Origin: Vicinamibacteria bacterium
GTDB lineage: Bacteria > Acidobacteriota > Vicinamibacteria > Fen-336
Direction of reading: 5' to 3'
Length of the DNA: 56,352 nt
NCBI GenBank assembly: GCA_016934575.1
Contig: JAFGSN010000178.1
Span: forward strand, 1 to 56,352
Part shown: positions 1-56,352 of the stretch, piece after piece
How positions within the stretch are numbered: position 1 is the first letter of the stretch
Layout of the letters: each line of letters starts with the position of its first letter
Notes under the pieces: generated by a model
The model's database searches: none
What the model was told of the DNA's origin: nothing
What the model saw: only the letters and a program-made list of their open reading frames with translations
Position numbers and translations under genes: made by a program

Positions 1-339
1 GGCAGAGACTCACGACTGACCAATGGGATCCATCGGCGCCGGGCAGAAGCGGGATGGACTTCGTCACATGTCAGCCACGAGGCTTACTCAAGCGCTTGTC
101 GAAGATCGTCGCATTCGAGGTCAGTTCCGCCCCCGTCGCAGCGGCGGATCATCATCAAGCCACCGTCTTTGGCGGGGGTAGTCTGACTCTGGGCGCTAAT
201 TCGTCATCATAAACAAAACCGGCTGCCGCTATATCGGATAACGGCGGTTCGTTCGACTGCGTGGTCGGTAATTCTTAATGTAACCAACCGCGCGGACGCG
301 GAGCGCGCTGTAGAGTCAGGTTCGCCGAGGCGGCGCCAG
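1..339. other. No supportable gene
   Basis: All six frames were read. Short open stretches exist on both strands but none has a start with a ribosome binding site or a recognisable product. One leftward frame ending near position 100 reads like a protein tail, but it cannot be assigned to a family. Confidence 0.4.
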
Positions 340-366
340 TTGACATCTCGCAGTTTCTTCTATAGT
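340..366 (+). promoter_or_regulatory. Putative sigma-70-type promoter
   Basis: A perfect TTGACA (340-345) is followed by TATAGT (361-366). The 15-bp spacer is shorter than the ideal 17. It would start transcription near 373, about 55 bases before the membrane protein start at 428. Seen in sequence; activity is inferred. Confidence 0.45.
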
Positions 367-427
367 TTCTGATGTGACAGATCTGACTGCTGGCGCCAAT
401 GTTCCGGCCCGCTATGGGAGTGTGAAG

Positions 428-823
428 ATGACGCGCGCGAAAGTGGCACCTGTCTGGGCCATGATCAGTGGGGTACTCGTAACCCTGCTTGGGCTGTTCC
501 ACAACCGCGGAGTCATGGACGTCTTCCACGGCTACGGCTTCGACCGGCTGGCATCCCTCTCAGGTCGAGGCTTCATCTACATGTATCTAGGCGTCGGTAT
601 CGCCTGGATCGGCGCTGGGCTGCTGCTGTTCGTCAGCGGCCGCGGCCTCAGAAGGGGCGCGTCATGGGCCTGGCCGCTGGGGAGTGCAGCAGCCGTCTTC
701 ATGCTCATCTTCGGTGTTGGGGCGATGGTCATCATGCCCGACAATCCCCCGACAGTTTTGATCGCCGGATGCGCGATCCTGGCTGTGCCCCCATTCGCCC
801 TGTATCGGCCGTCGAGACGGTAG
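428..823 (+). CDS. Small multi-pass membrane protein of unknown function
   Basis: This encodes a protein of about 131 residues with four hydrophobic segments, no obvious catalytic residues and a short basic C-terminus ending in arginines. I do not recognise the family. An upstream in-frame GTG at 374 would add 18 residues, but ATG at 428 is preferred because GGGAG (416-420) sits 7 bases before it and the extra residues are not membrane-like. A promoter-like TTGACA/TATAGT lies just upstream. It stands alone: the sequence downstream is gene debris on the other strand. A role as an integral cytoplasmic-membrane protein is all the sequence supports. Confidence 0.65.
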   Translation: MTRAKVAPVWAMISGVLVTLLGLFHNRGVMDVFHGYGFDRLASLSGRGFIYMYLGVGIAWIGAGLLLFVSGRGLRRGASWAWPLGSAAAVFMLIFGVGAMVIMPDNPPTVLIAGCAILAVPPFALYRPSRR

Positions 824-942
824 GCGGTGCAGCGGCTTGATCGCGGACGAAGTTCCGCCTCTGAAAGATCAGCCCCCGAGTCGGCGGTTTCGGCCTCTGG
901 GTCTAAGGCGATGTCGTCGTCCAGATGATCGAGATAGCCTTC

Positions 943-1080
943 GAGCCACCCTCTGCATCCCACTCACCCGACGACGACTCCGTCGCAGCCGGTCGTGCGC
1001 ACCATGCGGAGCGCGTCCTCGGCCTCCCACACGTCTCCGTTTCCGAGCACCGTGATAGCTACGGCGTTGCCTCGGCGCGC
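943..1080 (-). pseudogene. Remnant of tRNA-dihydrouridine synthase (Dus), 3' part
   Basis: Read on the minus strand, this stretch gives VLGNGDVWEAEDALRM and then TGCDGVVVG. That is the flavin-phosphate-binding end of the TIM barrel in Dus enzymes, which reduce uridine in tRNA. A TGA at 964-966 stands where the family has the Arg of VVVGRGCLGRPW, and the same frame continues with GCRGW beyond it. CGA to TGA is the simplest explanation. Nothing of the first two thirds of a Dus gene or of its C-terminal helical domain is present. The wording (GNGD.W..EDALRM) resembles actinobacterial Dus proteins as I remember them. It is a dead fragment next to the DUF3795 gene. Confidence 0.7.
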
Positions 1081-1088
1081 TTGAGGCT

Positions 1089-1880
1089 TCACTGATGGTG
1101 GCTCCTACTTTTTTTCAAAGGGAACAATCTCTCTGATCTTGGCTCCCCACATCTGGCACAATTTGTATCATACCAGCTCATAGGCAGGCGGCACCGGGGA
1201 CAACGCCATCGCTCTTCTTCGCACTTAATCCATTCCCGAACGCCCATCTCACGAATTTTTTCAAGGTTTGGCAGGTATTCTTTACGGTGCGGATAACCGC
1301 CGGTATTAATCAAATTCGTAATACGATGGCAGGGCAACTCTTCACAGTTAGAACAACGAGCCACATTCTCTTTGTTCGCTGCGCATAGCCTAATATTGCA
1401 GCTTTGGCAATGGGCAGCAAGCATGCCGCCGCTGAGACAGCCGTCGCAATCCCCCCAAGGATGCGATATCCGTATTTGCTCATCTTCGCTGTGTTTAGCG
1501 ATGTAAGACGGGCAGGCTCCGCAATATGTGCCACATACGGCCGCGAGATGTTCTTTGCTCTTGCCTGCTTCCTTTGTACCCGCTCCATCACGTGGGTTGC
1601 TGCTGGTCGTGTCACCTGAGTTTGCGGCAGCACTAGAACCAGTTTTGGGAGCATAACCGTAACCTGGCGAGTAAGCAGAACCGCAACCTGTGCCAACTGC
1701 TGGGTTCCGACCATCAATACCAGCATGTTCAGTGTTATTGCCACTATCACCATTAAAACAACCAACACCAAAAAAACCAAACCCTGCTCGCAACGCGCCA
1801 CGTATCAGGTTACGTCGGGTGAGCGGGTGGTTGACGAGAGTGACCAGGGTTTTACCAGTGTTGGCATCTTTTGTGCTCAT
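1089..1880 (-). CDS. DUF3795 Cys-rich protein with twin-arginine-like leader
   Basis: This protein of about 263 residues starts at ATG 1880, preceded by GAGGAG at 6 bases; an in-frame ATG at 1910 lacks such a site. The N-terminus has TRRNLIRGALRAGFGF, which looks like a twin-arginine signal followed by GVGC, a possible lipid-attachment Cys. A linker of about 75 residues rich in Gly, Ser, Asn and Thr follows. The C-terminal half has the DUF3795 cysteine pattern: CGTYCGACPSY, CDGC, CQSCNIRLCA and CSNCEELPC. A last pair of CxxC motifs (CPRC, CARC) looks like a zinc ribbon. Biochemical function is unknown; metal binding is likely. Base composition is nearer 50% GC than its neighbours, suggesting acquisition by transfer. 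It sits among gene fragments. Confidence 0.8.
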   Translation of the reverse strand: MSTKDANTGKTLVTLVNHPLTRRNLIRGALRAGFGFFGVGCFNGDSGNNTEHAGIDGRNPAVGTGCGSAYSPGYGYAPKTGSSAAANSGDTTSSNPRDGAGTKEAGKSKEHLAAVCGTYCGACPSYIAKHSEDEQIRISHPWGDCDGCLSGGMLAAHCQSCNIRLCAANKENVARCSNCEELPCHRITNLINTGGYPHRKEYLPNLEKIREMGVREWIKCEEERWRCPRCRLPMSWYDTNCARCGEPRSERLFPLKKSRSHHQ

Positions 1881-1962
1881 CGCGTACTCCTCTATGTGTC
1901 GGCGATTCACGCGGGCGGTCGTTTATCATTACATCTACTGAGCGGATTGCGGGAGTACTCGT

Positions 1963-2079
1963 TCGGTTCGTGATGGCCTCTTTTTCGTCTTTGTCACGCG
2001 CGACACAGACTGGCAGAGCTGGGCACTCAGCGATGATCCAGCCGTCCTCGGCTTTGGAGAGCGTAATGTGGAAAATCAT
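1963..2079 (-). pseudogene. hicB: Truncated HicB-type antitoxin, 5' part
   Basis: ATG 2079 opens MIFHITLSKAEDGWI and continues IAECPALPVCV and KDEKEAITN. This is the N-terminal half of a HicB antitoxin, whose partially degraded RNase H fold binds the HicA mRNA interferase. Homology stops after about 39 residues. The usual C-terminal helices are missing and the frame runs on into unrelated sequence that overlaps the start of the DUF3795 gene. The normal PGC in this family reads PVC here, a further sign of decay. No intact hicA is adjacent. Confidence 0.7.
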
Positions 2080-2131
2080 GTCTATTCTCGGTCCTGCAAA
2101 TCAATGCTATCAGACTAGATCGATAGGAATC

Positions 2132-2233
2132 TCATGCGTAAGTGATCGGTTGCGCGGCATCGGCCAGCACCTGCTCTCGGGCGTGGGCCGGTACGGTCCG
2201 GTCGTCGTCATCGTGAATGAGGACGCACGACAT
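2132..2233 (-). pseudogene. Possible HicA toxin remnant
   Basis: This frame ends about 50 bases before the hicB fragment and in the same direction. It reads CVLIHDDDDRTVPAHARE, which resembles the HicA segment containing GSHxxxxH and TVPxH. The catalytic GSH is not preserved, and the last residues do not match the usual GTLRxILRQAG ending. The hicA-hicB gene order and direction support the idea, but the similarity is short and overlaps the end of the hydrolase gene, so this is only a suggestion. Confidence 0.25.
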
Positions 2234-3164
2234 GCCTTCTCCACCATTCATCGATAGCCGTCCAGGCGCCATCGTGCGAGAGGATGTGGTCGTGATCGGC
2301 GCCGGGCACGATGACAAGCTCTTTGGGGCTGGATAGCGAATCGAAGATCCGTCGTGAATGATCCGCCGTCGTCTCACGATCGCATTCTCCGTGGACGAGG
2401 AGCACAGGGACTCGAATCATCGTCGCTGACCGTCGGGGCGACGCCTCCGCCGGAATGAAATCGCCGCGACGGCTCGCAAGCGCCATCGCCGCCGTGACAT
2501 CTTGACTTGTCACAAACCATGGAGCGCGATCGCGAACGATGGAATCAAGGTCGGAGAACGACGATACGGCGATCACATGGCTCACGCGCGGCTCAACCGC
2601 GGCCGCCTGAAGCGCCACCGCGGCGCCCAGGGAATGCCCGATGAGAACCACCGTGGATCCGCGTTCGCTGCCGAGACGGTCGAGGGCGAGAGAGAGATCG
2701 CGTTTTTCGTGATAACCATACGTGCAGTGCTGTCCGGTCGATGCGCCGTGGGCGCGGCCGTCATAGATCAGGACGTCATAGCCGCGCGGAACGAAACGCC
2801 GCGCGATGCCGAGTCCGGACTGGCGATTGTCCGCGATACCGTGAAGATAAACGATCAAGCCATGATGAGGCGCTCCCGCGCGCAAAAGCCATCCTCGCAG
2901 CCGGACGCTGTTGTTTATAAAGGAGATGTCTTCGTAGGGCAAGTCCGGCGACTTCGATATCGGACGCCGGAGAGGATGCAGGATCGCCCGCGCGCCCCAA
3001 TCGGCCGGGAGGCATGATGAGAATAAAACAATCAATGCACCTGCTACGATCGCGAGGCGCGACGTTGCTGCGCCGCCAGTTCGTCCACGCGCCAGTGCCT
3101 TCGTGTATGACGTGAGTTCGGATCGCATGCCGTTGAGCGCCCCGGTCGATCTAGTCTGGAGCAT
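2208..3164 (-). CDS. Membrane-anchored alpha/beta hydrolase
   Basis: This serine hydrolase of about 318 residues has one N-terminal hydrophobic segment (about residues 38-56) that should anchor or export it. The core shows the alpha/beta hydrolase pattern: oxyanion region YLHGIADN, nucleophile elbow GHSLGA, acidic residue in VHGECDRET, and catalytic histidine in GADHDH near the end. This arrangement matches the BAAT/YqkD-like or 'alpha/beta hydrolase of unknown function' group; the substrate cannot be read from sequence. ATG 3164 is chosen because GGGAG lies 5 bases upstream. It is monocistronic, and its 3' end touches a possible hicA remnant, so the last few residues may have been altered by rearrangement. 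Confidence 0.8.
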   Translation of the reverse strand: MLQTRSTGALNGMRSELTSYTKALARGRTGGAATSRLAIVAGALIVLFSSCLPADWGARAILHPLRRPISKSPDLPYEDISFINNSVRLRGWLLRAGAPHHGLIVYLHGIADNRQSGLGIARRFVPRGYDVLIYDGRAHGASTGQHCTYGYHEKRDLSLALDRLGSERGSTVVLIGHSLGAAVALQAAAVEPRVSHVIAVSSFSDLDSIVRDRAPWFVTSQDVTAAMALASRRGDFIPAEASPRRSATMIRVPVLLVHGECDRETTADHSRRIFDSLSSPKELVIVPGADHDHILSHDGAWTAIDEWWRRHVVRPHSR

Positions 3165-3287
3165 GATCACTCCCGTGTCTTACAGTTTGTGACGCTTTTC
3201 ACTGTGTCTCATGCCATTAGTTTCACTCGGCCAAAAGAGTTCGCAAGTCGCGCGGCCGACGCCTAGCGAGCCGACAAGGGGCACGTT

Positions 3288-3389
3288 ATGATGCGATCTG
3301 GCTCGGCCATTGATGGACGGCTTGTAATCGACTCCTTGGCGATGATGACTCCTCCGGTCTCTTCGCCGGACGCGGCGGCAAACGAGTGA
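3288..3389 (+). CDS. Possible small ORF or leader peptide
   Basis: ATG 3288 has a good site (AAGGGG, 6 bases upstream) and encodes 33 residues starting MMRSGSAIDGRL. Its TGA (3387-3389) directly abuts the GTG at 3390 that can start the next gene, a layout suited to re-initiation. The peptide has no recognised family, so it may only load ribosomes for the gene behind it, or be chance. Confidence 0.3.
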   Translation: MMRSGSAIDGRLVIDSLAMMTPPVSSPDAAANE

Positions 3390-4736
3390 GTGACGATGGA
3401 GATTCCATCTTTCAAGAGAATCGGCGCGGTTCCGGCGAAACTCGTGCGGCGTACGCGCACAAAAGGGGCGATTGTCGTCCTGTGCGCCGTTGTGCTCGTC
3501 GCGGGAATCTGGCTGGCGCCGCCTCGAATCACGGAGAATCCGTCGCCGCCCAAGGAAAAAGTGGCTCCCATGATCGAGGCGGAAGTTGAAAGGCGCGCTC
3601 AGGCGCGTTTGTTCCGCGGACTATACGAGGCCGGTCTTCAAGCCCTGCCCCGTGTCGTCGCGTTTCATCTCACGCCAAGCGTCATCGGACGAATGCGGTT
3701 GCTCGACGACTCGTTGCCGATCCCGGGCCGGCCGGTCGTCTCGGGATGCGGACTTCTTGTCGCGGCCAGCGGCGTCGTGCTGACGCATGTCAACGCCCTG
3801 GGCAATGAGCCGAGGCCGCTTTGCATGACGCATGACGGAAGTCTCGTTCCCGCCGGCGTCGTCGCCCGCGAGGCGGCAACAGGCCTGGTATTGTTGCAAA
3901 CGGCGCTCATCGACGTCGACGCTCGATTCCAAGACGGAAAGTTGCCTGCCTCGGACGATATCGCGATAGCCGTTGCGCGCCGGGGAGCCTCGCCCCATAT
4001 CGTGCCGGTGTTGTTCGGAACGGACTGCGTCGAGCAATGCGCCGGCATGTCCTTGGGAGGCGACGTCGAGCCGGGTATGCCGGTCTTCGACCTCTCGGGA
4101 TCGGCGCTGGCCATGATCGGGGGAAACGCGACCGACGTGATTGCGTACGGCGTTCCAGACGCCATGCGACGACTGCAGAGTCTCATCGCGGAAGAGCATG
4201 CCTTTCCCTCATCATTGGGGCTTGTGTTTCAGGCCATGAGCGGCGCCCTGGCGGAAAGGCTGGGAGAAGGCGCGCTCATTAACGGCGTCGAGCCGGATGG
4301 ACCCGCGGATCACGCTGGTTTGCGCGCAGGCGACGTCGTCACGTCAATCGGGAGCGAACCGGTGCGATCGGCCGAAGATGCCCTCCCGCTCATTGTTGGC
4401 GCCCGTCCCGGAACGCTGTTGACGATCGTGTTTCGTCGTAAGAATCGCGACCAGACGGTCGAGGCGATCCCCCAGCCCTCGACTCTCGGCATCTCACGAT
4501 CCGACGCATCCGAGACGCCTCTCGCTGACGCTCCCAAGGCGTGCGACGTTTTCTCCGCCACGGCGCTTTCGGCCGCCGACGTCGACGGAGAGACGAGGGT
4601 GCTCTCGATCGAGCATGCGCGCGTACGCGGACCGGTCTCGGCGCGGCGCATCATCGCGCGCCGACAGGCTCCCTGGCTCGTCCACCTCCAGCAGGGAGGC
4701 GAGCGCTTTTTCGCTCTTCTGGGTGAAGCCCATTGA
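3390..4736 (+). CDS. HtrA-like PDZ protein with degenerate protease domain
   Basis: A 448-residue protein with one membrane segment (about 26-43), a trypsin-like domain (about 110-265) and a PDZ domain (about 275-352) whose core reads GPADHAGLRAGDVV. It resembles DegP/HtrA in order, but the catalytic triad is not visible. The His site (normally LTNxHV) reads VLTHVNAL at 130-137, the Asp site (TDLAVL) reads TGLVLL, and the Ser site (GNSGGPVFD) reads EPGMPVFD. It is probably an inactive envelope protein that binds peptides or partners. Start: GTG 3390 abuts the upstream small ORF; ATG 3396 is equally possible. Its stop overlaps the antiporter start, so the two are translationally coupled and may act together. 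Confidence 0.75.
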   Translation: MTMEIPSFKRIGAVPAKLVRRTRTKGAIVVLCAVVLVAGIWLAPPRITENPSPPKEKVAPMIEAEVERRAQARLFRGLYEAGLQALPRVVAFHLTPSVIGRMRLLDDSLPIPGRPVVSGCGLLVAASGVVLTHVNALGNEPRPLCMTHDGSLVPAGVVAREAATGLVLLQTALIDVDARFQDGKLPASDDIAIAVARRGASPHIVPVLFGTDCVEQCAGMSLGGDVEPGMPVFDLSGSALAMIGGNATDVIAYGVPDAMRRLQSLIAEEHAFPSSLGLVFQAMSGALAERLGEGALINGVEPDGPADHAGLRAGDVVTSIGSEPVRSAEDALPLIVGARPGTLLTIVFRRKNRDQTVEAIPQPSTLGISRSDASETPLADAPKACDVFSATALSAADVDGETRVLSIEHARVRGPVSARRIIARRQAPWLVHLQQGGERFFALLGEAH

Positions 4737-5998
4737 ACGAAATCCTCTCGGTGGGTTTGATCCTGCTCGCGGCGCTCGTCGCCGGCCACGTGGCGCAACT
4801 CCTGCGCATTCCGGAAGTCACGGGATATCTGCTCATTGGCGTTTTCATCGGTCCAGCCGGCTTCGACCTCATCTCACATGAAAACCTGAAGACGCTGGCT
4901 TTCTTGAGCGAGATTGCGCTCGGCATGATCCTCTTCGGCATCGGTTCCATTTTCGAGGTCGCTCATTTCCGCCTCGTCGGGCCGGGAGTCGTGCGTATCA
5001 CGATCTGGGAGGGCACGGCGGCCTTTATTCTCGTTACGGTGGGTCTGTTTGCCCTTGGCCAGCCAATGCCCGTGGCGCTGCTCTTGGGCGTCATCGCCAT
5101 GGAAACCGCCCCCGCGACGACGCTTATGGTGCTTCACGAATACAACGCTCGCGGACCGCTGACGGATCGCCTTCTGGCGTTGATCGCGCTCAACAACATG
5201 TACGTGCTGATGACCTTCGGAGTCGTCACCGCGGCCCTGACCCTGGCCACGTACGCCGGTGAGTCGTGGTGGCTGCTGGCCTATCGCGCGCTCTACGGTC
5301 TCGGCTGGTCCACGGCGGGATCGATCGCTCTCGGCGTCCTGCTGGGAGTGCTGCTCGATCTCTGGGCCGGGCGCGCGCGGCGTGAATGGGGCGAGGGCAT
5401 GATCCTCGCCATGGGATTCGTGCTCGTCGCCGTAGGCGCGGCGCGCTTGCTCAACCTTTCGCCGCTTTTCGCGACGCTCGCGCTCGGCGCCACGCTGGCG
5501 AACACTTCACACCATGGAGACTACCTCTTACGCTCGCTGAGTCGGGCCGATCCGCCGCTTTACGCGGCATTCTTCGTGCTCGCAGGCGCCGAGCTGAATA
5601 TCGAGAGCGTGAAGACGCTCGGCGTGTGCGGTCTCGGCTACGTCGCTCTCCGATCGATCGGGAAGATCGCGGGCGCGCGACTGGGCATACGCGGCCAGAA
5701 CGTGACGGCGGAGGTGCGCCGTTATCTCGGCTTGTGTCTCCTGTCTTCCTCTTCCCTGGCCATCGGACTGACGATTCAGATTCGTCACTCCTTCCCCGTT
5801 TATGCGCAGGCCCTGACCGGCATCGTCCTGGCCTCGGTGCTCATCTTCGAGATCGCCGGGCCGCTTCTGACGCGCTTCGTTCTAGTGCGCGTCGGAGAAG
5901 CACAAACGACGCCCCAACCGCTCCAGTGGTCCGCTTCGAAGACGCGCGGAAAGATCCCGAGACCGGCGGACACAGGGACGCAAGCCTCCGAGGACTGA
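4733..5998 (+). CDS. KefB/NapA-type cation:proton antiporter (CPA2 family)
   Basis: This integral membrane protein of about 421 residues has 11-13 predicted helices. Its opening, with LRIPEVTGYLLIGVFIGPAG, is typical of the Na+/H+ exchanger domain of the CPA2 family, which swaps protons for Na+ or K+ across the cytoplasmic membrane. Helix text such as LSEIALGMILFGIG fits the same fold. There is no RCK/TrkA-N domain; the C-terminal 40 residues are polar and short. The start is TTG 4733 inside the stop of the preceding gene (ATTGA). A GGTGAAG just upstream can serve as the binding site. Transported ion is not determinable. Coupling to the HtrA-like gene suggests joint action in envelope stress or ion homeostasis. 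Confidence 0.8.
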   Translation: MNEILSVGLILLAALVAGHVAQLLRIPEVTGYLLIGVFIGPAGFDLISHENLKTLAFLSEIALGMILFGIGSIFEVAHFRLVGPGVVRITIWEGTAAFILVTVGLFALGQPMPVALLLGVIAMETAPATTLMVLHEYNARGPLTDRLLALIALNNMYVLMTFGVVTAALTLATYAGESWWLLAYRALYGLGWSTAGSIALGVLLGVLLDLWAGRARREWGEGMILAMGFVLVAVGAARLLNLSPLFATLALGATLANTSHHGDYLLRSLSRADPPLYAAFFVLAGAELNIESVKTLGVCGLGYVALRSIGKIAGARLGIRGQNVTAEVRRYLGLCLLSSSSLAIGLTIQIRHSFPVYAQALTGIVLASVLIFEIAGPLLTRFVLVRVGEAQTTPQPLQWSASKTRGKIPRPADTGTQASED

Positions 5999-6014
5999 GT
6001 CGGAATGCGTTCGG

Positions 6015-6028
6015 CGCGCCGCGGCGCG
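6015..6028. terminator. GC-rich palindrome between convergent genes
   Basis: A perfect 14-base palindrome (CGCGCC GC GGCGCG) lies in the 35-base gap between the convergent antiporter and coiled-coil genes. It could fold into a stem of 5 pairs with a CGCG loop in either transcript. There is no T run, so rho-independent termination is uncertain. Confidence 0.3.
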
Positions 6029-6033
6029 TGCAA

Positions 6034-6873
6034 TTACTGCTGAGTCGCCGCGCCGTCCTTATCTTTGGCTTCTTTTACCGGCTCAGCCGCTTCCTGCTTG
6101 GGGATGCTCAGATAGCCGGCCACGCGATCCTTGGCGACCTCGTAAACGACGATCTCGCGCAATCGGCGGCTCCCGCGCAGGTAAAACTGCACCGGCTCGA
6201 GGAGCGTCTTATCCTTCTTCTCGATCTCCATATCGTCGGCGAGAAGAGCGAGCGTGTATTTCTTGTGCTTGGTGTCCGTCTTTCGCAGGCTGATGGCGAC
6301 CGGTCCGACGCGATTGAACTCCTTTGACTTTTTGATGTCGAAGTCGAAGTAGGACCGCTCTCCGGCCTGCTTGAGCGTATCAAGCTCCTGGCGATTGCGC
6401 GCGATCAAGCCGCTTTGCTCGCCAAGATCGCCGATCGCCTTCTGAAGCCGGGATCGTGCCTCATCAAGGACGACCTGGTGGTCGGCCACGGCGCCCTTCA
6501 CCTCTTCCACCTCGCCGGAGATGGCGCCCAGTTTCTCCTGTTGCTCCTTGCGTATCTGCTGAGCCAGGGCTTTGGCTTGCGCCAGTTCCTGTTGGGTGAG
6601 CCCTAGACGCTCGAAAGCCAGCTTTGACTGCGCTTCGAGCTCGGCGTAGTTGTCCTCGATCGCCGTGGCGCGAGAACCGATTTGAGCGAGCTTCGTGTTG
6701 GCGTCCCTGAGCTGTGCGCCGAGGCGATTGCGTGTGGCATGCGCCGAGATTCCGACGTACGCGAGGAGTGAAGCCAGCGCGGCGAGCGCGATGATCATCC
6801 AGATCGGCGTTCGCGTCTTCGGCGCCGGCTCAGTCTCAGGCTTGTCCTGAGGTTCCAAGATCGATTCCATCAT
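6034..6873 (-). CDS. Membrane-anchored coiled-coil protein, acidobacterial type
   Basis: A 279-residue protein with a polar N-tail, one membrane helix (about 23-43), a long coiled coil (about 50-170, rich in Ala, Gln, Glu, Leu) and a compact C-terminal beta-rich domain containing YFDFDIKKSKEF and GPVAISLRKTDTKHKKYT. It ends in a charged tail. I recall similar proteins of unknown function from Acidobacteriota genomes; no enzymatic motif is visible. The coiled coil should project into the periplasm. The gene lies downstream of ftsZ in the same direction but is separated by about 350 bases and has its own promoter-like sequence at 6936-6964. A structural or scaffolding role in the envelope is a guess. 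Confidence 0.75.
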   Translation of the reverse strand: MMESILEPQDKPETEPAPKTRTPIWMIIALAALASLLAYVGISAHATRNRLGAQLRDANTKLAQIGSRATAIEDNYAELEAQSKLAFERLGLTQQELAQAKALAQQIRKEQQEKLGAISGEVEEVKGAVADHQVVLDEARSRLQKAIGDLGEQSGLIARNRQELDTLKQAGERSYFDFDIKKSKEFNRVGPVAISLRKTDTKHKKYTLALLADDMEIEKKDKTLLEPVQFYLRGSRRLREIVVYEVAKDRVAGYLSIPKQEAAEPVKEAKDKDGAATQQ

Positions 6874-6935
6874 ATCCCCCTTGTTTCGTACGAGCCGCCG
6901 CGAAAAGCGCCGCTCGTGCTTGACCGGCTGATGAT

Positions 6936-6964
6936 TCTATAGCCTTTCATCCGCGTTGCGCGAA
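6936..6964 (-). promoter_or_regulatory. Putative promoter of coiled-coil gene
   Basis: On the minus strand TTCGCG (6964-6959) and TATAGA (6941-6936) are separated by 17 bases. The -10 element is good and the -35 element is weak. The predicted leader is about 55 bases, and GGGGG stands just before the ATG at 6873. Confidence 0.4.
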
Positions 6965-7223
6965 TCGCCCGCCACGCCATCGCCGCGCCCTCCATGCCGG
7001 TATCGAGTCTCCATGCAATGTCGCGCGCTGTTGTGAAGCGCGAGTCATGTGAGAAGGCGCCCCCCAGTGTCTCGATGATCTCGGGGTTGGCGGGATTGCG
7101 AAAGGATATAACGTTCGAGGGTACCGAACGAACGACGAGAGATGCCGAGGGGAAGCCGTACGAGCGTCTCTAGAGAAGCAGAGCGCCTGACGCGTACCAG
7201 CATTGTGGCGGCGGCGCCGTGAC
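6965..7223. other. Gap downstream of ftsZ without a supportable gene
   Basis: A minus-strand frame is open from about 7170 to below 6950 and looks somewhat protein-like, but it has no start codon until its middle, no ribosome binding site and no recognised family. It may be a decayed gene or chance in GC-rich DNA. No clear terminator for the division operon was found. Confidence 0.3.
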
Positions 7224-8426
7224 TCAGTCGGATGTTCCCTGCTTGCGGATGTAGGCGGGCACGTCAAAGTCGATCGCGCCGCCTCCTCCAGCCGCCGCGC
7301 GCGGCGCCGGGGTTTTTCGGTAGAAAGAATCCGCCACCAGGGGCGGCGCCACGTTGGCGTTCGTCGCGGTAGCGCGGTAGTTCGCCATGTCCGTCGGAGT
7401 GTCGAACGAAGACAGGCTCTTTTTAGCGCCCGGCCGAGTGCCCGTGGCGATCACCGTGACCTTGACGGCTTCCCCCATGCTCTCATCGGTCACGATGCCG
7501 TAGAGAACGTTGGCCTCGGGATCGGCCACCTTGGTGACAAGCGCCGTGGCGTCCGCGGCTTCGCTGAGCGAAAGATCGGCGCCGCCGGTGATGTTCACGA
7601 TCACGCCTCGCGCGCCTTCGATCGAGCTGTCCTCGAGCAACGGATTCGAGATCGCCCGCTGGGCGGCCTCCGCGGCGCGACTCTCGCCTTCGGCGACTCC
7701 GGTCCCCATGACGGCCGTTCCCATCCCCTTCATCACCGCTCGGACGTCCGCAAAGTCCAGGTTGATTTGCCCGGGAACGGTGATGATGTCGCTGATGCCT
7801 TGCACGGCCTGCCTCAGGACGTCGTCGGCGATGTGAAAGGCCTGCATGACGGTCGTGTTGCGAGCGACGGATTGGAGCAATCGATCGTTCGGAATCACGA
7901 TCACGGAGTCGACGCTTTCACGTAGCTGGTTCAAGCCATCCAATGCATGAGCCATGCGTCGCTTGCCCTCGAGGTTGAAGGGGAGCGTCACGACCGCAAC
8001 GGTGAGCACTCCGCCATTGTCGCCGCCCAGGGTGCTTGCGATCGAAGAGACGACGGGCGCAGCGCCGGTGCCCGTGCCGCCTCCCAGGCCCGCCGTGATG
8101 AAAACCATGTCAGCGCCCTCGAGCGCGTCGCAGATCTTTTCGGTATCCTCGATCGCGGCCTGACGGCCGACGTCGGGATTGGCCCCGGCGCCCAGGCCCT
8201 TGGTGAGCTTGCCGCCGATCTGGATCTTTATCGGCGCCCTGTTCGCTCGCAGAGCTTGCAGATCCGAGTTGATGGCGATGAACTCCACTCCCTGCAGTCC
8301 CGATGCGATCATGCGGCTCACGGCGTTGCCGCCGCCGCCGCCCACTCCCACGACCTTGATCCGCGCGCTACGCGTCTCATCTTCAGCGAAGGTGATCCGA
8401 CCCGGCGCGTCTTTTGGATTTGTCAT
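7224..8426 (-). CDS. ftsZ: Cell division protein FtsZ
   Basis: FtsZ is the tubulin-like GTPase that polymerises at mid-cell into the Z ring and recruits the division machinery. The 400-residue protein has the N-terminal [10 protein letters not shown] loop, the tubulin signature [12 protein letters not shown] and the T7 catalytic region. After the globular core comes a variable linker of about 60 residues and a conserved tail ending [11 protein letters not shown], the peptide that binds FtsA and other partners. ATG 8426 has a strong GAGGAGG site 6-7 bases upstream. The open frame reaches farther upstream, but only through ftsA in the wrong frame. It is the last gene of the leftward dcw operon, 20 bases after ftsA. 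Confidence 0.98.
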
Positions 8427-8446
8427 CCCGTTCCTCCTCAAGTCTT

Positions 8447-9694
8447 TTAGAAAAAGTCCGCCAGCCAGCTTCGTATCCGACTCGTGACGCGGCCGAATGT
8501 GCCGGTCGCGGCGGGCCGAAGCGACGTAACGCCATGTCCTAGACGATTGCGCTGACCGCAGGCTACCAGACCGACCACCGTGGTATAGACAGGACTGGCC
8601 ACGACGTCGACCAGGCCGCCGATGCCGCCCGGAACCCCGCGACGCACCGGCATGTCGAGGATCTGCTCGGCAATCTCCGGCATGCCTTCGAGGATTGCGC
8701 CGCCTCCGGTGAGCACGACGCCGCTGTTCAGCGAGCGTTCGAAGCCCGCCCGGCGCAGTTCGGCCAGGATCATCTGGCACAACTCCTCGGCCCGCGCCTG
8801 GAGCACGTCGCCCAGCACCTGACGCGCCATGATTCGCGGCTTGCGGCCGCCGACGCTGGGAACCTCGATCGAGTCTTCCTCCGGTATCATCGAAGTCAGC
8901 GCGCAGCCGTACTTCTTTTTGATTTTTTCAGCCTCGCTCACCGGCGTTCGCAAGGCGACGGCCACGTCGTTCGTGAAGTGCTCTCCGCCCACTTGCAGCA
9001 CGGCGGTGTGCCACAACGCGCCGCGCTCATAGATCGCCAGGTCCGTCGTCCCGCCGCCAATATCGACCAGGGAGACTCCTAGCTCCTTCTCGTCGGCCGT
9101 AAGGCAGGCCTGCTCGGCGGCCAGGTGCGTGAGAAACGCGTCAGCCACCGTCAGCCCGGCGCGATTGACGCAAGTGATCGTGTTCTGCGCCGCCGCCTGG
9201 GAACAGGTGACGACATGGACGTTCACCTCGAGACGACTGCCGGTGAATCCGACGGGATCGCCGATCCCGTCTTGATCGTCCACGACGAACTCCTGCGGCA
9301 AGACATGCAGTATCTCGCGGTCGATCGGGATCGACACGGCCTTGGCGGCTTCGATCGAGCGCCGCAGGTCCTCGCGCTCCACGATCCGATTGCGGCCCGA
9401 CACCGCCACGACGCCGCGGGAATTGAAACCGCGCACGTGAGTGCCCGCAATTCCAACGTAACAGGAATCGATCTCGATTCCCGCCATCAGCTCCGCCTCG
9501 CAAACGACGCGCTTGATGGCGTCGACCGTCGCATCCAGGTTGATCACCACGCCCTTGCGCAAGCCCTTGGACTCCGCCTGGCCGAAACCGATGATGTCGA
9601 GACGACCCTCGTCCGACACCTCGGCCACGATCGCGCAGATCTTGTGCGTGCCAATGTCCAGGCCCACGACGTACCGATCTTTCTTCTTGGCCAC
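8447..9694 (-). CDS. ftsA: Cell division protein FtsA
   Basis: FtsA is an actin-like ATPase that tethers FtsZ filaments to the inner membrane and regulates septal synthesis. The protein of about 415 residues begins with the phosphate-1 motif [10 protein letters not shown], has the phosphate-2 region [10 protein letters not shown] and the adenosine motif VVLTGGGA. It ends in an amphipathic stretch ([11 protein letters not shown]) that fits the membrane-targeting helix. Two adjacent GTG codons could start it (9697 or 9694); 9694 has better spacing to the GGAGG upstream. A small hairpin lies just before it. It immediately precedes ftsZ, as is usual. Confidence 0.96.
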
Positions 9695-9709
9695 CACGCG
9701 CCTCCGTCA

Positions 9710-9722
9710 GGTGTGAAACACC
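9710..9722 (-). other. Short hairpin between ftsQ and ftsA
   Basis: GGTGT and ACACC form a perfect 5-base inverted repeat around a 3-base loop in the 34-base ftsQ-ftsA gap, close to the ftsA binding site. It might tune ftsA translation or protect mRNA ends, or be chance. Confidence 0.25.
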
Positions 9723-9731
9723 CGCTTACTC

Positions 9732-10658
9732 TCAACCGCCCCCATGTTCGCCTCCGTCCTCGATCGCCGCTTCCGATGCCTGTGCAAGACGCGACGCATC
9801 CCGCGCCTCCGCGGAGCGCGTTTCACGCACGATGATGCGACCGCTGAATCGTAAATCGAAGAACTCCGCATGCGGACAACGCTCCTTCAGCTTCCCGCGC
9901 ATCGCCAGAAAAGTCGACAGGCGCGTCTTGTACGGCGGAGAGTTGAAGAGCAGAACCTCGCCTTCCTGCGCGAGAATGACGCGCACATCGCCCGCCTCTT
10001 CGACGACGATCTCGGAAACTTCGCGCGCAAGGTCTCCCAGGTCGTCAAGCAACGCGCCGGCGCGCATGGCATGCCTGGAACGGGTCTCGGGGTCCAACGC
10101 CGCCAGCCCTCTCACGATAGGAAGATCGTAGCCGCTCACGCGCGGACCATAGGAATCGATAAGCACTCCTTCGGCGTCCATCAAGCAAAGGGTTCCCATC
10201 TCGGCCAACGCGAGCGGCACGCGCTCCACGATATCCACATCGAGCGTGTCGGGCAGAGTGCGTCGAATCGTGGCACGGTCCACCCAGGGCGACTTCCGCA
10301 GACGCGCCTCAAGGTCCTCGAGACGGATTCGCAGGATGTTTTCGCCCATGGCCGATCCGAGACGTTCGCGGATTTCGGCGTTGGAAAGATGACGGTTTCC
10401 GCGCGTCACGAGCCGGGACACCTTGAAGCGGTCGCCTTCGCGTACTTGGGCGCGAATCAGTCCAGCCGCCGTCACGCCGATAATCGCCACGGTCGCGATT
10501 CGCAAAATCAGCGTGACGCGCGACATCCGCACACGGCGCGCCGGCCGGAGCCGCATTCGGGACCGAGGCCTGAGGAAGGGCCCTTCCACGCCGACGTTCA
10601 AGGGCAGATCGCCGGAAGGCGTTCGATCGACTTCCGGAGGTTCCATCACGTTGCTCAT
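9732..10658 (-). CDS. ftsQ: Cell division protein FtsQ/DivIB
   Basis: FtsQ is a bitopic inner-membrane protein that links early and late divisome proteins through FtsB and FtsL. The 308-residue sequence has an unusually long basic cytoplasmic N-tail (about 50 residues), one membrane helix (about 51-69) and a POTRA domain starting at [16 protein letters not shown]. The FtsQ domain follows and includes [19 protein letters not shown]. The last 40 residues are charged and probably disordered. The start ATG overlaps the murC stop (ATGA). Where many bacteria have murB or ddl between murC and ftsQ, here there is none. Confidence 0.94.
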
Positions 10659-12037
10659 CGGGACGACGCCTCCCGTGTTCGCAGCAGCTCCTCGCCGGCC
10701 GTCCAGACGTTGCCGGCGCCAAGCGTGAGCACGACGTCGCCGTCGCGCGCCTCCTTCATCAAGCTCCGCGTGGCCGAAGCAAGAGGCCCTGCATATGAAG
10801 CATGACGATGGCCATGCGCGGCGATGGCGCGCGCCAGACGCTCGGCGGTCACTTCGGGCAAAGGGAGCTCGCTGGCCGCGTACACGTCGGTGACGAGCAA
10901 CACGTCCGCCTGATGAAACGCCCGACAGAACTCATCCCATAAAAACTTGGTGCGCGTGAAACGATGCGGCTGGAAAAGCACGACCGTCCGCCGGTCGCCG
11001 GCAAAGACGCGCAGGGTCTCGAGCGTCACGCGGATCTCCGTGGGATGGTGGCCGTAATCGTCGATGACAAGAACGCCGCCGGTCTCGCCTCTGATCTGAA
11101 AGCGCCGATCGACTCCCGAAAACGCCGCAAGACCCTCGCAAAGGGCGCTGAAATCCACGTCGAGATCCAGGCCGACGGACACGGCTGCCAGGGCGTTGAC
11201 GACGTTATGCAAGCCTGGAACGCGCAGGGACACCGTTCCCAGATCGCGACCATGCGCCGTGACGACGAAGCGTGTGCCCGTCGGATGTTGCGTGACGTCG
11301 CGGGCCGAGACGTCGGCTTGCGGAGTCAATCCGTATGTGACGGCTCTCCGGCGCACGCGCGGCAGGATGTCTTGCGTCGGGCCGTCATCGAGGCACAAAA
11401 TGGCCGAGCCGTAGAAGGGAACCTTGTTGACGAAGTCGACGAAAGACGCCTGGATGTCCTCGATGCCCCGATAGGCGTCGAGGTGCTCGCGGTCGATGTT
11501 CGTCACGACCGCGATCGTCGGAGCGAGCATCAGGAAAGAGCGATCGGACTCGTCCGCTTCGGCGACGAGAACGTCGCCCCTGCCGAGACGCGCGCCCGAG
11601 CCGAGCACGCCCAGCCGGCCGCCGACGACCACGGTCGGATCGAGCCCGCCGCGGTCAAGCGCGAGCGCCGTCATCGAGGTGGTCGTCGTCTTGCCGTGGC
11701 TGCCGGCCACGGCGACGCCGTACTTCAGGCGCATCAGCTCGGCCAACATCTCCGCGCGCGGAATGACGGGCACGCCGGCACGACGCGCCTCGAGCACCTC
11801 GGGATTGTCGGCTTGAACGGCGCTCGATACGACGACGACGTGCGCGCCGGCGACATGACTCGCGTCGTGCCCTTCATGGCAACACGCGCCCAGAGCGGAC
11901 AAGTGCTCGGTCACGGCGGAACGTTTGATATCGGACCCGGAAACCGTATGGCCCAGGTTGAGCAGCACTTCCGCGATTCCGCTCATGCCGGAGCCGCCGA
12001 TACCGACGAAATGCACACGCTGAATCCGCCTAAACAT
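10655..12037 (-). CDS. murC: UDP-N-acetylmuramate--L-alanine ligase MurC
   Basis: MurC adds L-alanine to UDP-MurNAc with ATP, the first step of the cytoplasmic peptide stem. The 460-residue protein opens with the Rossmann motif [16 protein letters not shown], has the ATP-binding loop GSHGKTTTT and the Mur ligase signature region EADESDRSF. The C-terminal domain has [10 protein letters not shown], typical of MurC. It overlaps murG by 8 bases and ftsQ by 4, so translation of the three is coupled. Length and motifs are complete. Confidence 0.97.
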
Positions 12038-13136
12038 GAGCCGGCCTCCCGGCTGAATTCGTGAGCTGCTCGATGAGATCGGCGATGCGCGCCGCCGCTT
12101 CCGGCCGGCCCAGCCGTCGCGCCGACTCTGCCATTTCCGCCAATCGCGACGGGCGGTTCATAAGACTCCTGATCTTGAAAGCCAGAGACTCGCCTGTCAG
12201 CTCGCGCTCCTCGATCACGCAGGCCGCCCCGGCGTCTCGGAGAGCGTACGCATTGATGCGTTGGTGGTCGTTGGCGGCCCGGTCAAAGGGCACGAGTATC
12301 GCCGTCTTTCCGGCCGCCGTCAGCTCGGCGCAGGTCGTCGCGCCGCTGCGGGAAAGAACAAGGTCCGCCTGAGCGAACCGCCGCGGCATGTCGTCAAGGA
12401 ACGGGAGGACCTCGGCGGCGCGACCGGCGGCCCTGTAGGCGTCGTTTGTCTCTTCATGCAGCGCCTTCCCGGTCTGGTGCACGATGCGCAAAGCGTCCGC
12501 TCCCGGGAGGAACGACAAGGCGTCGACGAGCGCCCGATTGAGAGAGCGCGAACCCTGGCTTCCACCGAAAACGAGCAGGTTCATGGGGCTGCCGATCTTC
12601 CTGGGCGACAGCCGCGTGAAGTCCGCGCGCACGGGGTTGCCGGTGAGAACTCCCTTGCGGCCGAAGAAGCCCAAAGCTTCGTCGTACGCGCACGCCGCAT
12701 GACGCACGAAAGGCCGGAGCAGCCGGTTCGCCAATCCGGGACGAGCGTTGGGTTCAAGCACCATGGTGGGGATGCATAACATGGCGGCCGCCAGGACCAC
12801 CGGGCCGCCCGCATAACCGCCGATTCCCAAGACGACCTGTGGCCGCAAACGCGCCACGAGCGCCGCGGCGCGGACAAGACCCCAGGGAAGCGCCGCCGCG
12901 CCGATCAGGAAACGTCCGAAGCCCACGCGATTGAGCGGCCGAATCGGCAGAAGAGCGAGCTCGTAACCGGCCTGCGGAACCAGACGCGTCTCGAGACCGC
13001 GCGGGGTGCCGACGAAGACGACGCGAACCGCGGAAGATCGCCGGCGCAACTCGTCGGCCACCGCCACGCCTGGAAACAAATGACCTCCCGTTCCGCCGGC
13101 GGCGATCAGAACGGCGCGCGCGCTTCGAGTTGCCAT
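12030..13136 (-). CDS. murG: Lipid II synthase MurG (UDP-GlcNAc transferase)
   Basis: MurG transfers GlcNAc from UDP-GlcNAc to lipid I on the inner face of the membrane, giving lipid II. The protein of about 368 residues has the N-terminal glycine-rich loop [12 protein letters not shown], the second loop [10 protein letters not shown], and the UDP-binding region [16 protein letters not shown] of GT28 enzymes. ATG 13136 lies one base after the ftsW stop; an in-frame ATG at 13148 inside ftsW is a less likely start. It sits between ftsW and murC as in most dcw clusters. Confidence 0.96.
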
Positions 13137-13137
13137 G

Positions 13138-14229
13138 TCAATCCGCATGTTGCGATACGTTGAGCACGACCCCCACGGCCGCCATCGAGAGCACGAGCGA
13201 CGATCCTCCCGCGCTCACGAACGGAAGAGGAATGCCCTTGGGCGGCAGCAAGCCCAGCACGATGCTGATATTGATGAACGCCTGGAGCACGATAGAAAGC
13301 GTCAGGCCTCCGGCCAGGAACATCCCGAAGCGATCGGGAGCGCGAAAAGCGGTCCGCAGGCCGCGCCAGAGAAACAAGAGGAACGCTCCGACGGTCAAGA
13401 GCGCCCCCACGAGCCCCAATTCCTCGCCGATCACGGCGTAGATGAAGTCGCTCCAAGCGTAAGGAAGATAGAAGAGCTTCTGGCGCCCGTCCGTCAGTCC
13501 CACGCCGGTCACGCCGCCCGTGCCCACCGCGATGAGACTCTGAATGATGTGGTATCCGGATCCCTGGGCGTCAGCCCACGGATTGATGAAGGCGCTCAGG
13601 CGCTCACGCCGATAGGCCGCGAGCACGATCATCTGATAAAGGCTGGCGAGCGCGACCGCGCCGAAAACGGCGAAATAGCGCAAGCGGACGCCCGCCAGGG
13701 TCAGCATCACGCAGCCCGTGACCGCCAACGTCAGGGCCGTGCCGATGTCCCGCTCTATCGAGATCAGAAAGCTGAACCAGCCGAGCACTAGAAACGCCGG
13801 GAACACCGAAGTGAAAAGCTCGTTCACGCGCTCCTCGCGACGGGCGATGTGCGAGGCCAGGAACAGCACGACCGCAAGCTTGGCGAGCTCGGACGGCTGA
13901 AAGGACAGTCCCATGACCCGGATCCAGCGCCGTGATTCGTTGACTGTCGGCAGGAAGAGAACCAGGATCAGCAGGAAGGTCGCGAGCAGGAGCAACGCGG
14001 CGACAACGCCGCGCCCCCTGAGCCGGCGATAGTCGAAGCGCAGCGTCGCAAGAAGCGCGGCGAGACCTACTCCCGCGCAGACGAGCTGGCGGACAAGAAA
14101 GTGATGCGCGCTGTCGTATTTTTCCTCCGCGAGCGCCGTCGAAGCGCTCCAGACCATGACAAGGCCGAAACCGATGAGAGCCGCGGTCACCGTGAAAAGC
14201 ATCGTGTCCGACGCGAGCTTCCTGGCCAT
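13138..14229 (-). CDS. ftsW: SEDS peptidoglycan polymerase FtsW
   Basis: FtsW is the glycan polymerase of the septum, working with FtsI. The 363-residue integral membrane protein has about 10 helices, the SEDS text WIRVMGLSFQPSELAK, the catalytic-Asp loop IERDIGTALTL, and the closing signature PKGIPLPFVSAGGSS. The start codon overlaps the murD stop by one base. Length matches the family. Its location between murD and murG in the dcw cluster favours FtsW over RodA. Confidence 0.95.
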   Translation of the reverse strand: MARKLASDTMLFTVTAALIGFGLVMVWSASTALAEEKYDSAHHFLVRQLVCAGVGLAALLATLRFDYRRLRGRGVVAALLLLATFLLILVLFLPTVNESRRWIRVMGLSFQPSELAKLAVVLFLASHIARREERVNELFTSVFPAFLVLGWFSFLISIERDIGTALTLAVTGCVMLTLAGVRLRYFAVFGAVALASLYQMIVLAAYRRERLSAFINPWADAQGSGYHIIQSLIAVGTGGVTGVGLTDGRQKLFYLPYAWSDFIYAVIGEELGLVGALLTVGAFLLFLWRGLRTAFRAPDRFGMFLAGGLTLSIVLQAFINISIVLGLLPPKGIPLPFVSAGGSSLVLSMAAVGVVLNVSQHAD

Positions 14230-15650
14230 CAGACGGCGCCCCCGTCGCGCGCCAGTGCGAGACGCCGCACTTCTTCCTTGAACGCGCGCCCGCGATGGGC
14301 GTAGTCCTCATACATATCGAACGAGGCGCAAGCGGGCTCGAGAACCACGACGTCGCCGGCGTTCGCGACCTGGAACGCCCGCTCCACGGCCTCGCGCAAG
14401 GAATCGCAGGCAACCACGGTCGTCACGCCCTTGAGGCGCTCGGCGATGAGCGCCCGCGCCTCGCCGATCGCCAGCACCGCGCGCGTATGCGCGGCCGCCG
14501 CCCCGCGTAACAGACTGAAATCTCCGCCCTTGTGACGGCCGCCCATGATGGCCACAACCGGTTGCTCGAAGGCCTCGATGCCGCGCCGTGCCGCTTCCAC
14601 GTTCGTGGCCTTGGAATCGTTGTAGAACGTCACGCCGTCGATCTCGGCGACCCGCTCGAGCACGTGCTCGGCTTCCACATGCGCCCTCACCGCGCGCATG
14701 ATGCTCTCCGGCGTGGCGCCCAGCAGTCGGGCGGCCGCGCCGGCGGCGAGGATATCGACGGCCAAGTGCCGGCCGGGCAGTCGAACGTCGCCCAGCATGA
14801 AGAGATCCTCGTCGTTCTCGCCATATCGCATGCGCGCGCGGTTTCCGTCAAAAAAGGCGCCCTCTCCCGTCAGGCAATGCTCGCTGAAGCGAAGCTGGCG
14901 CGCGCGGCTCGATCGGGCGAGATCCTGAACGCGGGAATCATCCGCATTGACGACAGCCCAGTCGTTCTCGGTCTGATTCATGAAGATGCGCGCCTTGGCC
15001 GAAGCATAGCTCTCACGGGAGCCGTGCCGATCGAAGTGATCGTCGGTGAAATTGAGAAAGACGGCGATATCGGGATGGAAGAAGCGAATGCTTTCGAGCT
15101 GGAAGCTGGAAACCTCCAGAACGAACGTCGATTGGGCGGTGGCCCGGTCCAGAAGGCTGACAGCCGGCGTGCCGATATTGCCGCCCACGCGCGCATCCAG
15201 TCCGGCTTCACGCAGCATCGCGCCCAGAACGGACGTCGTCGTCGACTTGCCCTTGGTGCCCGTGATCGCGACGATGCGTCCCTGGATATAGCGACTCGCC
15301 AGTTCCAGCTCGCCGATCACCGGCACTCCGGCGCGGCGCGCCGACACGAGCACGGGAAGATCCCACGACACTCCGGGCGAGGTCACGACCAAGGCGGCCT
15401 TGTTGAACAGATCCTCCCGATGTCCTCCGAGATCGAGGCGCACGCCGCGGTCTCCGAGTCGAACGACGTCGAGACCAAGATCGCCGGCATCCTTGACGTC
15501 GGTGGCCGTCACGAAAGCGCCGCACGCCAGCAGGAAGTCGCAGGCGGCTACGCCGGAGCGGGCCAGGCCGACGACGACGACGGCGCGTCCCTCAAGCTCC
15601 CTTCGCGCTCGCTCGCCGGCGTTTTCTCCGATCACTCCCCTCACGGACAC
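14229..15650 (-). CDS. murD: UDP-MurNAc-L-Ala--D-Glu ligase MurD
   Basis: MurD adds D-glutamate to UDP-MurNAc-L-alanine using ATP. The 473-residue protein has the N-terminal UDP-binding text VVVGLARSGVAA, the P-loop ITGTKGKSTTT, and the middle-domain motif FLNFTDDHFDRH. The C-terminal domain includes FYNDSKATN, a MurD hallmark. The GTG at 15650 directly abuts the mraY stop with GAGG just upstream; a second GTG five codons later is possible. The roughly 20-residue N-terminal extension before the Rossmann motif is a little longer than usual. Confidence 0.96.
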   Translation of the reverse strand: MSVRGVIGENAGERARRELEGRAVVVVGLARSGVAACDFLLACGAFVTATDVKDAGDLGLDVVRLGDRGVRLDLGGHREDLFNKAALVVTSPGVSWDLPVLVSARRAGVPVIGELELASRYIQGRIVAITGTKGKSTTTSVLGAMLREAGLDARVGGNIGTPAVSLLDRATAQSTFVLEVSSFQLESIRFFHPDIAVFLNFTDDHFDRHGSRESYASAKARIFMNQTENDWAVVNADDSRVQDLARSSRARQLRFSEHCLTGEGAFFDGNRARMRYGENDEDLFMLGDVRLPGRHLAVDILAAGAAARLLGATPESIMRAVRAHVEAEHVLERVAEIDGVTFYNDSKATNVEAARRGIEAFEQPVVAIMGGRHKGGDFSLLRGAAAAHTRAVLAIGEARALIAERLKGVTTVVACDSLREAVERAFQVANAGDVVVLEPACASFDMYEDYAHRGRAFKEEVRRLALARDGGAV

Positions 15651-16742
15651 CTACCTCAACTTGAGCGTCGTCAGGCTCAGCAGAGCGAAGATGGACGCCA
15701 GAATCCAGAAGCGGATGATCACTTGAGGCTCTTTCCAGCCGACGAGCTCGAAGTGATGATGAAGAGGCGCCATGCGGAAGATGCGTTTGCCCGTCAGCTT
15801 GAAAGAAGAGATCTGCAGGATCACCGAGAGCGCCTCGAGGACGAACAGCCCGCCGACCGAGACGAGCAAAAGCTCCTGCTTGATGAGCAGAGCCACGGTT
15901 CCCAGCGCTCCGCCCAGGCTCAGGCTGCCGACGTCGCCCATGAAAACCCGCGCGGGATAGCAGTTCCACCAGAGGAATCCCATCGACGAGCCGACCATGG
16001 CGCCGCAGAACACCGTCACCTCACCCGAGCCGGGAATGAACAGAAGATCCAGGTAGTTCGAGAACACCGCATGTCCGCTGAGATAAGCGAGGCCGGTGAA
16101 AGCCACGGCGGCGATGAGCATCGATCCGATCGCCAGACCGTCCAGGCCGTCGGTGAAGTTGACGGCATCGCTGGCGCCGACGACGACCAGAACCGCGAAA
16201 AGAATATAAAACAGACCGAGATCAGGCACGAAGTTCTTGAAGAACGGGAAGATGACGTGCGTCGAGTATCGCGCGGGGTCCTGTCCGGCGAGCAGGTAGA
16301 TCATGACGCCCAGGACGAGGCCGATCACGATCTGCGCGAGGAGCTTGCGCCGAATCGTGAGGCCGAGGTTGCGCCGCTTCACGACCTTGAGGTAATCGTC
16401 GGCGAATCCGACCGCGCCGAAAGCCGAGGTCGCGAAGAGCAGCAGCCAGACCTTGCGATTCGTGAGATCGCTCCACAGCATCGTGGGAATCAGGATTCCG
16501 GCCAGGATGAGCAGACCGCCCATCGTCGGCGTGCCGGCTTTGGATCTGTGCGCCTCGGGGCCGTCTTCGCGAATGTACTGTCCGATCTGTGACGACCGCA
16601 GGCGCGCGATGACCCAGGGTCCGAGAATCAGCACCAGGAGAAACGCGGTCAGGCTCGCCACGGCCGTGCGAAAGGTGATGTAGCGGGTCACATTGAGCAG
16701 GGAAAACTCGTGACGGAAGGCATAGAGCAGATGGAAGAGCAC
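15651..16742 (-). CDS. mraY: Phospho-MurNAc-pentapeptide translocase MraY
   Basis: MraY makes lipid I by joining phospho-MurNAc-pentapeptide to undecaprenyl phosphate. The 363-residue polytopic protein has about 10 helices, the aspartate pair in FADDYLKV, the loop AVNFTDGLDGLA, and the C-terminal histidine motif PLHHHFEL, all diagnostic of MraY. Start is GTG 16742 with GGAGG 8 bases upstream, inside the end of murF. Position between murF and murD is standard. Confidence 0.97.
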   Translation of the reverse strand: MLFHLLYAFRHEFSLLNVTRYITFRTAVASLTAFLLVLILGPWVIARLRSSQIGQYIREDGPEAHRSKAGTPTMGGLLILAGILIPTMLWSDLTNRKVWLLLFATSAFGAVGFADDYLKVVKRRNLGLTIRRKLLAQIVIGLVLGVMIYLLAGQDPARYSTHVIFPFFKNFVPDLGLFYILFAVLVVVGASDAVNFTDGLDGLAIGSMLIAAVAFTGLAYLSGHAVFSNYLDLLFIPGSGEVTVFCGAMVGSSMGFLWWNCYPARVFMGDVGSLSLGGALGTVALLIKQELLLVSVGGLFVLEALSVILQISSFKLTGKRIFRMAPLHHHFELVGWKEPQVIIRFWILASIFALLSLTTLKLR

Positions 16743-16745
16743 TCT

Positions 16746-18137
16746 TTAGACCTCCGATCGTCCCAGGCGCGCCACGAGCGCCTCGACGATTCGTTCCATG
16801 CGAACTCCGCGCGAGCCCTTCACGACCACCATGTCGCCGGGACGCACGATCTCCGGCGCCTCGACGGAGGCCTCGACGGCGTCTTTGAAGAAGCGCCGGC
16901 AAGCGGCCTGGCGCCCGGCGCGTTCCGCTCCCTCGAGAAAGCCGCGCGCCAGCGAGCCGACGGCAACCAGACAGTCGACGGAGGCGGCGATTCTTTTGCC
17001 GGCCTCGACGTGCAGTTCCGGACCTCGCGGTCCCAGCTCGAGCATCTCGCCCAGGAACGCCACTCGCCGACGTCCGCCTTGATGCGGCATGGACTCGACT
17101 GCTGCGACCACGGCCGCCGGATTCGAGTTGTAGCTGTCGTCGATGAGCAACACGTCGCCGTTGAGCAACAAGCGTTCGCCGCGATGAGGCGCGGGAGTGA
17201 GAAAAGACGACGAGCGAACGATCGTGTCGAGAGGGACGTCGAGCCGGTGCGCGACAGCCGCGGCCGCGGCGAAATTCATCATCATGTGACGTCCGGTCAG
17301 CCCGAGCGATATCGTCGACTCCTTGCCCGCGAGCGCGAGGGTGAAAGTGATTCCGCTCGACGTCTCTTCGCGCGCGCGGACGCGCACTTCGCACGTCCGA
17401 TCCGATCCGAACCACACGATATCGCCGGAGAATGATTCGCCGATGCGGCGTACGAGCGGATCGTCGTGGTTGAGCGCGAGCCAACCGCCGTTGCGCACGC
17501 CTTCGAGAATCTCGGCCTTGGCCTGCGCAATGGCCTCGATCGACGCGAAAAACTCGAGATGCACCGGCGCCACGTTGGTGATCACCGCGGCGTCAGGCCG
17601 GGTCGTCCGCGCCAGCAGCCGCAATTCGCCCGCCGCCGACATGCCCATCTCCACGACGGCCGCGACGTGCTCGTGGCGCAGTCGCAGCAGCGTCAGCGGC
17701 ACGCCATACCGGTTATTGAGGTTCTTCTCCGACTTCAGGATCGGGCCGAGGTTCGCGAGCAACGACGCCGCGAACTCCTTCGTCGTCGTCTTGCCGGCCG
17801 AACCCGTGATCCCGACGACGGCGGCTTTTGTCATGCCGCGCACGTGATGCGCCAAGTCGTGGAGCGCGCGCTCCGTGTCGGCGACGCGAACGAGAGGAAG
17901 CTCGGCCGGCGCCGGCGTCGTTCGTGAAACCACGGCCGCCGCCGCGCCGCGCCGCGCGACATCCTGGAGAAAGTCGTGCCCGTCGAAACGCGCTCCGGGA
18001 ATCGCGACGAACATCTCGTCCCTCGCGATCGAGCGCGAGTCGATCGAGACACCGGCGAGCATACGGGACGTGGACGCGCCGGACGCGATCAGGTCGCCCG
18101 CCGTGATCTTCGCCGCTTGCTGGATCGTCAGGTTCAC
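16746..18137 (-). CDS. murF: UDP-MurNAc-tripeptide--D-Ala-D-Ala ligase MurF
   Basis: MurF attaches D-Ala-D-Ala to complete the pentapeptide stem. The 463-residue protein has the N-terminal text DSRSIARDEMFVAIPG, the P-loop GITGSAGKTTTKE, the segment NNRYGVPLTLL typical of MurF, and the C-terminal DDSYNSNP motif. The GTG start at 18137 overlaps the murE stop (GTGA). The D-Ala-D-Ala ligase itself is not in the window. Confidence 0.96.
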   Translation of the reverse strand: MNLTIQQAAKITAGDLIASGASTSRMLAGVSIDSRSIARDEMFVAIPGARFDGHDFLQDVARRGAAAAVVSRTTPAPAELPLVRVADTERALHDLAHHVRGMTKAAVVGITGSAGKTTTKEFAASLLANLGPILKSEKNLNNRYGVPLTLLRLRHEHVAAVVEMGMSAAGELRLLARTTRPDAAVITNVAPVHLEFFASIEAIAQAKAEILEGVRNGGWLALNHDDPLVRRIGESFSGDIVWFGSDRTCEVRVRAREETSSGITFTLALAGKESTISLGLTGRHMMMNFAAAAAVAHRLDVPLDTIVRSSSFLTPAPHRGERLLLNGDVLLIDDSYNSNPAAVVAAVESMPHQGGRRRVAFLGEMLELGPRGPELHVEAGKRIAASVDCLVAVGSLARGFLEGAERAGRQAACRRFFKDAVEASVEAPEIVRPGDMVVVKGSRGVRMERIVEALVARLGRSEV

Positions 18138-19615
18138 GCGCCCTCCGAGCCCCGGTCTTTCGTCGCGCCGAGGAGCCCTCTCACGATTTCACGGTCATCG
18201 AAGGGCACGACACGGTCGCGCAACTGCTGAGTGCGTTCGTGCCCTTTTCCGGCGATGACGACGACGTCGCCTGTCTCCGCCATCTCGAGCGCGCGGGCGA
18301 TGGCCTCGCGACGATCGATGACGCTCAGCCGCTCGGCGCCTCGCGAGCCGTTCATGCCTCGTTCGACGGCCTCGATGATCGCTTCGGGCGGTTCGCCGCG
18401 CGGGTTGTCCGAAGTCACGATCACGACGTCGCTCAAACGCGCGGCAACTGCGCCCATCAGCGGTCGCTTCGTCGCGTCACGATCTCCTCCACAGCCGAAC
18501 ACGGTCAACACGCGCCTTGGCTTGAGCTGCCGGATCGTCTCCAGCAGCTTGCGGATGGCGTCGTCGGTGTGAGCGTAGTCCACGATCACGGTAAATCCCT
18601 GCCCCATGTCAATGCGTTCGAGCCGGCCCGGCACGCCGCGCACGCCGCTCAGACCCGAGAGCGCTTCCGCGGGCTCGATTTCCAGGGCAAGCGCCGCTCC
18701 CAGCGCCGCCAGCAGATTCTCGACGTTGAATCGCCCCACGAGCGGCGACTCGACGGTGAAGTCGCCGACAGGCGTCCGCGCCTTGAAGCACGTTCCGTCG
18801 AGCGATAGCGATACGCTTTCGGCGCGCAGATCCGCCGGTTTCTCAAGGCCGAACGTCCACACGCGTCCCTTGACGGCGGCGGCGATCTCGTGCCCGCGAT
18901 CATCGTCCGTGTTGACGATCGCCGTGCCCCGCGTCTTGAGACGCTCCACAAAAAGACGTCGCTTGGCGGAGAAGTACGAGTCCATGTCGCCGTGGAAATC
19001 AAGGTGATCCCGAGTCAGATTCATGAACACGGCGACCTCGAAAGAGCATCCGCGCACGCGTTCGAGCATGAGCGAATGCGAGGAAACCTCCATCACGACA
19101 TGCCGGCATCCCGCCGTGAGCATGTCCCGCAGCAGCGCCTGGAGGTCCGAGGACTCGGGCGTTGTGCGCGAGGCTTCCACGATCTGGTCGGCGAACCTGT
19201 ACTCCACGGTGCCGAGGAGCCCGGGCGCGCGTCCCGCCGCTCGTAAAGCCGACTCGATGAGATAGCAGGTTGTGGTCTTGCCGTTGGTGCCCGTGACGCC
19301 GACAAGCGTCATGGCGTCCGCAGGCCGATCGAACAGGACGGCCGAGATCTCGGCCAACGCGACGCGTGCGTCGGTCACCTGTATCCAGGCGCCTCCTGGA
19401 AGAGGCGGCCCCTCGGAGATGACGACTTTCGCCCCGCGACGGCGCGCGTCGTCGACGTAAAGGTTGCCGTCCTCTAATCGACCGCGAATGGCCACGAACG
19501 CGGAGCGGATGGTCGCCTTTCGCGAGTCGTAACAAACGCCGTCGATCGGCTCGTCGGGATCACCGGCGCAAAGCTTGGCGTCCGGCAGCGTGGCCACAAG
19601 CTCCCCGATCCTCAT
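18134..19615 (-). CDS. murE: UDP-MurNAc-dipeptide--meso-diaminopimelate ligase MurE
   Basis: MurE adds the third residue of the stem peptide. The protein of about 493 residues has DSRKATIRSAFVAIRG near its start, the P-loop GVTGTNGKTTT, and the C-terminal motif SDNPRGE. DNPR is the determinant for meso-diaminopimelate, whereas lysine-adding enzymes differ there, so the cell wall is predicted to be DAP-type. The start is ATG 19615, whose last bases overlap the ftsI stop; the open frame upstream of it belongs to ftsI DNA. A GAGAGGCGGGG stretch upstream can serve as the ribosome site. Confidence 0.96.
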   Translation of the reverse strand: MRIGELVATLPDAKLCAGDPDEPIDGVCYDSRKATIRSAFVAIRGRLEDGNLYVDDARRRGAKVVISEGPPLPGGAWIQVTDARVALAEISAVLFDRPADAMTLVGVTGTNGKTTTCYLIESALRAAGRAPGLLGTVEYRFADQIVEASRTTPESSDLQALLRDMLTAGCRHVVMEVSSHSLMLERVRGCSFEVAVFMNLTRDHLDFHGDMDSYFSAKRRLFVERLKTRGTAIVNTDDDRGHEIAAAVKGRVWTFGLEKPADLRAESVSLSLDGTCFKARTPVGDFTVESPLVGRFNVENLLAALGAALALEIEPAEALSGLSGVRGVPGRLERIDMGQGFTVIVDYAHTDDAIRKLLETIRQLKPRRVLTVFGCGGDRDATKRPLMGAVAARLSDVVIVTSDNPRGEPPEAIIEAVERGMNGSRGAERLSVIDRREAIARALEMAETGDVVVIAGKGHERTQQLRDRVVPFDDREIVRGLLGATKDRGSEGA

Positions 19616-21669
19616 GCGCCCCGCCTCTCCGTGAAATCGGATGGCGTGGGATCGTTGTCGAGAGTCAGCACGCATGTGTCGCCGGCGCTGACAACGGATC
19701 CGGGCTGCGGATCCTGTTGCGACACACGACCGAATCCTCTCAGCCTGACAACAAGTCCATGTTTCGCCGCGGTCACCGCCGCATCTCGAGCCGACCGCCC
19801 GTGAAGATCAGGCATGACGCCTTCCGTGACGACGGCTGGCATCTGCCGTGTAAAAACGTCGACCTTCAAGGAAGACGCCGTCCCGGCCGGCGAGTCATTC
19901 AACGTGACGCGCATGACTCGACGAGGATCCTCCGGCGGGACCGCCAGACGCCGCAACGCCTGGTCGGCTATGCGCGCAAAGAGCGGCGCGGCCACGTCCC
20001 CGCCCTGGTTTCGTAAGCCTCGCGGCGTGTCCAGCGAGACGAGTATGACCATGGCGGGGTTGTGGGACGGCACGTATCCCACGAAGGAAGCGAAATGATC
20101 CATGGCTGAATAACCGCCGCTGGCAACCGGCTTCTGCCCCGTTCCCGTCTTGCCCGCCACCTGATAACCGGCGAGAGCCGCCGCCTTGCCCGTGCCATGG
20201 CGCACGACGCCCTTGAGGATCTCCGTCATCGTGTCGGCGGTCGCGGGTTGAATGACGCGCCTGACGACCACGGGCTGAAACGTCTTGACGGCCTTTCCGT
20301 CGCGGTTTTCAATCCGTCGCACGACGAGCGGTTGCATGAGATAACCGCCGTTGGCGATGGCGGAAGCGGCGCTGGCCATCTGCAACGCCGTGACGCCGAT
20401 CTCCTGACCGAAGGAGATCGTCGGCAACGATCGGACGCTCCATCGCTCCGGCGGCCGCACGATGCCTCGCGACTCGCCGGGCAAAGCCACGCCCGTCGGC
20501 GCTCCGAAACCGAAATCCGCGATATATCGGGCGAAGCTCCGGCGGCCCAGACGTTGCGCCACGCGCGCCGCGCCGACGTCGCTCGATCGTGCGATCACTT
20601 CCCGAAAACGAAGGGCGTCGAACACGGCATGGTCGTTGATGACCTGACCGCCGACCTCGATCATGCCGTGGCCGCAATCGATGACCTCGTCGGGATCGAC
20701 GACTCTTTCATCGAGCGCCGCGGCGGCGGTGATGATCTTGAAAATGCTCCCGGGTTCGAAGGCGTCGACCACGGCGCGATTGCGCCAATGGGAGCTGTCG
20801 TAAGCCGAGAAACGGTTCGGATTGAAAGTCGGGCGATTGGCGAGAGCCAGAATCTCGCCCGAAGTCGGATCGAGCACGACCGCCACTCCGGCCAGCGATG
20901 CGGTTTCGTTCACCGCGCGGTCGAGCTCCCGCTCCACGACATGCTGGATCGCCTCATCGATCGTGAGCACGACCGTCAATCCTTCGGTCGACGGCCGCTC
21001 CGTATAACCCACCGGTCGTCGATGAGCGTCGGTGCGCACCACGACCGTGGCTTCGTGTCCACGAAGCGCGTCGTCAAACGCGTATTCGACGCCCCACATT
21101 CCGGTGTTGTCGATTCCGGCGTAGCCGATAAGCTGCGCGGCCAGCTCACGCTTCGGGTAATAGCGTCGCGTCTCGGTGAGAAAACCCACGCCATGGATCT
21201 TCAAAGCCTTCACGGCGCGCGCCATGGTCGGATCGACCTTGCGTTTGACCCACACAAAAGCCCGGTCGCGCTGAAGCTGAGCTCCAAGAGACCTGCGCTC
21301 CTTGGCGTGCAGCCGCAATGCGCGGGCCAGCGCCGCGGCCGCGGCGTCGGCGTCGGCGATGCTCTGGGGGTCGGCATAAATGCTCTCGACTTCAACGGAC
21401 ACGGCCAGCGGCCGTCCATGGCGGTCAAGAATGGGGCCTCTGCGCGGATCGAGACTGACGGTCCGCTCGCTTTGACGCTGCGCGCGCACGGCGAACTCAC
21501 GATGCTCGAGAATCTGCAATTGAACCAGGCGCAGGGCGATCACGAGCGCCCAGAGAACGATGCCGAGCGCCGCCATCATGAACCGCAGGCGCACCATCGG
21601 CTCGGACGACGGGAGCGGCGCGCTCGGCGGATGTCGATCCTTGTCTCTAAGCAAATCGCCGTTCAACAC
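19612..21669 (-). CDS. ftsI: Septal transpeptidase FtsI (PBP class B) with PASTA domain
   Basis: FtsI cross-links septal peptidoglycan alongside FtsW. The protein of about 685 residues has a cytoplasmic tail, one membrane helix, the PBP dimer domain (RRGPILDRHGRPLA) and the transpeptidase domain with EPGSIFK (SxxK) and AGKTGTG (KTG). The second motif reads SSD in RSSDVGAAR rather than the commoner SxN. A PASTA domain of about 65 residues closes the protein (VMPDLHGRSARDAAV), as in SpoVD-like and acidobacterial or deltaproteobacterial FtsI. Start is GTG 21669 with GGAGAG upstream, 25 bases after ftsL; upstream in-frame codons lie inside ftsL. Confidence 0.94.
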   Translation of the reverse strand: MLNGDLLRDKDRHPPSAPLPSSEPMVRLRFMMAALGIVLWALVIALRLVQLQILEHREFAVRAQRQSERTVSLDPRRGPILDRHGRPLAVSVEVESIYADPQSIADADAAAAALARALRLHAKERRSLGAQLQRDRAFVWVKRKVDPTMARAVKALKIHGVGFLTETRRYYPKRELAAQLIGYAGIDNTGMWGVEYAFDDALRGHEATVVVRTDAHRRPVGYTERPSTEGLTVVLTIDEAIQHVVERELDRAVNETASLAGVAVVLDPTSGEILALANRPTFNPNRFSAYDSSHWRNRAVVDAFEPGSIFKIITAAAALDERVVDPDEVIDCGHGMIEVGGQVINDHAVFDALRFREVIARSSDVGAARVAQRLGRRSFARYIADFGFGAPTGVALPGESRGIVRPPERWSVRSLPTISFGQEIGVTALQMASAASAIANGGYLMQPLVVRRIENRDGKAVKTFQPVVVRRVIQPATADTMTEILKGVVRHGTGKAAALAGYQVAGKTGTGQKPVASGGYSAMDHFASFVGYVPSHNPAMVILVSLDTPRGLRNQGGDVAAPLFARIADQALRRLAVPPEDPRRVMRVTLNDSPAGTASSLKVDVFTRQMPAVVTEGVMPDLHGRSARDAAVTAAKHGLVVRLRGFGRVSQQDPQPGSVVSAGDTCVLTLDNDPTPSDFTERRGA

Positions 21670-21694
21670 CGCGCGTCTCTCCTGCCCATTGCCG

Positions 21695-22111
21695 TCAGTT
21701 CCGTGAAGCCTTGACGCTTTCCAGAGCGCTGACCATCTGTGTGCCGCCGGGAGACTGTTCCACACGCACAATCACCACGTCTTCGGGTCGAGGCGCGATC
21801 ATTCCCAGCTCACGCGTTGAGATGGCCTCGATTCGTTGAAGGTTCTCGAGCGAGGCCTTCTCCAGGCGCAGCTTGAGATTAATCTCGACCAGACGCTCGC
21901 GTTCTCGATGCAGCGCAAGCGTCTCTATGCCCGTCTGAAACGCCTCGATCTGCGGCCAGGCGTACAAAACCACGCCGCCCACCAGCGCGCCGATCAGGCA
22001 CAGCAACGACCACAATCGCCGGCTCGACCGCGGATCCACCTCGCGGACCAGACGCGAGTTGTCGATCGGGCGGGACAAGGAGCCGATGCCGTCAAGGCTG
22101 CGCCAGCTCAT
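21695..22111 (-). CDS. ftsL: Cell division protein FtsL
   Basis: FtsL is a small bitopic protein that forms a coiled-coil complex with FtsB and FtsQ and activates FtsWI. This 138-residue version has a cytoplasmic N-tail of about 35 residues, one membrane helix (LWSLLCLIGALVGGVVLYAW) and a heptad-rich periplasmic segment with ERERLVEINLKLRLEKASLE. The family is poorly conserved, so identification rests mainly on topology, size and position between rsmH and ftsI. ATG 22111 overlaps the rsmH stop (ATGA) and follows GAGGAGG. Confidence 0.85.
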   Translation of the reverse strand: MSWRSLDGIGSLSRPIDNSRLVREVDPRSSRRLWSLLCLIGALVGGVVLYAWPQIEAFQTGIETLALHRERERLVEINLKLRLEKASLENLQRIEAISTRELGMIAPRPEDVVIVRVEQSPGGTQMVSALESVKASRN

Positions 22112-22992
22112 GCCGCCTCCTCGCGCGCCACGGCACGCAGCCGCGCGCTCCGGCACCGCGGGTTCGCGATCTTCTCGGCTTCAGACGGACGAATCGGCTT
22201 CCGGCTCAACAACCGGAAGCCGTGCCCGGCGAGCTCACGGAAGGCCAGCTTGACCTGGCGATCCTCGAGACTGTGAAAGGAGATCACCGCAAGCCTGCCG
22301 CCGGGCGCAAGTCGATGCGCCAGAGCGGACAGAATCGCATCGAGACCCTCAAGCTCGCGGTTGACGCGGATGCGCAGCGCCTGGAAAGTTCGCGTCGCGG
22401 GATCGAGACCGCGGCGACGCGAACGCGGCGACGCGCGCCGCACGATCGACGCCAGCTCCGTGGTGGTGGTGATCCGCCCGCGACGGCGAGCCGCGACAAT
22501 CGCGCGCGCGATGCGACGAGCCGCGGGATCTTCGCCGAACTGATGAATGATCTCGGCCAACTCGCGCTCGCGCGTGCGATTCACGAGATCCTCCGCAGTA
22601 ACGTGCTGGCCGCGGTCCAGGCGCATGTCGAGCGGCCCTTCCATCGAGAAGCTGAATCCGCGCAGCGGATCGTCAAGCTGGCGGGAGCTGACGCCCAGGT
22701 CCAGCAGAACGCCGTCGGCGCGCCTTTCGGCCAGGATGTCGGCCAGCTCGCGAAAATCAGCGTGCATGAAGACGACACGCTCACCGAAGCCGGAGAGATG
22801 GGCCTGCGCCAAGACGAGCGCCTCCCTGTCGCGGTCCAGGGCCAGAAGTCGTCCGTTCGGCGCGGAACGGCGCAGAATCTCCAAGGCATGGCCGCCCAAT
22901 CCCACGGTCCCGTCGACATACAGGCCGCCCGGTCGCACGTGGAGCAACTCCATGGCCTCGGAGAGCAGCGCCGGTTTATGCTCGAAGGACAC
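22108..22992 (-). CDS. rsmH: 16S rRNA C1402 N4-methyltransferase RsmH (MraW)
   Basis: RsmH uses S-adenosylmethionine to methylate N4 of C1402 in 16S rRNA, near the decoding site. The 294-residue protein opens HKPALLSEAMELL, has the SAM loop VDGTVGLGGHA, the family segment LLDLGVSSRQLDDPLRGFSF and the C-terminal ISFHSLEDRQVK, all diagnostic. It is the first enzyme after the mraZ genes and starts 2 bases after the mraZ1 stop. Length is slightly below the usual 300-315. Confidence 0.97.
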   Translation of the reverse strand: MSFEHKPALLSEAMELLHVRPGGLYVDGTVGLGGHALEILRRSAPNGRLLALDRDREALVLAQAHLSGFGERVVFMHADFRELADILAERRADGVLLDLGVSSRQLDDPLRGFSFSMEGPLDMRLDRGQHVTAEDLVNRTRERELAEIIHQFGEDPAARRIARAIVAARRRGRITTTTELASIVRRASPRSRRRGLDPATRTFQALRIRVNRELEGLDAILSALAHRLAPGGRLAVISFHSLEDRQVKLAFRELAGHGFRLLSRKPIRPSEAEKIANPRCRSARLRAVAREEAA

Positions 22993-22994
22993 AT

Positions 22995-23444
22995 TCAGAT
23001 CCCGTACTCCGAAAGCGCCCTCCCGTCCTCGTCCGTGTACGGCTCTTGCTTGAAGAGACGCTCCTGGAGCCGTTTGAGGTTCCAGACCGCCAGATGGTTC
23101 TGAAAGCCGAGCACGCTGACTTCTCCGGTCATCGCCGCCGTCTCACGAAGCATCTGAGGCAGCAGCACGCGTCCCTGCCGATCGATAGTGACCGCCTGCC
23201 CGAAGAAACTGACGCGCTCAAGGAAGCGGTTTTTTGATGGATTCGTCGCCGGAACGGATGCGAGACGCTTCTCGATCTCGATCCATATCGGCATCGGATA
23301 CAACCGCACGAACTCACCCGTGATGCTCGTGACATAGAGATCTCGACTCCACTGAGACACAACGGGCGACAGGAACGCCTGAGGGATCTTGAGGCGCCCT
23401 TTGGCATCGACCCGCGCCGGGTGATTTCCACGCAGCATCGTCAT
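22995..23444 (-). CDS. mraZ: MraZ transcriptional regulator, copy 1
   Basis: MraZ is an AbrB/SpoVT-like DNA-binding protein, usually a ring of 8-12 subunits, that represses the dcw promoter by binding TGGGN repeats. This 149-residue copy has both half-domains, marked by RVDAKGRLKIP and TIDRQGRVLLPQ, with DxKGR/DxxGR intact. The N-terminus (MLRGNHPARVD) and the longer middle (ITGEFVRLYPM, NPSKNRFLERV) are of the type I recall from Acidobacteriota. It starts at ATG 23444 (or 23438). Three CCCAC repeats spaced exactly 10 bases lie about 50 bases upstream, so it probably controls rsmH-ftsZ and itself. Confidence 0.93.
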   Translation of the reverse strand: MTMLRGNHPARVDAKGRLKIPQAFLSPVVSQWSRDLYVTSITGEFVRLYPMPIWIEIEKRLASVPATNPSKNRFLERVSFFGQAVTIDRQGRVLLPQMLRETAAMTGEVSVLGFQNHLAVWNLKRLQERLFKQEPYTDEDGRALSEYGI

Positions 23445-23491
23445 AACGGATTACTGCGAGAACCTCAGGAACTAGGGACACTCAGAGCGTC

Positions 23492-23522
23492 CCCAGCCCA
23501 CTTTTTCCCACAGATTCCCACT
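23492..23522 (-). promoter_or_regulatory. MraZ operator upstream of mraZ1
   Basis: On the plus strand CCCACT, CCCACA and CCCACT start at 23497, 23507 and 23517, exactly 10 bases apart; another CCCA is at 23492. Read leftward these are GTGGG repeats one helical turn apart, matching the TGGGN boxes known for MraZ in E. coli and mycoplasmas. The array lies in the gap between mraZ2 and mraZ1, 53 bases before the mraZ1 start, implying a promoter here for the main dcw operon. Confidence 0.75.
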
Positions 23523-23563
23523 GCGAAGTCTACGGCGGCCCGGAGCCCGCTGTCAAGAGAAAT

Positions 23564-24055
23564 TCAACGCTTTCTAAGGTTTCGGTTGTGGATAGACGCC
23601 GTTTCCATCCCTGAAACCGGGGGCGCGGGCCAGAGATCCGAAGAGAGATCTTCGAGGATGTGATCCGAATCACGCAGAAAGGCCGTCCAAGCCTCGGGAG
23701 ACCAGATCTCGAATCGATTCAGAACGCCGACGATGAGCGCTTCTCGGACGAGCCCGGCGTCTTCTCGGAGCGTTCCAGGCAGAAGAATCCTTCCCTGGAC
23801 ATCCAGCTCGCACTCGACGGCTCGACTCATGAGGAGTCGCGTCAGCGCTTTGACCGGACGACTGAAGACCGGAAGTCCACGGAGTTGATCCTCGAGTCGC
23901 GTCCATTCCTCGATGGGATAGATCGAAAGGCACTGATCCATCAGTGTGACGATCACTCGATCCGCTTGCCCAAGAGCAAGTTGCCGCCGAAAGGCCGCAG
24001 GCACCGGAACACGTCCCTTGGCATCGATGCGGTGGCGATACGTTCCCTTGAACAT
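23564..24055 (-). CDS. mraZ: MraZ transcriptional regulator, copy 2
   Basis: A second MraZ-family regulator of about 163 residues. It begins in the most common MraZ form, MFKGTYRHRIDAKGRVPVPA, and carries the second half-domain motif ELDVQGRILLPGTLRED. The C-terminus extends about 20 residues beyond copy 1. The two copies are clearly diverged paralogues rather than a recent duplication. ATG 24055 is the family start; in-frame codons farther upstream lie in the promoter region. It heads the leftward cluster and is divergent to folC. Its own 10-bp repeat array starts 12 bases before its ATG and differs in sequence from the copy 1 array, suggesting separate DNA specificities. Confidence 0.93.
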   Translation of the reverse strand: MFKGTYRHRIDAKGRVPVPAAFRRQLALGQADRVIVTLMDQCLSIYPIEEWTRLEDQLRGLPVFSRPVKALTRLLMSRAVECELDVQGRILLPGTLREDAGLVREALIVGVLNRFEIWSPEAWTAFLRDSDHILEDLSSDLWPAPPVSGMETASIHNRNLRKR

Positions 24056-24066
24056 ACGCCGAAATT

Positions 24067-24096
24067 CTTCCACACTTTTATCCACTTTTCCACACT
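24067..24096 (-). promoter_or_regulatory. Putative second MraZ-type operator, mraZ2/folC interval
   Basis: Three 10-base units fill this stretch. On the plus strand their cores CCACACT, TCCACT and CCACACT end at 24076, 24086 and 24096. Read leftward the unit is about AGTGTGGAAA, against AGTGGGAAAA in the first array. The unit nearest the gene includes the GGAAG that is the best ribosome site for mraZ2, so binding could block both transcription and translation. The array is also in the upstream region of folC. Confidence 0.6.
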
Positions 24097-24172
24097 CGAC
24101 GCCGACTCTCTGGGATTTCCGGGTCGCTATTCGCTTGTTATCATCCGACCGCCAGATGAAGGTTTCCGAATC

Positions 24173-25462
24173 ATGAGATCGCAGCGATCGTTTGACGAGG
24201 CTCTCGCATATCTGCATTCCCGCACTCCCGCGGGCATCGGCTTCCGGCTCGACGCCATGCGCGTGCTCGTTTCAGCTCTCGATCATCCGGAACATGCCTT
24301 TCCCGTTCTGCTCGTCGCCGGAACGAATGGAAAGGGGTCGGTCGTCGCCTATGCGGCGGAAGCGCTGCGCGCGTCCGGTCATCGCGTGGGGCGGTACACA
24401 TCACCTCATCTCGTCCGCATACAGGAACGCATTACGATCGACGGCGAGACGATCGACGATGCTGCGTTTGCCGAAGCCGTGCATGAGGTGCGCGACGCCG
24501 GCCGACGATTGGTCGCGCAGCGACGGATCGTCGATCACCCCACGTTCTTCGAGGCGCTGACGCTGGCGGCTTTTCTCGAGTTTCGCCGTCAACGCATCGA
24601 CGTCGCCGTCATCGAGGTTGGAATGGGAGCGCGTCTCGACGCGACCAACGTCACCGCGCCCTTGTGCTCGGCGATCGTCAGCATCGCGCTCGACCACGAG
24701 CGCTTTCTCGGCGACACGCTCGCAGCCGTTGCGCGCGAGAAGGCCGGCGTGCTCCGCGGTGAACGCGTGACCGTATTGGGTCCTCTGGAGCGGGAAGCCG
24801 CCACCGAGGTGGAAAAGCGAGCGCACGAGATCGGCGCGCTACTGCTCCCGGCGGCCGATGGCGTCGAGGTGCGGGATGACGGTCATCGACTGGACATTCG
24901 AACGCCGCGCCATCGCTACGTCGACGTGAGACCGCTTCCGGGCGCGTTTCAACGCACGAACCTCATCGTGGCGCTCCGGCTTCTCGAAAGCGCGGCCGAA
25001 ACCGGGCTGACGTTCGATCCCGAGCGGGCGTCTTCCGGCTTGCGACGCGTCGCATGGCCGGGCCGGCTCGAGTGGGTATCGGGCGAGCCTCCGGCCTTGC
25101 TGGACGGCGCGCACAATCCGGCCGCGGCGGCGGTCCTGGCCGAGGAAGTTCGGTCACGCGGCCCGTTCGTCCTTCTATTCGGCGTCATGCGGGATAAAAA
25201 TATCGCCGAAATCGCTCGCGCGCTCTTCCCCCTGGCAAAACATATCGTGCTCACGAGTCCGCGCGCCGAACGCGCGGCGACGCCGGAAGAGATCCTGGAG
25301 CGCGCCGGCCACGTCGCTGCGGGCGCGCACTGCGAACCGGACTCGCACAAAGCGTACGATCTCGCGTGCAAGCTGGCGGCGCCGGATGAATTTGTCCTCG
25401 TGGCGGGCAGTCTGTATCTTGTCGGCGAGGTGCGTTTTTTGCTCAATCCGAGAACGGGATGA
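24173..25462 (+). CDS. folC: Folylpolyglutamate/dihydrofolate synthase FolC
   Basis: FolC uses ATP to add glutamate to folates and, in many bacteria, to dihydropteroate. It is a Mur-ligase relative. The 429-residue protein has the P-loop VAGTNGKGSV, the segment RYTSPHLVRIQERI, the omega-loop text VIEVGMGARLDATN, and the C-terminal DGAHNPAAA, all typical. ATG 24173 is chosen because the product then begins RSFDEALAYLHS as in the family; the frame is open far upstream but only through antisense mraZ2. It is divergent from mraZ2 and shares a 117-base control region with its repeat array. Confidence 0.95.
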   Translation: MRSQRSFDEALAYLHSRTPAGIGFRLDAMRVLVSALDHPEHAFPVLLVAGTNGKGSVVAYAAEALRASGHRVGRYTSPHLVRIQERITIDGETIDDAAFAEAVHEVRDAGRRLVAQRRIVDHPTFFEALTLAAFLEFRRQRIDVAVIEVGMGARLDATNVTAPLCSAIVSIALDHERFLGDTLAAVAREKAGVLRGERVTVLGPLEREAATEVEKRAHEIGALLLPAADGVEVRDDGHRLDIRTPRHRYVDVRPLPGAFQRTNLIVALRLLESAAETGLTFDPERASSGLRRVAWPGRLEWVSGEPPALLDGAHNPAAAAVLAEEVRSRGPFVLLFGVMRDKNIAEIARALFPLAKHIVLTSPRAERAATPEEILERAGHVAAGAHCEPDSHKAYDLACKLAAPDEFVLVAGSLYLVGEVRFLLNPRTG

Positions 25463-25596
25463 AACGCATGCTCGGACGAGAGAATGCGCTGAAAGGCGCG
25501 CGATTGCACCGTTCATTCGAGTAGAACGGAGAATCGACCGCAACGCCCGCCGCCGATGAACGCGTCGAAGCGCCGGATGCCAATGCGCTCGTATCC

Positions 25597-26601
25597 GTGA
25601 TAGCGTTGCCGCCCGTGCGGCATCGCGGCTGGCTACTGCGGACTGTTTTCCGCCTTCGTGTCGAGGAGTGCCTGGCGCTCGCTTTCATCCTCCCGACGAC
25701 ATACCTGACGCTCGTCGCGTACGCGTACGCCGGGCGCGAGAACATTCTGGGCGCGCGCCTTCCCGGTGGAGTCGTTCGTCTCGTCGTGGCTGCGATGCTT
25801 CTCTTGGCGTTGGCGGCGGCCCTGCGCCTGTGGCCGCGCTCACGTTTCGTGCGCTCGTTGCGCGAAGTGCTCCCCTTTCTGACGTGCATTCTGATCTATA
25901 CCAATCTGCACGACACGATCGGCTTTGTGAACGCGAACGACATCCACCAAGTCCTCGTGGCGATCGACCAATGGCTCTTCGGCGTCCAGCCGTGCATCTG
26001 GGCCGAGCGCTTCATCGACCCGACGCTGACGGAGATCATGACGTTTTTCTACGGCAATTTCATCTGGATCGCCCCTTTCGTGCCGGCGGTTCTTCTGATG
26101 CAAAGGCGGGGATCGCAATTCCGAGAGTCGATGCTTGGCATCGTCGTGTGCTTCTATCTCGGCTATGCCCTGTACGTGGTGTTTCCGGCCGCGCCTCCGC
26201 GTCTCTACCTCGCGCACGCCTTCACCACGAACCTGCGCGGCCATCCCAATCTGTTGTTTCACGCCTCGGAAAAGACGCTGGAGCTGCTGCCCGCTGACAG
26301 TCGCGCGGCATTCCCGTCATTGCACGCCGCCGTTTCTCTCCTGGCGTTGATCTACGCCCTGAGGCATCTGCGACGGTTGGTCTGGCTTCTTCTTCCGCTG
26401 GTCCTGGGATTGTGGATTTCGACGATCTACTTGCGCCATCACTATGTCATCGACCTTCTCGCGGGATGGTTGCTCGTGCCGCTCGCGATCCGGGCGACGC
26501 CCCGACTGGAACGTTTCTGGATCTCACGCCAGTTGGCGTATGGCGTGACTCCCGCCGAATGGTCTTTCAGCCGTCCAGAGCCTTCCGAAGCAGCTCATTG
26601 A
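25597..26601 (+). CDS. PAP2-superfamily membrane phosphatase/phosphotransferase
   Basis: A multi-pass protein of about 334 residues from the PAP2 (Aur1/Ipt1-like) group, which handle lipid phosphates such as undecaprenyl or inositol phospholipids. The catalytic parts are AAFPSLHAAVS and, about 45 residues on, LRHHYVIDLLAGW; together they supply the histidines of the phosphatase motifs C2 and C3. Helices are spaced across the whole length. GTG 25597 is the first standard start, but the frame is coding-like back to a TAG at 25522, so the true start is unsure. The last 35 bases overlap the 3' end of convergent gatB. Undecaprenyl-phosphate recycling is possible given the wall genes nearby. Confidence 0.8.
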   Translation: MIALPPVRHRGWLLRTVFRLRVEECLALAFILPTTYLTLVAYAYAGRENILGARLPGGVVRLVVAAMLLLALAAALRLWPRSRFVRSLREVLPFLTCILIYTNLHDTIGFVNANDIHQVLVAIDQWLFGVQPCIWAERFIDPTLTEIMTFFYGNFIWIAPFVPAVLLMQRRGSQFRESMLGIVVCFYLGYALYVVFPAAPPRLYLAHAFTTNLRGHPNLLFHASEKTLELLPADSRAAFPSLHAAVSLLALIYALRHLRRLVWLLLPLVLGLWISTIYLRHHYVIDLLAGWLLVPLAIRATPRLERFWISRQLAYGVTPAEWSFSRPEPSEAAH

Positions 26602-28042
26602 CGAGGCGGGGATTGGCCTTGCCCTGAGTCTTGCGCATGACCTGACCGACGAACCAGCCGAGCGCGGCCTTTTTGCCGTTCCGATAGACGGCGACCTGGT
26701 CGGCATGGGCGCCGACGATCTCGGCTATAACGGCCTCGATGGCGCTTGCGTCAGTCACCTGTGTCAGTTCTTCGCATTCGACGATCATTCCGGCGGGCGC
26801 GCCGGTCGACCACATTTTCTCGAAAACATCTTTGGCGATCTTGCCGCTGATCACTCCGTCGTCGATCAGACAGATCATCTCGGTCAGGCGCCCGGGCGAC
26901 ACTGGGCAGGCCGAGAGCGGTCGCGTGTCCTCCTTGAGCTTGCGCAGCACGTCGGTCATCACCCAGTTGGAGGCGGCCTTGGGATTGCCGCTGGCGCGCG
27001 CCGCCTCCTCGAAGTAATCGGCGACCTCGCGCGAGAGCGTCAGCACGCCGGCGTCGTACGCGGGAATGCCGTAATGCTCGATGAAGCGCCGGCGCCTGTC
27101 GGACGGAAGCTCGGGCAGCGATCGGCGCGCCGACTCGATCCATTCGGGATCGACGAGCAGCGGCGGCAGATCGGGCTCGGGAAAGTATCGATAATCGTGA
27201 GCCTCCTCCTTTGACCGCATCGAAACGGTCTCGCCGCGGTCGGCGTTCCACAGCCGCGTTTCCTGAACGACGTCGCCGCCTGACTCGATGAGGGCGACCT
27301 GGCGCGAGATCTCGTGCTCGATCGCGCGCGCGACGTTGCGAATCGAGTTCAAGTTCTTGATCTCCGTGCGGGTTCCGAGAGCGGCTTCGCCGCTCCGTCG
27401 AACGGAGACGTTCGCGTCGCAGCGTAACGAGCCCTCTTCCATGTTGCCGTCGGAGACCTCGGCGTAAACCAGCGTGGCGCGCAGGGCGGCGAGGTATTCA
27501 TGGGCCTCCTCCGACGTCCGGATGTCCGGCGCAGTCACGATCTCGATCAGCGGAACGCCAGTACGATTGAAGTCAATGCCGCTCTTATCGTTCGACCAGG
27601 CGAAGCCTTCATGGAGGAGCTTTCCGGCGTCCTCCTCTATGTGAATGCGTTGGACTCGGATTCTGCGAAAGCCCTCATTCGCCGGAATCTCGACATAACC
27701 CTCCGTCGCCAGCGGGCGCTCATATTGAGAGATCTGATAACCCTTGGGAAGATCCGGATAGAAGTAGTTCTTACGGGCGAAAATCGACGTCGTCTGTATC
27801 GTGCAATGAGTGGCCAGAGCCGCGCGCATCGCGAGCGAGACGGCCTGGCGAGACAAAACGGGCAACGATCCCGGAAGGCCGAGGCACACCGGACAGACAT
27901 GCGTGTTGGGCTCATCGCCGAAACGGTTGGGGCAGGCGCAAAAGATTTTCGTGGCGGTCTTGAGCTGAGCGTGAACCTCGAGGCCGATCACCGGCTCGTA
28001 TCGCGCGCGAATCGCCTTCCAGTCTCTCACGGTCAGATCCAC
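26567..28042 (-). CDS. gatB: Asp-tRNA(Asn)/Glu-tRNA(Gln) amidotransferase subunit B
   Basis: GatB is the kinase/tRNA-binding subunit of GatCAB, which converts mischarged Glu-tRNA(Gln) and Asp-tRNA(Asn) to the correct products. The 491-residue protein opens YEPVIGLEVHAQLKT, has the zinc-site cysteines in CPVCLGLPG, the segment YPDLPKGYQISQYE, and RTEIKNLNSIRNV. It closes with the YqeY-like helical tail. gatA and gatC are not in the window. It starts 10 bases after acpS and belongs to a three-gene leftward group with a Cys-rich membrane protein. The 3' end overlaps the convergent PAP2 gene by 35 bases. Confidence 0.97.
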   Translation of the reverse strand: MDLTVRDWKAIRARYEPVIGLEVHAQLKTATKIFCACPNRFGDEPNTHVCPVCLGLPGSLPVLSRQAVSLAMRAALATHCTIQTTSIFARKNYFYPDLPKGYQISQYERPLATEGYVEIPANEGFRRIRVQRIHIEEDAGKLLHEGFAWSNDKSGIDFNRTGVPLIEIVTAPDIRTSEEAHEYLAALRATLVYAEVSDGNMEEGSLRCDANVSVRRSGEAALGTRTEIKNLNSIRNVARAIEHEISRQVALIESGGDVVQETRLWNADRGETVSMRSKEEAHDYRYFPEPDLPPLLVDPEWIESARRSLPELPSDRRRRFIEHYGIPAYDAGVLTLSREVADYFEEAARASGNPKAASNWVMTDVLRKLKEDTRPLSACPVSPGRLTEMICLIDDGVISGKIAKDVFEKMWSTGAPAGMIVECEELTQVTDASAIEAVIAEIVGAHADQVAVYRNGKKAALGWFVGQVMRKTQGKANPRLVNELLRKALDG

Positions 28043-28052
28043 GAATCCGATT

Positions 28053-28451
28053 CTAACAGCCCAGCAGCCAGACTTCCCCGACGATCAAATCGTCGCGTCG
28101 CTCCAGGCGGACGCGTGTTCTCCCGTCCGATCCCAGACGAAATGCGAAGTCTCGCGCACGGTTCCGAAGCTCGACACCGAAAGGAGACCCCGGCCGGATC
28201 ACGACGTCGCGCCAACGCACTCCTCGCGACCAGCCCGTCCCTATGGCCTTGCTGGCCGCTTCCTTGAGCGCGATCGATATCGCCAGCGCCTCCGGCCGCC
28301 GAGTCGAAAGGAGATCCAAGCGCGCCGCTTCCTCGGAATCCATCAGCTTGCTCGCCAGACGTTCCCCCCAGCGCTCCAGAGATCGTCGAATTCGTGGAAC
28401 CTCGACGAGGTCGATTCCGAGACCGACGACTCTGCCACGTTCAACGCCCAT
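28053..28451 (-). CDS. acpS: Holo-[acyl-carrier-protein] synthase AcpS
   Basis: AcpS transfers the 4'-phosphopantetheine arm of CoA to acyl carrier protein. The 132-residue protein has both family motifs: the Mg2+-binding GLGIDLVEVPRI near the N-terminus and the second site ALKEAASKAIGTG. The length is typical. The start ATG gives six residues before the first motif. It lies between the Cys-rich membrane protein and gatB with gaps of about 10 bases, so the three are likely co-transcribed. Confidence 0.93.
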   Translation of the reverse strand: MGVERGRVVGLGIDLVEVPRIRRSLERWGERLASKLMDSEEAARLDLLSTRRPEALAISIALKEAASKAIGTGWSRGVRWRDVVIRPGSPFGVELRNRARDFAFRLGSDGRTRVRLERRDDLIVGEVWLLGC

Positions 28452-28460
28452 CGCTTCCCT

Positions 28461-29042
28461 TTAGGGACACCCTTGTGTCGTCAACCCGCGCGAACGGGCG
28501 CGCTCCCTTTCCCGTCGCCGAAACAGTTCCTCCGCTGGACAGCCCAGCTCTCGTTGCCGGCAATAGCGGCACGCGAGCCGGCCGCGCACGCAACCGTTGC
28601 CGGGAAAGGCTAGGATGATCAACCCGACCATCAGCGACAGAAGAAGCCAGTCGAATCGGCGAATCGACAGGAACAGGCCCGCCCCCAGAGGAATCAGCAC
28701 GACGAGCATGTCCGGCAACAAGGACAGCCAAGTGAACTTCCGGCTGGCGAATCTCGACGGATCTCCGCGCTTGAAGAGCCAGGAAGCGACGAGGCCCTTG
28801 CCGGAAAAACAGGCCCGGCCGTAGTAGGTGCAATGAACGCAGCCCCTCGCCAGCAGATGCACTTCGAGATAGGCCAGGAAAACAAGATAGGCGGCCAAGA
28901 ATCCCCAGCCCAGCCTCGCCACAATGACGCTGCCGAGGGCATAGATCGAGAGGCTCAATCCGTTAGAAAGCGCGACTGCCCACGACGGATAACTCTCGAA
29001 AACAGCCGCCGGCATCTCTCTCTTTTTCGTCCATCTGGTCAT
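28461..29042 (-). CDS. Cys-rich membrane protein of unknown function
   Basis: A protein of about 193 residues with four hydrophobic segments and two cysteine clusters: CVHCTYYGRACFSGKG after helix two, and CVRGRLACRYCRQREL GC in the C-terminal tail (about Cys-x6-Cys-x2-Cys-x6-Cys). The clusters could bind a metal or iron-sulfur centre on one membrane face. I have seen the C..CxYYGxxC pattern in uncharacterised prokaryotic membrane proteins but know no function. ATG 29042 follows CGGAG by 5 bases; an earlier in-frame start would add 29 residues without a ribosome site. It heads the acpS-gatB group. Confidence 0.65.
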   Translation of the reverse strand: MTRWTKKREMPAAVFESYPSWAVALSNGLSLSIYALGSVIVARLGWGFLAAYLVFLAYLEVHLLARGCVHCTYYGRACFSGKGLVASWLFKRGDPSRFASRKFTWLSLLPDMLVVLIPLGAGLFLSIRRFDWLLLSLMVGLIILAFPGNGCVRGRLACRYCRQRELGCPAEELFRRRERERARSRGLTTQGCP

Positions 29043-29341
29043 TGCTCCGCCACTATTGTAGTGCTTTCGCCACTCCTGCAAGTCGCAATATGCGTATCGA
29101 CAAAGCTCCGAGTCCAATCGGCAACGCACGAATCCGATATCCGGTCGCCCGGGGCAACGCGCATGAGCTCATTTGCGTCGATGATCGCCACACGTTCATG
29201 GCGATCCTCGGACGCCGGGACGCCGCGTCCAGCCGGCGCTGAGGGCCGAAATACGATAAAATCATTTTTATCCGCAGCGGGCGCGAGGGCTCGTATCACC
29301 GCCGTGTTCGATCCGCCGCCAGCGCATCTTGCGAAGAGCCG
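29043..29341. promoter_or_regulatory. Divergent control region before the glycan operon
   Basis: About 300 bases separate the leftward Cys-rich protein from the rightward glycan operon. An AT-rich patch at 29249-29272, unusual here, is the likeliest rightward promoter area, but no clean -35/-10 pair is visible. Short leftward frames occur in it without recognisable products. Confidence 0.35.
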
Positions 29342-30340
29342 ATGACAGAATCACCTGGCGATCATTCGACGTCTTTTACCGTCCTTGTCGGCGTTGACAC
29401 CGAGGCCGACGACCAGTGGAGCGAGCAAGGACGTCGCAGCCTTGGAGTCGGCAATGCGGCGCGCCTGCCGGCGCTTCAACGGCTGTGCGACTCGCTCGGC
29501 GTACGCCCGACGTATTTCGTGACGCACGAGATGGCGACAAGAGGCGAGAGCGCCGCCGTGTTGCGCGAGCTTCGACAGAACGGACGGTGCGAGATCGGCG
29601 CGCATCTGCACCCCTGGTCGTCCCCTCCGTTCCTTGAAAACGGCGCAAGAGCGCATGAATATCCCAACACGCTTCCAACGGACCTTTTCGATCGTCAGCT
29701 CACCGAGCTGACGCAAATCATCGAGCAAAACCTCGGCGCGCGTCCTTCGTCTTATCGCGCCGGACGGCTGGGATGCGACGGCCGTTCTCTGCCGATTATC
29801 GAGAGGCTCGGATACACGGTCGACTCGAGCGTCGATCCGCTTTTTAACGAGCGTCGCAAAGGAGGGCCGAGTTTCGCCGGCGCTCCTCATGCTCCCTATC
29901 GCCCCGACTATCACGATATTCGCCGGCGCGGCCGCGCGCGTCTGCTCGAGATCCCCATCTCGTCCGGAACCCGTCCGCCGCTGCCGCGACCGATCGAGTC
30001 GCTCTATGCGCGCATCCCGTCGATTCCCTATCGCGGAGCCCTGCGGCGCCTGGGCCTGCGGGGCGTCTGGCTGCGGCCTTCGTATTCTTCGTTCCCCGAC
30101 ATGGCGGCTCTGGCGTCCCGCATTCGGCGCCACGGATTGCCTTGCGCCAACCTGCTTTTTCATTCCAGCGAACTTCTTCCGGGCGGCAGTCCCTATACGC
30201 CCGACGCGGAAAGCGTCCAGCGCTTTCTCGGCGACCTGGAGCGGCTGCTCGATCATCTCACGCGAAAGCTCGGCGCCGTGGGTCGGACCTACGCCGAGTT
30301 CGAGCGCGCGTGGGCCGATGGCGCGGAGAGCCGGAAGTGA
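29342..30340 (+). CDS. Polysaccharide deacetylase-like protein (NodB fold)
   Basis: A 332-residue protein that fits the CE4/NodB-like beta-barrel group. It has GVDTEADDQW near the start (metal-binding and catalytic Asp), HLHPWSSPP (metal histidines), the segment SYRAGRLGCDG, and LLFHSSELLPGG toward the end (a later catalytic His). There is no signal peptide, so it probably acts in the cytoplasm on a sugar precursor or lipid-linked glycan. WalW and related proteins of surface-polysaccharide loci look like this. It is the first gene of the operon; its stop TGA overlaps the next GTG. Confidence 0.75.
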   Translation: MTESPGDHSTSFTVLVGVDTEADDQWSEQGRRSLGVGNAARLPALQRLCDSLGVRPTYFVTHEMATRGESAAVLRELRQNGRCEIGAHLHPWSSPPFLENGARAHEYPNTLPTDLFDRQLTELTQIIEQNLGARPSSYRAGRLGCDGRSLPIIERLGYTVDSSVDPLFNERRKGGPSFAGAPHAPYRPDYHDIRRRGRARLLEIPISSGTRPPLPRPIESLYARIPSIPYRGALRRLGLRGVWLRPSYSSFPDMAALASRIRRHGLPCANLLFHSSELLPGGSPYTPDAESVQRFLGDLERLLDHLTRKLGAVGRTYAEFERAWADGAESRK

Positions 30341-31437
30341 AAATCCTGATGGTCACGCCCCATGTCCCGCCATACCAGTCCGCCAACGCGCTTCTTCCGC
30401 ATCTCCTCGGCGAGGCATTGCGCGCGCGCGGCCATGAAGCGCGCTTTCTGGCTTACGGCAACGGCCAGCGCCGCATGGACGTCACCTTCATCCGCCGGCG
30501 GGCGGGCTCGCGGGCTACGCGCATTCCCCAGGCGCTCGAAGCGCTCGAGACATGGCTGCGCGGAACGTCCCTTCTACGATGGGCGGACCTCGTCCATATT
30601 CACTCCAACACGTGGATGAATCAGGTCGCCGCGAAACTCGCCGGTCGCCATCCGCTCGTGCTCACGCATTACGGAACGGAGATCTGGCACTATGACGGCA
30701 AGGACCCCATGTTCCGTAAACTGAACGCACGCGCCCGGCACGTGGCGTTCTACAGCCAAGCTTTGCTCGAACACGCGCGCGCGCTTTCCGTTCCGCTTCC
30801 GGCCGCATCGGTGATTTATCCGCCCGTCGCCGACGTCTTCCGCCCGATCGACGCCCGGAAACGCGAAGACGTCCGCCGCCGCTTCATGTCCCGAGACGGC
30901 GTGTTGTTGCTCAACGTCAAACGGCTCCATCCCCTGGCCGATCAAGCGACGCTTCTCACGGCCTTCGCCCGGATCGCGAAACGGCGAGAAGACGCCGCTT
31001 TGCTCATCGCCGGCGCGGGAGAGAGCGAAAGCGCTCTGCGCCGGCAGGCGTCGGACCTCGGGATAACCGAGCGCGTCCGCTTCCTGGGGCTTGTGCCCAA
31101 CGAGGAGGTGGCGGATCTCCAGTGCGCGGCGGATCTCTTCGTTCTCTCGTCGACCCTGGAAGCCACGCCCACCGTGGCGCTCGAGGCCCTGGCCGCCGGA
31201 ACGCCCGTCGTGTCGACCGACAATCCTGGAGGGATAGAGTTGCACCGCCTCTTCGGCAAGGATCTCGTTCTGGCGCCGATGCGGGATCCCGATGCGCTGG
31301 CGGCCGCCGTTCTGGGGTTTCTTGAGTCTCCCCGTCGCACGAACCAAGAAACGAACGACCTCATCGAGGAACGCTTCCGAATCGAGGGCGTCGTCACGCG
31401 TTATCTCGCCGTTTATCAGAAGGCCCTCGTTTCTTGA
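30337..31437 (+). CDS. GT4-family glycosyltransferase
   Basis: A GT-B fold, retaining glycosyltransferase of about 366 residues. The N-domain begins VKILMVTPHVPPYQSAN and the C-domain has the donor-binding VKRLHPLADQATLL, the EX7E motif in LEATPTVALEALAAG and TDNPGGIELH after it. Such enzymes use nucleotide-activated sugars at the cytoplasmic membrane surface. Sugar and acceptor cannot be read. The GTG start overlaps the preceding stop and its own stop overlaps the next start, so it is part of a coupled chain of glycan genes. Confidence 0.85.
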   Translation: MKILMVTPHVPPYQSANALLPHLLGEALRARGHEARFLAYGNGQRRMDVTFIRRRAGSRATRIPQALEALETWLRGTSLLRWADLVHIHSNTWMNQVAAKLAGRHPLVLTHYGTEIWHYDGKDPMFRKLNARARHVAFYSQALLEHARALSVPLPAASVIYPPVADVFRPIDARKREDVRRRFMSRDGVLLLNVKRLHPLADQATLLTAFARIAKRREDAALLIAGAGESESALRRQASDLGITERVRFLGLVPNEEVADLQCAADLFVLSSTLEATPTVALEALAAGTPVVSTDNPGGIELHRLFGKDLVLAPMRDPDALAAAVLGFLESPRRTNQETNDLIEERFRIEGVVTRYLAVYQKALVS

Positions 31438-32273
31438 GATCCGTTGACCGCAGTACGCTCGAGCGCGCCGCGGAGTCGCGGTTCCGCAGCGCATACGACT
31501 ATGCCGTCTTCGAGTATCTGCGCGGCGCCAAGATTCACGGCACGCTCGAGCGCGCCGGAGTCCGAATCGGGGGGCGGCTTCTTGACTGCGGCTGCGGCGG
31601 CGGCGGCGTCACCGTGTCGTTCGCCGGGGAAACGCAGTGGGCTCTCGGTCTGGATCCCGCCGGCGGCTTTCAAGAAGCCGGGATCCGTCTGGCGCGCGAG
31701 AAGAAAACTGAAAACGTGCGTTTCGTCCGGGGAGACGGCGTCCGCCTGCCCTTTCCCGACGCGCTTTTCAACGTCGTGCTCAGCCACTCGGTGATCGAGC
31801 ACGTGTCGTCGGCGACCGGATACCTGAGCGAATGTCGTCGAGTGTTGCGTCCCGGAGGCGCGCTTTATCTTTCCACGGCGCCTTGTCTCTCCCTGGCCGG
31901 CGCGCATCTTCCGCGCCTGATAGCGCCTGTTCCGCTGCACATACTTCTCGGCCGTCGGGCCGCCTTTCGCATCTTCTGTTTTCTCGGGCGGCATGCGGCC
32001 TGGCTGCTTCGCGAGGGAAAGGAAGCCAACACTTTCATCTGTCTGTCGGAAAGAAACGTCAAAAAGCGCGATGATCTCCTGCAGCGAGTGACCGTGGCGC
32101 GCCTTGACCGCTGGATCGAGGAAACCGGGTTCCGCCGCCTGTCGAGCGAGCTTCACGTCACGGGTTTCTTCCGAAGGGCGTTGCCCGGGCCGCTGCGGCG
32201 GCGCCTCATGCGCCGGCCATGGATTCAAGACGTGATGATCGGCCAGATTCAATACGTCCTCGAACGGCCATGA
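31434..32273 (+). CDS. Class I SAM-dependent methyltransferase
   Basis: A 279-residue methyltransferase with the SAM-binding motif I LLDCGCGGGGVTV, acidic motif II at GLDPAGGF, a post-II motif RGDGVRLPFPDALF and motif IV SHSVIEHV. The C-terminal 100 residues contain a hydrophobic stretch and a basic tail. In this setting it probably methylates a sugar or the end of a glycan. Start is TTG 31434, which overlaps the preceding stop (TTGA); a Met start is not available at the expected place. Its stop overlaps the next ATG. Confidence 0.8.
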   Translation: MRSVDRSTLERAAESRFRSAYDYAVFEYLRGAKIHGTLERAGVRIGGRLLDCGCGGGGVTVSFAGETQWALGLDPAGGFQEAGIRLAREKKTENVRFVRGDGVRLPFPDALFNVVLSHSVIEHVSSATGYLSECRRVLRPGGALYLSTAPCLSLAGAHLPRLIAPVPLHILLGRRAAFRIFCFLGRHAAWLLREGKEANTFICLSERNVKKRDDLLQRVTVARLDRWIEETGFRRLSSELHVTGFFRRALPGPLRRRLMRRPWIQDVMIGQIQYVLERP

Positions 32274-33460
32274 GAGGCGTCCTCATCTGCGCCGACGTCC
32301 GCTTTCCGCTCGAGCGCGCCAACGGCGTTCAGGTGGTCAAAACCGCGGCCGCCCTGGCGCGGCGCGGAACGCCGACCACGCTCCTCGTGAGAAGCACGGA
32401 TCCTCGCCCGACCGAAGGAATCCTCGCCCTGTTCGGGATCATGCCCTCGCCTCTTCTCGTCGTTCGTCGACTCAGCGTCGCGCACCGGAAAGGCTGCTTC
32501 GGGCTGCCGCGACTGCTTTTTCTGATCCAGGCCGGATTTCTGGCGCGGCTGGCCCTGGCGCGGGGCTTGTGCGTCCATACGCGGGATCTCCAACTCGCCG
32601 AAGGATTGCTGGCGCTCGGTTCCGGCGCGCGCCGCAGACTGGTCTATGAGGCGCATGCGGTGGAAGCAACGCTCTATCGCGAACGTCACCGTCTCTACGG
32701 TCTCCGAGCAACGCCGAACGCGCGCAAGGCGCGCCGCATCGAACGCCGTGAACGGCGCGTGTGGCGGCGCGCCGGCGGAATCGTGACGACGACGAACGGC
32801 ATCCGGGAGACCTTCTCCCGACTTTACGGCGATCGAGAGCGTGCCGAGGTCGTGCCCAACGGGTGCGACGTGCCGGAAGAAGGAGTCGCGCCGCGCCTTC
32901 CCACGACGGAACCGCCCAGCGTGGTCTATGCCGGCCAGCTTTATCCCTGGAAAGGCGTCGACGTGCTTGTTCAGGCGATGAGACGCGTTCCTCGCGCGCG
33001 ACTCGTCATTCTCGGCGGGCTCGCGGGCGAGCCGGACATGGCGCGCATCGGCGCGCTCGTCGAATCTTGCGGACTTGGGGGACGCATCGAGATGCGCGGC
33101 ACCGTCCCGCAAGGCCAAGTGTTCGCCGCCTTGCTCGAAGCCTCGGTGGTCGCGGTTCCGTATCTGCGATCCGCCATGACCGAAGCGCACACGTCTCCGA
33201 TCAAGGCGTTCGAAGCGATGGCCGCGGCGCGTCCGATCGTATGCGCCGACTTGCCGTCGAGCCGCGAAATCCTGCGTCACGGCGAAAACGCGCTGCTTGT
33301 TCCGCCCGGCGACGCTGTCGCTCTGGGCGACGCCATCACCCGTTTGATCGAGGACCGACCGTTCGCCGAGCGGCTGGCCCGAGCCGCGTTCGCCGACGCG
33401 CCCAACTACTCCTGGAACGCGCGCGCCGTGAAGCTCGCGCGTCTGTTCGAGGCGTTGTGA
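32270..33460 (+). CDS. GT4-family glycosyltransferase
   Basis: A protein of about 396 residues with GT-B fold. The N-domain opens MRGVLICADVRFPLERANGV and includes VYEAHAVEA; the C-domain has VYAGQLYPWKGVDVLV and the nucleotide-sugar site AFEAMAAARPIVCADLPSSR with the preceding MTEAHTSP. The long basic helix KARRIERRERRVWRRAGG may lie on the membrane. ATG 32270 overlaps the methyltransferase stop by 4 bases and is preferred over upstream in-frame starts. The product sugar is unknown. Confidence 0.82.
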   Translation: MRGVLICADVRFPLERANGVQVVKTAAALARRGTPTTLLVRSTDPRPTEGILALFGIMPSPLLVVRRLSVAHRKGCFGLPRLLFLIQAGFLARLALARGLCVHTRDLQLAEGLLALGSGARRRLVYEAHAVEATLYRERHRLYGLRATPNARKARRIERRERRVWRRAGGIVTTTNGIRETFSRLYGDRERAEVVPNGCDVPEEGVAPRLPTTEPPSVVYAGQLYPWKGVDVLVQAMRRVPRARLVILGGLAGEPDMARIGALVESCGLGGRIEMRGTVPQGQVFAALLEASVVAVPYLRSAMTEAHTSPIKAFEAMAAARPIVCADLPSSREILRHGENALLVPPGDAVALGDAITRLIEDRPFAERLARAAFADAPNYSWNARAVKLARLFEAL

Positions 33461-34839
33461 AAGAAACGCTGCGCCGGATCATCTCGGGGCGGCCGCTGCT
33501 CTTCACGCTTTTCGCGTTGACGTTGCCCCTTGTGACGCCCAAGATTCGCGGCGCCGACGAGATCGAGTACTTCGCCCATCTCCGTTCGTTCGTGTTTGAC
33601 GGCGATCTCGATTTCGAGAACGAGTATCGGCGCTTCCACGCGCGCGATCCTCGGGGGCTGGCCGGATTCAAGGCCACCTTCCTCGATCGCAGAGAGCCGA
33701 CGAACCGCCCTCTCAACTTCGCGCCAATCGGCACGGCTCTCCTCTGGGCGCCTTTCTACCTTACGACTCACGCGGGCGTCATGCTCGCGCGCGCTTTCGG
33801 ATCGACTATCGCCGCCGACGGCCTTTCGAGGCCCTATATCGCCGCCGTGTGCTACGCATCGGCCTTGTACGGTTTCCTCGGGCTGCTTTGCATTCATGCG
33901 TCGCTGCGCCGTTTCGCCCGGGCGGAAGAGCCGGAAGCGTCATGGTCGGTGGCCGCTCTGTGGCTTGCAACGCCGGTGCTTTATTACATGACGATCGCTC
34001 CGGGTTTCTCGCACGCCGGCTCGCTGTTCTGCGTCGCTCTTCTACTTCATCTCTGGCTGGACACGCGCGTTCGCCGCGATGCCTCTCTCGGACGTTACGC
34101 GATCCTCGGCGCCATCGGCGGGTTGACGGGCATGGTTCGGGAGCAGGATCTTTTCTTTCTTGTTGTTCCCGGCCTTGACATCGTCTGGCAAGCGCTGCGC
34201 GAGCGTCGTCTCGGGCGGGGATCGTGCCGCGCCCTGACGATGCTGCTCGCCGCAGTCATCGCCTTCACGCCCCAGCTTTTCGCCTACCACGCCATCAACG
34301 GCTCTTTCTGGCCCTCGAAACATGTGGCCCGGAAAATGAGCTTCCACTGCCCCCACTTCTTCGAGGTTCTCTTCGATCCCGCGCATGGACTATTTTTCTG
34401 GAGCCCGATTCTGCTCGTCGCCGCGGTCGCCCTGCTCGCGCGCATGACGCGTTTTCGCGAAAAGGTCGTCGTGCTTCTGGCGATCGGCGTTCTGATGCAG
34501 GTCTGGCTCAATGGATCGGTCGAGAGCTGGTCTCAGGCGGGCGCTTTCGGCGCGCGACGGTTCGTGGGGAGCACGGCGGTGTTCGCCTGGGGCCTGGCCC
34601 ATGCCTGGATCGCGATCAGCCGCCGTTTCGGACGCGGCGTCATGCTCGCGACATCCCTCGTCTTCGTCTGGTGGAACCTGTCGCTCATGGTCCAGTTCGG
34701 TCTCCGGATCATGGACCGCCAGAGACTGGACTGGCCGCGCGTCGCGATCAATCAGTTCATCGAGGTCCCGCCGCGGATCGCACGAACGACTTTCCTGTTC
34801 TTCACCGACCGGGAACGAATCGTGAGAGAGGCGCGATGA
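33457..34839 (+). CDS. GT-C-like polytopic membrane glycosyltransferase
   Basis: A protein of about 460 residues with roughly 10 helices. The first external loop holds the acidic text GADEIEYFAHLRS, as expected for a GT-C enzyme that uses a polyprenyl-phosphate sugar outside the membrane. A later loop contains SVESWSQAGAFGARRF. The same block occurs in the protein at 38310-40283 (GDWWCGGSFSNRRF), which marks the two as one family. Known GT-C enzymes transfer mannose, arabinose or similar sugars to lipid or protein acceptors. GTG 33457 overlaps the preceding stop. The family assignment is by architecture; activity is inferred. Confidence 0.65.
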   Translation: MKETLRRIISGRPLLFTLFALTLPLVTPKIRGADEIEYFAHLRSFVFDGDLDFENEYRRFHARDPRGLAGFKATFLDRREPTNRPLNFAPIGTALLWAPFYLTTHAGVMLARAFGSTIAADGLSRPYIAAVCYASALYGFLGLLCIHASLRRFARAEEPEASWSVAALWLATPVLYYMTIAPGFSHAGSLFCVALLLHLWLDTRVRRDASLGRYAILGAIGGLTGMVREQDLFFLVVPGLDIVWQALRERRLGRGSCRALTMLLAAVIAFTPQLFAYHAINGSFWPSKHVARKMSFHCPHFFEVLFDPAHGLFFWSPILLVAAVALLARMTRFREKVVVLLAIGVLMQVWLNGSVESWSQAGAFGARRFVGSTAVFAWGLAHAWIAISRRFGRGVMLATSLVFVWWNLSLMVQFGLRIMDRQRLDWPRVAINQFIEVPPRIARTTFLFFTDRERIVREAR

Positions 34840-36014
34840 TCTCGCCCGAGCTGCGCGACGTCCTCGCCTGCCCTCTCTGCCTGGAGAGCCGCGGATGCGA
34901 AGAATGCTCTCGAGAGGGCGTCGATCACTCCGCATGCTCACGCGACTATGACGTGAGAGTTCGTTGCGCGTGCGGCGGCCCGGAGAAAAGCCGGCTCGTC
35001 GCGGCCGACGGGGCTCTGCGCTGTCCCTGTTGCGGAATCGAGTATCCCATCGATGAGAACGGCGGTTACGTCGATCTTCGACCCCGATGGAGCTTGCGGG
35101 CGGACACGCTTTACGCGAACCACGATTTCCACGAACGGCTTCTCATCCGTGACACGCCTCCGGTTCTCTCCGCGGGCGTCAAGGCGGCGTGGACGCGACG
35201 CCTCCTCGGCCTGCGCCCAGGCGACACGGTTCTCGATCTGGGCTGCGGCGCGGGCAAGTTCGCGCTGTTCCATGCCGAACACGGCCAGCGAGCCGTCGGC
35301 GTTGACGTCGCGCCTTTCTTCCTGCCGCGCGCGCGAAAAAGGATCGATCTCGTCGTCGCCGACTTGCGGCGCCTGCCTTTCCGCAAAGGCGTGTTTTCGC
35401 ACGCCGCTTGCCTGGACGTCCTCGAGCATCTCGACGAAAGCGGCGTGTCGGACGTGCTCGTCGAAACGCGTCGCGTCCTCGGCCCTTGCGGCCGGCTCTG
35501 CGTTTACACGCATGCCATGGAATCCTCCCGGCTGGCGTCGTTCCAGCGCGGCGTCAACCGTCTCGCCCGTTCTCTCGGACGCCTCGGCCTCGTTGATTCG
35601 CAAAGAGAGCGACTGCGCAAGAGCGATCACGTCAATGCCATTCGCAGTCATGAGCATTTCGACGCGCTGTGCGCCGCCGCGGGGCTCGTCGTGAGCCGGA
35701 GACGCTACTACAATGTCGTCTTCAAGGCGGTCGTCGAGGATCTCTGGCTTCGGCTCTACGAGCAGGCGCGGGCGCGACGCCGATCGAAGACGAAACGGTT
35801 AGCCGTGGATCGCCCGGTGGATCCAGGCGGGGCGCCGCACGGGAGGGGCGCGCTGCTGGCCGCCCGGCTGCTGACGAGGCTGCTCATGCTCGACGTCACG
35901 TTCTTTGGACGGATTCGGACGGGTCCATTCTTCGGACTGATCGAGAAGCGGGCGCCGGACGCGCATGCCGTCCGGCCCGCTCCATCGAAGAGGGCGGGAG
36001 AACCCGAGAGTTGA
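34836..36014 (+). CDS. Methyltransferase with N-terminal Trm112-like zinc ribbon
   Basis: A protein of about 392 residues. Residues 1-90 hold many cysteines (ACPLCLES, CEEC, RCACGG, RCPCCGIEYPI), a Trm112p-like zinc ribbon. The SAM domain follows with LDLGCGAGKFALF, GVDVAPFF and CLDVLEHL. The last 70 residues include a hydrophobic helix (LLAARLLTRLLMLDVTFFG), probably a membrane contact. The ATG overlaps the preceding stop (ATGA) and the stop overlaps the next TTG. In this operon it should modify a glycan intermediate; the zinc ribbon may organise the active site or bind a partner. Confidence 0.75.
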   Translation: MISPELRDVLACPLCLESRGCEECSREGVDHSACSRDYDVRVRCACGGPEKSRLVAADGALRCPCCGIEYPIDENGGYVDLRPRWSLRADTLYANHDFHERLLIRDTPPVLSAGVKAAWTRRLLGLRPGDTVLDLGCGAGKFALFHAEHGQRAVGVDVAPFFLPRARKRIDLVVADLRRLPFRKGVFSHAACLDVLEHLDESGVSDVLVETRRVLGPCGRLCVYTHAMESSRLASFQRGVNRLARSLGRLGLVDSQRERLRKSDHVNAIRSHEHFDALCAAAGLVVSRRRYYNVVFKAVVEDLWLRLYEQARARRRSKTKRLAVDRPVDPGGAPHGRGALLAARLLTRLLMLDVTFFGRIRTGPFFGLIEKRAPDAHAVRPAPSKRAGEPES

Positions 36015-37150
36015 GAATTCTGTACGTGGCCTCCGACCAGATCGTCCCGGGACGCACGGGCGGCAGCGTTCACGTGCTCGAGGCGGCTTCCGGCCTGGCC
36101 GCGCGCGGCCATGAGGTCCACGCAATCGTCCATGCGCACGACGAATCGCCGATCGAGGAGGTCGCTCACGGCGTTCACTGGCATCGAGTGCGCTGGACTC
36201 CGCCGCTGCGTTTCTTCCGCTTCCGCGCCGGCGCCCAGGTTGTCGCGATCGCGAAACGGATCTCGCCCGAGGTCTTGATCGAGCGCTATTACAATTTCGG
36301 AGGGGAGGGCGTCGAGGCCGCGACGCGCTGCGGAATACCGGCGGTGTTGGAGATCAACGCGCCCGCCGTCGACCATCCGGGATCACTGAAGTCGCTGCTC
36401 GATGCGCTGCTTCTCGTGCGACCCCTGCGGCGCAGGCGGGAGCGCCTGTGCCGGACGGCGGCGGCGCTTCTCGCGCCGATTCCCGAGATCGTCCCGGATT
36501 TCGCGCGCTCCAAAACAGAGATCGTTACCTGGGGCGCCAACGTGACGAATTTCCAGCCTTCGCGCCGCAGCGTCGAGACGCGCGCGTCACTCGGTCTCGG
36601 ATCGGCGGACGTCGCGGTGTTGTTCAGCGGCAGCTTCCGGCCCTGGCACGGCGTGCACGTTCTCGAGCAAGCGGCCCGCCTTCTCAAGGAACGAACGGAT
36701 CTGTGCTTTCTGTTCGTCGGAGGCGACAAGCGCGGTCCATGCCGAGGTTATCGCGGGCGACGCCTTGGATCGCTGCCGTACGAGCGCATGCCGGAAATCG
36801 TCGCCGCCGCGGACATCGGCGCGGCCCCCTATGACACAAGCCGACTGCGCTCACTGCGTCTCGGCTTCTTCTGGTCTCCGCTCAAGATTTTCGAGTACAT
36901 GGCGTCGGGTTTGCCGACCGTCACGATCCCGAGACCGCCGCTCGCGACGATCGTGCGACACGAGCAAGAAGGATTGCACTTCCGGGAAGGAGACGCGCGG
37001 GATCTGGCGCGCGTGATCGTGCGACTGGCGGACGACGCGGCCCTGCGGCGCTCTCTGGGCGCGCGCGCGCGCGCGCGCGTCGTCGAGCGCCATGCCTGGA
37101 CGAGACATTGCGAGCAGCTTGAGCGCGTTCTTCGGAGGATAGCGCCGTGA
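36011..37150 (+). CDS. GT4-family glycosyltransferase
   Basis: A protein of about 379 residues. The N-domain begins LRILYVASDQIVPGRTGG and contains IERYYNFGGEG; the C-domain has LFSGSFRPWHGVHVLEQA and WSPLKIFEYMASGLPTV in the donor site. TTG 36011, within the preceding stop, is the start that gives the normal RILYVASD beginning. Near its 3' end is a 21-base pure GC/CG dinucleotide tract that encodes alternating Arg-Ala. Its GTG-overlapped stop couples it to the next glycosyltransferase. Confidence 0.83.
   Translation: MRILYVASDQIVPGRTGGSVHVLEAASGLAARGHEVHAIVHAHDESPIEEVAHGVHWHRVRWTPPLRFFRFRAGAQVVAIAKRISPEVLIERYYNFGGEGVEAATRCGIPAVLEINAPAVDHPGSLKSLLDALLLVRPLRRRRERLCRTAAALLAPIPEIVPDFARSKTEIVTWGANVTNFQPSRRSVETRASLGLGSADVAVLFSGSFRPWHGVHVLEQAARLLKERTDLCFLFVGGDKRGPCRGYRGRRLGSLPYERMPEIVAAADIGAAPYDTSRLRSLRLGFFWSPLKIFEYMASGLPTVTIPRPPLATIVRHEQEGLHFREGDARDLARVIVRLADDAALRRSLGARARARVVERHAWTRHCEQLERVLRRIAP
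37059..37079 (+). repeat. (GC)10 dinucleotide tract inside a glycosyltransferase gene
   Basis: Twenty-one consecutive bases alternate G and C, encoding Ala-Arg repeats near the C-terminus of the GT4 protein, before VVERHAW. A gain or loss of one repeat would shift the frame and remove the last 24 or so residues and coupling to the next gene. The tract can also adopt Z-DNA. Confidence 0.8.
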
Positions 37151-38313
37151 AAATCGTATTGGCCAACGAAATCTATCCGCCGCGCGCGGGCGGCGCCGGC
37201 TGGTCGACGCGCGCCCTGGCCCTGGCGCTCAAGGAAGCGGGGCATGAAATCGTCGTCGTGACCACCAGCGCCGGCCCCCCGGATCTCGACGGACTCGACG
37301 TGCGGCGACTCGCCTGGAGCGGCCGCAAGCGGTTCGCCGTCCCGCGCGCCTTCGCGGCTTTCATCGAAACGCTCGGCGACGACGCCGTCATCCATGCCCA
37401 GCATCCGCTGGCTGCCCTGGGAGCCCTGCACACGCGTCATATAAAGCGCGTGGCGGTCACGATACGCGATCACTGGCCGATCTGCTTCTGGTCGACGCGC
37501 ATCAGCCGCGGAGAGATCTGCCCCCGATGCGGCCTCGTTCCCATGACGCGTTGCATGCGCGGACACGTCGCCGTTCCCGCGCCTCTGTCTTGGGCGGTCA
37601 TTCCCTATATGCGGTGGGATCTGCATGAGAAACGGAACGCTCTGCGCCATGCCGGCGCGCTGATCGCGGTCAGCGAGGCCGTGGCCGCGGAAGTGCGCAA
37701 CGCGGGCCTTCCCGCGCCGCGCGTCATTCCCAACATCGTCGACGCGCGCGAGCTGGCGCGAGTGGCGGATGCGGCTCCGTTGGCGCCCGTGCCCGAACGA
37801 TTCCTGCTCTTCATCGGAAAGCTCGAGGCGAACAAGGGCGTGCAGTTTCTCGCTCCGGCCGTGGCCGCGGCCGCGACCGGATTGACGCTTGTCGTGCTCG
37901 GGGAGGGCTCCCTGGCGCGCTCCATCAAACACGACGCGCGCGCCGCCGATGTGCCGCTGATCTTCCGGGGATGGGCGCACCGCGAGGAAGCGCTCCGTGT
38001 TTTGGCGCGCGCCACGACGCTGGTTTTCCCGTCACTGTGGCCGGAGCCGCTGTCGCGCGTCCTGCTTGAAGCGCTCGCGCTGGGCGTTCCGGTGGCCGCG
38101 GTCGACACCGGTGGCACGCACGAGATTCTCGTGCCCGAGGAAAGCGGGCTTCTCGTCTCCAGCATCCCGGAGCTGGGATCCGCCATCGAACGGCTCGTGC
38201 GCGACGAAGCGCTTCGTCGGAAGATCGCCGCCGGCGCGCGGTTGCGATCTCAGGCCTTCTCGCCGGAGAGACTGGTCCCTCGATACGAAGCCGTTTATCG
38301 GGAACTCCTGTGA
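37147..38313 (+). CDS. GT4-family glycosyltransferase with Cys motif
   Basis: A 388-residue glycosyltransferase. It opens MKIVLANEIYPPRAGGAG and has the acceptor-side text VTIRDHWPICFWSTR followed by CPRCGLVPMTRC, a cysteine cluster seen in part of this family and perhaps a small zinc site. The C-domain has FLLFIGKLEANKGV and the EX7E motif in WPEPLSRVLLEALALG, then DTGGTHEIL. GTG 37147 overlaps the previous stop and the stop overlaps the next GTG. It is the fourth GT4 enzyme of the main operon. Confidence 0.85.
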   Translation: MKIVLANEIYPPRAGGAGWSTRALALALKEAGHEIVVVTTSAGPPDLDGLDVRRLAWSGRKRFAVPRAFAAFIETLGDDAVIHAQHPLAALGALHTRHIKRVAVTIRDHWPICFWSTRISRGEICPRCGLVPMTRCMRGHVAVPAPLSWAVIPYMRWDLHEKRNALRHAGALIAVSEAVAAEVRNAGLPAPRVIPNIVDARELARVADAAPLAPVPERFLLFIGKLEANKGVQFLAPAVAAAATGLTLVVLGEGSLARSIKHDARAADVPLIFRGWAHREEALRVLARATTLVFPSLWPEPLSRVLLEALALGVPVAAVDTGGTHEILVPEESGLLVSSIPELGSAIERLVRDEALRRKIAAGARLRSQAFSPERLVPRYEAVYRELL

Positions 38314-40283
38314 TCTGGCGGCGTCGAATCGTGTCGTCCCTGATCGTCCTGCTGGCGTTCGACCTCTGGATCGTCATCGTGACCGGATCGGGCTCCGCTC
38401 TCCATATCGGAGGACGCCCCGTCGGCCCCTGGAGCTTCGCGATACGATCACTTGCGCTCGGCGTCCTCCTGATTCTGAGATTCCGCGCCTGGGCTGGAAC
38501 CGAGTCGCGCCTGACGTGGGGGCGGCTGGCTCTGTGTCTGTTTCTGCTGCCGGCGCTCATGCAGTTTCAATACGCCGGAGGCCGCATCAACGGCGACGGA
38601 ATGATGTACTACGTCTATGTCCGCTCCATCTGGAAGGATCTCGACCTCGATCTAACGAACGAGTACGCGCATTACGACCTTCTCAAACGCGGCGATCTCT
38701 CGGTGCCGACGTCCACCGGCCTCCGTCGTTCCATTTTCTCGATCGGCCCGGCGGTCGTCTGGACGCCGTTCTTCTTCTCCGGCGAACTCGTGGCGCGGGC
38801 GCAAGCATGGCTCGGCGGCGATGCCGACCTGACCGGCTACGGGCCGGCCCATCGCAACGCCGTGGCGCTGGGCAGTCTGCTCTACGGTTTCGGCGCCGTG
38901 TGGCTCGTTCATGCGTTGCTCGCTCGATACTTCTCGGCGACGGCCGCGTTTCTTTCGGCATGGCTGCTGTGGGGTGCCACCTTTCTCCACTGGTACATGG
39001 TCCAGCAACCGACCTACGCGCACGCGCCTTCCGTCTTTCTCATCGCGCTGGCGTTGACGCTTTGGGAAAGGGATCGAACGTCTCGCGAACCATGGCGCCA
39101 TTTTGTCTGGGGCCTTGTCCTGGGCCTGGCGATGTGCGTCCGCTGGCAGAACGGTGTTTTTCTGCTTCTCCCCGCGTTCGAAAGCGCCTGGCGTCTCTGG
39201 CGACGCGAGAACGTTTTTCGTGTTTTCATCTGCGTTCTGTGCCTGTCCTGCGGCGTGGTCATCGGCGTCTTTCCCCAACTGGCGGCCTGGAAGGCGCTGT
39301 ATGACGAATGGCTGCTCCGCTATCCTCCCCACAGCGCCACTTTCATACGCCTTGATCATCCGTTTCTGCTCAACACGCTCTTCTCATCGCGACACGGCCT
39401 GCTCTCTTGGACGCCGGCGCTCTGGCTGGGATACCTCGGTTTCATTCCGCTCATCCGGCGTGAGCGACGCCTAGCGCTCGCGCTCCTCCCGCCGCTGCTC
39501 GCCATGACGTACGTGAACGCGTGCGCCGGCGATTGGTGGTGCGGCGGATCGTTCTCCAACCGGCGGTTTGAAAGCCTCCTGCCGCTCTTCGCCTTCGGAA
39601 TGGCGGCCGCGATCGACACGTTGATTCGCATCCCGAAACGCTGGCCGCTTGCGACCTTGACGGCGCTGGCGCTCCCGGGCGCCATCTGGAGCCTGGGTCT
39701 CGCGCATCTGACGCGGCATGGAATGCTTCCGTCCCGCGAGACGTTCTCCTGCGATCAGGCCGTCGGCGAAGGGTTTCGACGCGTCGCCCGAAAAGTCGGC
39801 AGTCCGCCGACATGGCCGGCAAGCTGGTTCTTCTCACGGAGCCACCGCCTTCCGCCGGATCAATACGATCGCCTCGTCGGGCGATATCTTTTCTATCTCC
39901 AGAACAACATGGGAGGGCATATCGAGCTGGGTGTCGCCGGCGACGACGCCATGCTCGGAGAAGGCTGGTCATCGATCGAAACAAAGGACGGCGTCGCCTT
40001 TCGCCGGACTTCCGGACGCGCCCGCCTCTTCGCTCCGCTCGACACGGCCGAGCCTCTGGAGATACTCTTTCACGCTGCGGCGTGTGCGCCGTCCGGCGTC
40101 GTGAACGTCCTGGTGAACGGCCGGCGCTCCGGAATGCTTCAGCCCGGGGCGAAGTGGCAGGCGCATGCCGTGAACGTTCCCGCGGACTTCTGGCGCCGTG
40201 AAGTCAACGAAATCGTGCTTCAAGGAGGATGTGTCGCGATGGACGCCGTGGATTTCGTGAGAATCTCCGAGAGACGCCCATGA
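38310..40283 (+). CDS. GT-C-like membrane glycosyltransferase with C-terminal domain
   Basis: A 657-residue protein with 11 or so helices in the first 470 residues and a soluble C-terminal domain of about 180 residues that reads like a beta-sandwich (EILFHAAACAPSGVV, NVLVNGRRSG). The first large loop has INGDGMMYYVYVRSI with the acidic residues expected in GT-C enzymes; a later loop has GDWWCGGSFSNRRFE, shared with the protein at 33457. The C-terminal part is also shared with the next membrane protein (41593-43089). It probably acts on the outer face of the membrane with a polyprenyl-linked sugar, with the sandwich binding substrate. GTG start inside the preceding stop. Confidence 0.65.
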   Translation: MIWRRRIVSSLIVLLAFDLWIVIVTGSGSALHIGGRPVGPWSFAIRSLALGVLLILRFRAWAGTESRLTWGRLALCLFLLPALMQFQYAGGRINGDGMMYYVYVRSIWKDLDLDLTNEYAHYDLLKRGDLSVPTSTGLRRSIFSIGPAVVWTPFFFSGELVARAQAWLGGDADLTGYGPAHRNAVALGSLLYGFGAVWLVHALLARYFSATAAFLSAWLLWGATFLHWYMVQQPTYAHAPSVFLIALALTLWERDRTSREPWRHFVWGLVLGLAMCVRWQNGVFLLLPAFESAWRLWRRENVFRVFICVLCLSCGVVIGVFPQLAAWKALYDEWLLRYPPHSATFIRLDHPFLLNTLFSSRHGLLSWTPALWLGYLGFIPLIRRERRLALALLPPLLAMTYVNACAGDWWCGGSFSNRRFESLLPLFAFGMAAAIDTLIRIPKRWPLATLTALALPGAIWSLGLAHLTRHGMLPSRETFSCDQAVGEGFRRVARKVGSPPTWPASWFFSRSHRLPPDQYDRLVGRYLFYLQNNMGGHIELGVAGDDAMLGEGWSSIETKDGVAFRRTSGRARLFAPLDTAEPLEILFHAAACAPSGVVNVLVNGRRSGMLQPGAKWQAHAVNVPADFWRREVNEIVLQGGCVAMDAVDFVRISERRP

Positions 40284-41596
40284 AGCACGTTGTCGTCATC
40301 GGCGCCGGACCCGCCGGACTCAAGGCCGCCTCGACGCTCGGACGACGAGGCGTGCGCGTCACTGTCCTGGAGCGCGAAAGCGCGCTCGGAGGACTGGCCG
40401 GATCGTTCGACTTGCAAGGTGTCCGTATCGAGCGGTACTACCATTTCATCTGCAAGGGCGACGACGACCTCGTCGAGACCGTCGAGCAACTCGGGCTTTC
40501 GGAGCGGCTCCACTGGCGCTCCTCACGAATGGCGTACTTCGTCGACGGCAGGCTCTATCCGTTTCTGACGCCCTGGGAGCTGCTGCGTTTTCGACCGCTG
40601 TCGCTCGCGGATCGCGTGCGCGCCGGAATCGCCGTGCAACGCGCGCGGCGGATGCGCGAGGAGGACCTGGCTCGGCGGAGAGCCATGGAGTGGCTGCGAG
40701 ACCTTTTCGGGGAAACGGCCTGTCGCATCATCTGGGAGCCGTTGATGCGCTTCAAGTTCGCCGAGTACGCGCCCGAGATCAGCGCCGCGTGGATCTGGGC
40801 GCGCATGATCCGGTTGTCGCGCTCGAGAAAATCGCCCTGGCGCGAGGATCTCGGCTATCTCGACGGCGGAAGCCGGACGGTCTTCGAAGCGCTGCAACGC
40901 GACATCGAAAAGCACGGCGGCTGCGTCCGCCTCGGCACGCCGGTCGAAGCGGCGCTTATTGAAGGGGAGCGCGTCACGGGCGTACGCGCCGGCGGCGAGA
41001 CGCTCGCGGCGGACGCGGTGATCTCGACCGTCACGCCCGTCGTCCTGCTGCGCGCGGCTCCCGATCTGCGCGGCGAGTATTTCGAACGCTTGCGGCGCAT
41101 CCCGACGATCGGCATCTTCTGTCTGTTTCTCCGCCTGCGCCGCAGCGTGACCCCCTATTTCTGGGTCAATGCGAGCGACGCCCGCGTGCCGTTCGCCGGG
41201 ATGATCGAGTACACGAACCTCAATCCCATGCACGCGCTCGCGGGCGATCGCGTGCTCTACGTTCCGCAGTATCTCTCCGCCTCCGACCCCCGCTTCTCTC
41301 AGGATGACGAAGAAGTGCTGCGATCCTATACGGACGCGCTGGCTCTCATCCATCCGGCTTTCGACCGCGATTGGATCCGTCACTGGGCCGTGTTCCGGGA
41401 TCGCTTCGCGCAACCCATCTGTCTCACGGATTATCGAGAGACGACGCCGGCGATCGAGAGTCCCGTGCCGAACCTGTTCTTGACCGACTCCTGCCAGCTT
41501 CATCCGCATGATCGAACAATCAGCGGCTCGTTGTCCCTGGGCCGGCGAGCGGCTGAGCTGGCCGCCGCTCGGATCGAGCGACCGGTCGAACGATGA
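40280..41596 (+). CDS. FAD-dependent amine oxidase/UDP-galactopyranose mutase-like protein
   Basis: A protein of about 438 residues with the FAD-binding Rossmann motif VVVIGAGPAGLKAAS followed by ERESALGGLAGSF, and an NAD(P)-binding-like closing segment near SLSLGRRAAELAA. The middle contains LGYLDGGSRTVFEAL. This is the amine-oxidase/phytoene-desaturase fold shared by UDP-galactopyranose mutase. In glycan loci such proteins often isomerise or oxidise sugars, including lipid-linked ones, but the Glf-specific residues are not evident, so the reaction is left open. ATG 40280 overlaps the preceding stop; an upstream in-frame start lies inside the previous gene. Confidence 0.75.
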   Translation: MKHVVVIGAGPAGLKAASTLGRRGVRVTVLERESALGGLAGSFDLQGVRIERYYHFICKGDDDLVETVEQLGLSERLHWRSSRMAYFVDGRLYPFLTPWELLRFRPLSLADRVRAGIAVQRARRMREEDLARRRAMEWLRDLFGETACRIIWEPLMRFKFAEYAPEISAAWIWARMIRLSRSRKSPWREDLGYLDGGSRTVFEALQRDIEKHGGCVRLGTPVEAALIEGERVTGVRAGGETLAADAVISTVTPVVLLRAAPDLRGEYFERLRRIPTIGIFCLFLRLRRSVTPYFWVNASDARVPFAGMIEYTNLNPMHALAGDRVLYVPQYLSASDPRFSQDDEEVLRSYTDALALIHPAFDRDWIRHWAVFRDRFAQPICLTDYRETTPAIESPVPNLFLTDSCQLHPHDRTISGSLSLGRRAAELAAARIERPVER

Positions 41597-43089
41597 TGCT
41601 CCGCTCCTTGCCGACGCGTCGAGAGATCGGCGTTCTGGCGGCCCTCGCGCTGGCCGGTTGGAGCGCGCAGCGATGGATCGTCGGATACGCGTCGAGCGCG
41701 CCGCGCGGGGATCGTGATCCGCTTGTGATTCTGGTCACGATAACCGGATTGCTGCTCCTCCTGCGTCCCTTGCGCGATATCACGTCTCTCCCGGCCTCGG
41801 CGCTCGCGCTCGGGATCTTTCTTGTCGCCTCGCCGATCCGTCTGTTGGCTGCGGGCGAAGCCGCGCGATCCGAGGCCGTCACGTTGCTCTTGAGCGCGTC
41901 GGTCCTCGGCTTGTGGTGGGCGCATCGCGATCAAAAAGGGCGCGCGACCGCCTTCACGCTTGGAACGTTCATCGGTCTGGCGACGCTCCTGCGCGTCGAG
42001 AACGTCGGACTCCTCATTCTTCCGCTCGGGCGTGCCTGGACGGGCGCGCGCTCTTGGCGTGAGGGCGCTCGCGACACGGGGCTGTCCGTCGGTTCCGTGG
42101 CGGCCGTCATGACGATCACCTCGCGATTCCTCCTCGGTCCGGCCGCGTCGGCCCCGCCACGAATCGATCTGTATGGAATCGCCGTGCGTTGGCTATCATC
42201 CCATCAAGGGCTTCTGTACTGGCATCCGCTTCTCTGGATCGGCATGATCGGGCTCGTCCTGCTTGCACGCAAGAACGCCCGATCGACATGGCCGCTGGCC
42301 GCGGCTCTTGTGGCCATATCGCTCATCGGCTCAACGCCGCTGGCGGATGATCGCGACGGGCCGGCCCTCGCCGCCGGCCTGGTCGGACTGCTGCCGCTGC
42401 TGGTCGTCGGCATGGCGCACGCGGTTCAGAAAGGCGCCGAGGTCTTGCGCGCTCGCCCCGCGCTGGCGCTTCTTGTTCCGGCCGCGGGCGCCGTGCTCTG
42501 GAACTTCCTCTTCATGGAACAATACCGGCGGTTCATGATCCCGCGCGACGACACGCTCTCTTTCGCCGACGTGGCGGCCGGGAACGCCGCGCTCGTCGCG
42601 CGTGGCGCGGGTTGTCCGCTCTCATGGCCGGCGAACTGGCGGTTGTCGCGTCAATATGACGTTCCGCACGCCACGGCCGATCTCTTGATCGGCAAGCGGG
42701 TGATCGACGGCTCGTTTGGAGTGGTGGATCTCGGCGACGATCGTGTCGACGCCGTCTTGCTCCAGGAGGGCTGGTCGCGCCCTCTCGCCTGCGAGGACGC
42801 GATCTGTCGCGAGGTGCATGGGCGAGCGCGGATGCTCCTTCCGCTCGATCGACGCGAAAGACTTGACGTCATCATCCGCGCCTCCGGCGCCGGCACCATG
42901 TTCATGAAAGTCGACGATCGCCCGCTTCTGCAATGGCCGTTGAGCGAACGGCTGACGGATACGCGCGTGACGGCATCGGCGCTATACTGGAAGCCGCCGA
43001 TCAGCCAGATCACCTTCGAGGCGTCCATTTCAGGCACGGCGCGCATCGACCGCCTGCTCTTCTTGCGATTCAGCGATCAGACGTCATGA
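41593..43089 (+). CDS. Degenerate GT-C-like membrane protein
   Basis: A 498-residue protein with about 9 helices and a soluble C-terminal domain. It aligns with the second half of the 38310-40283 protein: SSHQGLLYWHPLLWIG against SSRHGLLSWTPALWLG, then WPANWRLSR against WPASWFFSR, EGWS and HGRARMLLPLD against SGRARLFAPLD. It lacks the first acidic loop, and the W..GG.F..RRF block is replaced by STPLADDRDGP. It is therefore probably an inactive relative, perhaps a partner subunit or an acceptor-binding protein. ATG 41593 overlaps the preceding stop; its own stop overlaps the next ATG. Confidence 0.65.
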   Translation: MMLRSLPTRREIGVLAALALAGWSAQRWIVGYASSAPRGDRDPLVILVTITGLLLLLRPLRDITSLPASALALGIFLVASPIRLLAAGEAARSEAVTLLLSASVLGLWWAHRDQKGRATAFTLGTFIGLATLLRVENVGLLILPLGRAWTGARSWREGARDTGLSVGSVAAVMTITSRFLLGPAASAPPRIDLYGIAVRWLSSHQGLLYWHPLLWIGMIGLVLLARKNARSTWPLAAALVAISLIGSTPLADDRDGPALAAGLVGLLPLLVVGMAHAVQKGAEVLRARPALALLVPAAGAVLWNFLFMEQYRRFMIPRDDTLSFADVAAGNAALVARGAGCPLSWPANWRLSRQYDVPHATADLLIGKRVIDGSFGVVDLGDDRVDAVLLQEGWSRPLACEDAICREVHGRARMLLPLDRRERLDVIIRASGAGTMFMKVDDRPLLQWPLSERLTDTRVTASALYWKPPISQITFEASISGTARIDRLLFLRFSDQTS

Positions 43090-43868
43090 ATCCGACCGAG
43101 TATCAACGCATGTTCGAGCTCGAGGACACGCACTGGTGGTACGCCGGCATGCGCGCCATCAGCTTCGCCCTGCTCGACGGGATCCTGCCCAAAAAAGAGG
43201 GCCTGCGAATCCTGGACGCGGGCTGCGGCACCGGCAACCACCTGATCCACCTGTCGCGGCGCGGCCGGGCCGTCGGCGTCGATATCTCCGAGGACGCGCT
43301 GCGCTTCTGCCGCGTTCGGGAAGTGACCGTGGCCCGGGCCAGCGTCGTGGATCTGCCGTTCCAAGACGAAACGTTCGACGTCGTGACGTGCTTCGACGTC
43401 CTGTATCATCGCTGGGTGACGCAGGACTCGCCTGCGGTCCGCGAGCTGGCGCGCGTGCTCCGTCCCGGAGGCGTGCTTCTCGCGCGCATGGCGGCGTATC
43501 GATGGCTGTGGAGCGCGCACGATGAAGCGGTTCATTCCCGCCATCGCTACGTTCGGCGAGAAGTGATCGCGTTGCTTGAAAACGCGGGCCTCGACGTCAA
43601 GCGCGCCACGTACTGCAACTCGATCCTCCTGCCGCTCATCATGCTCAGGCGTGGATTCGGCCGGCTGACGGGCAAGCAAGGATCCGACCTGGCCTTCCTG
43701 CCGCGTCCGATCGAACGGATTCTGCGCGGCGTCCTGAAGATCGAGGCCCGCTGGTTGTCGAAACGTTCGCTTCCTTTCGGCGCCAGCATCACGGCCTTGT
43801 GTCAGAAACCGCCGTCGCGCGAACGCCCGCTTGCGTCAGGAGGAGTCCGTGACAAGAGAATCGGATGA
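43086..43868 (+). CDS. Class I SAM-dependent methyltransferase
   Basis: A 260-residue methyltransferase opening with MFELEDTHWWYAGMRAI, which is the start I know from the 'class I methyltransferase' group of polysaccharide and Dol-P-Man operons. Motif I is ILDAGCGTGNHLIHL, motif II GVDISEDAL and motif IV TCFDVLYH. The C-terminus has hydrophobic and basic segments. It lies between the GT-C-like proteins and the coiled-coil protein, whose start it overlaps by 20 bases. Methylation of a non-reducing terminal sugar or of a lipid-linked intermediate is plausible. Confidence 0.82.
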   Translation: MNPTEYQRMFELEDTHWWYAGMRAISFALLDGILPKKEGLRILDAGCGTGNHLIHLSRRGRAVGVDISEDALRFCRVREVTVARASVVDLPFQDETFDVVTCFDVLYHRWVTQDSPAVRELARVLRPGGVLLARMAAYRWLWSAHDEAVHSRHRYVRREVIALLENAGLDVKRATYCNSILLPLIMLRRGFGRLTGKQGSDLAFLPRPIERILRGVLKIEARWLSKRSLPFGASITALCQKPPSRERPLASGGVRDKRIG

Positions 43869-44448
43869 TCTTGAAAAACTGAGGCGCTTGCGCGCATCGG
43901 TCGAGGAGACGCCGGTTCCGGCGCGTTCGCCCGCCGAGGCGCTCCCTTCCGCTCGCGCTCCGCGCGCCCCCGAGTCGCCGCGTTCAGAGGCCGCGCCTTC
44001 GACGCCGTCGCTGCCGCCGGCTCCGGACGGCGCCGCGGTGAACCGACTGTGGGACGTGCGCGAGGCATCCTCTCCGTCGGGTCTATCGGGCGCGCTGGCG
44101 CGCATGGCGCGCCGGCTGCTCGCGCCCGTCATCGAAGCGCAGGCATTCTTCAATTCACGACAGGTGCAACTGGACAATCAGATCCTCGAATACCTGGACG
44201 CGCGTTTCGACGCGACCCACCGCCATTACGACACGGTGCTGGGCATCCACGGCCGTCACATGGAGGACATCGACAAACGCCACCTCATTTTGCAGGAGGA
44301 GCTTGTCGCGCATGTCCATGATCTCGTGCGGCGAATCGACCTGATTCTCGAGGATTCCGAGCGCAATCGGCTGAGCCTCGAGGCGGCGCTCCGCGAGCTG
44401 CGCGCGCGTTTCTCCGAGATCGAGCAGCAGGCGTCAGGAAAGCGGTGA
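43849..44448 (+). CDS. Coiled-coil protein with disordered N-terminus
   Basis: A protein of about 199 residues. The first 70 residues are rich in Pro, Ala, Ser and Glu and are probably disordered. The rest is helical: LARMARRLLAPVIEAQAFF, then a long amphipathic stretch with many charged residues (DKRHLILQEELVAHVHDLV and after). GTG 43849 is preferred over TTG 43831 because AGGAGG stands 5 bases before it. Similar helical segments often sit beside or are fused to methyltransferases in glycan operons. It might be a scaffold or length-measuring rod; there is no catalytic motif. It is the last gene of the main operon. Confidence 0.65.
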   Translation: MTRESDDLEKLRRLRASVEETPVPARSPAEALPSARAPRAPESPRSEAAPSTPSLPPAPDGAAVNRLWDVREASSPSGLSGALARMARRLLAPVIEAQAFFNSRQVQLDNQILEYLDARFDATHRHYDTVLGIHGRHMEDIDKRHLILQEELVAHVHDLVRRIDLILEDSERNRLSLEAALRELRARFSEIEQQASGKR

Positions 44449-44484
44449 GAAGTCGGCGAACCTCCTGCCGCCTGGACCGATCAA

Positions 44485-44907
44485 TCAACCGGTGAACGCG
44501 CTCTTGACGTCCTGGCCCAGAAGAACGACCAGCGCCCAGATGCCGATCGGTATTCCCAAAAAACAGCATGGCGACAGGCAGGGAATCATCACCAGAATCG
44601 TGCTCGCCAACGCCAAGCCGTAGTTCGACAGATCTTTCATCTTCATCGCGCCATAGATGATGAACCCGCCCACGGCAATACCGATCAGGCTGGTCATGAT
44701 GCCGATCGTGCCGGAGAAATACTGTGCGATGCGCTCGTCTCCGCCGGCCATTCCACCCAGACCGATTCCTAAAGCTCTGAGCATGATCGTGACGATCGCC
44801 AGCACAATGCCGATTCCCGAGACGACGATCATCGCCATCGCTGGCGCCGCGACCCGCGAAGCGGCCCCGCTTCTCGTTTGTCCCCGCGCTGGATATTCTG
44901 CGTTCAT
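44485..44907 (-). CDS. Small membrane protein of unknown function
   Basis: A 140-residue protein with three hydrophobic stretches: MAMIVVSGIGIVLAIVTIML, IMTSLIGIAVGGFIIYGAMK and a last one with CLSPCCFLGIPIGIWALVVL. The closing Cys-rich loop and the GAMKMKDLSNYGLA text resemble small proteins of unknown function from Acidobacteriota and Planctomycetes that I remember only by pattern. ATG 44907 follows CAGGAG at 6 bases, and a good promoter-like pair is at 44990-45018. It is convergent with the glycan operon. Confidence 0.75.
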   Translation of the reverse strand: MNAEYPARGQTRSGAASRVAAPAMAMIVVSGIGIVLAIVTIMLRALGIGLGGMAGGDERIAQYFSGTIGIMTSLIGIAVGGFIIYGAMKMKDLSNYGLALASTILVMIPCLSPCCFLGIPIGIWALVVLLGQDVKSAFTG

Positions 44908-44989
44908 ACGCTACTCCTGTCGAGTTATCGGAAGGTCGCGGAACGCGCCTTTCCGAGTCACATGGATCTGATTTGACCTTGGCGTAAGA

Positions 44990-45018
44990 ATTATTCCCCA
45001 TTTGTCGTTGAATGTCAC
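44990..45018 (-). promoter_or_regulatory. Putative promoter of the small membrane protein
   Basis: On the minus strand GTGACA (45018-45013) and AATAAT (44995-44990) are separated by 17 bases. Both are close to sigma-70 consensus. The implied leader is about 75 bases. Confidence 0.5.
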
Positions 45019-45131
45019 GATACTGAGTCGGTTCGCTTCCGCCGGTCCGACAAGACAAGCGGAGTCTTTCTCTCGATAATGCTCAGGACCGCCGGAAACG
45101 GTTAATCAACGCCGGACGACAGGGGACCGTG

Positions 45132-46361
45132 ATGCGATTCGCTCCGCGACAACGTTTCGAATGCCGTCAATGCGGCCGGTGCTGCAAGATCGGCTGGGCG
45201 GTTGTTTTGCCTTCCGAAGCCGAAATCCTACGTCAAGAGGGCGCGGGCCGCCTGTTTTCGGATGACGCTGGACGTCACGGCGCCAGGGAAGTCGATCCTT
45301 TCATCCCGATCCGGCGAACCGCGCTTTTCAGGCTCGGTCGCCGATCCGACGGGTCCTGCGGATTCCTCTCTCCAGAAGGGCGCTGCCGTATTCACGCGCA
45401 GATGGGAGCGAAGCTCAAGCCCCTGACCTGCCGCATCTTTCCTTTTCATGTTCATGCCGTGGAGGGAGGGCCAGTCGTCACGTCGAGCTTCAGTTGCCCG
45501 GCGGTCGCGTGGAACTTGGGCATGGCCCTCGCCGAACAGGCCCGCGAGATCAGGCTTCTTGCAGACGAGTGGCGGAGGCTGTTCCCTTCGCCGGAACGAC
45601 CGCTCCTTTTCGAAAAGAACCGGCCGATCGCTCCTCGGACCCTCGATACGCTCATCGAGATCCTGTGCGAAGCCCTCGAACGACAGGGCGAGGGAGACCC
45701 GCGTCCGGCCGTCGCGCGAATGGCGGCCATACTCGACGATCTCGGTCGATCTCGCGTCGCTCGTCTCGCTCCGGACAGATTCGCCGATTATCTCGATATC
45801 ACGGGGCGATACGCCGTCCGCAGCGATCGTCCAGCGCCGATTCGGGCGCCATCGTTCTTGGCTCGTCTGCATGCGCGCGGTTTCTTCTTTACCGTCGCCT
45901 CCGTGCGACTTCGCGGCGCGTGGGGCGACCGCTCCCGCATCGGTCTCGGACTCCCGATGGCGCGACTTCTGACTCACGTTCATGGCCTGGGTCCGCCCGC
46001 CGGCGACGTCGACATGCGCCGTGCGCGCCGCGCCAAGTGGCCGCCGCGGGACAGCGCCATATGGCCGCTTGTTCGGAATTACCTGGAAAACGTTCTGACG
46101 ACTCTTGGCACCGGGCGTTGGCCTGTCATGCGGGAGATCGGCATCCAGTTTTCGGTATTGAATGCGGCGCTTCTGGCGGCGGCGTTGGCCTCCGAGAATG
46201 AAACAATCGACGATGATTCATTTGTCCACGGTCTCAACGAGGCCGCCGACGTCTTCCATGCGGGAACCGGCGTCATTCAGTCGTTGATCGGAATACTGGG
46301 CGGCGGCGGCGCGCTCGACGAATTCGCCGGAAGCGCGACATGGTCGTCTCCGTCCGGCTGA
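45132..46361 (+). CDS. YkgJ-family cysteine cluster protein
   Basis: A protein of about 409 residues whose N-terminal 100 residues have the YkgJ (Fe-S/zinc cluster) cysteine pattern: FECRQCGRCCKIGW, CRIHAQMGAKLKPLTCRIFPF, with further cysteines at GSCGF and SFSCPA. The remaining 300 residues are helical and not recognised. This is much longer than typical 100-230-residue YkgJ proteins, so an extra domain is present. Function of the family is unknown; metal binding is the accepted feature. ATG 45132 has GGGGA at suitable spacing; GTG 45129 is the alternative. A terminator-like hairpin overlaps its stop. Confidence 0.75.
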   Translation: MRFAPRQRFECRQCGRCCKIGWAVVLPSEAEILRQEGAGRLFSDDAGRHGAREVDPFIPIRRTALFRLGRRSDGSCGFLSPEGRCRIHAQMGAKLKPLTCRIFPFHVHAVEGGPVVTSSFSCPAVAWNLGMALAEQAREIRLLADEWRRLFPSPERPLLFEKNRPIAPRTLDTLIEILCEALERQGEGDPRPAVARMAAILDDLGRSRVARLAPDRFADYLDITGRYAVRSDRPAPIRAPSFLARLHARGFFFTVASVRLRGAWGDRSRIGLGLPMARLLTHVHGLGPPAGDVDMRRARRAKWPPRDSAIWPLVRNYLENVLTTLGTGRWPVMREIGIQFSVLNAALLAAALASENETIDDDSFVHGLNEAADVFHAGTGVIQSLIGILGGGGALDEFAGSATWSSPSG

Positions 46362-46377
46362 GGACGAAAGCCGTTTT
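46355..46377 (+). terminator. Putative terminator after the YkgJ-like gene
   Basis: CGGCT (46355-46359) and AGCCG (46369-46373) form a 5-pair stem around a 9-base loop followed by TTTT. It overlaps the stop codon and lies between convergent genes. The stem is short. Confidence 0.4.
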
Positions 46378-46382
46378 AACCG

Positions 46383-47453
46383 CTACGCTTCAGCCTCCGA
46401 ACCGTCCTCATCGAGGGACGTGAGCCGGCGCACGACCTCATCCCAGCAAATGTGGCGCACCGCTTCGAAGCCCCGGCGGCCCAGCTCCCGCGCCAGGTTT
46501 TTGTCCCGAATCAGGCGCGCGGCGTGAAAAGCCACGCTTTCGGGATCGCAAGCCGCGATGAGCCCCGTCTCCTCGTGACGGACGAACTCGAGCGGGCCGC
46601 CGGCGTCCTCGGTGGTCACAACCGGCTTTTGCGAGTGAAACGCTTCGAGCGTCACGAGACCGTAATCCTCGTCGAAAGGCGCATAAAAAACCGCGCCGCA
46701 TCGCGCGTAAAGCCGTTTCAACTCCGCCTCATCGACAAAGCCGAGGAATGCCACGCGATCGGCGACGCCCAGAGCATCCGCCTGGCGTCGTAAATCGCTT
46801 TCGAGCGGACCGCGCCCCACGATGACGACCTTGACCGCCGACGGGAGATGCGCGGCGGCGCGAACGAGAAGGTCGGGACGCTTGAGCCGTTCCAGTCGTC
46901 CCACGGAAAGCACGAAGTCCTCATAAGCCTCGCAACGCCAGGTCTCGGGTTCGAGAAGCGGCAAGCGCAGAATCTCGGGCGTCAGGCCGTTGTGTTTCAG
47001 CATGCGTCCGGCGTTGTTGTTCGATGTCGTGAAGATGCGCCGGCACTCACGCAGAGCGCGAGTGTCGAGCTCGATGAAGTGCCGCCGTAGGTTTTCGCCT
47101 TCCGCCGTGCCGGCAAAACCGTCGACGCCCGCGTCGTGCAGGTCGTAAGCCTGGCGGAATTGATGGAAGAGCCACACGACTTTTCGCGGATGACGCGCGA
47201 CGTATGACGGAAAGCGCGTGGCGATGAGCAAATCGATCGGCTGACCATTGGACTGGGTGAGATCGAGAAACCTCCAGGCCAGCGCCGAATGGAACGCCGC
47301 CTCTCGCGGGCTCCACTGAAAAGGCAGTTGAACGAGATCGACGTCGAAACCGCGGGCGGCAAGGCTCTGTCGTAGCGCCTGGGCGTGCCATTCGGCGCCG
47401 CCCCAAACAAAGGGCACCTGCACGGCGGCGACGACGATACGGCGCGGTCGCAT
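46383..47453 (-). CDS. GT4-family glycosyltransferase, left member of divergent pair
   Basis: A protein of about 356 residues. N-domain text is AVQVPFVWGGAEWHAQAL and HPRKVVWLFHQFRQAYDL; the C-domain has FVLSVGRLERLKRPDLLV and EDYGLVTLEAFHSQKPVV with the EX7E motif, then EDAGGPLEFV. It is a close relative of the divergently transcribed gene at 47644, with the same HPRKVxWLFHQ and GGPLEFV features. ATG 47453 is chosen because AGGAGGTGGC precedes it; the ATG at 47474 lacks this. The donor sugar is unknown. Confidence 0.87.
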   Translation of the reverse strand: MRPRRIVVAAVQVPFVWGGAEWHAQALRQSLAARGFDVDLVQLPFQWSPREAAFHSALAWRFLDLTQSNGQPIDLLIATRFPSYVARHPRKVVWLFHQFRQAYDLHDAGVDGFAGTAEGENLRRHFIELDTRALRECRRIFTTSNNNAGRMLKHNGLTPEILRLPLLEPETWRCEAYEDFVLSVGRLERLKRPDLLVRAAAHLPSAVKVVIVGRGPLESDLRRQADALGVADRVAFLGFVDEAELKRLYARCGAVFYAPFDEDYGLVTLEAFHSQKPVVTTEDAGGPLEFVRHEETGLIAACDPESVAFHAARLIRDKNLARELGRRGFEAVRHICWDEVVRRLTSLDEDGSEAEA

Positions 47454-47643
47454 GCCACCTCCTGAGCGGGCCATGGTGAGCGAGGCCCGGGAACGGCGTT
47501 CCAGATTAGTCCTCCTGGCGCCGATCCGCCAACTGTCCTGCAGTCAGGCGCCGTGTGCGGTTACAATGCATTGCTCATGGACCAGGCCGGCGCGATGACG
47601 CCGCCTGACGGCGAAAGGCTGACCAAGACTCGAACCGCCCATC

Positions 47644-48690
47644 ATGAAGAAAGTCGTCATCTGCACCGCGCAGGCTCCGTTCATCGTCGGCGGGGCGGAG
47701 ATTCTGGTGACGGAGCTGCGCCGGAATCTCGAGCGCCGCGGCTTTACGACGGACGTCGTCGCCGTTCCTTTCAAGTGGTATCCGGTCTCGGAAATCGTGC
47801 GGCAAGCGCTCGCCTGGCGCCTGCTTGACGTCACGGAGAGCAACGGCGTTCCGGTCGATCTCGTGATTCCAACCAAGTATCCCAGCTACCTGATCAATCA
47901 TCCGCGCAAGGTGACATGGCTGTTTCATCAACATCGTGAAGCCTACGATCTCTTCGGCACGCCGTACTGCTCGCTCACCGATTCACCCGAGGATCGACTC
48001 GTTCGCGAAGCGATAAGGACCATGGATACCCGCTCCCTCTCCGAATGCCGGAAAATCTTCACCATCTCCCGCAACGTCGCTGCACGTCTGGAACGTCACA
48101 ACGGCCTCGCGGGCGAGACGCTTTATCCGCCGCCGCAACATCTGGGCCGCTATCGCCACGACGAGTTCGGGGATTACCTCTTCTTCGTTGGACGGCTCGA
48201 TCGCCTGAAGCGTCTGGATCTGGTCGTCGAGGCCTTCCGATCGGTCCGCAGCTCGGCGCGATTGATCATCGCCGGGACTGGTCCGCTTGCCGAGCAACTG
48301 AGTCGCCATATCGAGCGTCAGGGTTTGACGGATCGTGTTCGGCTCCTCGGATTCGTCGACGCCGACGATCTTGTCCGGCTCTACGCCGGCTGTCGCGCCG
48401 CGTATTACGGTCCGATGAACGAGGACTATGGATACGTGACCGTCGAGGCCTTCCTGTCGGGAAAGCCCGTGATCACGACGGACGACTCCGGGGGACCGTT
48501 GGAGTTCGTGACCGACGGAGAGACCGGCCTCGTCACGCCTCCCGATCCCGATCGCATCGCCGCCACGATCGATCGACTGTGGGCGCTTCCCGAGGCCCGC
48601 GTGCGGGAAATGGGAGAAAGCGGACGCCGGCGAGTCGAGGGCATCGGCTGGGACGACGTCGTCGATCGTCTCACGGAGACGCTCCGATGA
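47644..48690 (+). CDS. GT4-family glycosyltransferase, right member of divergent pair
   Basis: A 348-residue paralogue of the leftward gene at 46383. It has TAQAPFIVGGAEILVTEL, HPRKVTWLFHQHREAYDL, FFVGRLDRLKRLDLVV, and EDYGYVTVEAFLSGKPVI followed by DDSGGPLEFV. The similarity through both domains suggests an old duplication. The two starts are about 190 bases apart and could share a control region. Its stop overlaps the ATG of the next glycosyltransferase (ATGA), so these two are coupled. Confidence 0.87.
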   Translation: MKKVVICTAQAPFIVGGAEILVTELRRNLERRGFTTDVVAVPFKWYPVSEIVRQALAWRLLDVTESNGVPVDLVIPTKYPSYLINHPRKVTWLFHQHREAYDLFGTPYCSLTDSPEDRLVREAIRTMDTRSLSECRKIFTISRNVAARLERHNGLAGETLYPPPQHLGRYRHDEFGDYLFFVGRLDRLKRLDLVVEAFRSVRSSARLIIAGTGPLAEQLSRHIERQGLTDRVRLLGFVDADDLVRLYAGCRAAYYGPMNEDYGYVTVEAFLSGKPVITTDDSGGPLEFVTDGETGLVTPPDPDRIAATIDRLWALPEARVREMGESGRRRVEGIGWDDVVDRLTETLR

Positions 48691-50033
48691 GCCGGCCGCT
48701 TCGACTTGCGATCTGGAGCCCGCTGCCGCCGTCCTGCTCCGGCATCGCCGATTACGTCGCCGAGACGCTTCCCGCGCTATCGCGTCATGCACGATTGCGA
48801 ATCGTCGTCGAAGATGCGCAAACCGTGACGCAGGCCCTGCCCGCGGAGACGGAGTTGTGCCTGCCGGAACACGCGACCGAAAACGACATCGACGTCTATC
48901 ACCTTGGCAACTCACCCGCCCATCGATACGTCTATCGCGCAGCTCTCACGCGGCCGGGTGTCGTTTTTCTTCACGAATGGAATCTGCATCATCTCACCTT
49001 GGCGGAGACCGTCGAGCAAGGGAACACGGCGGCGTACTTGCGTGAGATGCGCCGGACGTACGGCGAGCGCGGCTCGTTCTTGGGCCGTCAAATCTCACGC
49101 GCGCTCGGCGGGAGAATGCTGCCCGCGCTCCATCCGCTCTTTTTAAGTCCCCTCTCCTCCGCGCTGGCCGTCGTCGGTCTGACGCATTATGTTTGCGATC
49201 GCGTTCGTCAGGCGTATCCGGATCGCCCGGTTCTACATCTGCCGCATCATCTCGCCGTGCCTTTCACGTCGCCTCCCGGACGGCTTCAGGCGCGGCGCGA
49301 GCTCGGCCTGCCGGAAGACGCGTGGATCGTGACGGCGCCCGGCCTGGCAACCGCGGCCAAGCGGCTGCACGCGGCCCTGCGATCTTTTACCCGCGTTCGT
49401 TCATCGATTGCACGCGCTCTCTTCGTCGTCGCGGGCGCGGAAGCGCCGGACCTGGGACTCGACGAGACGGCGCGCGATCTGGAGCTGGGACCCGCCGTCC
49501 GTCGAACGGGACGCCTGTCACTCGAGGACTTCGTGCGCCATCTTGCCGCCGCCGACGTCGTCCTCGCTCTGCGTTTTCCAAGCTATGGCGAGATCTCCGG
49601 CGCGCTTGTCCGCGCCCTGGGCGTCGGTCGTCCCGCGCTCGTTACGGCGGGAACGCCCGCCGCGTCCGAGTTTCCCGAGGGCGTCGTTCTGCCGGTGACG
49701 CCCGGCGTGCGCGAGGAGACTCATCTTGCCGGGCTACTCTTGCTCCTGGCCGGCGACCCCGCCCTTTGCGAGCGAATCGGACATAGAGCGCGCGCGCACG
49801 TCCTGCGGCGACACGATCTCGCCGCGACCGTGGAACGGCTTGTGCGCTTTCTTGACGAAGTTCGCGCGCGGAAGTCGGCGCTCAGCCGGCAGTTGACAAC
49901 ACGCCACGCCCCGGAAGGCAGCCTGTTCGAGTACCTGAGCGACGAGATTCAGTGGCACATGCACGACCTCGGCCTGTCCGGATTCTCGTTTCACCAGATA
50001 CTCAAGGATATAGCCGGACGGAATGGAAGGTGA
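48687..50033 (+). CDS. GT4-like glycosyltransferase (GEISG subtype)
   Basis: A protein of about 448 residues beginning LRLAIWSPLPPSCSGIADY. The C-domain donor site reads FPSYGEISGALVRALGVGRP. The first Glu of the EX7E motif is kept but the second is Ala, a change I recall from a GT4 subgroup with GETSGxxxRAL. The last 60 residues after the GT fold contain SLFEYLSDEIQWHMHDLG, an extra helical tail. ATG 48687 overlaps the previous stop. The next gene starts only 1 base after this stop, so the three genes from 47644 to 52086 form one unit. Confidence 0.78.
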   Translation: MSRPLRLAIWSPLPPSCSGIADYVAETLPALSRHARLRIVVEDAQTVTQALPAETELCLPEHATENDIDVYHLGNSPAHRYVYRAALTRPGVVFLHEWNLHHLTLAETVEQGNTAAYLREMRRTYGERGSFLGRQISRALGGRMLPALHPLFLSPLSSALAVVGLTHYVCDRVRQAYPDRPVLHLPHHLAVPFTSPPGRLQARRELGLPEDAWIVTAPGLATAAKRLHAALRSFTRVRSSIARALFVVAGAEAPDLGLDETARDLELGPAVRRTGRLSLEDFVRHLAAADVVLALRFPSYGEISGALVRALGVGRPALVTAGTPAASEFPEGVVLPVTPGVREETHLAGLLLLLAGDPALCERIGHRARAHVLRRHDLAATVERLVRFLDEVRARKSALSRQLTTRHAPEGSLFEYLSDEIQWHMHDLGLSGFSFHQILKDIAGRNGR

Positions 50034-50034
50034 C

Positions 50035-52086
50035 ATGAGTGAAGCGTCGATTGAGCCATGGACGCATCGAAACCGGATTCTCGTGGCGGCTGGGGCTCTC
50101 GCTCTCTTGGCGATCCTCGGCCTCCATTTGAATTTGTATGCAGGGCGGCAATCACAGACCTGGGATGAAGGCGACCATATCTACGCCGGCTATCTGTCGT
50201 GGAAAACCGCCGATTTCGGACTGAATCCCGAGCATCCTCCGCTCGTGAAACTGCTCGCGACGGCGCCACTGATCCGCATGCCTCTACGCTTGCCGGAGCT
50301 GCAGAATCGCTACTTCAAGACTGAAGCCTTTCTGGGAGGGAAGGAGTTCGTTTTCAGCAATGACGCCGATCGGATCTTGTCCCGCGCGCGCATGGCGTCG
50401 TCGATCCTGGCGCTGCTTTTGGGACTTCTTGCTTTCCTGGCAGCGCGCGAGATGTTCGGGACCGGCGCGGCTTTCATCGCTCTGACTCTGCTCGCCTTTG
50501 ATCCGAATCTGCTCGCCCACGGCGCCTTTGTCACGACCGACGTCGGTTTATCCTGTTTCATGCTTGCGTCGGTATACGCTTTCTATCGCTACGTGAAGGC
50601 GCCTTCGGTGAAACACCTGGTCGTCACGGGCCTGGCCGCCGGACTCGCGCTCGCCACGAAGCACACCGGCCTTCTCGTGTTGCCCATGCTCGCCTTGCTC
50701 GCCTTGATCGAGATGACGCCGCTCGCCGGCGACGCCGGAAAGAACGTCACGGGAGCGAATCCTGGACGCGCGAAACGGGCGCTGCGTCTGGGCGCGGCGC
50801 TGGCGATCGTCACGCTGACGGCCGTTTTCGTGCTGTGGTCGTTCTACGGCTTTCGTTACGCCGCGCGGCCGGACGGTCTTGAACTGAATCCGCCGTTGAT
50901 CGAGTTCGTGAGGCAACTGCCCAAGCCGGCGTACGCGACGGTCGTCTCCGCTCTCGCCAACTGGCGGGTATTGCCCGAGGCATACCTCCATGGACTCGCC
51001 GACGTCCTGATCATGGACGCTTTCTACACCAGCTACGCTCTCGGCAAGGTATACGCGCACGGCGTATGGTTCTATTTCCCAGTCGCCTTTGCGGTGAAGT
51101 CCACTCTCGTGTTTCTCGTTCTACCGCTTCTGATTTTCGCGGCCTTCGCCGCCGGACGGCTGCGCGGCCGTCGCGAGATCCTGTTTCTGACCGTTCCTCC
51201 AGCGCTCCATCTCATCGTGGCGATGACGTCAAGAATGAACATCGGCGTGCGCCACATTCTTCCGCTCTACGTGTTCATCGCGATTCTCGGCGCGGGAGCG
51301 CTCTCAAGTTTCGTCCGACAAGATCGCCGTTGGCGTTATCCGATCGCCTTTCTGTTGCTGCTCCAGGCGGGCGCGAGCGTGTGCGCATTTCCCGCGTACA
51401 TGGCCTACTCGAATGCGCTCTGGGGCGGACCCCGGCAAACTCACAGGCACTTGACCGACTCGAACAGCGACTGGGCGCAACAACTGAAGTCCCTGAAACG
51501 ATATCTGGACGACCGCGACATCAACGACTGCTGGTTCGCCTACTTCGCGCAAGGAACCGTGGATATGAGCTACTACGGCATCTCGTGCCGCCCCCTGCCG
51601 ACTCCCACGGGCTTCTGGCTGGACGACTGGATCGAGATCCCCGCGACCATTGACGGGACGGTCGTAATCAGCGCGGGTATTCTCTCGGGTTACGAATTCG
51701 GGCCCGGCGTCCTGAACCCCTATGCGCAGTTTCAAACGCTTCGACCTTCGGCCCAGATCGACGGCGGTATCTTTGTCTATGACGGACGCTTCGACGTCTC
51801 CCTTGCCTCGGCGCTCACGCTCGCACGGCGGTCCGGTCAGTTGCTACGCTCAGGACAACTCGACGAGGCGCTATCTCGGGCGCGGAAAGCCGTGGCGCTC
51901 GCGCCGGATGACGCCCGCATGCAGATCGCTCGGGGCGACGCTCTTGCGGCGCTCCATCGTGAAGACGAAGCGCGCGCGGCGTATCGGAAAGCGCTCGATC
52001 TGGCGAAAACGATCGAACCGGAGTTTCAGGCGCGTCACGTGCCCATGCTTGAACGGAGGCTTGACGCGCCGCCGCGCATGCATTGA
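50035..52086 (+). CDS. PMT/GT39-like membrane glycosyltransferase with TPR tail
   Basis: A protein of about 683 residues. About 11 helices cover residues 20-450. The first periplasmic loop has QSQTWDEGDHIYAGYLSWK and NPEHPPLVKLLA, the acidic pair and HPPL signature of the PMT/ArnT-like GT-C group, which use polyprenyl-phosphate sugars. A second loop has HLTDSNSDWAQQLKSLKRYL, seen in bacterial homologues. The last 100 residues contain two TPR-like repeats (ALSRARKAVALAPDDARMQI; EDEARAAYRKALDLA). ATG 50035 with GGAAGG 5 bases upstream is preferred over ATG 50023. It probably adds a sugar to a protein or glycan outside the membrane. Confidence 0.78.
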   Translation: MSEASIEPWTHRNRILVAAGALALLAILGLHLNLYAGRQSQTWDEGDHIYAGYLSWKTADFGLNPEHPPLVKLLATAPLIRMPLRLPELQNRYFKTEAFLGGKEFVFSNDADRILSRARMASSILALLLGLLAFLAAREMFGTGAAFIALTLLAFDPNLLAHGAFVTTDVGLSCFMLASVYAFYRYVKAPSVKHLVVTGLAAGLALATKHTGLLVLPMLALLALIEMTPLAGDAGKNVTGANPGRAKRALRLGAALAIVTLTAVFVLWSFYGFRYAARPDGLELNPPLIEFVRQLPKPAYATVVSALANWRVLPEAYLHGLADVLIMDAFYTSYALGKVYAHGVWFYFPVAFAVKSTLVFLVLPLLIFAAFAAGRLRGRREILFLTVPPALHLIVAMTSRMNIGVRHILPLYVFIAILGAGALSSFVRQDRRWRYPIAFLLLLQAGASVCAFPAYMAYSNALWGGPRQTHRHLTDSNSDWAQQLKSLKRYLDDRDINDCWFAYFAQGTVDMSYYGISCRPLPTPTGFWLDDWIEIPATIDGTVVISAGILSGYEFGPGVLNPYAQFQTLRPSAQIDGGIFVYDGRFDVSLASALTLARRSGQLLRSGQLDEALSRARKAVALAPDDARMQIARGDALAALHREDEARAAYRKALDLAKTIEPEFQARHVPMLERRLDAPPRMH

Positions 52087-52234
52087 CGCGCGCCGCCGCA
52101 TGAGAAAGAAAAAAGCCGAGCCCCGAAGACGCCAGGTCGCAGCGATCATCACCCGACCGAGTGGAATCTCGCTCCCGGCCCGCGGCTTCCGGAGTGATTG
52201 CACGGACACCCTTCTATCCGGGAGAATGAGAGTC

Positions 52235-54517
52235 ATGAAGATCAGAAACCCTCTCTATCGTAGGCTCTTCCTGCTCTTGGCCGCCGCCGGCTGCGCTTCG
52301 CCGTTATTTGGCGGGGCCTTGACCAATCCGGAAACCGAAAAGCGCATCGATTCACTGCTCGAACGCATGACGCTTCAAGAAAAGGTCGGCCAGCTTGTCC
52401 AGTACAGCGACGTCTTCAACACCGGACCGGCGGCCGACAACGACCGGAACCGGCGGCGGAACGAGCGGATTCGAACCGGACAGATCGGCTCGCTGCTCAA
52501 CGTCACGGGCGCCCAGGCCACTCGAGAGACACAGAAGCTGGCGGTCGAGGGCAGCCGTCTGCGAATCCCGCTGATCTTCGGCCTCGACGTGATCCATGGC
52601 TACAAGACGTCATTCCCGATTCCCCTGGCCGAGGCCGCCAGCTTCGACATGGAAACGGTGGCCCTTTCCGCTCGGATTGCCGCCATCGAGGCCGCGGCGG
52701 CCGGAATCCACTGGACGTTCGCGCCAATGGTCGACATCGCGCGCGACGCTCGATGGGGACGGATCATGGAAGGCGCCGGCGAGGATCCCTACCTGGGAGC
52801 GCAAGTGGCTGCAGCTCGCGTGCGGGGCTTCCAGGGAAACGATCTGGCCGCGGTCGATACGATCGCGGCCTGCGCCAAGCATTACGCGGCCTATGGATTC
52901 GCCGAGGGCGGTCGCGACTACAACACCGTGGACGTCTCCGAGCACACTCTCCGGAACGTGGTGCTGCCGCCCTTCAAGGCCGCGTCCGAAGCTGGAGTTG
53001 TCACCTTCATGAACGCGTTCAATGAGATCGGCGGAGTTCCAGCCACGGCAAGCGCGTTCTTGCAGCGGACAATCCTCAAGGGCGAATGGGGTTTCGAGGG
53101 CTTCATCGTCTCGGACTGGAACTCAATCGGCGAGCTTGTTCAACACGGCGTCGCCAAAGACGGACGCGAGGCCGCCCGACTCGCGATCACGGCGGGCAGC
53201 GACATGGACATGGAATCGTCGGTATACGACCGGCACTTGGTGGAACTGGCGGAGTCCGGAGCGGTCGACAAGAGACTAATCGACGACGCGGTGCGGCGGG
53301 TGCTGAGAGTCAAGTTCCGGCTCGGACTCTTTGACGATCCTTATCGCTATTCTAATGACGAGAGAGAGCGACGCGCCCTTGCCGATCCCGCCCACTCCGA
53401 GGCCGCTCGTGAGGTAGCTCGCCAATCGATCGTACTGCTCAGAAACGAAGGCGGATTGCTGCCCCTCGGCAAGACCGGCGGCATCCTCGCCGTGATCGGA
53501 CCGCTGGCCGACGACACGGATACGCCCAAGGGCAACTGGCGGGGACGGGCCGCGACCGATCCGGCCGTATCGCTGCTGGAAGGGATCCGCGCCGCGGTCG
53601 GCTCCGACGTCAAGGTGCGCCATGCCGCGGGCGCCCGGCTGGACGTTATCGACAGAGGATTCTTCCGACAAGTGCGCTTCGACGAAGAGGATCGTTCAGG
53701 TTTCCCCGCCGCGATCGAGGCCGCGCGCGACGCCGATGCAGTGATCCTGGCGATCGGAGAGACCGCCTTTCAGACCGGCGAGGCGCAAAGCCAGGTCGAG
53801 ATCAGCCTCCAACCGATTCATGTCGATCTGCTTCGCGAAGTCCACGCGGTCAACCGGAACGTGGTTCTGGTGCTGATGAACGGGCGTCCACTGGTCATCG
53901 GCGAGATCGCCGAGACCGTTCCCGCGATCGTCGAGGCTTGGCACCTGGGCGCACAGGCGGGTCATGCGATCGCCGACGTCCTTTTCGGCGATTACAATCC
54001 CTCCGGCAAGCTGCCCGTCTCCTTTCCTCGGCATGTCGGTCAGGAGCCTCTCTATTACAACGCCAAGAACACGGGCCGCCCCGGCCCGCAGGAGTCTTTC
54101 TATTCGTACTACACGGACTGTCCCAACACGCCTCTGTATCCCTTCGGATTCGGCCTCAGCTACACGACTTTCGAGTACTCGGATCTGAAATTGAGCCGCC
54201 AGGAGATCGGGCCGGATGACGAGCTGCGCGTCACCGTCACTGTCGCCAACACCGGTCAACGGACCGGCGTCGAGGTGGCGCAGCTCTATATCCGCGACCT
54301 CGTGGGAAGCGTGACGCGTCCGGTCAAGGAGCTCAAGGGCTTCCAGAAGGTCGAGCTTGCGCCCGGAGAAGCGAAGGCGATCGCCTTCACGGTGACCAGC
54401 AAGGATCTTGCCTTTTACACCGCGGCTGGACGCTGGGAGGCGGAGCCAGGCGCCTTCGATGTTTACGTTGGAGGCAATTCAGACGACTTGCAGAAGGCGG
54501 AGTTCACGCTACGTTAG
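52235..54517 (+). CDS. bglX: Glycoside hydrolase family 3 beta-glucosidase, BglX type
   Basis: A protein of about 760 residues, the length of BglX, with an N-terminal secretion signal (LYRRLFLLLAAAGCASPLFGG). It has the GH3 N-domain with ERMTLQEKVGQL, FGLDVIHGYKTSFPIPLA, KHYAAYG and the catalytic nucleophile Asp in FIVSDWNS; the C-domain contains IGETAFQTGEAQSQVE and FPRHVGQEPLYYN; a fibronectin III-like domain closes it. It hydrolyses beta-linked glucosides in the periplasm or outside. ATG 52235 or 52226 is the start: the frame is open far upstream, but only from here does a signal peptide follow. It has its own 148-base upstream gap and a hairpin after it. Confidence 0.94.
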   Translation: MKIRNPLYRRLFLLLAAAGCASPLFGGALTNPETEKRIDSLLERMTLQEKVGQLVQYSDVFNTGPAADNDRNRRRNERIRTGQIGSLLNVTGAQATRETQKLAVEGSRLRIPLIFGLDVIHGYKTSFPIPLAEAASFDMETVALSARIAAIEAAAAGIHWTFAPMVDIARDARWGRIMEGAGEDPYLGAQVAAARVRGFQGNDLAAVDTIAACAKHYAAYGFAEGGRDYNTVDVSEHTLRNVVLPPFKAASEAGVVTFMNAFNEIGGVPATASAFLQRTILKGEWGFEGFIVSDWNSIGELVQHGVAKDGREAARLAITAGSDMDMESSVYDRHLVELAESGAVDKRLIDDAVRRVLRVKFRLGLFDDPYRYSNDERERRALADPAHSEAAREVARQSIVLLRNEGGLLPLGKTGGILAVIGPLADDTDTPKGNWRGRAATDPAVSLLEGIRAAVGSDVKVRHAAGARLDVIDRGFFRQVRFDEEDRSGFPAAIEAARDADAVILAIGETAFQTGEAQSQVEISLQPIHVDLLREVHAVNRNVVLVLMNGRPLVIGEIAETVPAIVEAWHLGAQAGHAIADVLFGDYNPSGKLPVSFPRHVGQEPLYYNAKNTGRPGPQESFYSYYTDCPNTPLYPFGFGLSYTTFEYSDLKLSRQEIGPDDELRVTVTVANTGQRTGVEVAQLYIRDLVGSVTRPVKELKGFQKVELAPGEAKAIAFTVTSKDLAFYTAAGRWEAEPGAFDVYVGGNSDDLQKAEFTLR

Positions 54518-54549
54518 GTTGAGGTCCTATCGCGAAGTGATGACTCCTC

Positions 54550-54576
54550 GACCGTCCGTCCTTGACGGTCTTGATT
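54550..54576 (+). terminator. Putative terminator after bglX
   Basis: GACCGTC (54550-54556) and GACGGTC (54564-54570) form a perfect 7-pair stem with a 7-base loop, followed by TTGATT. The T tract is weak, but the stem and position 30 bases after the stop favour a terminator. Confidence 0.5.
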
Positions 54577-54649
54577 GAGGGCGGTACTCTGGCGTCAGAG
54601 GGCTGCGTTTTGCCCGAAAAAGGCTATTATTCCGTAACTTGGAGCGAGG

Positions 54650-55795
54650 TTGCCCTACCTGAAGAAGCCCGTCGAACCGCAACGGCACGATGCCGGCGCG
54701 GCCGATGATAACGGCGCGCACCACGCTTTCGGCGACGTCCCTCGCGGACATGCATCAGCGTCGAATCCGCCGGCTCCGGTGCCCGACAGGCGGCTCGTCG
54801 ACATTCTGTCTTCCGCCATCGCCGAGCATGAGCAGGAGATGATCACGCACGGCGAGATCGAACGATTGCGGTTTTTCCGGCGTACGCTTGGACGGCTGAG
54901 CGCGATGCTAGCGCCGGCCACGAGCATCTTCCACCGTCATCCGGAGGCGCGCGGACGCTTGCAGTCGATCATCGACGCCGCTTCCGCCTTACGCGCGCTC
55001 TTCACCGAGCGCTGCCCGTTTTTCGCGAACGCGGCGGATGGAGCCTCACAAGATCGAATCGAGAACGAAGGCGAGGCCGCGCCCTCGCTCGCACAGCGAC
55101 TGGCGGACGATCCCGCGGACGAAAGCGCGACGCTCGACATGGAGCTCGAGGGCGTGCTCTTCGAGGTCGCGGGCATGCGGGACGTCCTTTCGCGAGATCA
55201 TGCCCTGGCCACGCTTTTCCGCATGGAGACGGGATCGATCTGCGAGGCGGTCCGTCAGGAGCTGCGCGGAATCAACGTCGCGCTGGCCGCCTTGCTGCAA
55301 ACGCTGACCGAATCGATCGGACTGCCCTCATCACCGGCGGCGCAACCTGCGGCGACCATGCGAACCCCGCACATTCCGGTTGCTCCGCAAACGGCGCGTC
55401 CTCCGGCGTCGGCCCCGCCTTGGGCGTCACAAACGACGCCCCCCCCGAGCACGCCCGTCGCTTCCGAGGCGACGGGGCTCGCGCTCTCCATGTCGGACGA
55501 AAACCTTTCCAACAGTTCCTCCGTCGCCTACCGCTCGGAGGAGGAAGGCATCAAGGCCTTGCAGGCTTTCTTCGAGAGCAACAGTCCCGAGGGCGTGCTT
55601 TTGAAGACGAGCGAAGGGGAATTCGCAGATCTGGTCGGCCGTCTGTTGCATTATATATGTCCCGAGATCGCCTTCTCGCAAAACGACATGACGATTCGTC
55701 TGCGCCAGCTCAAGGACACCCTTGCGCTACGCAAGAAGCTGCACAACAACTTGACGCTGGCTGAGTTCAAGGCATACTTCCGAAAGACCCGTTGA
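54650..55795 (+). CDS. Unrecognised protein paired with a response regulator
   Basis: A protein of about 381 residues, not assigned to a family. Residues 45-240 are mainly helical (IEHxQEMITHGEIERLRFFRR-like text, then DMELEGVLFEVAG, MRDVLSRDHALATLFRMETG). A Pro/Ala/Thr-rich linker (about 245-290) contains an eight-base C run in its DNA. A C-terminal helical domain follows (GEFADLVGRLLHYICPEI, MTIRLRQLKDTLALRKKLH). No catalytic motif is visible and it has no membrane segment. TTG 54650 is supported by GGAG 5 bases upstream; TATTAT at 54625-54630 is a possible -10. It is 13 bases from a CheY-like gene, so it is probably a regulator or partner in that pathway. Confidence 0.65.
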   Translation: MPYLKKPVEPQRHDAGAADDNGAHHAFGDVPRGHASASNPPAPVPDRRLVDILSSAIAEHEQEMITHGEIERLRFFRRTLGRLSAMLAPATSIFHRHPEARGRLQSIIDAASALRALFTERCPFFANAADGASQDRIENEGEAAPSLAQRLADDPADESATLDMELEGVLFEVAGMRDVLSRDHALATLFRMETGSICEAVRQELRGINVALAALLQTLTESIGLPSSPAAQPAATMRTPHIPVAPQTARPPASAPPWASQTTPPPSTPVASEATGLALSMSDENLSNSSSVAYRSEEEGIKALQAFFESNSPEGVLLKTSEGEFADLVGRLLHYICPEIAFSQNDMTIRLRQLKDTLALRKKLHNNLTLAEFKAYFRKTR

Positions 55796-55808
55796 TGAGA
55801 GGATTCCC

Positions 55809-56180
55809 ATGGCCAAAAAGAAAATTCTGATCGTCGACGACTCGGCGACCGTCGTGTTGATGGAGAAGACGATCCTGGCGAACGGCAATTTCGACGTGTC
55901 TGTCGCGAACGACGGCGTGCAAGCGCTCGACTCCATCGCCACGAACCGACCCGACCTCGTGCTGATGGACGTCGTGATGCCTAATATGGACGGATATGAA
56001 ACCGTCAAGCGGTTGCGCGCGGATCCTGCTACGCGGGACATGCCCATCATCATGGTGACGACCAAGGGCGAGACCGAGCATCGGGACAAGGGCCTGAAGA
56101 TCGGATGCAACGATTACATCACGAAACCCATCAATGCGAGCGAGCTTCTCGCCAAGATACGAGCGCTGGTCAGCGCTTGA
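55809..56180 (+). CDS. Single-domain response regulator (CheY/PilG type)
   Basis: A 123-residue receiver domain without output domain. It has the acidic pair D10-D11 in ILIVDDS, the phosphorylation site D54 in VLMDVVMPNMDG, the switch Thr at 84 in MVTT, and K106 in YITKPINA. Such proteins are phosphorylated by a histidine kinase and act by protein contact, as CheY does on the flagellar motor or PilG/PilH on pili. No kinase is in the window. It follows the unrecognised 381-residue protein by 13 bases, and the two probably form an operon. Confidence 0.92.
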   Translation: MAKKKILIVDDSATVVLMEKTILANGNFDVSVANDGVQALDSIATNRPDLVLMDVVMPNMDGYETVKRLRADPATRDMPIIMVTTKGETEHRDKGLKIGCNDYITKPINASELLAKIRALVSA

Positions 56181-56230
56181 CTCGATTCACGAGGATGACG
56201 TCGAATCCAGACGCGCGGATCGCGTGTCCC

Positions 56231-56259
56231 TTGCGACGAGCGCCGCGGTGCGCGATATA
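56231..56259 (+). promoter_or_regulatory. Putative promoter before the last partial gene
   Basis: TTGCGA (56231-56236) and GATATA (56254-56259) are 17 bases apart. The start ATG at 56269 is only about 10 bases beyond, so the transcript would be nearly leaderless, which weakens the call. Confidence 0.3.
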
Positions 56260-56268
56260 CTGCCTGGC

Positions 56269-56352
56269 ATGGTGCGTCTTGAACAACACCGGACTTGGAT
56301 CAACCGGTTTTGGTGCTGCATCAGACTTGCGGGTGGAAGTCCCGCCGCGGTA
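56269..56352 (+). CDS. Start of a gene cut by the window end
   Basis: An open frame of 28 codons from ATG 56269 runs to the edge, reading MVRLEQHRTWINRFWCCIRL at its start. No ribosome site is visible upstream. It is too short to assign. It may begin a membrane protein or be spurious. Confidence 0.3.
   Translation, partial: MVRLEQHRTWINRFWCCIRLAGGSPAAV

Follow-up and report, generated by a model that had tools for sequence, protein, structure and literature searches.

The closest described counterparts of the locus analyzed here are the autoregulatory MraZ systems of E. coli and B. cenocepacia, in which mraZ comes first in the cluster and the MraZ operator, consisting of repeats one turn apart, lies behind the -10 box and over the start site (PMC7761207), and the MraZ site of the Mollicutes, (AAAGTGKN3)3 with K being G or T, whose three units follow each other in 10-bp steps (PMC5282649). 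The Mollicute protein also binds, with comparable strength, the HsdC site, in which the repeats are spaced 1 nt differently (PMC5282649). MraZ has no clearly established role, and its loss from E. coli is without apparent phenotype (PMC8475190). The present locus resembles the E. coli and B. cenocepacia systems at promoter P1, where array 1 occupies the equivalent place behind the -10 element, and resembles the Mollicute site at array 2, which fits the three-unit GTGK pattern. It differs from the former in that there are two arrays and two mraZ genes whose ancestries differ, array 2 probably overlapping its promoter instead of following it, and from the Mollicutes, which have one MraZ and one array, in that T-G-T and G-G-G are fixed at the K position of two putative operators of a single cluster.

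The window, by which we mean the whole stretch of 56,352 nt that was analyzed, comes from a Vicinamibacteria bacterium (order Fen-336) with a genome of 4.0 Mb. Its minus strand carries mraZ2, mraZ1, rsmH, ftsL, ftsI, murE, murF, mraY and murD in this order, a dcw cluster in which rsmH, ftsL and ftsI were identified via Pfam and the Mur and MraY names derive from reading the translations (Table 1). Both mraZ genes precede rsmH, ftsL and ftsI, the position characteristic of MraZ. The FtsI-type penicillin-binding protein of the cluster (19612-21771, minus strand) bears a C-terminal PASTA domain.

Table 1. Features at the head of the dcw cluster (positions in the window)
Feature	Position	Strand	Description
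rsmH (mraW)	22108..22992	-	Pfam Methyltransf_5, 328.6 bits; next dcw gene after mraZ1
mraZ1	22998..23438	-	147 aa, MLRGNHPARVDAKGR...; Acidobacteriota-type MraZ, adjoins rsmH; stop codon 22995-22997
Array 1	23495..23524	-	three 10-bp GTGG units 5' of mraZ1, K = G-G-G
Promoter P1 of mraZ1	23527..23556	-	TTGACA-18-TAGACT by consensus scan
mraZ2	23567..24055	-	163 aa, MFKGTYRHRIDAKGR...; "other-phyla" type MraZ; stop codon 23564-23566
Possible promoter P2 of mraZ2	24064..24092	-	TGGAAA-17-AAGAAT inside array 2; 4/6 per hexamer by eye
Array 2	24069..24098	-	three 10-bp GTGK units 5' of mraZ2, K = T-G-T; core TGTGGAAAAGTGGATAAAAGTGTGGAA at 24068-24094
folC-like gene	24173..25462	+	Mur_ligase_M/C; divergent from mraZ2

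Each protein has two matches to the Pfam MraZ family (PF02381; 66.7 bits for mraZ1 and 109.8 bits for mraZ2 against a cut-off of 23, with both halves above it) and a DxxGR motif in each half (DAKGR/DRQGR and DAKGR/DVQGR in the two proteins). An initial sequence-only reading had described two intact and diverged MraZ regulators with both half-domains; these matches and motifs bear it out, as does the strong divergence of the proteins, which share 25-28% identity. Although Pfam, fold and synteny agree on mraZ1, it scores only 70.1 bits with the general MraZ equivalog TIGR00242 (cut-off 98.35), which mraZ2 passes at 134.5 bits. AlphaFold monomer models of both proteins (mean pLDDT 82.6 and 83.3) were searched with Foldseek, and for each of the two all 16 matches at E <= 0.001 were MraZ, including the M. 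genitalium MraZ-promoter complexes 9r4j and 9sz7. The sequence-only reading was right about the mraZ1 gene but placed its start at 23444, whereas the relatives keep an MLRG start at 23438, conserved in 16 genomes.

In a search for three GTGK units spaced at 10 bp, both arrays score 14.0 and no other place in the window exceeds 6.5; chance as their origin was rejected, since none of 4000 first-order Markov resamplings per upstream region attained 14. Both display the layout of MraZ operators, at least three repeats with a GTG core at 10-bp intervals ahead of mraZ, in 16 genomes, and both are very probably MraZ operators. On the coding strand, array 1 reads GCAGTGGGAA TCTGTGGGAA AAAGTGGGCT, and the three CCCAC repeats reported before mraZ1 are indeed present at 23497, 23507 and 23517. 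Array 2 reads CGAGTGTGGA AAAGTGGATA AAAGTGTGGA; its three units and 10-bp step were correctly recognized at the outset, but it lies 2 bp further upstream than the 24067-24096 originally assigned to it. Its middle unit contains AGTGG, not AGTGTGG, so that the array reads T-G-T and does not consist of three equal units.

Array 1 starts 3 nt behind the -10 hexamer of P1, and conservation in its vicinity begins before the array, at the promoter itself, whose TTGACA- and TAGACT-like hexamers are kept both within the order and elsewhere in the class. There, in other orders, the lone mraZ genes follow a promoter of this type and GTGG arrays in which K is G in all 36 units, and G likewise occupies this position in all 30 array units from Acidobacteriota of other classes. 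On this account, array 1 is taken as the native operator and mraZ1 as the native gene. The array 1 pattern has a single match per genome, at mraZ1, in the 13 of 13 family f1 genomes that have mraZ; in family f2 the array is a variant, TGGAAAATATTGGCCAAAAGTGG, that keeps the 10-bp steps.

The conservation around array 2 is organized differently. The motif TGTGGAAAnGTGGn7TGTGGAA is found at this position in 16 of 16 genomes, and information content jumps exactly at the array, from about 0.2 bits per base upstream (0.5 in the last 15 bp) to 1.7-2.0. The search pattern was built from these same 16 sites, so the informative part of its one match per genome is the absence of further ones, even at up to two mismatches; a reversed pattern, used as a control, gave zero matches in the order's genomes. 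A wider regulon did not emerge, as the specific patterns of both arrays matched only their own genes, at that stringency, in these genomes. The distance from array 2 to the mraZ2 start codon is nearly constant at 38-42 nt, and this, together with the onset of conservation at the array, suggests that P2 lies inside array 2, which would then span the -35 to -10 region and leave the mraZ2 message almost leaderless. A consensus promoter scan at array 2 found none, P2 included. Array 2 also keeps a GGAA after TGTG that the known consensus for MraZ does not require; it may belong to a promoter element, to a DnaA box or to a more extended recognition sequence of MraZ2. In family f2 (L005, L006, L007), array 2 has a fourth unit, AAACTGGGGA, and ends a few bases before the start codon. 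A folC-like gene lies upstream of mraZ2 in divergent orientation in 13 of 16 loci, with array 2 in the intergenic region that the two genes share (the stretch between array 2 and folC is 24099-24172 in the window), and the array could therefore also influence folC.

The tandem pair, with its four half-domains in a row, occurs together with both arrays in all 16 genomes of the order that have any mraZ, a co-occurrence in relatives to which the sequence-only reading had looked for support; a seventeenth genome, 63% complete, shows no mraZ. The rest of the class has one mraZ per genome, and the assertion that most bacteria have a single MraZ agrees with most of the Acidobacteriota in a sample of 396 genomes. 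In trees built on about 145 columns, mraZ1 is placed in one group with all Acidobacteriota MraZ, and mraZ2 among the sequences from other phyla, the dividing branch having a support of 100/99, and the split persists under a mixture model with long rows removed. It is thus very likely that MraZ2 was acquired from outside rather than recently duplicated, probably by horizontal transfer, and a single acquisition in the ancestor of the order would fit its distribution. As to the exact donor, the best node, which joins mraZ2 to Desulfobacterota and Myxococcota rows, has a support of only 93/70.

The cluster is headed throughout the order by a gene pair of differing ancestry and by arrays of conserved geometry, with one site of each kind per genome. 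We lean, with some reservation, toward a model in which these constitute two autoregulated MraZ units, native MraZ1 with array 1 and acquired MraZ2 with array 2, that differ at least in affinity. An MraZ of another lineage would have been acquired in the order's ancestor and inserted upstream of mraZ1, placing the units in series: P2, array 2 and mraZ2, followed by P1, array 1 and mraZ1-rsmH-ftsL-ftsI-mur. The native MraZ1 would stand behind a sigma-70 promoter, with array 1, the class-wide operator, over the start region, and would probably repress mraZ1-rsmH-ftsL-ftsI-mur by blocking RNA polymerase. Meanwhile, mraZ2 would have a promoter of its own under array 2, an MraZ-type operator, at which MraZ2 probably regulates itself, possibly also influencing the divergent folC and transcription that reads through into the cluster. 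Cross-regulation between the units may occur in either direction. We infer that MraZ binds both arrays, that MraZ2 prefers array 2, and that the output is repression.

Could the second unit have arisen in place, or could its array serve another protein? The term paralogues, used in the sequence-only reading, finds no support if taken to mean a local duplication, as the two genes are not sisters and a single clade of the order's mraZ1 and mraZ2 is rejected (p-AU 0.006). The same test bears on an older origin by duplication within the cluster, with mraZ2 diverging rapidly from mraZ1 and retaining a copied operator: while the tandem placement and the shared 10-bp array logic are what such an event would leave behind, the placement of the two genes on opposite sides of the dividing branch, the rejected common clade and the passing of TIGR00242 by mraZ2, but not by mraZ1, make it very improbable. 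A still older duplication followed by many losses is, strictly speaking, conceivable. Similarly remote is the idea that array 2 is mainly a DnaA-binding site coupling mraZ2 or folC to replication and not an MraZ operator. With the DnaA-box consensus TTWTNCACA, unit 1 of array 2, which on the plus strand is TTTTCCACA, the reverse complement of TGTGGAAAA, fits in 13 of 16 genomes, the same 9-mer also occurs upstream of dnaA in four genomes (G000, G004, G008, G012), and the GGAA discussed above is conserved past the MraZ consensus. However, unit 2, which shares 1 bp with the unit 1 box, matches in 0 of 16, unit 3 does so in six of 16, and two boxes coexist in five of 16, short of the conservation of at least two 9-mers that marks a DnaA-box cluster. 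Where the unit 1 box is broken (G003, G005, G010), the 10-bp spacing of TG persists and the middle unit changes to GTGGGG or GTGGGA; moreover, three units in 10-bp steps directly before an mraZ are the MraZ pattern. A facing pair of DnaA-box-like sites (TTTTCCACAnnTGTTGAAATCTCTGTGCAAAA in most members) is conserved before dnaA itself (L174-L179).

If both arrays are indeed MraZ operators, do the two proteins read different DNA? The K position is T-G-T in array 2 and G-G-G in array 1 in 16 of 16 genomes each, which, the genomes being related, do not represent 16 independent events; the array 2 of family f2 was read by eye as T-G-T-G. That this difference has been kept for so long argues that it matters in some way. 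One explanation is a shared regulon, in which the two MraZ, separately or in mixed rings, each recognize both arrays and the T or G is tolerated drift or a promoter constraint. The Mollicute site permits either base and the HsdC site is bound comparably (PMC5282649), AAAGTGGNNN and AAAGTGTGGA, units of array 2, agree with (AAAGTGKN3)3 as determined by experiment (PMC5282649; PMC8475190), and in Desulfobacteraceae, with apparently one MraZ at the loci examined, the first array unit often has K = T. Both arrays are thus within the binding range of one MraZ, and array 2 may be a target for either of the two proteins. The G/T difference need not signify the separated DNA specificities proposed in the sequence-only reading, and its two-regulator circuit for the division operon is likewise conjectural. 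Its middle unit is GTGG, as in array 1, and the DxxGR motifs of both halves are retained in both proteins. Nonetheless, we regard a shared regulon as a serious but rather doubtful account, for drift would not hold T-G-T and G-G-G in every genome across two families, and the low identity of the proteins renders mixed rings less likely. That each protein clearly prefers its own array is a closer call, although we would place it somewhat below an even chance. In a comparison of the two proteins, 16 columns were fixed differently, none of them in a DxxGR loop, and the sequences therefore point to no specificity residue; K17 of MraZ1 is invariant, and its counterpart position in MraZ2 is variable. 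A fully insulated pair, with distinct operator codes (TG-T vs TG-G in the outer units) throughout the order serving two successive division-cluster promoters without cross-talk, possibly as a cross-repressing switch, appears unlikely.

MraZ and its arrays are already known, but a literature search that covered few subscription papers returned no description of a second mraZ in the cluster, nor of two MraZ of different ancestry that persist across an order together with two conserved, differing arrays. An order that keeps two MraZ of different ancestry along with their operators offers a natural experiment on MraZ specificity, and on why two are kept. Outside this order, the 396 Acidobacteriota genomes contain a second full MraZ in four instances, on separate contigs in G243 and G305 and in tandem in G080 and G092. 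In the former two, both of family f39 (L120, G243:C16; L121, G305:C182), an other-phyla-type second MraZ lies apart from the native gene; for that of G305, contamination (7%) is possible. The tandem pair of family f31, which belongs to another Acidobacteriota class (L117, G080:C51; L118, G092:C8), parallels the present one in gene order, with an other-phyla-type MraZ first and an Acidobacteriota-type MraZ second, and in having two differing arrays, AGTGGGGAAAAGTGGG and GTGGACTAAAGTGGAC. Its arrays, however, are of the GTGGGG and GTGGAC types, and in the tree its first MraZ is placed beside a Myxococcota row and not with mraZ2; given this separate placement, the tandem arrangement arose at least twice.
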